From an uncultured Verrucomicrobia subdivision 3 bacterium (GTDB lineage: Bacteria; Verrucomicrobiota; Verrucomicrobiia; Limisphaerales; UBA11358), in NCBI GenBank assembly GCA_903944085.1, contig CAJAQO010000130.1, positions 1 to 34,703 of the forward strand: a stretch of 34,703 bases of DNA. Reading direction: 5' to 3'. Position numbers and translations under genes: made by a program. The notes below the pieces were generated by a model. That model was given only the letters and a program-made list of their open reading frames with translations. It had not been told where the DNA came from and made no database searches. Of this stretch, positions 1 through 34,703 are shown in pieces. Position 1 is the first letter of the stretch, and every line of letters begins with the position of its first letter.

Positions 1-134
1 GCCGCCTTTTCGCCTCCAATTGCAGGGAAATAACCAAACGCGTGTTTTTAAGGGTTTTTGACGGGTGCCAGGTCGTTTTGCGGGCCTGACTTGACGCTTG
101 CGGGACGGTGATTGCAAGGATCGTCGTCCCAACT

Positions 135-386
135 TTAATCTTTGCCGCGATCAGAACGATTTTCATCGGCATCCAATCAAAGTTCATCGCGATGAATTCA
201 ATAATCATCGTCGCGAACTAAAGGTTTGCCCGGATGAAATCAAAGTTCGTCACGATGAACTTTGATTTTGTCGTGACGGAAACGAAGTTCGTCAGGCCGC
301 CAATGATTTTCGGGCGCATGAAAACGACTTTCATTAAGCTGCCTGTTGAGTTCTGGATGTTAAAAGTCAAAATAATCATTGCCTTT
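135..386. repeat. Degenerate 21-bp tandem array, about 12 units
   Basis: Cutting the sequence every 21 bases from 135 gives twelve units with a shared pattern, best seen at 177-197, 240-260 and 282-302 (approximate consensus TCAAAGTTCGTCACGATGAAC minus its last base). Columns 7-9 read TTC or TTT in ten of twelve units. Read on the + strand this is a heptapeptide repeat with Phe fixed at position 3 (SKFVTMN, FDFVVTE, TKFVRPP and so on), broken by a TAA at 219-221; the - strand is also open. The array precedes the small gene at 495. It could be a decayed repeat protein, a DNA-level array with a period of two helical turns, or a regulatory region. No start site or function is supported. Confidence 0.65.
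237..268. repeat. Perfect 12-bp inverted repeat inside the 21-bp array
   Basis: The arms AAATCAAAGTTC (237-248) and GAACTTTGATTT (257-268) are exact reverse complements around an 8-base loop. They span the junction of two units of the 21-bp array, so the hairpin may simply arise from the repeat consensus being partly self-complementary (AAAGTTCRTC facing GATGAACTTT). No T-tract follows, so it is not a terminator. Confidence 0.7.
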
Positions 387-494
387 TGCCAAGCAGTTTG
401 CATAATAGCTGCGACACAGGCAGCAAGTGCGGCTTGAGCTTCATCGGGCTTCAATTGCGGGACCTCAAGATTAACCATCAACAACATAAATAGT

Positions 495-887
495 ATGGCA
501 AGAGCCAAGAGAAAATCAGTATCGGCGGAATTCGCCCAAAAACGTGCGGACGGTCTGGCTTCCATTGATCCCGACCTGGACTTGGGGACGGATGCCAATA
601 AAAATCCCATCACGCTGGCGGCTTATCAGGCGACGATCACCGCCGTCGCCGCCAAGAACGACAAATATAACACGCTGCTCGCCACGGCGGACGGGGTGGC
701 GGCGGAATTGAAAACCGACGAGAAGAATCTGGACACGTTTTCAACCACCATGCTTTCCAGCGTGGGCGTCAAATACGGCAAGGACAGCCCGGAATACGGC
801 AAGGCCGGCGGCACGCGCACCAGCGACCGCAAAAAAATCTCGCGCCAGCCCGCTGCCACCGCCGCCAAAGCGCCGGCCAAGGCGTAA
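495..887 (+). CDS. Small conserved hypothetical protein, Lys/Ala-rich
   Basis: A 130-residue soluble protein, probably mostly helical, with no signal peptide or membrane segment. The first 15 residues are basic (MARAKRKSVSAEFAQKR). The middle is rich in Ala, Thr, Asp and Lys. The best marker is near residues 90-113, a block with YGKDSPEYGKAGGTRTSDRKK. As far as I recall, similar YGKDS-EY-AGG-R-S(E/D)RK blocks occur in small uncharacterised proteins of several environmental phyla, so it is probably a real family, but I know no function. The tail is Ala/Lys-rich and low complexity. The start at 495 is the first ATG after the repeat array, and no clear Shine-Dalgarno is seen. Confidence 0.75.
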   Translation: MARAKRKSVSAEFAQKRADGLASIDPDLDLGTDANKNPITLAAYQATITAVAAKNDKYNTLLATADGVAAELKTDEKNLDTFSTTMLSSVGVKYGKDSPEYGKAGGTRTSDRKKISRQPAATAAKAPAKA

Positions 888-977
888 TTAATCCGCAGTT
901 CCCAGCCCGCCAAGCCGGAGCCAGCAATGATTCCGGCTGTTTTTGCGCCGGCGGGCGGTTCGGCGGTTTCCTGATGT

Positions 978-1057
978 GGAGTGCGCGGACAGGTCCGCGC
1001 TTTGGAACTGGGAGACATGTCTCCCGGTGGGAAAGCGGCGACGTGTCGCCGCACTCC
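978..1057. repeat. 80-nt three-hairpin (cloverleaf-like) intergenic element
   Basis: An outer 5-bp stem GGAGT (978-982) / ACTCC (1053-1057) encloses three perfect inverted repeats: 983-990 with 993-1000, the 16-base palindrome 1010-1025, and 1035-1042 with 1045-1052. The first hairpin abuts the left outer arm and the third abuts the right outer arm; both linkers (1001-1009 and 1026-1034) are 9 bases. The three loops or centres carry ACAGGT, ACATGT and ACGTGT, so the hairpins look like variants of one module. It lies in the 306-base gap between the small gene and shc. It does not match a tRNA (no T-loop or anticodon arm). It may be a REP/BIME-like dispersed element or a structured RNA. Apart from it I see nothing in 888-1193. 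Confidence 0.7.
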
Positions 1058-1193
1058 CCATTCGGACGCTGCCGGCAGTTCCCGCCAATGGCAAAAGATT
1101 TGCCGCAAGACTTTATTGCCGCCGCGCGCAGCGCTTTTGCCCCCTCATCGCCGCGACTAAATTCTTTACAGAATTTTCGCAAATCCGCAGAGT

Positions 1194-3200
1194 ATGCGCG
1201 TGTTGACTGAAAGTGATTCACGGGTTAAGCCGGCGGCATTGTCCGCCCGCCCCGTGCCAGATGAATTTCCCGCCCGCGTGCAGGCCGCCCTCCAGCGGTC
1301 GCAGGATTTTCTTTTGTCCGAGCAAAAGCCGGAGGGCTTCTGGGTCGGCGAATTGATGGTGGATTCCACGCTCGTTTCGGACACGGTGGCCTATCACCAC
1401 TGGAACGGCAAAATTGACGCCGACTGGCAGCGCAAGGCGGTCAACCACATCTTCTCGATGCAGTTGCCGGACGGCGGCTGGAATATTTATCACGGCGGGC
1501 CGTCGGAGGTGAATGCCACCATCAAGGCGTATCTGGCGCTGAAGCTGGCCGGCGTGTCCGTGAAAGACCCGCGCATGTTGAAGGCGCGCGAGGTGGCGCT
1601 GCATTTCGGCGGCGTGCCGCGCATGAACACGTTCTCCAAGCTTTATCTGGCGCTCATCGGGCTGTATCCGTGGGAATATGTGCCGACGATTCCGTGCGAG
1701 GTGCTGCTCATCGGCAAATGGTTTCATGTGAACTTCTGGGACATGAGCAACTGGTCGCGCGGCATGATCGTGCCGCTGGCCATCATCAACCATTTCAAGC
1801 CGACGCGCCCGGTGAAGGTGAATTTGGACGAACTTTTTCCCAACGGCATCCACGAACGCGACCTCGCGCTCGCGCCCGATCCCGAAAAAATTTCGCTCCG
1901 CAATTTTTTCCTGTGGCTGGATCGCCTGCACAAGCTCGCCGAGTGGTTTGCGGAACACAGCATCCATCCTTTCCGCAAAACCGCGCTCAAACGCTGCGAG
2001 CAATGGATGCTCGAACGCTTCGAGGGCAGCGACGGGTTGGCCGCCATATTTCCGGCGATGCTGAATTCGCTCATCGCGCTGAAGGCGCTGGGCTATGCGG
2101 ACGATCATCCGCAAGTGGTCCGCGCCGCGCACGAGCTGAAAAAACTCGAACACGAAACCAGCGACAGCGTGCGCATCGAACCGTGTTTCTCGCCGGTGTG
2201 GGACACGGCCATCGTTGCGATTTGCCTGCGCGAATCGGGCGTGCCCGAAGATCATCCGGCCATGAAGAAGTGCGCCGAGTGGCTGATGGAAAAGGAAATT
2301 CGCTTCGCCGGCGACTGGGTTCACAAGAACACCGCCAAGGTCGAGCCGAGCGGCTGGGTGTTTGAATACGCGAACAAGTGGAATCCCGACGTGGACGACA
2401 CCGCGATGGTGCTGCTCGCGCTCCGCAAAATCGCCACGGACAATCCCGCCCGGCGCGACGAATGTTTTCAGCGCGGCCTGAAATGGATGATGACGTTCCA
2501 GTGCAAAGACGGCGGCTGGGCGGCGTTCGACAAGGATTGCACGAAGAACATTTTGGAGAAAGTTCCGTTTGCCGATCACAACGCCATGCTTGATCCCGAA
2601 TGTGCGGACATCACCGCGCGCATTCTCGAACTGCTCGGCTACGAAAAGTGGGACCAGGCCAACCCGCAGATCCACGACGCGATTGATTACGTCCGCCGCC
2701 AGCAAGAAACCGACGGCTCGTGGTATGGCCGCTGGGGCGTGAATTACATTTACGGCACCTGGCAGGTGCTGCGCGGCATGAGGGCGTTGAATCTCGACAT
2801 GAACGAAGACTGGCTCCAGCGCGGCAAGGCCTGGCTCGAAAGCGCCCAACTCGACGACGGCGGCTGGGGCGAACGCTGCAACACTTACGACGATCCCGTT
2901 TTCAAAGGGCAAGGTCCGAGCACCGCGTCGCAAACCGCGTGGGCCGTGATGGGTCTTTGTGCGTTCGACGATCCCGAAAATCCCATCCTCAAGCGCGGCA
3001 TCGAATATCTCGTGCAGACGCAGAACGCCGATGGTTCGTGGACGGAAGCCGAAACCACCGGCACCGGTTTTCCGAGAGTGTTTTATCTGAAATACGACAT
3101 GTATCGGAACGCGTGGCCGCTGCTGGCGCTCGCCACTTACAAACAAATTGCCGACCGCGCGGCCGCCAAGCCAAACGGCCCGGCCCTTTCCAAAACTTAA
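1194..3200 (+). CDS. shc: Squalene-hopene cyclase
   Basis: Cyclises squalene to hopene/hopanol, the committed step of hopanoid membrane lipids; the enzyme is a monotopic membrane protein. At 668 residues it is within the usual 630-720 range. The catalytic DXDD motif is D399-V-D-D402 in NPDVDDTAMV, the acid that protonates the terminal alkene. QW-type repeats are visible: QLPDGGWN near 90, QCKDGGWAAFD, QQETDGSWYGRWGVNYIYGTW, QLDDGGWGERC and QNADGSW. The C-terminal Tyr-rich block (FYLKYDMYRNAWPLLAL) is typical. The start at 1194 is the first in-frame ATG; no strong ribosome site is seen. There is no hpn gene cluster beside it, so squalene must be made from genes elsewhere. Confidence 0.97.
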   Translation: MRVLTESDSRVKPAALSARPVPDEFPARVQAALQRSQDFLLSEQKPEGFWVGELMVDSTLVSDTVAYHHWNGKIDADWQRKAVNHIFSMQLPDGGWNIYHGGPSEVNATIKAYLALKLAGVSVKDPRMLKAREVALHFGGVPRMNTFSKLYLALIGLYPWEYVPTIPCEVLLIGKWFHVNFWDMSNWSRGMIVPLAIINHFKPTRPVKVNLDELFPNGIHERDLALAPDPEKISLRNFFLWLDRLHKLAEWFAEHSIHPFRKTALKRCEQWMLERFEGSDGLAAIFPAMLNSLIALKALGYADDHPQVVRAAHELKKLEHETSDSVRIEPCFSPVWDTAIVAICLRESGVPEDHPAMKKCAEWLMEKEIRFAGDWVHKNTAKVEPSGWVFEYANKWNPDVDDTAMVLLALRKIATDNPARRDECFQRGLKWMMTFQCKDGGWAAFDKDCTKNILEKVPFADHNAMLDPECADITARILELLGYEKWDQANPQIHDAIDYVRRQQETDGSWYGRWGVNYIYGTWQVLRGMRALNLDMNEDWLQRGKAWLESAQLDDGGWGERCNTYDDPVFKGQGPSTASQTAWAVMGLCAFDDPENPILKRGIEYLVQTQNADGSWTEAETTGTGFPRVFYLKYDMYRNAWPLLALATYKQIADRAAAKPNGPALSKT

Positions 3201-3846
3201 GGCGCAGCGCGGCCGAAGCGGAACGGACTGGCATTCAAAACTTCAGTGCGCCGCGAGCAGCCCGCGGGCACCCGCCGCCAGCAACGCCATGAGCGCGACG
3301 GAGACGGTAATCCCACAGCAGTCCCGCCGCGCCAACTGGCTTTCGTTGGCCACATGCAGATTGGTGATCATCCGGCAGAGCCGGCTGCGATGTTTTTGAG
3401 TCTGGGGTGTCATACCAAACTGCCAAGCACCAGCCGTGCCAAGGAATTTGCAGCCGCCGGCATGGTTGACCGGGCCGGAAATTCTCCGGACGACAAATCC
3501 CGGCGGGCTTGAAAAATAAAGGATTCAACCGCTTGAGTCCGTTCTGGCCCGGCGGCACCGGCGGCGGCGGCACCTGTCCCGGTCAATTGGCGGCGCGCCA
3601 AAAATGAGGCAAAGACTGCCGGTGCCAATGGCAGAAGTCCAAGGTGATTTCAGTTGCGAATGTGTCGGGTTGGAATACGTTTTGCCAGTTTCCACCGTGA
3701 ACCATTCATCCGCGAACCGAGATACGAAAAAGATTCCAGCCGCGCAGTTGCGCTTGAAGCAGCCGAAATTGCCAGGCGGGCGTGGCTTGCGACTTTACCG
3801 CCCGATGAATTTCAAACCGAGCGCAAGGCTCTGAAATAAACCCAAG
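3201..3846. other. 646-base gap without a supported gene
   Basis: Between shc and the GH27 gene. Several short open frames exist on both strands, but none has a recognisable protein, a ribosome site or consistent codon use. I see no tRNA, clear terminator or repeat array; there is only GC-rich simple sequence near 3553-3580 (GGCGGC runs). A promoter for the GH27 gene should lie here but I cannot point to one. Confidence 0.5.
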
Positions 3847-6822
3847 ATGAAACCACCATTCACCGCGTCCAATGCGCCCAAGCCGTTCGGGGTTGATGAA
3901 GCAAAGGCGGCGTCCCATCGTCCAGGCTTGGTCGTTCAATTTGCCAGATGTTTTGGACTCCTGCTGGGCTTCATGCTGGCAGTTCCGAATTCGAGCCTGG
4001 CTTTGACCAACGGGCTTGCCCTCACCCCGCCGATGGGCTGGAACAGTTGGAATCATTATGCTTGCAACATCAGCGATGCGACCATCCGCGGCATCGCCAA
4101 CGCCATGACCACGAATGGCATGAAAGCCGCGGGCTACCAATTTATCAACCTAGACGATTGCTGGCAGGTTTCCCGCGACTCGAACGGCGTGATTGTGCCC
4201 GATCCGACGCGGTTTCCCAACGGCATCAAGGCGTTGGCGGATTATGTGCATTCCAAAGGTCTCAAGCTGGGAGTGTATTCGGACCACGGTTCGGAAACCT
4301 GCCAGGGCCGGCCCGGTGGTTTGGGTTACGAATATCTCGACGCCAACACTTATGCGGCGTGGGGCGTGGATTATCTCAAATACGACAATTGCAATTTGCC
4401 GGCGGGTGACGTGTCGCAAACCGATTACGCCCGGATGGCCGACGCGCTGATGAAGAGCGGCAGGCCCATCACCTTCAGCCTGTGTCACTGGACGTTCGCC
4501 TCGTGGGAACCGGGTTCGGGCAACCTTTGGCGCACCACCGGGGACATCAACGACTCCTTTGCGAGCATGGTTTCCAATCTAAACGGAAATAGTCCGCCAG
4601 CCTATCTGGCGGGGCCGGGCCGTTGGAATGATCCCGACATGCTGGAGGTGGGCAACGGCGGCATGACCGCGACCGAAGATCAGGCGCACTTTGCTTTGTG
4701 GTGCCTCGTCAGCGCGCCGCTGATTGCGGGAAATGATCTGACCGCCATGTCCGCCCAAACTTTTTCCATCCTGACCAATGCGGAATTGATCGCGGTGGAT
4801 CAAGACCCGGCCGGCGAGCAAGGCATGGCGCTGGCCAACACCGGCACGAATCAAATCTGGGTCAAAGAGCTCGGCACCGACTTCACGACCAAAGCCGTCG
4901 GCCTGTTCAATCCGAACACCAACGCGACGACGATCACCGTCAACTGGACTAACATTGGGCTTCTCGCCGGCAGCGCCACGGTGAGAGATCTTTGGGCTGG
5001 AACCAATCTTGGCACGTTCAACAACAGCTTTACAACGAACGTGCCCGCGCATGGCGTCGTTGCGTTGAAGGTCGTCGGCTCGGCACCAGTGCTGCCCGGA
5101 ATGGGCACCAATTATCTTTCCGCGTTCCAGCCGGCTTACGGTTACGTTGGCTGGGGTTCGCAGACCAAAAACAAAAGCATCGGCGGCAATACCATTACGC
5201 TTAACGGCAAGACTTATGCTCAAGGTTTGGGAGTTCATGCCTTTTCGGGCGTTGAATATCGTCTGGGCGGCATCGCCTCCCGGTTTCAATCCGATATTGG
5301 CGTGGACGACGAATCGGGAACCAGTGGCTCCGTCGTGTTCCATGTTTTAGCCGATGGAACCGAGATTTTCACCAGCGGCGTCCTGACAGGCGGCGCGGCG
5401 CACCAAGTCATCAATCTCGACGTGACCGGCGTGAACCGGCTCACGCTGGGCGTGAGCGACGCGGACGATGGCATCAACTCCGACCACGCGGATTGGGCGG
5501 GTGCCTTGGTGGTGGTTTCCAACACCGCGCCTGCGCCGCCGCCGGTGCCAACCGGTTTGTCGGCGAGTCCGGGAATGCCGATTGCGCTTGCCTGGAACGC
5601 GACCCGCAGCGCGGTCAGCTATAACATCAAACGTGCTTTGGCCGCCGCCGGGCCTTACACAAATCTTGCGGCGACAGCACTGCAAATTTTCGCGGACAGC
5701 AATGTGTTGTCGGGAACGATTTATTACTACGAAGTGTCTGCGACAAATAATTTTGGCGAAAGTTCCAATTCGGCTGCCGTCGCGGCGAATGCCTGCGTGC
5801 CGCCAACAGTTCCTGCCGGAGTAACTGCAACCGCATCCGGTTTGCAAGTCAACATTAGCTGGATTCCAGTTCCCGGTGCGACCGGCTACAGCGTGGCCCG
5901 CGCGCTAAGTTCGACGCCTTACAGCCTTATCGCCACCGGTTTGACCGCCACGAATTTTGCCGACCGCAATGTGCTCAGCGGCACCAATTATAGTTACATC
6001 GCTTTTGCCAACAATGCCTGCTCGCAGAGCGGTCAGTCCGCTTATGCGAACGCCACGCCGGTTTTGCCGGTCGGATTTATTGCCATTCAGCCCGCCGGAA
6101 CCAATCTGCTGTTGACCTGGCCGCAAGGGACACTTTTGCAGGCGACCAATGTGACCGGACCGTGGGTGACCAACCCGGCGGGGTCGCCGAATACCGTGTT
6201 CGCCACGAATGCCCAAATGTTTTTCCGACTGCAAATAAAGGCAAATCCTATTTCGATCAACTTCGCCGGCGCTGGCTCATTGATGGGTGGTTCGGAGAGC
6301 GCCGGGGTGATTGCCGAGACCAACTGGAACAACGCGCAAACCGCCAGCGGCAGCGGCTTGTGGTTGACTGATGCCACCGGCAAACCCAGCGGCGCGACCG
6401 TCGTGTGGTCGGCCAATGGAACTTATAACACCACCGTTTCGGACACCGCCGGCAACAACCGGATGATGCGGAATTATCTGGATACCGGCAACACAACCAC
6501 TACTACCGTCACGGTGAGCGGGCTGATGGCCAATCCCAATGGCTGGAATGTCTATGTCTATTTTGACGGCAGCAACACCGAAACGCGCGAGGGCAAATAC
6601 ACCATCAGCGGAGCCGGCATCACCACGGCAAGTATTCTCGGCTTCGACACGGCCAACGTGGATTTCGGCGGCAGTTTCATTCAAGCCAGCAACTCGCCGG
6701 GCAACTATGTTTTGTTCTCCATCCCGAATGTTTCGGGATTCACATTGAGCGCCACGCCGATCAACGACAGCGATTCCTATCCGCGCGCGCCGGTGAACGG
6801 AATTCAAATCATCCCCAACTAA
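3847..6822 (+). CDS. Secreted GH27 alpha-galactosidase with NPCBM and FN3-like domains
   Basis: Hydrolyses terminal alpha-galactosides outside the cytoplasm. The 991-residue product has an N-terminal extension, a hydrophobic signal segment (about 32-52), and a GH27 catalytic domain from about 55 (LTPPMGWNSWN at 59-69). The nucleophile is D180 in YLKYDNC and the acid/base is D264 in WNDPDML. A beta-sandwich follows the barrel to about 410. An NPCBM carbohydrate-binding domain covers about 421-558 (GLGVHAFSGVEYRL, DDESGTSGSVVFHVLADG). Two fibronectin type III-like repeats cover about 563-745, and a C-terminal beta-rich domain of about 185 residues (ISINFAGAGS to NGIQIIPN) resembles C-terminal modules I recall from verrucomicrobial and planctomycete exoproteins. 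The 31-residue head before the signal is long; a later start is possible, but M43 would clip the hydrophobic core. Confidence 0.93.
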   Translation: MKPPFTASNAPKPFGVDEAKAASHRPGLVVQFARCFGLLLGFMLAVPNSSLALTNGLALTPPMGWNSWNHYACNISDATIRGIANAMTTNGMKAAGYQFINLDDCWQVSRDSNGVIVPDPTRFPNGIKALADYVHSKGLKLGVYSDHGSETCQGRPGGLGYEYLDANTYAAWGVDYLKYDNCNLPAGDVSQTDYARMADALMKSGRPITFSLCHWTFASWEPGSGNLWRTTGDINDSFASMVSNLNGNSPPAYLAGPGRWNDPDMLEVGNGGMTATEDQAHFALWCLVSAPLIAGNDLTAMSAQTFSILTNAELIAVDQDPAGEQGMALANTGTNQIWVKELGTDFTTKAVGLFNPNTNATTITVNWTNIGLLAGSATVRDLWAGTNLGTFNNSFTTNVPAHGVVALKVVGSAPVLPGMGTNYLSAFQPAYGYVGWGSQTKNKSIGGNTITLNGKTYAQGLGVHAFSGVEYRLGGIASRFQSDIGVDDESGTSGSVVFHVLADGTEIFTSGVLTGGAAHQVINLDVTGVNRLTLGVSDADDGINSDHADWAGALVVVSNTAPAPPPVPTGLSASPGMPIALAWNATRSAVSYNIKRALAAAGPYTNLAATALQIFADSNVLSGTIYYYEVSATNNFGESSNSAAVAANACVPPTVPAGVTATASGLQVNISWIPVPGATGYSVARALSSTPYSLIATGLTATNFADRNVLSGTNYSYIAFANNACSQSGQSAYANATPVLPVGFIAIQPAGTNLLLTWPQGTLLQATNVTGPWVTNPAGSPNTVFATNAQMFFRLQIKANPISINFAGAGSLMGGSESAGVIAETNWNNAQTASGSGLWLTDATGKPSGATVVWSANGTYNTTVSDTAGNNRMMRNYLDTGNTTTTTVTVSGLMANPNGWNVYVYFDGSNTETREGKYTISGAGITTASILGFDTANVDFGGSFIQASNSPGNYVLFSIPNVSGFTLSATPINDSDSYPRAPVNGIQIIPN

Positions 6823-7021
6823 TTCGTTTCGTGCCGAACGAAAACGGCGGCGGACGCGGGCATGAAAATTTGCCGGCAAATTGCCGTGCGACTTTTGCGA
6901 TGGACGATTGGCCACGAATTCGCTCAAGCAACCATCCATACGGCGGATTTAAAATCTGGCGCTGCGGCGGTCAGTCGCTAATCTGTCGGCGACGAATACG
7001 AACAACGATCCACTTTGCACT

Positions 7022-7420
7022 TTGAAAAATCAGCTGATTATTGCACTCGCTTTGGCCACTGTTCTGCTGGGCGGCTGTGCGACCACCAAGTTCACGGCAA
7101 ACCACGCGCCCGGAGTTTTTCAAGGCAAAGGTGGCACACCCTATCCGGTGGATGGCATTGACTTTTGGGAAACCGGTGATTCTGACCGGCAGTATAAAAT
7201 CATCGGCGTCATTGAAGCCGGGCGCAGCGGCGCTTTCCGTTCCGTTTTTTCCAATCGGGATTCTTCCATCGCCAAAGTCGCCCGCAAACAAGGTGGCGAT
7301 GCCGTCATTTTTGTGAACGGGGATGCGAAGCCTGCCATCAAAGCCACGTCATTCGACGACGATGTCCCCGAGCAGCCAAAGCAAAACATGAGATATTTGG
7401 TGATCAAGTATCTTGATTGA
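7022..7420 (+). CDS. Small lipoprotein of unknown function
   Basis: A 132-residue protein with a signal peptide ending in a lipobox LLGGC (Cys19), so it is probably lipid-anchored. The rest is soluble, with YKIIGVIEAG and DAVIFVNGD blocks that suggest a small alpha/beta domain of the kind seen in other short lipoproteins that handle unknown ligands. It starts with TTG at 7022-7024; the next in-frame candidate would lose the signal peptide, so TTG is favoured. It is separated from the GH27 gene by 199 bases and from the next lipoprotein gene by 150 bases, in the same orientation. No specific function is supported. Confidence 0.8.
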   Translation: MKNQLIIALALATVLLGGCATTKFTANHAPGVFQGKGGTPYPVDGIDFWETGDSDRQYKIIGVIEAGRSGAFRSVFSNRDSSIAKVARKQGGDAVIFVNGDAKPAIKATSFDDDVPEQPKQNMRYLVIKYLD

Positions 7421-7570
7421 GCTGATTGAGCATTGAACAAGTGCGGCCGCGACTCCAGGTAGTTGCGACGCCTCCAGGCGAATGCCAATAAATGTCCGGC
7501 CCCGGCAATCGAGTTCGCGCAAGCTGATTATTCCTTTGGCAAACGGCAGGAAACAGGTTAAGGAACCGAG

Positions 7571-8632
7571 ATGTTCCGGCGAAAATTGTTTTGGCTGCTG
7601 CTGCCCGGCCTGTTGTTTTTGAGCACGGCGGGCTGTGGCTCGTTCATGGCCCGGCGGATGGCGCAGGCGCCGAACACTTATCCAACCTGGTTCGCGCCCG
7701 AAGCGCCCGTGGAACTGGCCTACAGCCCGAGTTTTCTCACCAACTATCCCAAACAATTCGTAACGGTGGGACCGCCGACGGCGCGACTCTGTTATCGAGT
7801 TGTTGCACCGGCAGATTTTAATCTGACTGTTTCGGCGACCAACTGGTTGGAGCATGGTCGGAAACGCACCGAGTTTAATTTCCACGCCGACGTTCCCGGC
7901 CCGACAAATATCTGGACGCCCGCACCGCGCGGCACGGTTGTGTTGTTGCACGGCTACGGGCTGGCCCAGTTTTCGATGGCGCCTTGGGCATTGCGGCTGG
8001 CGCAAGCGGGCTGGCAGTGCGTGCTGGTGGATCTGCGCGGGCACGGCAAATCCACCGGGAAAGAAATTTATTACGGCATTCAAGAGGTGCATGACTTGAG
8101 CCAGTTGCTGGACCAATTGGCGCGGGACGGCCGCTTGGTGGAACCGGTGGCGGCGTTTGGCGAATCTTACGGCGCGGTGATGGCCTTGCGCTGGAAACCG
8201 GTCGAACCGCGGGTTGGCCGGGTGGTGGCCATCACGCCTTACGCGGGTTTGTCCAACACGGTTCTGAACCTCCGGCATGAATACGCCGGCTGGCTGCCGA
8301 AAAAACTTGTCCAAGCCGGCTTGAAAAAACTGCCGGCCATTTTGGGCACGACCGCCGCCGAACTCGACACCACCACGGCACTGAGCCGCAGTCCGGTGAC
8401 CGCACTTTTTGTGGCCGGAACCGAGGACAAGCTCACACCGGCGGCGGATGTGGAGCGGTTGCGCGCGCTGGCGGCCGCCGGCAGCGAACTAATTGTGGTG
8501 CCGGGCGCCACGCACGAAACGGTGACGTATTACTTCACCGATTTGGTCCCGCCAATTCTGACTTGGCTGGCGCAAAAAGGTGGGCCGGAGAATTCCGTTG
8601 CGACGCAGCCGGTCGCCAGGAAAAAAGAATGA
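7571..8632 (+). CDS. Alpha/beta-hydrolase lipoprotein (S33-like)
   Basis: A 353-residue lipid-anchored serine hydrolase. The signal peptide ends in a lipobox-like STAGC (Cys22). The hydrolase fold begins near 121 with VVLLHGYG (oxyanion HG), followed by VLVDLRGHGKSTG. The nucleophile elbow GESYG places Ser199; the acid is Asp286 in AGTEDKLTP and the base is His315 in PGATHE, so the triad is complete. The arrangement matches the serine-aminopeptidase S33 / monoglyceride-lipase-like group; the substrate is unknown. The ATG at 7571 follows ACCGAG, a weak ribosome site. The product ends in a Lys/Arg-rich tail after residue 345. Confidence 0.88.
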   Translation: MFRRKLFWLLLPGLLFLSTAGCGSFMARRMAQAPNTYPTWFAPEAPVELAYSPSFLTNYPKQFVTVGPPTARLCYRVVAPADFNLTVSATNWLEHGRKRTEFNFHADVPGPTNIWTPAPRGTVVLLHGYGLAQFSMAPWALRLAQAGWQCVLVDLRGHGKSTGKEIYYGIQEVHDLSQLLDQLARDGRLVEPVAAFGESYGAVMALRWKPVEPRVGRVVAITPYAGLSNTVLNLRHEYAGWLPKKLVQAGLKKLPAILGTTAAELDTTTALSRSPVTALFVAGTEDKLTPAADVERLRALAAAGSELIVVPGATHETVTYYFTDLVPPILTWLAQKGGPENSVATQPVARKKE

Positions 8633-8763
8633 GAAAGTTTCTGGCCGGTGATTGGTTGATCGTTTGAGTTGCGCGACCACCACGATGCGGGATATTCAAA
8701 TTGGTGGTCAACCGCTGGCATTTTTTGGGGGCAACCACTGGACAGATCCTGTATCATTTACCC

Positions 8764-9075
8764 ATGCCAATTGCGGCACCAACTGAAGTCAGGCCTGACC
8801 TTGAGCAGGATGCACAAACCGATTCCAGCGCCGACCTGGAGTCGGGCTATTTGGTGGTTTGCTGGGATGACCCGGTGAACCTTATGCAATATGTGACTCA
8901 TGTTTTCCAGACGGTCTTCGGCTGGGAACGAAAGAAGGCCGAGAAGCACATGCTCGAAGTTCACGAACAAGGCCGGAGCGTGCTGAAACGCGAAAGTCTG
9001 GAGAAGGCGGAATTTTACGTGCATCAGCTCCAGAAATATACGCTCCAGGCCACGATGGAGCGCGACAGCAAATGA
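8764..9075 (+). CDS. clpS: ATP-dependent Clp protease adaptor ClpS
   Basis: Binds proteins with destabilising N-terminal residues (Leu, Phe, Tyr, Trp) and hands them to ClpAP/ClpCP. 103 residues, normal for the family. The core runs from about residue 29: YLVVCWDDPVNLMQYV, then helix FGWERKKAEKHMLEVHEQGRSV. The DPVN-M-YV form resembles actinobacterial ClpS more than the NDDYTPMEFV of Escherichia coli. The Met of the gate and the His that contacts the alpha-amino group (VHEQGR) are kept, but the Asn that normally precedes the Asp is Asp here (WDDP instead of WNDP). I chose ATG 8764 because the frame upstream to 8701 encodes a non-conserved head. The stop overlaps the next ATG (ATGA). Confidence 0.93.
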   Translation: MPIAAPTEVRPDLEQDAQTDSSADLESGYLVVCWDDPVNLMQYVTHVFQTVFGWERKKAEKHMLEVHEQGRSVLKRESLEKAEFYVHQLQKYTLQATMERDSK

Positions 9076-9560
9076 AACGCATCCGGTCCGGGCCGCAACG
9101 GGTCCAATTTGAAATCAGCCAGGATGAAAAAAATCTGCTGGCTCACCTCCTCCGGCTTTATCCGCTGGTGCCGGCAAACCACCAGCGGTTGAGCCAAGGC
9201 AGACAGATTCCCGATCGCGAGGAAAACCAGCAACTGCTCGAAGACTCGCTCAACGCTCAGCGACAGGAGAACCGAAAACACGTTGAAGCGATGCTCAACG
9301 AACAAGGAAGATTTGTGGAATGCCCCGCCGGCAGCCGGGTCAGCTTCAGCCGGAGCGAAATCGAATGGCTGCTGCAGGTGTGCAATGATGTGCGCGTGGG
9401 CAGTTGGCTGGCGCTGGGATCGCCCGCCCAGCATCCGGAAATTCTTCCGGGCGTGGACCCGCAAACGGCGCAGCACATCGTGATCATGGAAGTGGCCGCC
9501 TTTTTTGAAATGCAATTATTGAGCGCCGCCAGCAGCGGCCGGCAATCGGGCCATGCTTGA
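9072..9560 (+). CDS. DUF2017-like protein between clpS and aat
   Basis: A 162-residue soluble protein. It begins with a basic strand (KRIRSGPQRVQFEISQDEKNLLAHLLRLYPLV), which resembles the start of DUF2017 proteins that follow clpS in Actinobacteria. The middle has a charged helical stretch (about 48-80), and the C-terminal half (FSRSEIEWLLQVCNDVRVGSWLALGSP) gives the ND-R--L---LG pattern typical of DUF2017. It overlaps clpS by four bases (ATGA) and aat by eight, so the three genes should be translated together. Family assignment is from recall of pattern and synteny, not an alignment. A role with ClpS in selecting or regulating N-degron substrates is inference. Confidence 0.75.
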   Translation: MKRIRSGPQRVQFEISQDEKNLLAHLLRLYPLVPANHQRLSQGRQIPDREENQQLLEDSLNAQRQENRKHVEAMLNEQGRFVECPAGSRVSFSRSEIEWLLQVCNDVRVGSWLALGSPAQHPEILPGVDPQTAQHIVIMEVAAFFEMQLLSAASSGRQSGHA

Positions 9561-10227
9561 ACGGCATTTATTCCGGCCAGTCCGGCTGGGCGACGCCGTC
9601 GCGTTTCCGAATCCTGAACTGGCGGACGCCGACGGAATGTTGGCAGTGGGCGGAGATCTGGCGGTGCCGCGTTTGCTGGCCGCCTATCGGGCGGGCATTT
9701 TCCCTTGGACGGTCAAGCCCATCACTTGGTGGTCACCCGACCCGCGTGGCATTATTGAACTGGATCAGCTCCATGTTTCGGCCAGTCTGGCCAAGGTGCT
9801 TCGCAAACAAACATTTGAAATCACGCGTAACCGGGCGTTTCCGGAAGTAATGCGGGCTTGCGCCATTCCCAGCGCCAAACGGCCGGGCATTTGGATCACC
9901 GAGGAATTTGTCGAAGCCTACACGCGACTGCATCGGCTGGGGCACGCCCACAGTGTGGAATGCTGGCACCACGGCGAATTGGCGGGCGGCATCTATGGCG
10001 TTGCCATCGGCGGCCTGTTCGCCGGCGAATCCATGTTTCACCGGGCCGACAATGCTTCCAAGGTGGCGCTCTGCCATCTGGTCGGGCACCTGCGCGAGCG
10101 CGGATTCAAGCTGTTCGACATCCAGATGGTTACCGCCGGCACGCAACCGTTGGGGGCAAAAGCTATTTCGCGCCGCGACTATTTGCAGCGACTGGCCCTC
10201 GCCGTATCCCATGATTGCTCGTTTTGA
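9553..10227 (+). CDS. aat: Leucyl/phenylalanyl-tRNA--protein transferase
   Basis: Transfers Leu or Phe from aminoacyl-tRNA to proteins with N-terminal Arg or Lys, creating the N-degrons that ClpS recognises. 224 residues, close to the roughly 230 of known enzymes. Signature blocks are [19 protein letters not shown] (about 18-36), YRAGIFPW (45-52), [37 protein letters not shown] and LFDIQMVT. It starts with ATG 9553 inside the end of the preceding gene (8-base overlap). The adaptor and the tagging enzyme in one coupled operon point to a complete N-degron branch expressed as a unit. An intrinsic terminator follows about 120 bases downstream. Confidence 0.97.
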   Translation: [224 protein letters not shown]

Positions 10228-10346
10228 GATTTGGCAAGCCGGCGGCACCACATCGCCACCAAGCGCCGTTTTCAACTTGCAAAAGCGTCACTGATTAAAT
10301 ACATTAGCTTCGCACGCTGTGGTGGATTGCCGCTTTGGGCGGATAG

Positions 10347-10382
10347 GCCAGTCTGATTCTAGTTTTTCAGGCTGGCTTTTTT
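10347..10382 (+). terminator. Intrinsic terminator after aat
   Basis: Stem GCCAGTCTG (10347-10355) with CAGGCTGGC (10368-10376), nine pairs including one G-U, a 12-base loop, then six T (10377-10382). It sits 120 bases after aat in the right orientation to end the clpS operon. Confidence 0.75.
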
Positions 10383-11008
10383 ATTTGCCGTGGCGCTAAC
10401 GCCACACGCCGTCGTTGTAAATGTCCGCATCGTCGTCCATGCCTTTTTATCGGATGGACTTGGCCCGGCTTTAGCCGCCGTTGCGTTGCGCCAAAACATT
10501 TTCCAAATTAAAATTAGAATCTCCATTAACGCGCGCTGCGTGAAACTTAATAATTGCCGGATGCGCATCTGTCCAGTAGCGTGGGGCTGGCTCGGTGGCG
10601 AGGCGCATTCGTCTAGGCTTCAACTTACCTAACTGCGCCTCATTTTCACCACCGAGCCGTCTCGCTGCCGGGGAAATTTCGGGCGTGGCAGCAGTCCAGC
10701 CAAAACCCGATTACCCGAGGTTGACAAAAACCGCCAGTTTACCCTTGTTCATCTGCAGCGAACCGCATGCAAGACGAGAAAGAAAAAGGCGACAAAAGCC
10801 TTTGTTTAGCTGGGGAGAATTCCAACCACAACCAGGGATTGTTTACCAGTTGCAAATTTGGGCGGCGGGTTTACGATTGAAATTATTGCAATGAGCGGCT
10901 CGAGTTGTTTGCCATTCATTTGGATTTTTTTCAGGCCGGTTGCGCGCGATTGCAATTCCTCCAAAATCTAATAATGACATTTAACTAATAATCCGAACGC
11001 ACAAATCT
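10383..11008. other. 626-base gap before the GH4 gene
   Basis: No supported gene. A 69-codon open frame on - (10359-10568) is not convincing; it would end at the hairpin of the aat terminator and its composition is unlike the neighbours. A large imperfect stem-loop lies at 10589-10658 (listed separately). The last 100 bases before 11009 are AT-rich (T-tract near 10925, TAATAATG near 10969) and probably hold the GH4 promoter, but I cannot place -35/-10 boxes with confidence. Confidence 0.45.
10589..10658. repeat. Large imperfect stem-loop
   Basis: Arms GGCTCGGTGG (10589-10598) and CCACCGAGCC (10649-10658) match perfectly. After a 6-base bulge on the right side, CGAGGCGCA (10599-10607) pairs with TGCGCCTCA (10634-10642) with one mismatch. 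The loop is 26 bases. There is no T-run, so it is not a standard terminator. It may be a short palindromic dispersed element or a folded leader. Confidence 0.6.
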
Positions 11009-12427
11009 ATGGCTAAAATAGCAATGCTCGGCGCCGGCAGCCTCGTCTTTTGCAAGACGCTGATGGCTGATTTTCTGGCCACCCCGGCGCTCGCCGGCAG
11101 CGAGTATCGGCTCATGGCGCTGACCCACACGCGGCTCGACAAAATGCACGCGTTCGTCAAGCGCATGATTAAAGACAACGGCGTGAATGCGACGGTCACA
11201 GCGACGACGGATCGGCGGGCGGCGTTGCAGGGAGCGGATTACGTCGTCGTAATGATTCAGGCGGGCGGCGTGGAAGAATTCCGGCAGGACTATGAAATCC
11301 CGCTGAAATATGGCGTGGATCAATGCATCGGCGACACGATGGGGCCGGGCGGCATTTTCCGCGCGCTGCGCCACATTCCGGCGTTGCTCGAAATCGCGCG
11401 CGACATGCAGGAGCTTTGCCCCAACGCAATTTTATTCAACTACGCCAACCCGATGGCGATGTGCTGCTGGGCGCTGGGACGCGTGCCGGGACTTCAATTT
11501 GTCGGGCTCTGCCACGGCGTCCAGACCACAATGGATTTGATTGGCAGTTATGTGGGCGTGCCGAAAGAGGAGATTGATTTTGTGGCCGCCGGCATCAATC
11601 ACATGGCTTGGTTTCTCAAACTGGAACATCAGGGCAAAGATCTTTATCCGCTGTTGAAGGCAAATTTTGAGCAGCCCGGATATTACGTGAATGAAAAAGT
11701 TCGCGCCGAGGTCATGCGTCATTTCGGATATTTCATGACCGAAAGCACCGGTCATCTTTCCGAATACCTGCCATATTTTCGCAAAAACAAAAAGGCGCTG
11801 GAACTTTATTGCGACGAACCGGCTTTCGGCGGGGAATCCGGTGCCTATTACAAATACTGCGCGATGCTGGCGGAGAAATTTGCGAAGACGGATCCGCTGT
11901 CCATCGAAACGACCAAACTCGGACCGCGCAGCGCCGAGTATTGCTCCCATATCATTGAAGCCAAGGAGACCGGAAATATTTTTCGGCTCAACGGGAACAT
12001 CCGCAACGACGGCTACATCACGAATCTGCCGTCAGGCTGCTGCGTGGAGGTGCCGATTTTTGTGGACCGGCTCGGCTTGCATCCGACGGTGGTCGGCAAT
12101 CTGCCGGTCCAGTGCGCCGCGCTGAACATGACGAATGTGCTGGTTCAAGGTCTGACCGTGGAAGCCAGTTTCACCGGCGATCCGGAACTGGTGATGAACG
12201 CCGTGGCGCTCGATCCGCTGACATCGGCAGTGCTGACCTTGCAGCAAATCCGCGACATGGTGGCTGAGATGCTGGTCGCCGAGAAAAAATATCTGCCGCA
12301 GTTTGCGGGCAAGAAACTGCATCCGGTTCGGGCAATCAGCATTCCGAAAAACGTGAAGCGCGCCGAAGTGCCGCTCGATCCCGCGCTCGCCATCGCCAAC
12401 CGGTTCATGAAACTGGCGGAAGCGTGA
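11009..12427 (+). CDS. GH4 family glycosidase, alpha-galactosidase type
   Basis: Cytoplasmic NAD+- and divalent-metal-dependent glycoside hydrolase that works by oxidation-elimination rather than classical hydrolysis. 472 residues, family-typical. The Rossmann nucleotide loop is at the N-terminus (KIAMLGAGSLVF, 3-14), followed by ALTHTRLDK for the ribose. The metal/substrate motif is C168-HGV-171; CHGV is the form I associate with alpha-galactosidases and alpha-glucuronidases, whereas CN(V/I)P marks 6-phospho-beta-glucosidases. GINHMAW (195-201) supplies the conserved Asn-His. No signal peptide. Substrate is inferred from the motif only; alpha-glucuronidase activity remains possible. It stands apart, 225 bases from the next gene. 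Confidence 0.9.
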   Translation: MAKIAMLGAGSLVFCKTLMADFLATPALAGSEYRLMALTHTRLDKMHAFVKRMIKDNGVNATVTATTDRRAALQGADYVVVMIQAGGVEEFRQDYEIPLKYGVDQCIGDTMGPGGIFRALRHIPALLEIARDMQELCPNAILFNYANPMAMCCWALGRVPGLQFVGLCHGVQTTMDLIGSYVGVPKEEIDFVAAGINHMAWFLKLEHQGKDLYPLLKANFEQPGYYVNEKVRAEVMRHFGYFMTESTGHLSEYLPYFRKNKKALELYCDEPAFGGESGAYYKYCAMLAEKFAKTDPLSIETTKLGPRSAEYCSHIIEAKETGNIFRLNGNIRNDGYITNLPSGCCVEVPIFVDRLGLHPTVVGNLPVQCAALNMTNVLVQGLTVEASFTGDPELVMNAVALDPLTSAVLTLQQIRDMVAEMLVAEKKYLPQFAGKKLHPVRAISIPKNVKRAEVPLDPALAIANRFMKLAEA

Positions 12428-12652
12428 CCGCAAGCGGCAAGCACGGAAATACCAGCGCGCAATTTTGATTAGCAGAATAGTTCTTGTCCGCGGCGCACAC
12501 TTATTTAGAATGCGGAGCAATCACCAAATTTTGCGAATTGTAGATCGCCGCATTTTGATTTCTTCCCGTCCAGCACCTGCCAACGCAGACACTGGAAAAG
12601 TAATTTCAATTTTGCGCTGCGATAAATTGAGCGACAACAGTGGAGTGAAACG

Positions 12653-13966
12653 ATGAAAACAAAACCTTTGATCGGTCGCCGCAGTTTTTTAAAGACGATG
12701 GGTGGCGCACTTGGCGCGGCAGCGTTTCCGGCCATCATTCCCGCTTCGGCGCTCGGCCGCGGTGGTGCCATCGCTCCGAGCGAGCGCGTCACGCTGGGTT
12801 TCATCGGCGTCGGCACGCAAGGCGGCGGACATTTGCTGGGCGGCGCGTGGACGTATGTCGCGGGCGGTTACACGGGTCGGAAGGACGTTCAAGTTTTGGC
12901 GGTGTGTGATGTCTGGCGCAATCGCCGCGAAAATGCCTGCCAAAGGGTGAATACCCACTACGCCGAAGTTTTTGGGAAAGACAATTACAAATCCTGCGAA
13001 GCCTACGATGATTTTCGACAAGTGCTGGCGCGGTCTGATATTGACGCCGTGTTGATCGCCACGCCCGCGCATTGGCACGCGACGATGGCGGTCATGGCCG
13101 CTGAAGCGGGCAAGGATATTTATTGCGAAAAACCGACGGCCACGACGATTCGCGAAGCCCAGGCGGTGGTGTCGGCGGTGCGCCGATATGGGCGCGTTTA
13201 CCAAGCGGGAACGCAGCAGCGCAGTGAATACGGCGGAAAATTTCGCCAAGCTTGCGAATTCATCCGCAGCGGGCGGATCGGCACGCTGAAAGAAGTTTAT
13301 GCGTATCGCGACGGCGGCGGAATTTATTGGCCGCCGCGTTTTGGCGGTCCTGGCCAGCCAATCCCGGAAGGTTTCGATTGGGATCTTTATCTCGGCCCGG
13401 CACCGATGATTCCCTACGACGGCATCACCGGTCCACATCGTTTTGACATCGGTGAATTAAATTGGGGCCAGCATCATTACGATATCGTGCAATGGGCCAC
13501 CGGCTCGGATGAAACCGGCCCGGTTGAAATTTTCATGGAAGGCGACCGGTCCTGCTACCAATACGCCAGCGGCGTCACTGTTTATGGAAAAGCTTATCCG
13601 GGCGAGTCAATCGGCGGCAACGGCGGCGCGTGCTTCGTCGGCACGCAGGGCCGCATCGCCGTGGATCGCGATGCGCTGGTTTCTTATCCGGCGGAAATCG
13701 TGCGCGAACCGCTTCGTCCGAGCGAAACTCATCTTTATTACAGCAACAGCCACTCGGGAAATTTCCTCGAATGCGTGCGCACGCGGAAACGCCCCATCTG
13801 CGACGTGGACATCGCCTACCGCGCCGTGAGCGCCGTGCTGCTGGGCGGCGTGGCCAAACAGGTGAACCGCACGTTGAAGTGGGATCCGAACGCCGTGCAA
13901 TTTATCAACGACGATGAAGCCAATCGGCTGCTCTCCATCGCCAAACGCTCACCCTGGCACACATGA
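12653..13966 (+). CDS. Tat-exported Gfo/Idh/MocA family oxidoreductase
   Basis: NAD(P)-dependent sugar or polyol oxidoreductase, probably periplasmic. 437 residues. A Tat signal (GRRSFLKTMGGALGAAAFP, RR at 9-10) is followed by a Rossmann domain (TLGFIGVGTQGGG, 47-59; VLAVCDV) and the family EKP motif (CEKPTATT, E159-K-P161). The C-terminal domain has GELNWGQHHYDIVQWA, where His residues normally sit in the active site. The substrate cannot be predicted. A GGAG ribosome site (12642-12645) lies 7 bases before the ATG. The stop overlaps the start of the HEAT/FG-GAP gene (ATGA), so the two are coupled, which suggests joint work on an extracellular carbohydrate, but this is inference. Confidence 0.93.
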   Translation: MKTKPLIGRRSFLKTMGGALGAAAFPAIIPASALGRGGAIAPSERVTLGFIGVGTQGGGHLLGGAWTYVAGGYTGRKDVQVLAVCDVWRNRRENACQRVNTHYAEVFGKDNYKSCEAYDDFRQVLARSDIDAVLIATPAHWHATMAVMAAEAGKDIYCEKPTATTIREAQAVVSAVRRYGRVYQAGTQQRSEYGGKFRQACEFIRSGRIGTLKEVYAYRDGGGIYWPPRFGGPGQPIPEGFDWDLYLGPAPMIPYDGITGPHRFDIGELNWGQHHYDIVQWATGSDETGPVEIFMEGDRSCYQYASGVTVYGKAYPGESIGGNGGACFVGTQGRIAVDRDALVSYPAEIVREPLRPSETHLYYSNSHSGNFLECVRTRKRPICDVDIAYRAVSAVLLGGVAKQVNRTLKWDPNAVQFINDDEANRLLSIAKRSPWHT

Positions 13967-16962
13967 AATTTTTCACCATTCTATTCGCCACCGCCACGCT
14001 GCTCGCGATGCAAATCCCGCTCCGCGCACAAACGGGCGGCGCGACGGAAGAGCAATCACTGATTGTCATTTTGCAATCGGATCAATCCGCGCACAACAAA
14101 GACGCTGCCTGCGCGCGGCTAAAACGCATCGGCACCGAGGCTTCGATTCCGGCGCTGGCGGCGTTGCTCACCGACGATCAACTGTCGCACTCCGCGCGTT
14201 ATGCGCTGGAACCAATGCCCTCGGAAAAAGCCGGGCAGGCTTTGATCGAAGCGCTTCCAAAAACCACGGGCGGAAACCGGATTGGCATCATCAACTCACT
14301 CGGCGAGCGCGGGGACAAACGCGCGGTGGCGCCATTAGCCGCGTTTTTGTCCGACAGCGATACCACGCCGGTAATGGCCGCTGCTGAAGCTTTGGGCAAA
14401 ATCGGCGGACAGGAAGCACAAAAAGCGCTGGACACTTCTTTGAATCAGGCAACCGGTCCGGTTCGCGATGCCGTCGTGGACGCCTTGCTCCGGTGTGCAA
14501 CCGCTACGCAAGACCGCGCGGAATTTCAAAAATTGTATCAAGCGGGCAACAGCGAAGCTGTCCGCGTCGCTGCCTATCGCGGAATGATTGAAACCTCCGG
14601 CCAAGAAGCTCTGAAGCTCGTGACCAAAGGAGTGGTCGCCAAGGATTCTGCCGCGCAAACCGCCGCTCTGCAAATGGCGCGTGAAATCCAAACGCCCGGC
14701 GCCACCGCCGCGTTGGCGAAACTTCTGCCGCGCGTTTCGGGACCATTCCAAATCGCTCTGATTGACGCTTTGGACCAGCGCGGCGATCCCGACGCGGTGC
14801 CGGCACTTTTGTCGCTGGCGGCCAAGGCTGAACCGGATGTTCGCGTGGCGTGCCTCAATGCCTTGGGGAATTTGGGCGGCGAGTCCGCTGTGGCGACGCT
14901 GGCAAAATTTGCGGCTGCCGGCGGCGTTGCCGAAAAACGGGTCGCCCGTGCGGCCTTGCTCGATTTGCGCGGGGTCAACATCACGGCGGCGATGATGAAA
15001 AAAATTCCCGCGATCGCACCGGCGGAGCAATTGGAATTGGCGCGTGCCATCGGCCAGCGCGGGGACGCGAGCGCCATGCCCGAATTGCTGAAATTGGCCG
15101 CGCACGGAGCGGCATCGGTTCGCGAGGCTTCGCTGCAAGGACTTGCTCCGCTGGCGAGTGGTTCGGATCTTCCCGCGTTGGTTCAGCTTGTCACCAGCGG
15201 CGCCGACAACGATGCCCGAGCGACTGCGGCTGGCACCGTGAGTTTTGTCCTCCGCCGGTTGCAATCGAATGGCGATAAACTGGATTTGGAGCCGATTTTC
15301 ACGGCGATGCAAACCGGTTCGCCCGAAATTCGAATCGCCTTGCTGCCGGTTTGCGGCGGATTGGTGGACGAACAATTGCGGCGGATGCTGCGGCAGTCGC
15401 TGACCGATGCGGACGCGCGCGTTCGCGCCGCTGCGGCTCAGGCTCTGTCCGACACGCTCGATCCAGAACTGTTGCCGGATTTGCTGAAGCTCGCGCACGA
15501 TGCGGCCACGGAGGATTTGCGCGCGGTCGCGGTGCGCGGAAGCGTCCGCTTGATGACGCAGGAAGAAACCGTCAAGCTCTCAAACGCGCAGCGCATTGAG
15601 GCGTTTAAGAATCTCCTCGCCAGCCCGCTCGATGTGGCAGAAAAGCGCATCGTGTTGTCCGGCTTGGCAACCATCAGAGACAACGCGGCGCTCGAACTGA
15701 CGCTGAATCTGATTGATGATCCTGCGGTTCACAAAGAAGCGATCCAAGCCGCGCAACAGCAGACGCCGCATCAGTTCAAGAAAACGCAATTGACGGATAA
15801 ATTCTGGGATGAAGGCGCGAACTTCGGCGACTTTAATCACGACGGAAAAATGGATATTGTCTCCGGCCCGTTTTGGTATGAAGGACCGGACTTCAAGAAA
15901 CGTCATGAATACCGGCCGGCCACGGCCACATTTTCGCATCCGAAGGCCGACGGTGGCACCGAAAAAATCGCCGGATTCGAAGGCGGCCTCGGCACGAACA
16001 ACGCCTATTCGGATGATTTTCTGACCTTCGTTTATGATTTCAACGGCGACGGCTGGCCGGATATTTTGGTCATTGATTTTCCGGGCAAAGCCGCGCATTG
16101 GTTCGAAAATCCGAAGGGCGCGAGCGGCCATTGGACTGCGCATCTGATCATGGACTCGGTGGACAACGAATCACCCACTTTTCTGGACATCAACGGCGAT
16201 GGCAAACCGGAAGTGGTTTGCAATCACGACGGCTATTTCGGCTACGCGGCGGCGGATTGGAGCGATCCGTCGAAGCCGTGGAAATTTCATCCGATCACGC
16301 CGAAGGGCAAATGGGCAAAATTCACCCACGGTTTGGGCGTCGGCGATGTCAACGGCGACGGGCGCATGGATTTGTTGGAACGAGACGGCTGGTGGGAACA
16401 GCCGCCCTCGTTGGAAAATGATCCGGTCTGGACATTTCATCCGTTTCCGTTCGCGCCCGGCGGCTCGGCCCAAATGTTCGCGTATGACGTGAATGGCGAT
16501 GGCTTGAATGACGTCATCACCTGTCTCAATCCGCACGGCTACGGCCTCGTTTGGTGGGAGCAAGTGCGCAACGGCACAAACATCACTTTCAAACAGCATA
16601 TCATCGCGGCCCAAGACGAAACCGGCAGCCGTTTCGGCGTGCATTTTTCCCAACCGCATTCGATGGCGTTGGTGGATGTGGATGGCGACGGGCTGAAAGA
16701 CATCGTGACCGGCAAACGTTTTTGGGCGCACGGCCGCAACGGCCCCGATCCAGAGTCGCACGATTTCCCTGCTGTTTTATACTGGTTCCAACTGGTGCGC
16801 CACGCGAATGGCCAGGCCGATTTTGTCCCGCACCTGATCGACGATGATTCCGGCGTGGGCACGCAGGTGGTTGTCGGAAATATCGTGAATCCGCAATTCC
16901 CCGACATCGTGGTGGGCAACAAAAAAGGGACGTTTCTCTTTACGCACGAAATCAAGCCGTGA
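13963..16962 (+). CDS. Secreted HEAT-repeat plus FG-GAP/VCBS-repeat protein
   Basis: 999 residues with a signal peptide (MKFFTILFATATLLAMQIPLRAQ). Residues about 30-605 are HEAT/PBS-lyase-like helical repeats, recognisable as recurring ALA-LL-D, VR-AAL-ALG-LG blocks (for example EAVRVAAYRGM, DVRVACLNALGNLGG, DARVRAAAAQAL). Residues about 610-999 are FG-GAP/VCBS beta-propeller-like repeats with calcium-type D-N-DG-D loops (DFNHDGKMDIV, DFNGDGWPDIL, DINGDGKPEVV, DVNGDGRMDLL, DVNGDGLNDVI, DVDGDGLKDIV). Such fusions are common surface or periplasmic scaffolds in Verrucomicrobiota and Planctomycetota; no catalytic residues are evident. It overlaps the upstream oxidoreductase by four bases. Confidence 0.9.
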   Translation: MKFFTILFATATLLAMQIPLRAQTGGATEEQSLIVILQSDQSAHNKDAACARLKRIGTEASIPALAALLTDDQLSHSARYALEPMPSEKAGQALIEALPKTTGGNRIGIINSLGERGDKRAVAPLAAFLSDSDTTPVMAAAEALGKIGGQEAQKALDTSLNQATGPVRDAVVDALLRCATATQDRAEFQKLYQAGNSEAVRVAAYRGMIETSGQEALKLVTKGVVAKDSAAQTAALQMAREIQTPGATAALAKLLPRVSGPFQIALIDALDQRGDPDAVPALLSLAAKAEPDVRVACLNALGNLGGESAVATLAKFAAAGGVAEKRVARAALLDLRGVNITAAMMKKIPAIAPAEQLELARAIGQRGDASAMPELLKLAAHGAASVREASLQGLAPLASGSDLPALVQLVTSGADNDARATAAGTVSFVLRRLQSNGDKLDLEPIFTAMQTGSPEIRIALLPVCGGLVDEQLRRMLRQSLTDADARVRAAAAQALSDTLDPELLPDLLKLAHDAATEDLRAVAVRGSVRLMTQEETVKLSNAQRIEAFKNLLASPLDVAEKRIVLSGLATIRDNAALELTLNLIDDPAVHKEAIQAAQQQTPHQFKKTQLTDKFWDEGANFGDFNHDGKMDIVSGPFWYEGPDFKKRHEYRPATATFSHPKADGGTEKIAGFEGGLGTNNAYSDDFLTFVYDFNGDGWPDILVIDFPGKAAHWFENPKGASGHWTAHLIMDSVDNESPTFLDINGDGKPEVVCNHDGYFGYAAADWSDPSKPWKFHPITPKGKWAKFTHGLGVGDVNGDGRMDLLERDGWWEQPPSLENDPVWTFHPFPFAPGGSAQMFAYDVNGDGLNDVITCLNPHGYGLVWWEQVRNGTNITFKQHIIAAQDETGSRFGVHFSQPHSMALVDVDGDGLKDIVTGKRFWAHGRNGPDPESHDFPAVLYWFQLVRHANGQADFVPHLIDDDSGVGTQVVVGNIVNPQFPDIVVGNKKGTFLFTHEIKP

Positions 16963-16972
16963 GCCGTGAGCC
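16956..16972. repeat. Short heptamer repeat GCCGTGA at the stop codon
   Basis: GCCGTGA occurs 2.4 times in tandem, and the first copy contains the TGA stop (16960-16962) of the HEAT/FG-GAP gene. It has the same 7-base period as the arrays in eboF and the membrane-TPR gene, but is much shorter, so chance is possible. Confidence 0.4.
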
Positions 16973-17113
16973 ACGGTTTCGCCGAGTCGTCGGCAGTTGA
17001 TTCAGCCTGCCATTGCTCCGGCGGCATTCGCCGTGTCATCAAAGCTTGTGTTTTGATCCGGACCGGTTCAGGTTGGAGCCTTGGCCATAACGAGTTCCCA
17101 AACACAAGCCGCC

Positions 17114-17578
17114 ATGAAAATTCTCCCAGCCTTATTTTTTCCGTTCCTCGCCGTCGCCGTCGCGGCGGCCGACAATCCTTATAGCGAGACTGCCGATGCC
17201 AAACGGGATCTGCAACAAGCGCTGACGCAGGCCGCCGCATCCAACATTCCGGTCATCGTGGTCTTTGGTGCCAATTGGTGTCCAGACTGCAAAATGCTGG
17301 ATCTCGCCATGAAGCGCGGCGCCACCGCACCACTCTTGGCGCGGGACTTCAAAGTGGTCAAAATCAATGTTGGTCGTTTCGACAAAAATCTTGATGTCGC
17401 CGACTCTTATGCCGTGCCCTTGAAAAAAGGCATCCCCGCCGTGGTGATTATCTCGCCGCAGAACCATGTGCTGTATGCCACGCGGGACGGCGAACTCGCC
17501 AACGCGGAAAAAATGGGCGACGCCGGAATTTATCAGTTCTTCAAACGCGCCACGGCAACCGTGGCCGTAAAGAAATGA
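17114..17578 (+). CDS. Secreted thioredoxin-like protein
   Basis: 154 residues with a signal peptide (MKILPALFFPFLAVAVAAA) and a thioredoxin fold of the Thioredoxin_7 / DUF255-like kind. The redox motif is W55-CPDC-59 in VVFGANWCPDCKMLDLAM, and the cis-Pro loop is KKGIPAVVII. The CPDC form differs from the CGPC of classical thioredoxin and is usual in secreted Trx-like proteins of this sort. It probably acts as a disulfide oxidoreductase in the periplasm. An upstream in-frame ATG at 17081 exists, but would put 11 polar residues before the signal peptide, so 17114 is preferred. Confidence 0.88.
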   Translation: MKILPALFFPFLAVAVAAADNPYSETADAKRDLQQALTQAAASNIPVIVVFGANWCPDCKMLDLAMKRGATAPLLARDFKVVKINVGRFDKNLDVADSYAVPLKKGIPAVVIISPQNHVLYATRDGELANAEKMGDAGIYQFFKRATATVAVKK

Positions 17579-17624
17579 AAAACCGTTTCCCCGGCATGGC
17601 CACGCCGGCTAACTTTCCCACCTC

Positions 17625-18020
17625 ATGAAAAAATGCTCCTATTGCGGACGCGATAACACGGATGAAGCGGCGAATTGCCATGAATGCGGCACCGAGTTCG
17701 AACGCCCAGCCGAACCGCCGCCGCCGGAACCGGCACCTGAACCCGCGCGGCCGGAATATGAATTCGCGGCGCTGTCGGCGGCGGGCCGGCAGCAGGATTG
17801 GGTGACGCTGGTGACCTGCGGGACGCTGGTGGCCGCCGACCTGGTGGTGATGCGGCTGCGGGCCGCCGGGATTGAAACGTTTCTGCCCGATGAGCGATTG
17901 ATGCAAGTCATCGGTTGGAACCTCAACACTTACGGCTACGTGCGGGTGCAGGTTTCCCCCAAGGATTACGACGAGGCCCGCGCGCTGCTGGCCGCGCCAA
18001 AAGTGGAGGACGAATCATGA
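17625..18020 (+). CDS. Zinc-ribbon plus DUF2007 protein
   Basis: 131 residues. The N-terminus is a zinc ribbon (CSYCGRDNTDEAANCHECGTEF, Cys pairs at 4/7 and 18/21). A Pro/Glu-rich linker (about 27-45) follows, then a DUF2007 putative signal-transducing domain from about 57 to 124 (TLVTCGTLVAADLVVMRLRAAGIETFLPD, then YVRVQVSPKDYDEARALL), which resembles a PII-like small alpha/beta fold. Cytosolic, with no membrane segment. It lies 46 bases after the thioredoxin-like gene on the same strand, and the pair ends at the terminator at 18077-18122. Ligand and partner are unknown. Confidence 0.85.
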   Translation: MKKCSYCGRDNTDEAANCHECGTEFERPAEPPPPEPAPEPARPEYEFAALSAAGRQQDWVTLVTCGTLVAADLVVMRLRAAGIETFLPDERLMQVIGWNLNTYGYVRVQVSPKDYDEARALLAAPKVEDES

Positions 18021-18076
18021 CACGCCATGATTCCCATCGCCATCGCTCCTGCCAGCGTTGCCCGCGCCAGCAAAGC

Positions 18077-18122
18077 AAAAAGCGATAAAAACCTTTGTTT
18101 ATAAAGGATTCTATCGCTTTTT
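18077..18122. terminator. Probable bidirectional terminator between the DUF2007 gene and tRNA-Lys
   Basis: AAAAAGCGATA (18077-18087) pairs perfectly with TATCGCTTTTT (18112-18122), and inside it CCTTT pairs with AAAGG. The A-run on one side and T-run on the other give a U-tract for transcripts on both strands, so it can end the + operon and the - tRNA. It starts 4 bases beyond the tRNA CCA end. Confidence 0.75.
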
Positions 18123-18125
18123 GAA

Positions 18126-18201
18126 TGGTGGGTTGGCGGGGACTCGAACCCCGGACCAATGCCTTAAAAGGGCACTGCTCTACCAACTGAGCTACCAACC
18201 C
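18126..18201 (-). tRNA. tRNA-Lys (anticodon UUU)
   Basis: Read on the minus strand from 18201: acceptor GGGTTGG, D-arm GCTC-AGTTGGTA-GAGC, anticodon stem GTGCC/GGCAT with loop CTTTTAA (anticodon TTT), T-arm CGGGG-TTCGAGT-CCCCG, acceptor CCAACCC, discriminator A. The 3' CCA is encoded (18126-18128). All stems pair, the G-T at the anticodon stem base being the only wobble. It is the only tRNA seen in the window. Confidence 0.97.
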
Positions 18202-18675
18202 AGACCAATCGCTGCGCGGGTTTGATGCACCGCGAAAAACGTGTTCCGACCTGATACCGACCGGCAGGGCGGCCTTGCCCACCGCCGCCGGCGCTGCGCT
18301 TTGAAGGCCGGGCGGCAAACCGGCCATGCCCGGAAAACATCGGGCGTGTATTATGTCGTTGCGCCGCCCAACGGCAAGCAATTTTCGCGCTTCAGCCGGG
18401 CAAATCAATTCCGGGCCGGGCCGGCGAATGACCGCGCATCACCATTTCTGGCGAGCCGGCGACCGCATTTTTTTCTGGCATTGCGCGCGGGCGGGTGTTA
18501 ATAGTATCTTATTCAACCCGGTTCTGTTCACCGCTGGTGCCCTGGCGTTTTTGCCAATTCGTTTTGCCAGAGCGGCGGGATGACCAATGAAACGGAAATT
18601 TTTTGACTTGTGTTCTGAAAATGTGTGCGCATGTTATTTGCAGCCCGGCAACCAATTGAGATTTTGCGACGAACC
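18202..18675. other. 474-base gap between tRNA-Lys and a prepilin-like gene
   Basis: Divergent: it should carry the promoter of the tRNA (-) and of the prepilin-like gene (+). GC-rich, with small hairpins (for example CCGGGC 18308-18313 with GCCCGG 18328-18333). A GTG-initiated extension of the prepilin-like frame begins at 18625 but is not needed. I see no gene or array here. Confidence 0.45.
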
Positions 18676-19587
18676 ATGAAAACAACCATGCCTATGATTC
18701 CCAAACCTTCGGCCGATTCATCCACCCGCCGGTCACGTCCCGCCGGTTTCACGCTGATCGAACTGCTGGTGGTCATTGCCATCATTGCCATTCTGGCGGC
18801 GATGCTGCTGCCGGCGCTCGCCAAGGCCAAAGCCAAAGCCCAAAACATCAATTGTGTCAACGACCTGAAGCAATTGGGCGTGGCCAACCGCATGTATGCC
18901 GATGAATACAATGACCATTTGGCCTATCCCAACTGGGACGGTGGCGCTGGCGGTTACCCGGCGGGCTGGCTCTACACGCCCGGCGGCGTTCCGGCTCTGG
19001 GTGCCGGTTGTCCCAATCCATATACCACCGCGGCCCCGTATCCGATGCAACCCACCGGAGTGCAGGCTTGGCAGACGGGGCTGTGGTATAAATATTGCAA
19101 CAATTATAAAGTTTACCTGTGCCCGGTGGATATCAGCAAAAGCCCGGACTATTTGCTGCCGCCGGGAACCGGAAATGCGCCATACACTGGGCGAAACAAC
19201 AAGCTTTCCACCTATGTGATGAATGGCGCGGTGAATGCCTTTGGTTACGGTGCGGGTGGATCAGCCCCGGAAGGAGTCACTTGCAAAATTACGGCCATCT
19301 TCAACACCATGTGCTATCTGATTTGGGAGCCGTGCGAATATGGCGAATATGGCTATGCGCCGACTGGCGGCTTTGAGTGGAATGACGGCGGCAATTTCCC
19401 GGACATCACCAAAGGCGAGGGCATCGGCTTGTTGCATAGCTCTCATGGCGGCAACGCTTTGGCCATTGACGGCCACGTTGATTTCGTTCCGTCAACCGCT
19501 TTTAAGGGCTGGAGTTTAGATACCACAGCAAGAAATTTTCTTTGGTGGAATCCGGTGAATGAACCTGGCGTTCCGCCCGGCCATTGA
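18676..19587 (+). CDS. Prepilin-like protein with N-terminal methylation motif
   Basis: 303 residues. A type IV prepilin/pseudopilin leader: cleavage after G24 ([13 protein letters not shown]), Glu at +5, then one hydrophobic helix ([19 protein letters not shown]). The exported domain has scattered Cys, Tyr and Asn, and ends with a [14 protein letters not shown] block, matching the H-X9-DG type motif of the expanded DUF1559-like proteins of Verrucomicrobiota, Lentisphaerota and Planctomycetota. It is probably a surface or pseudopilus-type protein whose function is not established. Start chosen at ATG 18676; the frame is open from GTG 18625. No pilus assembly genes are near. Confidence 0.87.
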
Positions 19588-19594
19588 CGCGCCT

Positions 19595-21085
19595 TCAACG
19601 GTTTTTCAAAACAGCTAAATCGCGCAAGATTTGAAACACATCGGTTGATTCGATCTGGGGCGCGTTCAACAATTCCGGCTGGCTGGTGATGAACACCGGC
19701 CAGTCTTTTTTTTTCGCCGGGCGCTGGCCATGCGAGCCTTTCACCAGCGTCGCGTCGAGCGGAATCACATCCAGCAGCATCCGGAAGCCGAGCTTTTTTT
19801 GCAGCAGCCGCCAGGCGATTTTCAGTTTCGGCCGCGGAATTTCAGGGTCGAGAAACAATTCCACCGGGTCGTAGCCCGGCTTGCGATGAATGTCCACGGT
19901 GCGCGCAAAATCCGGCGCGCGTGAATCATCCAGCCAGTAATAATAAGTGAACCACGCATTTTCCGCCGCCACCGCCACCAAATCGCCCGCGCGCGAATGC
20001 GCGATGCCCGCCGCGATTTTCTCCGGCTGGCCCAAAACTTTTTCCACGCCGGGAATTGTTTCCAGCACGGCGCGCACGGAATTTTCCAGCGACCGGTCGT
20101 TCAAATAAATGTGCGCCACCTGATGATCCGCCACGGCAAAAACCCGGCTCGCGCCGGCGTCGAGAATTTCCAAGCCCAGTTCGTCCTTCACCGTCAGCCA
20201 GCCGCGCGCACGGAAAATCCGGTTGAGATGCACCGGCGTGTCCACGTTGGTGATGCCGTATTCGGAAAGCAAAACCACCGGCACGCCGCGCTGGCCAAAA
20301 AAATCAATCAAATCGCCGGCGATGGCGTCAATTTCGCGCAGGTCGCGGAAAATTTTTGGATTCAACCCGCCGCCGCGAAGCGGCGCGGAATCATTTCCGC
20401 TTTCCGCTTTCCGCTTTCCGCTTTGTTCAAACGGCCCGTGCCGCTGCAAGTTGTAATCCAAATGCGGCAGGTAAATTAAATTCAGCCGCGGCGAAAATTT
20501 GTTTTCAATCCACTTCGCCGATTCGGCAATCCAGCGCGAGGCGCAATCAGCGTTGCCACGCGGCGAATCCATTCCCGCCGCCGGCCCCCAAAAGCCGAAG
20601 AACGGAAATTCGCCCAGATCCTTTTTGATTTCTTCGCGGATCGCATACGGCCACGAATAAATGTCGAAAACTTTCCCGCCGTCGGCGCGGTAAATCGGGC
20701 GCGGCGTGAGCGCGTAATCCACGCTCGCATACATATTGAACCACCAGAAACAATTGGCGATTGAAACTTCCGCTTTCCGCTTTCCGCTTTCCGCTTTTTC
20801 CCGCAGCGCGTCCCAGATTTTTCGGCCCTGGACGATGTGGTTGGACTGTTTCCAAAATTGCACTTCGGCCAGCTCGCGGTTGAACCAGCCGTTGCCGACG
20901 ATGCCGTGCTGCGCCGGGAGTTTGCCGGTGAGATAATTCGACTGCGCGGTGCAGGTGACGGCGGGAAAAGCCGGCGCGATGTGCGCGAGCGCGCCGCGCT
21001 GGCGGAACGCGGCGAGGCGCGGCGTCTGTTCGCCGATGAGCGCCTCGGTGAGGCCGACGACATTGATGACGGCGAGCCGGTTCAT
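19595..21085 (-). CDS. eboF: EboF-like alkaline phosphatase/phosphodiesterase family protein
   Basis: 496 residues, type I phosphodiesterase / nucleotide-pyrophosphatase superfamily. The N-terminus (LAVINVVGLTEALIGEQTPRL) has the metal-site Asp replaced by Asn, as I recall for EboF proteins; the Thr of FPAVTCTAQSNYLTG is at the nucleophile place. Other blocks: QHGIVGNGWFNR, CFWWFNMYASVDYALTPRPIY, YLPHLDYNLQRHGP and LSEYGITNV. It overlaps eboD by four bases. The ebo cluster is linked with moving cytosolic metabolites to the periplasm. Oddity: two in-frame heptamer arrays encode KAESGKRKAE (about 97-106) and SGKRKAESG (about 222-230), each where relatives have a shorter loop, so the protein is longer than usual. 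Confidence 0.85.
   Translation of the reverse strand: MNRLAVINVVGLTEALIGEQTPRLAAFRQRGALAHIAPAFPAVTCTAQSNYLTGKLPAQHGIVGNGWFNRELAEVQFWKQSNHIVQGRKIWDALREKAESGKRKAEVSIANCFWWFNMYASVDYALTPRPIYRADGGKVFDIYSWPYAIREEIKKDLGEFPFFGFWGPAAGMDSPRGNADCASRWIAESAKWIENKFSPRLNLIYLPHLDYNLQRHGPFEQSGKRKAESGNDSAPLRGGGLNPKIFRDLREIDAIAGDLIDFFGQRGVPVVLLSEYGITNVDTPVHLNRIFRARGWLTVKDELGLEILDAGASRVFAVADHQVAHIYLNDRSLENSVRAVLETIPGVEKVLGQPEKIAAGIAHSRAGDLVAVAAENAWFTYYYWLDDSRAPDFARTVDIHRKPGYDPVELFLDPEIPRPKLKIAWRLLQKKLGFRMLLDVIPLDATLVKGSHGQRPAKKKDWPVFITSQPELLNAPQIESTDVFQILRDLAVLKNR
20371..20385. repeat. GC hairpin next to a heptamer array in eboF
   Basis: CGCCGC (20371-20376), GAA, GCGGCG (20380-20385): a perfect 6-bp stem with a 3-base loop, 8 bases from the array at 20394. 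It encodes the SAPLRGGG part of the insertion, so hairpin and array may have arrived together. Confidence 0.55.
20394..20424. repeat. 31-bp heptamer array (TTTCCGC x4 + TTT) inside eboF
   Basis: Four exact TTTCCGC units followed by TTT. It lies within the eboF reading frame and is translated (minus strand) as QSGKRKAESG. The insertion point follows YLPHLDYNLQRHGP, where related proteins go straight on to the R-LREIDA helix. Confidence 0.9.
20767..20797. repeat. Second 31-bp heptamer array (TTTCCGC) inside eboF
   Basis: One CTTCCGC (one mismatch), three exact TTTCCGC units and TTT, again 31 bases. Translated as EKAESGKRKAE between WDALR and the conserved NCFWWFNMY block. It is 343 bases from the first array and in the same orientation. 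Confidence 0.88.
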
Positions 21086-22236
21086 TTCCCGGCGCGGGCG
21101 CGCAGCTCCGCGACGGCGACGGCGACGAGGCGCGGATTCATTTCGTGGACTTCCACGCCGCGGCCAATTTCTTCCAGCAGCGTGATCGAAAGCTCGCCGC
21201 CGAGATGTTCGCGAAATTCTTCCAGGCCGGCCAACAGCGTCGGCAGGTTGGCGTTGTCCGCGTTGAGCAGTTCATCGGCGAACAATTTGAAACCCAGTTT
21301 TTCCAGCAGGTTCAAAATGCGCGCGGCGGACGCCGCCGGGAGCAAACCAATTTCGCGCGAATAAATCACGTCCAGCGCAATCCCAATGGCCACGGCCTCA
21401 CCGTGGGAAATGCGAAAATGTGAAATTTGTTCCAGCTTGTGCGCCGACCAATGGCCAAAATCCAGTGGCCGAGCGGAGCCGGCTTCGAACGGATCGCCGC
21501 CGTTGGCGATGTGGTCGAGGTGCAATTCGGCGCAGCGGCGGATGAGCTGCTTCATCGCGCCCGGCTCGAAGGCGGCAAGCTTCTCCTCATCGCGCTCGAT
21601 TTCGTCAAAAAAATTTGCATCGCGGATGCACGCGACTTTCACGGCCTCGACATAGCCGCTGCGTTTGTCACGTGGCGACAGCGTCGCGAGCAATTGTCCG
21701 TCGTTGATGACCGCAAACGGCGGCGCAAACGTGCCGATCAAATTTTTCTGACCAAAGGCGTTCAGCCCATTTTTCACGCCCACGCCGGAGTCGGCCTGGC
21801 TCAACGTGGTGGTCGGAATCCGCACGTGCCGCACGCCGCGATGCGCGGTGGCAGCGGCAAAACCGGCGACATCCAGCAGCGCACCGCCGCCCACGGCGAT
21901 GAGATACGAATGGCGGTCAATATGATGCCGGTGAAGCTGCGAGTAGATTTCGTTGACGAGCGTGGTGGAATTTTTGGCGCGTTCGCCGCCGCAGGCAAAC
22001 AGCGGCGGGCAGACGAGTTCAATTTTTTCGGCGTTGGCGGAAAAATATTTTTCAATCTGCTGCCCCAAACCCGGCAATGCCTGGGCAAGCGCATCTTCCA
22101 GCACGACGAGCGCCTTGCGCGGGCCGGTGTCCGCCAACGCGTCGCGCAAAACCGGGTTGTCCGGCGCGAAAACATTTTCGGTGAAGAAAACGCGGAGCTG
22201 CCAGCCAACTTGAATGGAACGTTGAATCACGGACAC
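21082..22236 (-). CDS. eboD: EboD-like sugar-phosphate cyclase (3-dehydroquinate synthase family)
   Basis: 384 residues, NAD+- and metal-dependent cyclase fold. Blocks: AVGGGALLDVAGFAAATAHRG (NAD loop), RIPTTTLSQADSGVGVKNGLNAFGQKNLIGTFAPPFAVIND, SGYVEAVKVACI, and metal ligands in FGHWSAHKLE and SHGEAVAIGIALD. The start MSVIQRSIQV and the GVGVKNG-NAFG-KN-GTFAPP form match what I recall of EboD rather than housekeeping AroB. It begins with GTG at 22236; the ATG two bases upstream is out of frame and hits a stop after three codons. It overlaps eboF (ATGA). The other usual ebo genes (eboA, B, C, E) are not beside it. Confidence 0.88.
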   Translation of the reverse strand: MSVIQRSIQVGWQLRVFFTENVFAPDNPVLRDALADTGPRKALVVLEDALAQALPGLGQQIEKYFSANAEKIELVCPPLFACGGERAKNSTTLVNEIYSQLHRHHIDRHSYLIAVGGGALLDVAGFAAATAHRGVRHVRIPTTTLSQADSGVGVKNGLNAFGQKNLIGTFAPPFAVINDGQLLATLSPRDKRSGYVEAVKVACIRDANFFDEIERDEEKLAAFEPGAMKQLIRRCAELHLDHIANGGDPFEAGSARPLDFGHWSAHKLEQISHFRISHGEAVAIGIALDVIYSREIGLLPAASAARILNLLEKLGFKLFADELLNADNANLPTLLAGLEEFREHLGGELSITLLEEIGRGVEVHEMNPRLVAVAVAELRARAGK

Positions 22237-22284
22237 ATGTTAAATTTGAAACGCGCGACGTTTTTTTTCGAGCACAATCGGCGG

Positions 22285-23066
22285 CTAATTTTTCCCGGCG
22301 GACGCGACCGGAATTCTCATGCAATAAAATGACCGATAGACAAATACCAGCGCGACCAGGAAACAGGTTCCGCCAATGAAGAAAGAAAGCGGCGAGTCGG
22401 GACTTTTCTGCTTCAGCTCCACAGCGATTTCCACGGCAAGCAGGCCGAATAGCGTGGTGAATTTGATGATTGGATTCATCGCGACGGAGCTGGTGTCTTT
22501 GAACGGGTCGCCGACGGTGTCGCCGACGACGGTGGCGGCGTGCAGCGGCGTGCCTTTCATTTTCAAATCCACTTCGACGATTTTCTTGGCGTTGTCCCAC
22601 GCGCCCCCGGCGTTGGCCATGAAAATGGCCTGGAACAAGCCGAAGAACGCGATGGCGATGAGATAGCCGATGAAGAAATATGGATTCAAAAACGGCAGGC
22701 CGAGCGCGAAGCAAAAAACGACGATGAAAATGTTGATCAGGCCTTTTTGCGCGTAGTGGGTGCAGATGGCGACGACGCGTTTGCTGTCTTCGAGCTAAGC
22801 GGATTCCTTGTCCAGCTTGATGTTGTTCTTGATGAAAACGACCGCGCTGTAAGCGCCGGCGACGACGGCCTGACACGATGCGCCGGTGAACCAGTAAATC
22901 ACTGCGCCGCCCATGAGCAGGCCAAAAATAAAATCATCCGGCTCGTGACCGTGCCGTGAACAAAGCTCACCTGGTCGAGCAAAGGCAGTTGGATGTCCGC
23001 GTCCCCGGCGCAGGCACTGAATGCACCAAGGCACGCGGTTACGATAAACAATTTAATTTTCAACAT
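22285..23066 (-). pseudogene. hppA: Remnant of membrane-bound proton/sodium pyrophosphatase hppA
   Basis: Three reading-frame pieces on the minus strand match parts of a membrane pyrophosphatase. From ATG 23066 a signal-like head MLKIKLFIVTACLGAFSACAG with ADIQLPLLDQVSF resembles the N-terminus of HppA in this phylum. In another frame, from about 22945, comes FIFGLLMGGAVIYWFTGAS-QAVVAGAYSAV-FIKNNIKL, ended by TAG at 22795-22797. The same frame continues past that stop with LEDSKRVVAICTHYAQKGLINIFIVV, then NPYFFIGYLIAIAFFGLFQAIFMANAGGAWDNAKKIVEV and GDTVGDPFKDTSS. Several hundred central codons, including the pyrophosphate site, are missing. An enzyme of about 700 residues is thus reduced to its two ends. 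Misassembly is the alternative. Confidence 0.85.
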
Positions 23067-23174
23067 AAGAGAGTTCAAGCCTGGCGCAGCAAAAATTAAT
23101 TTCCCGGCAATTGCTTTCGAAAAAGTTCCGGTAAATGGATGCTTTGCGGGATAGCGCGGGGCGGATCGGAGCGG

Positions 23175-24071
23175 TTATTTTAATGAAGTAGTCCGTTGTC
23201 CGAGCCAGATCAAATCCGGACTGTTCGCCGCCGGGGTGCCATGCGGAATGTAGCCGGCACCGCTGGCCAGATTTACCATGGTGCGGGGATCCAGCCAGCG
23301 GTGGACTTCCACATGGCCGTCGGCAAAGGCCAGCACGCCGCGCTGCCGGTGCAAGTCGGACGGCAGGTGAATCCAGGTTTGCAAGCTCATGTCCACGCCA
23401 AAAGCGGGCGTGCAAATGCTGGCCGGGTTCACATCGGTGAACACAAATCGGTTGACCGGCGCGTCCGAGGTGTTGGCGATGAACTGGGAAGATTTTGCGT
23501 AAGTTTTGTAGGCGGCGCTGATGTTGAGCGGCTGCACCACGCCGGTGGTTGGAATTCCCATATAAGAATTCATCGCATAGCTGCGCAATTCTGTGACCAG
23601 CGTGGAGACGGAGTTGTCCAGCGGCCAGGTGGAAGTGTCCGCCGGACATTTGTAAATCCGCTCGGTCGGGAGGATTTTTGCGAACAGGGCATAATTAGCA
23701 CCCGTCAAATACAGGTCGTTGGTCAGGGTGTCGGGGTCGCCGTGGTTGCCGCCGTAAACCCATAAATGGGCTGAGGTGGATGTCGTAGCCGTATCGCCCC
23801 CGTTCAAAACCAGTCGCTCATTGTTGTCGCCGGTGTAAACCGTCCAAGCCAGAATCAACTGTTTTTCGTTGCTTACACAAACGATGCGGGCCGCCTGCCG
23901 TTTGGCACCCGTCAGGGCCGGCAGCAGCATTGCCGCCAGAATGGCAATGACCGCAATGACCACCAGCAATTCAATCAGCGTGAACGCCGCTGCCCGAGAA
24001 GCAATACCCTCCGCCCGGCGGTCAGGTGTGACCGGCATACGCCAACCCGTCGTTAAAAACATCCGGGGCAT
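23175..24071 (-). CDS. Prepilin-like protein with H-X9-DG type C-terminus
   Basis: 298 residues. Leader: [36 protein letters not shown]; cleavage would follow Ala29 rather than the usual Gly, with Glu at +5 kept. The exported domain has Tyr/Asn/Thr-rich stretches and ends with [18 protein letters not shown], the DG-HVE motif of the same family as the gene at 18676. ATG 24071 is chosen; the frame runs open to 24197, but that head ([12 protein letters not shown]) is not leader-like. It lies between the hppA remnant and accD on the same strand. Function unknown. Confidence 0.87.
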
Positions 24072-24214
24072 GGAATTGTTGTTACCATATACCCGTTTCG
24101 ATTTTTGTAAATACGTCGCTGGCTCTTTTTTAATTTCGCCAGCCAGTTGGCAGCGAGCGGCCAGCAGCCGGCTAAAGCTGCTGCCGGCGGGCGACAAGTT
24201 CGACCGTTATTTTT

Positions 24215-25153
24215 TTATCCTTTTTTTCCGCCGGCGAAATAATCGAGGTAGCGAACGAGTTGTTCCTTCATTTCCTTGCGCGGCACCGTTGCGTCAATCA
24301 GACCGTGCTCCACCAGAAATTCGGCGGTTTGAAAACCGGGCGGCAGTTCGGCGTGCGTGGTGTCCTTGATGACGCGCGGTCCGGCGAAGCCGATCATCGC
24401 GGCGGGTTCGGCCAGGATCAAATCGCCGAGCGCGGCGTAGCTGGCCATCACGCCGCCATAACTGTTGTTCGTCAAGATGCTGATGTAAGGCAGCCGGCTT
24501 TGGGCGTGATAGGCAAGGGCCGCAGAGGTCTTGGCCATCTGCATCAGGCTGAACACGCCTTCCTGCATCCGCGCGCCGCCGCTGGTGGAAATGATCACCA
24601 CCGGCCAGCCGCCTTCCGTGCCGCGTTCGATGAGCCGCGTCAGCTTTTCGCCGACAACCGCACCCATTGAGCCGCCCATGAATCCGAAATCCATCACGCC
24701 GAGCGCGACGCGGTGCGTGCCGATTTTGCAAATGCCGGTGACGACCGCGTCGTTGAGCATGGTGGCCTTGCGGTCGCGCTCCAGCTTGGTCTTGTAGCTG
24801 GCGAATTTCAAAATGTCCACGCTCGTCATCTCGGCATCCATCTCCTCAAACGTGCAGGTTTCCACGAGCGAATGGATGCGCTCGCGCGAGCCAATGGGAA
24901 AATGATGCTGGCACTTGGAGCAAACCTTCAAGTTTTCGTCCAGTTCCTTGTCGAAAATCATCGTGCCGCAGGACGGGCATTTCGTCCACAAGCCTTCGGG
25001 AATGTCGCGCTTTTTGGTCTTGGTCTTGCCGCTGTCCAGCTTGGGTTTGACGGTGAACGCCGTCTGGGTGTGCTGGATTGGCGGCGGCGTCAGCGCCGGC
25101 TCGATCTGGACAACGCCGCCAATTGTCTTCTTCGTGAATGAAGTGGTATCCAT
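24215..25153 (-). CDS. accD: Acetyl-CoA carboxylase carboxyltransferase subunit beta
   Basis: Forms, with AccA, the carboxyltransferase that makes malonyl-CoA for fatty-acid synthesis. 312 residues. An N-terminal extension (about 1-55) leads to the zinc ribbon CPSCG...CSKCQHHF, then the crotonase-like domain with GVMDFGFMGGSMGAVVGEKLTR, IISTSGGARMQEGVFSLMQMAKT, LTNNSYGGVMASYAALGD and EPAAMIGFAGPRVI, all family hallmarks. ATG 25153 is taken as start; the frame is open to 25327, but that region is the comF coding sequence in another frame. It lies 19 bases downstream of comF, probably one operon. Confidence 0.97.
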   Translation of the reverse strand: MDTTSFTKKTIGGVVQIEPALTPPPIQHTQTAFTVKPKLDSGKTKTKKRDIPEGLWTKCPSCGTMIFDKELDENLKVCSKCQHHFPIGSRERIHSLVETCTFEEMDAEMTSVDILKFASYKTKLERDRKATMLNDAVVTGICKIGTHRVALGVMDFGFMGGSMGAVVGEKLTRLIERGTEGGWPVVIISTSGGARMQEGVFSLMQMAKTSAALAYHAQSRLPYISILTNNSYGGVMASYAALGDLILAEPAAMIGFAGPRVIKDTTHAELPPGFQTAEFLVEHGLIDATVPRKEMKEQLVRYLDYFAGGKKG

Positions 25154-25172
25154 TGTCGCGATAATAAGCAAT

Positions 25173-25916
25173 TTAAAGCCCGCGTGCAACTGTCCAAACG
25201 CAGACTTCCGCCGCGCCGGCACCGCGCAACGCCTGCGCACACGCGCTGGTCGTCGCGCCGGTGGTGAAAACGTCATCCACGACGATGATGCGCTGGCCAG
25301 CCAGCCGCACGCCGGGGCGGATGGCAAAAGCGTTTTTCATGTTCACCGCGCGCTGGGCGCGGGTGAGCAGCGTCTGCGTGGCCGTGGGATTGACCCGGCG
25401 GAGAATTTTTTCATTCAACGGAATATTCGCGGCGCGGCCCAGCGGCGCGGCGAGCCGGGCGGCCTGGTTGAATTCACGTTCGCGCAGTTTCAGCGGATGC
25501 AACGGCACGGGCACAATGAAATCCCAGTTTTGTCCGCGCACCACCGGTGCCGCCTCACGCACCAGCAGGTCGGTGAGAAAATTTTCGAACCACAATGCGC
25601 GGGAATATTTGAATCGGTGAATGGCCTCCAGCACCACGCTTTTGGCGACGACCGCCGAGCGCGCGGAGCTGAAATGCAGTTCCAGTTCGCGACAGTTGGT
25701 GCATTCGAAAGTGGTCGTGAGCGCGCCAGCAAACGGCAGCCCGCAGCGCTCGCAAAACGGTGGGCGGATGAAGCGGACATGCGACCAGCATTTCGCACAA
25801 ACCAGGCCGTCGCGCGCGGCGGCACGGCGGCTGTGGCAAAGCTGGCAGATTTCAGGATAGATCAGCCCCAGACCGGCTTTGAACCAGTCCTGGGCTTGGC
25901 CCGCCGCGGCAATCAT
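25173..25916 (-). CDS. comF: ComF family amidophosphoribosyltransferase-like protein
   Basis: 247 residues. An N-terminal zinc-finger region (CQLCH, CAKCW, CERCG, CTNCRE, residues about 24-75) is followed by a phosphoribosyltransferase domain with IVPVPLHPLKLREREFNQA and the PRPP loop VVDDVFTTGATTSACAQAL (about 210-228). ComF proteins are needed for DNA uptake in several bacteria, where they act on the inner side of the membrane; the biochemical reaction is not settled. A very short spacer to accD suggests co-transcription. It diverges from the kinase gene, with 98 bases between them. Confidence 0.93.
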   Translation of the reverse strand: MIAAAGQAQDWFKAGLGLIYPEICQLCHSRRAAARDGLVCAKCWSHVRFIRPPFCERCGLPFAGALTTTFECTNCRELELHFSSARSAVVAKSVVLEAIHRFKYSRALWFENFLTDLLVREAAPVVRGQNWDFIVPVPLHPLKLREREFNQAARLAAPLGRAANIPLNEKILRRVNPTATQTLLTRAQRAVNMKNAFAIRPGVRLAGQRIIVVDDVFTTGATTSACAQALRGAGAAEVCVWTVARGL

Positions 25917-26014
25917 GCTGGCAATTTATTTTTTTTGGCGGCGGCGGAAAGACAATTCCAAAAAAACTTTCATTCGCCGCCGGTGCCAGCGTGTGTTAGA
26001 AGTGAATAAAGCAG

Positions 26015-26860
26015 ATGGCGCGCGCAACGACAACCAACGAACCGGTCGGCCAGGAAAAATTCGGGCGATTTTACCTGCGGGAACAGCTTAATGTCGGCGG
26101 CATGTCGGAAATCTGGCTCGTGGTGGACGCTCGCGGCAAACCCTTCGCCCTGCGCAAACTCAAGCACGAACTGCGGTTCAACTTCACCGCGCGGCGGCGG
26201 TTCCTGCGCGGCTGCGAAGTGTTGTCGCGGCTGACCGAGAGCGAATACATCGTCGGCTACGTCGAACACGGCAAGGCGGAAGGCACCTGCTATCTGCTGA
26301 TGGATTACGTCGAGGCGGAAAATCTCAAGGAGCTTTACGCGCGGCAGGATGCGCTGCTGACGGAAAACGTGGCGCAAATTCTGATTGATGCCGCGACGGG
26401 CTTGAGCCACGTTCACGAAAGCGGCTATATGCACCTGGATTTCAAGCCAGAAAACATTCTCATCACGCGCAACGGGGCGGTGCGGCTGATTGATTTCGAC
26501 ATGGCGCAGCCGATTCCCGAAACGCCGGTGAAATTTTCCAAGAATCCCGGCACGCCCGGCTACATGGCGCCGGAACAGTTGAAGCGCGAGCCGATGGACG
26601 CGCGCGCGGACATTTTTGCGTTCGGCGTCTCGGCGTATGAATTGCTGACCAACCAGAAGCCGTTTCCGGGCGAAACGCCGGCGGAAATTCTCGCCGCGCA
26701 AATGGAACCGGCCGGCCCGGCACCGTTGAGCGAACACAATCTCGACGTGCCGCCCGCGTTGGAAAAAGTGGTCCTGAAATGTCTCGAACGCGATCCCGAC
26801 CGGCGTTATCCGTTCAGCGGCGTGATGCTGCGCGATTTGCAAAACGCGCTTTACGTTTGA
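26015..26860 (+). CDS. Atypical Hanks-type serine/threonine protein kinase
   Basis: 281 residues, a bare cytoplasmic kinase domain with no membrane segment or sensor. The catalytic loop H140-LDFKPEN-147 (HxDxKxxN) and the APE helix (MAPEQ, 184-188) are intact, as is DIFAFGVSAYELLT. Three nucleotide-site positions differ: the glycine loop reads LNVGGMSE instead of LGxGGMGE, the beta-3 lysine of VAVK is replaced by Arg (FALR, R47, followed by Lys48), and the metal motif is D160-FD instead of DFG. Asp160 itself is kept, so activity is uncertain rather than excluded. It may be a low-activity or pseudo-kinase regulator. It converges with the RluA-type gene 21 bases away. Confidence 0.88.
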   Translation: MARATTTNEPVGQEKFGRFYLREQLNVGGMSEIWLVVDARGKPFALRKLKHELRFNFTARRRFLRGCEVLSRLTESEYIVGYVEHGKAEGTCYLLMDYVEAENLKELYARQDALLTENVAQILIDAATGLSHVHESGYMHLDFKPENILITRNGAVRLIDFDMAQPIPETPVKFSKNPGTPGYMAPEQLKREPMDARADIFAFGVSAYELLTNQKPFPGETPAEILAAQMEPAGPAPLSEHNLDVPPALEKVVLKCLERDPDRRYPFSGVMLRDLQNALYV

Positions 26861-26881
26861 TTCCGTCTGCCGCCAACCGAA

Positions 26882-27655
26882 TTACTCCGGCGCGAGAAAT
26901 TGAGTGAAAGCCGCTTCCGGCGGCGAACTAAAATCGTAGCTCCGCTCACGCCAGACAAATTGAATCCGCCCCGCGTGCAGCGCGTGCTGCGGCAGCCTGA
27001 GCCGCGCGCGTTGTTCATCCGTCAACCGGCCTTCGACCAGGGCGAGGTATAAATCAGGATCGCCGCCGTAAATTTTGTCGCCCACGATGGAATGACCCAA
27101 ATGCGCGAGGTGGATGCGAAGCTGATGCTTTCGGCCAGTGTGCGGAATCAAACGCATCAGGGAAAAAGCTGAATTCTCGCGCGAAAATCTTCGTTCCACG
27201 AAAAATTCCGTCTGCGCGGCGGCACCGTCGGAGCGCACACAATCTTTGATGGCGACAATACTTGATTCATCTTTGCCCAGCGGCGCGTCAATGATCCCCT
27301 GCTCCGCCGCAACATGGCCGTGGACGATGGCGCGGTATTCTTTCTGCACGGCGCGGGTTTCCCAGATTTTTCCCAGTTCGCGCGCGGCGGCGGGATTTTT
27401 GGCGATCACGACCAGGCCGGAAGTTTCGCGGTCGAGGCGGTGAATCAAATGAGGCGTGAGGTGCTGGGCGGTGGGCGCGGGGAGATCTTTCCTCGCGCCC
27501 ACCGCCTCAAGCCCCGCGCCTGCCAGATAAATCCGCGCGCGGCTGATGAGGCTGGAATATTCGTCGCCCTTGGTTGGGTGACAGACCAGATCGGCAGGTT
27601 TGTGGACCACGAGCAGGTCAGCGTCCTCGTGAATAATGGTGAACAACGAAAGCAT
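26882..27655 (-). CDS. RluA-family pseudouridine synthase
   Basis: 257 residues. It isomerises uridine in rRNA or tRNA; the exact target cannot be told. The N-terminal catalytic block LLVVHKPADLVCHPTKGDEYSSL and the catalytic HRLDRETSGLVVIAKN (H72, Asp75) are classical, as are PHTGRKHQLRIHLAHLGHSIVGDKIYGG and PQHALHAGRI. Between RIYL (43) and PHLIHRLD there is a segment of about 20 residues, longer than the normal linker, whose core (residues 50-63) is encoded by a 40-bp palindrome. ATG 27655 is chosen; the frame is open to 27751, but that part is encoded by an ATTC-rich repeat and is not conserved. Confidence 0.92.
   Translation of the reverse strand: MLSLFTIIHEDADLLVVHKPADLVCHPTKGDEYSSLISRARIYLAGAGLEAVGARKDLPAPTAQHLTPHLIHRLDRETSGLVVIAKNPAAARELGKIWETRAVQKEYRAIVHGHVAAEQGIIDAPLGKDESSIVAIKDCVRSDGAAAQTEFFVERRFSRENSAFSLMRLIPHTGRKHQLRIHLAHLGHSIVGDKIYGGDPDLYLALVEGRLTDEQRARLRLPQHALHAGRIQFVWRERSYDFSSPPEAAFTQFLAPE
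27467..27506. repeat. 40-bp near-perfect palindrome inserted in the RluA-type gene
   Basis: GGCGGTGGGCGCGGGG (27467-27482) and CCTCGCGCCCACCGCC (27491-27506) pair at 15 of 16 positions around an 8-base loop AGATCTTT. It lies in frame in the coding region and is translated as residues 50-63. It is strong enough to form a hairpin in mRNA or as a cruciform. Confidence 0.9.
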
Positions 27656-27666
27656 CGGCAGGAAGA

Positions 27667-27764
27667 ATAATGAATGATGAAAGAAGAAACGGCCAGCGCG
27701 GAAGGCCGGGATTTTTACTGCGCGATGCCAGTTGACTTCTTCATTCATCATTCTTCATTCTACC
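27667..27764. repeat. Diverged inverted pair of an ATGAATGATGAAGAA-type repeat
   Basis: ATAATGAATGATGAAAGAAG (27667-27686) is answered on the opposite strand at 27737-27762 by a TTCTTCATTCATCATTCTTC block. The two arms are related but not exact. They occupy the divergent spacer between the RluA-type gene (-) and the membrane-TPR gene (+), and account for the similar HHS-F strings in the upstream open extension of both frames. A purer copy lies downstream of the TPR gene at 29635-29697. Confidence 0.7.
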
Positions 27765-27772
27765 TTGGAACA

Positions 27773-29623
27773 ATGCGCCGCTCTTGGATCATCGCCCTGC
27801 TGCTCGCCGCCGTGACGCTGGTGCTTTACTGGCCGGTGCGGTCATTTGATCTGATTTATTTCGACGATCCGCTGCTGTTGACCGAATGCCCGGAGGTGCA
27901 AGCCGGATTAACGTGGGCGAGCATAAAATGGGCCTTCACCAGCGTGGTCATCGCCAACTGGCAGCCGGTGACAAACCTGTCGTTTCTCGCGGTGGCGCAA
28001 TTTTTCGGCAACGCGCCCGGCGCGCATCATCTGGCGAACGCGCTGATCCACGCGGCCAACGCCGCCCTGCTTTTCCTGCTGCTGTGGCAGCTCACAAAAT
28101 CAACGTGGCGCAGCGCGGCGGCGGCGGCGGTTTTTGCGTGGCACCCGCTGCGCGTGGAATCCGTGGCCTGGATCGCGGAGCGCAAGGACGTGCTGTGCGG
28201 GTTTTTCTTTTTGCTCGCGCTGCTGTTTTACGGAAAGTTTGCGGGCGAGTCCAAAGTCCAAAGTCCAAAGTCCAAAGTCTTTTTCGGCGCGAGCCTGTTG
28301 GCGTTTGCGCTGGCGCTATTGAGCAAGCCGATGGCCGTGACGCTGCCGTTCGTGCTGCTGCTGCTGGATGTTTGGCCGCTCGGCAGAATTTCAAACTGCA
28401 AATTTCCAATTGCAAATTTCAAGCCGCTGCTCGCGGAAAAAATCCCCTTCTTCGCGCTGATGCTCGTCTTTTGCGCGGTGACGTATTGCGTCCAGCATGA
28501 TTCCGCAGCGATGACGCCGTGGGAAAAACTCGGCCTCGCGCCGCGCGCGGCGAATGCCGTCTCCAGTTACCTCGCCTATCCAGCGCAGCTTTTCTGGCCG
28601 GCCAATCTCGCGGCGATTTATCCCTTTCCGAAAAGCTATGACGTGACGCGGACAGTTTTGCAGGCCGGCTTGCTGCTCGCCATCACCATCGGCTGCCTCG
28701 CGCAATTCTCGCGCCGGCCGTGGCTCGCGGTCGGCTGGTGCTGGTATCTCGGCACGGCGCTGCCCATCATCGGCCTCGTGCAAGTCGGCGAGCAAGCGAT
28801 GGCCGACCGCTACACTTATCTGCCGCTGATCGGCCCGATCGTCGCGCTCGTGTGGACGGCGGCGGAATTTTTTCCGCTAGGGCGCGGCGCAAAAACCGGC
28901 GTCATCGCCGTTTCGGCATTATTTTTGTCCGGCCTCATAATTTTGTCCGAACGGCAGTTGCAGTTCTGGCGGAACACCATCGCGCTGTTTGAACACAATG
29001 TCGCCGTGACGCCAGCCAATGCCTCCGCGCATTTCACGCTGGGCCTCGGCTTTGAACATGCCGGCGACACCAACCGCGCGCTCGTCTGCTATCGCACAGC
29101 CAAAAGCATCGAACCCCAGAATTTTCAAAACCGCCGCCGCCTCGCTAGTCTGCTGGGCCAGCAAGGACAGTTCGCCGCCGCCGCCGCCGAATACGAGTCG
29201 CTCCTCGCGGACGAACCCACCGAGTATTTGGATCATCTGGGGCTGGCGGGCTTGCTCGCCGCGCAAGGTCGCGCGGACGAATCCCTTGTGCAGCTTAACG
29301 AAACCGTGCGGCTGAATCCCGACTGCGCCGAGGCGCTGAACAATCTGGCCTGGGCACTCGCCACCAGCCCGCGCGCCGACGTCCGCGACGGACCGCGCGC
29401 CGTCCTGCTCGCACAACACGCCTGCGAACTGACCCGGTTTCGCAAAACCATTTTCATCGGCACGCTCGCGGCGGCGCAGGCCGAGGCGGGAAAATTTGAC
29501 GACGCGCTGGCCACGGCCCAAACGGCCTGCAAGCTGGCAAATCAAAACGGCGAAACAAATTTGCTCCAGCGCAATCAGGAATTGCTCGAACGCTACCGCC
29601 AGCACCAAGCCGTCAGGGAATAA
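27773..29623 (+). CDS. Polytopic membrane protein with C-terminal TPR repeats (TMTC-like)
   Basis: 616 residues. The N-terminal 420 residues carry about ten hydrophobic segments with TMTC/GT-C-like signatures: FDLIYFDDP near 25-33 (double acidic, as in polyprenyl-linked sugar transferases), HPLRVESVAWIAERKDVLCGFFFLLALL (124-151), LSKPMAVTLPFVLLLLDVWPLGR (183-205) and DRYTYLPLIG. The last 190 residues are tetratricopeptide repeats (ASAHFTLGLGFEHAGDTNRALVCYRTA and following). It may be a lipid-linked-sugar transferase, but this is inference. Two loops hold repeat-derived insertions: ESKVQSPKSKV (159-169) and ISNCKFPIANFK (206-217), both between membrane segments. ATG 27773 is chosen; the extension to 27674 is repeat-derived. 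Confidence 0.88.
   Translation: MRRSWIIALLLAAVTLVLYWPVRSFDLIYFDDPLLLTECPEVQAGLTWASIKWAFTSVVIANWQPVTNLSFLAVAQFFGNAPGAHHLANALIHAANAALLFLLLWQLTKSTWRSAAAAAVFAWHPLRVESVAWIAERKDVLCGFFFLLALLFYGKFAGESKVQSPKSKVFFGASLLAFALALLSKPMAVTLPFVLLLLDVWPLGRISNCKFPIANFKPLLAEKIPFFALMLVFCAVTYCVQHDSAAMTPWEKLGLAPRAANAVSSYLAYPAQLFWPANLAAIYPFPKSYDVTRTVLQAGLLLAITIGCLAQFSRRPWLAVGWCWYLGTALPIIGLVQVGEQAMADRYTYLPLIGPIVALVWTAAEFFPLGRGAKTGVIAVSALFLSGLIILSERQLQFWRNTIALFEHNVAVTPANASAHFTLGLGFEHAGDTNRALVCYRTAKSIEPQNFQNRRRLASLLGQQGQFAAAAAEYESLLADEPTEYLDHLGLAGLLAAQGRADESLVQLNETVRLNPDCAEALNNLAWALATSPRADVRDGPRAVLLAQHACELTRFRKTIFIGTLAAAQAEAGKFDDALATAQTACKLANQNGETNLLQRNQELLERYRQHQAVRE
28249..28279. repeat. 31-bp heptamer array (GTCCAAA x4 + GTC) inside the TPR gene
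   Basis: Four exact GTCCAAA units plus GTC, in frame, translated as SKVQSPKSKV in a loop between two membrane segments. Its length, 4 x 7 + 3, equals that of both arrays in eboF, although the heptamer sequence is different. Confidence 0.92.
28388..28423. repeat. AATTTCAAACTGCAAATTTC-type repeat inside the TPR gene
   Basis: Contains GCAAATTTC twice (28398-28406 and 28412-28420) and encodes ISNCKFPIANFK after the conserved WPLGR. Its first 19 bases resemble 30485-30503 in the purA-uppS spacer (about 16 of 19 identical), so it seems to be a dispersed family. Confidence 0.65.
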
Positions 29624-29634
29624 GGAATAATTTT

Positions 29635-29697
29635 GAATGAAGAATGAAGCAACAATTTATCCAAGCGCCGGGCAGGATATTTCTTCATTCTTCATTC
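29635..29697. repeat. Perfect 15-bp inverted pair GAATGAAGAATGAAG
   Basis: GAATGAAGAATGAAG (29635-29649) and CTTCATTCTTCATTC (29683-29697) are exact reverse complements separated by 33 bases. It lies in the 92-base spacer between the convergent TPR gene (+) and uppS (-). It might also act as a terminator for both, but it lacks a GC-rich stem. Same family as 27667-27764. Confidence 0.88.
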
Positions 29698-29715
29698 TGC
29701 CTTCTTCATTTCCCG

Positions 29716-30453
29716 TCAAATTCCGCCAAACCGCCGGTGGCGTTTGGCGTATTCCTCCAGCGCGGCGAAAAATTGCGGCTTCTTGAAATCCGGCCAAAAC
29801 GTCGGCGTGATGACGAGCTCGGCATAACTGATCTGCCACAGCAGAAAATTGCTCACGCGCATCTCGCCGCTGGTGCGGATGAGCAAATCCGGGTCAGGCA
29901 CATTGCGCGTCCACAAATGATCGGAAATAACTTTTTCCGTGATGTCGGCGGGATCGAGCTTGCCGGATTTCACCTTCTGCGCGATCTGCCGGACGCCTTC
30001 CACGATTTCAATCCGGCTGCTGTAGCTCAACGCCATGATGAGCGTGAGGCCGTTGTTTTTGGAAAGCGTCTCAATGCTCTTCCGCAGATGCTCCTGCACG
30101 TTGTCCGGCAGCCGGTGAATTTGCCCGATGACTTCGAGCCGGACGTTGTTTTTGTTCAGGTCCTTCGTCTCGGTCTTGAGATAGTGAACGAGATATTTCA
30201 TCAGCGCGTCCACCTCGTCTTTGGGCCGGTTCCAGTTCTCGGCGGAAAAGGCGTAGAGCGTGAGATACTTGATGCCGAGTTCGCCAGCGGTGCGGATGAT
30301 TTCGCGCGCCGAATCCGCGCCGCGCCGATGGCCCTCGATGCGCGGCAGGTGGCGCGACTTCGCCCAGCGCCCGTTGCCGTCCATGATCACCGCGACGTGG
30401 CGCGGGAGATTCGCGGCGGCTTCGGCGCTCAAAATGGATGAAGGCGAACTCAT
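29716..30453 (-). CDS. uppS: Isoprenyl transferase (undecaprenyl diphosphate synthase)
   Basis: Adds isopentenyl units in cis to make the C55 lipid carrier for peptidoglycan. 245 residues, standard. Motif MDGNGRWA (Asp25 is the pyrophosphate-magnesium ligand), GHRRGADSAREI, LTLYAFSAENWNRP, and the C-terminal DLLIRTSGEMRVSNFLLWQISYAEL that contains the conserved RTSGE--R-SNFLLWQ. It is 89 bases downstream of purA on the same strand, with an inverted repeat between them. No cdsA or dxr follows; the next gene on the other side is convergent. Confidence 0.97.
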   Translation of the reverse strand: MSSPSSILSAEAAANLPRHVAVIMDGNGRWAKSRHLPRIEGHRRGADSAREIIRTAGELGIKYLTLYAFSAENWNRPKDEVDALMKYLVHYLKTETKDLNKNNVRLEVIGQIHRLPDNVQEHLRKSIETLSKNNGLTLIMALSYSSRIEIVEGVRQIAQKVKSGKLDPADITEKVISDHLWTRNVPDPDLLIRTSGEMRVSNFLLWQISYAELVITPTFWPDFKKPQFFAALEEYAKRHRRFGGI

Positions 30454-30460
30454 TTGTTTA

Positions 30461-30532
30461 TCCGCAGATTACGCGGATTGCCCAGATTTCAAATTGCAAA
30501 ATTCATCTGCGTTAATCTGCGAAATCTGCGGA
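30461..30532. repeat. Inverted pair of ATCTGCG-type repeats between purA and uppS
   Basis: TCCGCAGATTACGCGGATT (30461-30479) and AATCTGCGAAATCTGCGGA (30514-30532) pair at 17 of 19 positions. Inside, CAGATTTCAAATTGCAAAATTC joins ATCTG, giving a nested CAGAT/ATCTG stem. Similar ATCTGCGTTAATCTGCG strings are, to my knowledge, scattered in many environmental bacterial genomes. It fills nearly the whole 89-base spacer. Confidence 0.85.
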
Positions 30533-30542
30533 TGCTTTGCGT

Positions 30543-31820
<1,278 letters not shown>

Positions 31821-31865
31821 TTAATTTGCACGGCGGCACCGCAGCACCGCCCTACCGCCGGCAAT

Positions 31866-31890
31866 AAAAATCCCCGGACAAAATCCGGGG
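31866..31890 (-). terminator. Intrinsic terminator of the zinc-ribbon membrane gene
   Basis: Perfect 7-bp stem CCCCGGA (31872-31878) / TCCGGGG (31884-31890) with a 5-base loop; on the minus strand it is followed by ATTTTTATT (31871 down to 31863). It lies 80 bases beyond the stop at 31970, so it separates that gene from purA. Confidence 0.72.
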
Positions 31891-31969
31891 CAAAGCGGCG
31901 GGGTCTTTGCGCGGAGAAAATAAAGAGGCCGCGCCGCCATGTCAATTCAGCAAAACTCATTTCCCGCCC

Positions 31970-32596
31970 TCACTGCCGGTCTTCGGCAATGGCGTTTACC
32001 CGGGCCGAGGCGGTTTTTGATTCCATGACCAGCGCCTTAAAGTGCCAGTCGCCATCCGGTTCGAGAATCGGTTGATAATCTGTAGCCTTACCCACGGCGG
32101 TGTCGTTAGTGTCGAAAAGTCCGAACTCAACCTTCACGCCGAAACGCTGGCGGCGGCTCAGATTCCGGATTTTCCCGGTCACATAAACCAGCGAGCTGCC
32201 CGGTGTTTTTTCCAATTTGACGGCCGAAATGGCAAAATCATTCGTGCGCTGCTCGGCGGTCAGTTTGGCTGGAAGCACTGATGAAACGACTGGAATGGCT
32301 GAAGTCTTGGCCAAGGCTACCGGGGCGCTGTTCTTTTCCGAGATCACACCGCGATCAAATTTTCTTCGCAAGTTCAAGACCGCCGCCAAGCCGATCAAAA
32401 GAACCAGCACGACTGCCACCAGCGCCAGCTTTTTCCGACGCGAATCGCTAACGCGGTTGGCCAAAACCGGTGCGGCCAGCTCCGTCGGCTGGCCGCAATG
32501 CGGGCAGGCGATGGTTTCGCCGGCGGCAGCAGCAGGGAATTCGAGATGGCCGCCGCACTGGCGGCACGCACTCTTCACAAAATTGTTGGTGGACAT
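31970..32596 (-). CDS. Zinc-ribbon single-pass membrane protein
   Basis: 208 residues. Residues 11-34 form a zinc ribbon (CRQCGGHLEFPAAAAGETIACPHCG). A transmembrane helix follows at about 56-75 (KLALVAVVLVLLIGLAAVL). The exported part (about 110-205) looks like a beta-sandwich with VYVTGKIRNLSRRQRFGVKVEFGLFDTNDTAVG, the FxLYD/DUF3426-like pattern of proteins that report a conserved change in loop structure. The topology suggests the ribbon stays in the cytoplasm. A terminator follows. It is divergent from the DUF1501 gene with 74 bases between. Function unknown. Confidence 0.83.
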   Translation of the reverse strand: MSTNNFVKSACRQCGGHLEFPAAAAGETIACPHCGQPTELAAPVLANRVSDSRRKKLALVAVVLVLLIGLAAVLNLRRKFDRGVISEKNSAPVALAKTSAIPVVSSVLPAKLTAEQRTNDFAISAVKLEKTPGSSLVYVTGKIRNLSRRQRFGVKVEFGLFDTNDTAVGKATDYQPILEPDGDWHFKALVMESKTASARVNAIAEDRQ

Positions 32597-32670
32597 TTAT
32601 TGGCACCGATGCGACAAAATATGCGAAACCAATAGCTCGCCTTAATCGTCATATCAATGAAAGTAAAGTT

Positions 32671-34095
32671 ATGAGCCAGGACAACAATTACAAGCAGGAA
32701 CATTCCGCGCGGATGGAGGATCATTTTTTGACGCGCCGCCAGTTTCTCCAGCGCGCCGGCATGGGCTTTGGCGCGTTGAGCCTGGCGGCCATGTTTGGCA
32801 ACGAGCTTTTGCTGCCGGCGGCCGGCGCGATGGAAGCCGAGGCGACGCTGCTGCCAAAAACACCGCCGTTGCCGGCAAAAGCAAAACACGTCGTCCATAT
32901 TTTTGCGCAAGGTGCGCCGTCGCATGTGGACACCTGGGATCCCAAACCGGCGCTGAATAAAATGGACGGCCAGGAAATCCCCGGCCAAAACGGCGTGGCC
33001 ATGGCGTCGCCGTTCAAGTTTGCCAAAAAAGGAAAATCCGGCATCGAGGTCAGCGAGGTATTTCCGCAGATCGGCGAACTGGTGGATGACTTGTGCGTGG
33101 TCCGGTCAATGTATACCGACATTCCGGCGCACGAAGTGGCGACGATCATGATGAACACCGGTTCGCGCCTCGTGCGGCCGAGCGTCGGCTCGTGGGTGCT
33201 TTACGGACTCGGCTCGGAAAATCAAAACATGCCGGGATTTATTTCGCTGCGACCGGGCGGCGCGCCGCCGGGCGGCACGGCGAACTGGCAGTCGGCTTTT
33301 TTGCCCGGGCTTTATCAGGGCGTGAGCATCAACACGAAAGTTCCCACGCTGAACCAGTTGATTGAAAACATCCGCAATCCGGTCACGCCACTGAACGAAC
33401 AGCGGCGGCAACTGGATTTGGTTCACAAGTTGAACGAATTGCACAGCCAGAATCTGCAAAAAGACGCGCAGCTCGAATCGCGGCTGGAGGCGTTTGAAAT
33501 GGCGTTCAAAATGCAGACGGAGGCGACGGATGCATTTGATTTGAACAAGGAGCCGCAAAGCATCCGCGAAATGTATGGCCGCAGCGCGCAGGGAAATCAG
33601 ATGCTGATCGCGCGGCGGCTCATCGAGCGCGGCGTGCGGTTCGTGCAGGTCTGGGCCGGCGGCTGGGATCATCATCAGGATTTGGAGGAGCGCCTGCCAG
33701 AGCGCGCGAAGGACATTGACCAGCCGCTCGCGGCGTTCATCAAGGATTTGAAATCGCGCGGGCTGTTTGACGAAACGCTCATTGTCTGGGGCGGCGAATT
33801 CGGCCGCAAGCCGACGCGCGACCGCAACGGCGGCGACAATCCGGGTCGCGACCATAATTCCAAAGCCTTCACCACCGTGCTTGCCGGCGGCGGCGTGCGC
33901 GGCGGCATGACTTACGGCAAGACGGATGAATTCGGCGCGGCGGCCATCGAGGACAAGGTGCACGTCCACGATTTGCACGCGACGATTCTCGCGCTGCTGG
34001 GCTTCGACCATAAAAAGTTGACTTACCGCTACAACGGCCGTGATTTCCGGCTGACGGAAACCAGCGGGGAAATTGTCAAAGCTGTCTTCGCATGA
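32671..34095 (+). CDS. Tat-exported DUF1501 protein
   Basis: 474 residues of the DUF1501 family, related to the alkaline phosphatase / sulfatase superfamily. A Tat signal (TRRQFLQRAGMGFGALSLAAMFG, RR about 22-23) is followed by HVVHIFAQGAPSHVDTWDPKP and IVWGGEFGRKPTRDRNGGDNPGRDHNSKAFTTVLAGGGVRGG, the metal-site blocks. ATG 32671 is chosen; the upstream extension to 32470 overlaps the divergent gene and has no export signal. In Verrucomicrobiota and Planctomycetota such genes typically sit beside a PSCyt1/DUF1549/DUF1553 gene, as here. Enzymatic activity has not, as far as I know, been shown. Confidence 0.95.
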   Translation: MSQDNNYKQEHSARMEDHFLTRRQFLQRAGMGFGALSLAAMFGNELLLPAAGAMEAEATLLPKTPPLPAKAKHVVHIFAQGAPSHVDTWDPKPALNKMDGQEIPGQNGVAMASPFKFAKKGKSGIEVSEVFPQIGELVDDLCVVRSMYTDIPAHEVATIMMNTGSRLVRPSVGSWVLYGLGSENQNMPGFISLRPGGAPPGGTANWQSAFLPGLYQGVSINTKVPTLNQLIENIRNPVTPLNEQRRQLDLVHKLNELHSQNLQKDAQLESRLEAFEMAFKMQTEATDAFDLNKEPQSIREMYGRSAQGNQMLIARRLIERGVRFVQVWAGGWDHHQDLEERLPERAKDIDQPLAAFIKDLKSRGLFDETLIVWGGEFGRKPTRDRNGGDNPGRDHNSKAFTTVLAGGGVRGGMTYGKTDEFGAAAIEDKVHVHDLHATILALLGFDHKKLTYRYNGRDFRLTETSGEIVKAVFA

Positions 34096-34100
34096 AAAAT

Positions 34101-34232
34101 TTTCACGCAAAGACGCAAAGACGCGAAGAAAAAAACTCAAGCAAGCGCAAGCTTGCGCCGCGCCATTTCGTGGACGCTTATTTTCATCCGGTTTTACCTT
34201 TCATCTTTGCGCCTTTGCGCCTTTGCGTGAAA
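34101..34232. repeat. Inverted pair of octamer arrays (CGCAAAGA type)
   Basis: TTTCACGCAAAG-ACGCAAAG-ACGCGAAG (34101-34128) is the reverse complement, at 25 of 28 positions, of the array at 34205-34232. The 76-base spacer holds a perfect 14-base palindrome GCGCAAGCTTGCGC (34145-34158). It lies between the DUF1501 and PSCyt1 genes, and the right arm contains the GTG (34227-34229) that best starts the latter. Confidence 0.9.
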
Positions 34233-34703
34233 CTTCGGATTCTTGTTTTTTTGTTCAGCGCATTCATTTCGCACAACGCGTTCGCCGCCGAGCCAACCCC
34301 GGCACAACTGGATTTTTTTGAAAATAAAATCCGGCCGATTCTCGCCGACCGCTGCTACAAATGTCACAGCACCTTCGCGGAACGCATCAAAGGCGGGCTG
34401 CTGCTTGACAGTCGCGAGGCTTTGCTGAAAGGCGGTGACACCGGCAAGGCGATTGTGCCGGGCGATCCCGAAGGAAGTTTGCTCATCAAAGCCATTCGTT
34501 ACACTGATCCTGATTTGCAAATGCCCAAGGACAAAAAGCTCGATGACGACCAGATCGCAGATTTGACGGCGTGGGTGAAAATGGGCGCGCCCGATCCGCG
34601 CAGCGCCACCGCCGAGCAAAAAAAATATTCCGACAACAAAACGAACCACTGGGCCTGGCAGCCGGTCAAGCGCCAGGCGGTTCCCGACGTGAGCAATCCC
34701 GAC
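34227..34703 (+). CDS. PSCyt1-type cytochrome c domain protein (N-terminal part)
   Basis: Cut by the window end; 159 codons seen. From GTG 34227 a clean Sec signal peptide (KLRILVFLFSAFISHNAFA, cleavage AFA-AE) leads to the planctomycete cytochrome C domain: RPILADRCYKCHS (heme CxxCH at about 41-45), KGGLLLDSREALLKGGDTGKAIVPGDPEGSLLIKAIRY, LQMPKDKKL (axial Met), and DLTAWVKMGAPDPR. In the family DUF1549 and DUF1553 domains follow, beyond the window. The frame is also open to ATG 34092, which overlaps the stop of the DUF1501 gene (ATGA). Those 45 extra residues are mostly repeat-encoded (for example HAKTQRREEK), so I prefer GTG, but coupling may use the ATG. Confidence 0.88.
   Translation, partial: MKLRILVFLFSAFISHNAFAAEPTPAQLDFFENKIRPILADRCYKCHSTFAERIKGGLLLDSREALLKGGDTGKAIVPGDPEGSLLIKAIRYTDPDLQMPKDKKLDDDQIADLTAWVKMGAPDPRSATAEQKKYSDNKTNHWAWQPVKRQAVPDVSNPD

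Follow-up and report, generated by a model that had tools for sequence, protein, structure and literature searches.

A widespread dispersed palindrome inserted in frame where an overlapping cytochrome gene begins

We find that a palindrome of CGCAAAGN octamers, at 34101-34232, sits at the junction of a DUF1501 gene and a PSCyt1 (planctomycete-type cytochrome c) gene, near the contig end of the window, by which we mean the whole stretch of 34,703 nucleotides that was analysed. Sequence comparison establishes a dispersed family, empty sites in orthologues, insertion in frame and in-frame copies in other genes. At the junction, a widespread dispersed palindrome has entered the beginning of an overlapping gene without shifting its frame, and there it is likely either to extend a signal peptide that is discarded or to provide a new start codon. 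The features of the junction are as follows.

32470-34095, + strand: DUF1501 open reading frame, GTG start as listed, stop TGA at 34093-34095 (Pfam PF07394, E 2.3e-145)
34092-34703, + strand: PSCyt1 gene, from the ATG overlapping the DUF1501 stop (Pfam PF07635, E 2.9e-17); incomplete, as the contig end at 34703 truncates its 3′ part
34092-34094, + strand: ATG of the ATGA overlap, the favored start; the counterpart ATG is the apparent start in eight repeat-free orthologues of the same genus
34098-34232, no strand: net insertion relative to the empty site, 135 bp or 45 codons, from stop-to-CxxCH lengths and the alignment with genome G354
34101-34232, no strand: palindromic octamer element, with outer ends as usual in the family (T[TC]TCA ... 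TGA[AG]A)
34101-34128, + strand: left arm, TTTCA followed by the octamers CGCAAAG, CGCAAAG and CGCGAAG
34129-34204, no strand: spacer of 76 bp, hardly or not at all related to those of five further exact paired copies in this genome
34205-34232, - strand: right arm, an inverted array ending in GCGTGAAA; read on the + strand as FAPLRLCVK
34170-34172, + strand: alternative GTG start, in frame within the spacer, from frame reading
34215-34217, + strand: alternative TTG start, in frame within the right arm, from frame reading
34227-34229, + strand: alternative GTG start at the element terminus, aligned with the ancestral ATG and inside the predicted RNA stem
34227-34286, + strand: signal-peptide-like segment (V/M)KLRILVFLFSAFISHNAFA, from frame reading and orthologous N-termini, with the cleavage site placed by eye

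The original prediction described the two arms as near-perfect reverse complements of an 8-base array, and they are indeed reverse complements at 25 of 28 positions. An inverted-repeat search extended them to 37-nt arms (34098-34134 and 34199-34235, 84% complementarity), and TRF delimited octamer arrays at 34105-34129 and 34205-34227. With up to three mismatches, ACGCAAAGACGCAAAG has five matches in the window, four of them within the element, against 0.76 expected, and none of 100 shuffles gave five. The predicted RNA fold of 34080-34250 has an energy of -59.7 kcal/mol (z -3.99), and its stem, which consists of 27 arm pairs, includes the GUGAAA of 34227. At gathering thresholds, Rfam found nothing in the window except a tRNA at 18129-18201, and a terminator search on the + strand at the element gave a single weak 5-pair match, at the spacer. 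The junction palindrome is real and beyond chance. That it should be chance, low complexity or an assembly artefact has a negligible probability: the window is one among 335 contigs and the element ends 471 bases short of the contig end, but the genome holds 59 copies of the motif against none for a reversed control, and the motif is shared with other genomes of the genus and with records from many phyla. The window also carries tandem heptamer arrays of varied sequence (20394-20424, 20768-20797, 27737-27761, 28248-28279, 28387-28422 and 29681-29710; units TTTCCGC, TTCCGCT, TTCTTCA, AGTCCAA and AATTTCA), which resemble the heptamer repeats of cyanobacteria (STRR).

The 59 copies of CGCAAAGNCGCAAAG in this 5.79-Mb genome (28 + 31) form 29 sites, six of which overlap a gene predicted by a home-made gene caller, two of them deep inside. 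The motif occurs in 42 of 49 genomes of the genus, with its highest count in the genome of the window; the reversed control gave 16 matches in total, in 10 of the 49, and exceeds the real count in G007 and G351. Among 288 genomes sampled from the phylum, 21 hold the triple octamer, whose control matched in one genome only (G303, three matches against one real). In a search of one genome per species, the paired form was present in at least 113 stretches, a count without a shuffled control and with many metagenome bins among its sources, and the 80 titles listed include Verrucomicrobia, Acidobacteria, Bacteroidetes, Chlorobiota, Chloroflexi, Planctomycetes, Chlamydiae, several proteobacterial groups and Sorangium. 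Two Acidobacteria-group genomes, G360 and G361, have 741 and 714 matches against a control of 0; these counts, together with spacer subfamilies that recur there, indicate that the motif has been highly amplified. In another genome of the same class, a long tandem CGCAAAGC run (G312:C1:3776070-3776188) accounts for 16 overlapping triple matches counted, 13 of them listed. The 92 distinct paired copies have two to three exact units per arm, a spacer of 7-84 nt (median 24) and the outer flank T[TC]TCA. Spacers recur within some high-copy genomes, and those of six copies in the window's genome compare little better with one another (-9.8) than shuffles do (-12.1). A plasmid search with the element returned four weak records, the one with an annotated feature beneath the match being a Nostoc response regulator, and a plasmid search for the gene returned four records of distant PSCyt1 relatives.

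Orthologues of the PSCyt1 gene were sought in all 48 other genomes of the genus, and 11 had a close one (E of 2.4e-50 or lower; the next best genome is at 3.9e-16). We inspected all 11 junctions. Eight (G014, G034, G032, G008, G354, G357, G353 and G356) represent the empty site: the DUF1501 stop and the PSCyt1 start overlap as ATGA, there is no repeat, and CxxCH follows 122-131 nt past the stop. This distance is 257 nt in the window versus 122 nt in G014, G034, G354 and G357. The prediction that a dispersed repeat has entered a coupled gene junction is borne out by these empty sites and by the 59 genomic copies, and no repeat-free orthologue among the eight has the same 45-residue extension, which would have told against the prediction. 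The least similar orthologue, G027, has a spacer without repeat (154 nt), G019 a diverged octamer pair at the junction (242 nt), and G012 another tandem repeat there, in frame (203 nt). The G012 repeat (L049) is AGTCAGG-like, and the sister G032 has the empty ATGA overlap.

The nearest signal peptide, MKSRILVFLFSA of G354, aligns with the window from GTG 34227, VKLRILVFLFSA, and the corresponding nucleotides (MKSRILVFLFSAIISRGAFAAD and VKLRILVFLFSAFISHNAFAAE) are identical at 67 of 90 positions. From this alignment follows a net insertion of 135 bp, which is in frame and contains no stop; its removal gives MKLRILVFLF, where G354 has MKSRILVFLF. We dropped an earlier placement of the boundary, 132 bp after codon 3 (MKN|LRILVFLF), as the empty G354 gene gives 135 bp at codons 1-2. 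The exact breakpoints are ambiguous. The net insertion is flanked by ATGAAA (34092-34097) and GTGAAA (34227-34232), so that TGAAA, single in the empty G354 site, stands twice in the window, at 34093-34097 and 34228-34232; the consensus for the ends of the family is likewise TGA[AG]A. Either the target was duplicated or the element arrived with the end typical of it; whichever applies, the old start is left in frame and a GTG comes to stand at the ancestral start position, the element-terminal GTGAAA occupying the site of the relatives' ATGAAA. As predicted, the frame is open throughout from ATG 34092, which overlaps the TGA of 34093-34095, across the element. The further claim that the GTG of the right arm begins a signal peptide is a fair reading of the anatomy: KLRILVFLFSAFISHNAFA follows directly, and this GTG aligns with the G354 ATG.

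The original prediction offered a new start and an added N-terminus as alternatives. Both are possible, the extension being somewhat likelier. We lean toward translation from ATG 34092 with the repeat read as an N-terminal extension, a reading that seems to us slightly better than even. In this scheme, a dispersed octamer-array palindrome has inserted at codons 1-2 of the PSCyt1 gene overlapping the DUF1501 stop, ribosomes would still reinitiate at ATG 34092 via the ATGA overlap, the repeat would be translated as a 45-residue, mostly basic addition before the signal-peptide core, and signal peptidase would remove the addition and leave the mature cytochrome unchanged. We infer the coupling, the use of ATG 34092 and the removal together with the signal peptide.

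Four observations incline us to the added N-terminus. In the genus, each of the three junctions that bear a repeat (window, G019 and G012) is open and in phase from the junction ATG; when the spacer in the window is shuffled, 31% of draws stay open, a figure that does not yet include the one-in-three chance of a fitting length. In G019, where the first octamer, like that of the window, begins 14 nt from the ATG, GTA stands in place of the GTG, and by eye there is no good start between this position and the hydrophobic core, so that translation there must start before or within the repeat and part of the repeat must be coding. The other two are the in-frame HSP70 and MutY copies and the envC-like parallel described below. 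We also count for the extension that GTG 34227 is paired in the predicted 27-pair RNA stem and has no Shine-Dalgarno-like sequence upstream.

The main rival, to which we give a substantial but smaller chance, is a new start inside the element (GTG 34227, TTG 34215 or GTG 34170), with the rest of the element as an untranslated leader hairpin. The GTG AAA at 34227 coincides exactly with the ancestral start position, as its counterpart in the empty gene of G354 is ATG AAA (VKLRILVFLFSA versus MKSRILVFLFSA), and by manual count it lies 29 residues from FFE, the same as in G034, G014 and G354. The placement of the net insertion at codons 1-2 shifts a little weight from the extension to the new start. 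Each of the three start codons within the element would yield a conventional signal peptide, whereas about 47 residues ahead of the hydrophobic core, as translation from ATG 34092 requires, is unusual for one. A further in-frame TTG lies at 34251. By eye we see no Shine-Dalgarno-like sequence in the 20 nt 5′ of ATG 34092, GTG 34170, TTG 34215 or GTG 34227, which counts against the favored start as well. A weak promoter-like match (9/12) at 34073-34100 on the + strand, immediately 5′ of the element, means that a transcript may start inside the junction. The frame conservation, moreover, amounts to three junctions, and stop-free octamers are not rare: the octamer is without stop triplet on both strands, as are 3778 of 16384 (23%) seven-base cores. 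Against a new start inside the element, the open, in-phase frame at three out of three repeat-bearing junctions would be superfluous, G019 has the GTA, and GTG 34227, which lies 131 nt past the upstream stop, is taken up in the predicted stem.

It is very improbable that the insertion disabled the gene, so that the PSCyt1 protein is no longer exported. The n-region would be very long with a start at 34092, which speaks for such a loss, but the downstream frame is intact up to the contig end with the PSCyt1 domain present, and G019 and G012 retain open frames of 870 and 862 codons despite their inserts.

Starts at or inside such elements must occur elsewhere in the family, as follows from two of its other junctions. 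We followed frames outward from 173 element edges with enough sequence; 56 frames with 100 codons or more run out of the element, from which four were chosen (L095, L107, L135 and L164), while several others have an ordinary ATG past the arm. In L107 (peptidase S15) and L095, the stretch from the right arm to the hydrophobic core holds no ATG, GTG or TTG, which also favors the new start inside the window's element. The likely starts fall within the element in L135, for which Pfam gives no match, and in L164, which has cytochrome c / ethylbenzene dehydrogenase domains.

L095 is a Sulfuritalea record with one sub-threshold Pfam match; we take its gene to be envC-like, and the gene upstream is presumably gpmA. 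A search among 31 genomes around L095 found a match to the envC-like gene in 27; 20 loci were fetched and 16 examined, and 13 junctions were shown by motif. Seven of these 13 have a GTGA overlap, an N-terminus like MIPGRKLCVSAVCLAS and no element, and two (G359 and G364) have the octamer element in frame in the first codons, MIPRRKDAKTQRK...SLRLCVKALCLAS. The element is also absent from L256, L257, L258 and L260, which have cut or other N-termini. The spacers of G359 and G364 are 33 nt each and identical at just 13 of 33 positions; in G359, unlike G364, the end of the upstream gene appears by eye to be altered too. At the site of the element, relatives without it (L246-L255) have a short GACGC...GCGTC-type inverted repeat, and the element may possibly have grown from, or decayed to, this short palindrome. 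The envC-like junction is a parallel, in another phylum, to the PSCyt1 insertion.

In the genome of the window, octamers are also found in frame within an HSP70 and a MutY gene, that is, within conserved genes as copies of the Rickettsia palindromic elements (RPE) are. The HSP70 (DnaK-type) copy is read as ...KAEMAHAKPQSREAEKSLRLCAFACDAP... and adds 16 residues relative to E. coli DnaK (4b9q), and the MutY copy adds 23 relative to 6q0c. Orthologues of both genes were sought in twelve genomes of the genus. Octamers occupy the same HSP70 site in one of six close orthologues (G018) and are absent from the two more distant homologues compared. The octamer pair is absent from all 11 MutY orthologues compared, and the loop is minimal in G034 and G014. 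By eye, five MutY genes (L222, L224, L225, L226 and L228) carry differing repeat-like sequences in frame in the same loop, which looks like a permissive site for repeats. At L118 (5570-7297), one open frame, by eye a possible DNA methylase, seemingly contains two octamer elements in frame.

As to the placement of the family as a whole, the frame is open for at least 150 nt on both sides in 15 of 75 named paired copies versus 1063 of 1500 random positions. Thirteen of these 15 were translated (L100 and L107 were left out); most are by eye non-coding, and L118, L164 and L095 were used. Counting stops that face the element and close a frame of 300 nt or more, 15.2% of the 164 edges from 82 copies lie 8-16 nt from a stop versus 1.3% of random positions; as the random positions include coding DNA, this excess is partly intergenic bias, but even so edges are three to four times as dense at 8-16 nt as at 24-64 nt. 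We infer that the element prefers landing just behind stop codons, which would account for an overlapping gene being struck in its first codons. To our knowledge, no protein is known to bind the element here. We think it unlikely that the element is mainly regulatory or chromosome-organising, as the site of a DNA-bending protein or as an mRNA hairpin, with its coding phase incidental. The avoidance of coding DNA by most copies and the clustering of their edges near stop codons would fit such a role, and octamer pairs in Geobacter metallireducens have been proposed as global regulator sites, according to an excerpt of PMC2700814. On the other hand, the in-frame HSP70 and MutY copies, and the fact that copies are present in some species and absent from others, speak for a mobile repeat that is tolerated.

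The inserts of the window and G019 may reflect two insertions, or one with losses. One tree grouped the window with the empty G034 (83/90), other trees leave the order unresolved, and a constraint of window and G019 as sisters is mildly disfavored (AU p 0.042, 0.029, 0.048 and 0.031). This result and the pairs at shared sites in HSP70 and in the envC-like gene together suggest that the same sites may have been used repeatedly, the alternative being one old insertion with losses. More broadly, we entertain as a doubtful extrapolation that a single octamer-palindrome family in many phyla time and again gives rise to start codons and signal-peptide n-regions through repeated same-site insertion. 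The element would repeatedly insert just past stops, and at ATGA or GTGA overlaps would thereby land in the first codons of the next gene; the right arm would be read as a basic n-region, and the terminal TGAAA could rebuild a start codon at the old position. Mobility linked to a RAYT is unsupported: a REP repeat flanks its RAYT gene, and at the six Y1_Tnp matches in the genome, Y1 transposases alone being checked, octamer pairs are absent from the surroundings, with lone heptamers near two.

Several known systems resemble the element. Terminal inverted repeats are present, as the definition of a MITE (miniature inverted-repeat transposable element) requires, with the outer consensus T[TC]TCA-CGCAAAG. 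RPE are described in excerpts of PMC2229807 and PMC10969869 as small palindromic repeats that are intergenic and also in frame in conserved protein genes, where they are read as an inserted peptide; Wolbachia counterparts exist, judging from a reference title there. By this description the present element behaves alike, as an in-frame palindrome, and at 132-135 bp with 28-nt arms it is palindromic and within the RPE size of about 100-150 bp, but we do not file it as RPE. It differs in its arms, which are tandem CGCAAAGN octamers, and in the spread of its family over many phyla. In Geobacter metallireducens, the excerpt of PMC2700814 describes pairs of sites on opposite strands at variable distance, with four (class 1) or three (class 2) tandem octanucleotides of consensus GTTGCTYN or TCTCCGTS[Y], the first three classes being unique to that genome and interpreted as regulator sites. 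Opposed tandem octamer arrays and variable spacing are common to both, but the consensus here is CGCAAAGN. The Yersinia YPAL, a mobile palindrome, is fused to YPO1552 and forms part of a predicted signal peptide (excerpt of PMC2229807); there a 168-bp repeat is reported to have given rise to an exported protein that is new, while in the present case the cytochrome gene already existed and the repeat was added to it at a coupled junction. REP/RAYT repeats are likewise short, dispersed, mostly intergenic palindromes, though with a single tagged hairpin instead of octamer arrays. From its excerpt, PMC4060949 is a general survey, and in the open-access literature searched we found no paper on the CGCAAAGN family.

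In conclusion, the junction offers a clean comparison of filled and empty sites, in which a repeat entered an overlapping gene pair with neither gene broken, and which has a parallel in another phylum. Start-site annotation close to octamer repeats is unreliable. The comparison makes it testable whether ribosomes translate such repeats, and whether N-termini, start codons and signal peptides evolve by their capture.
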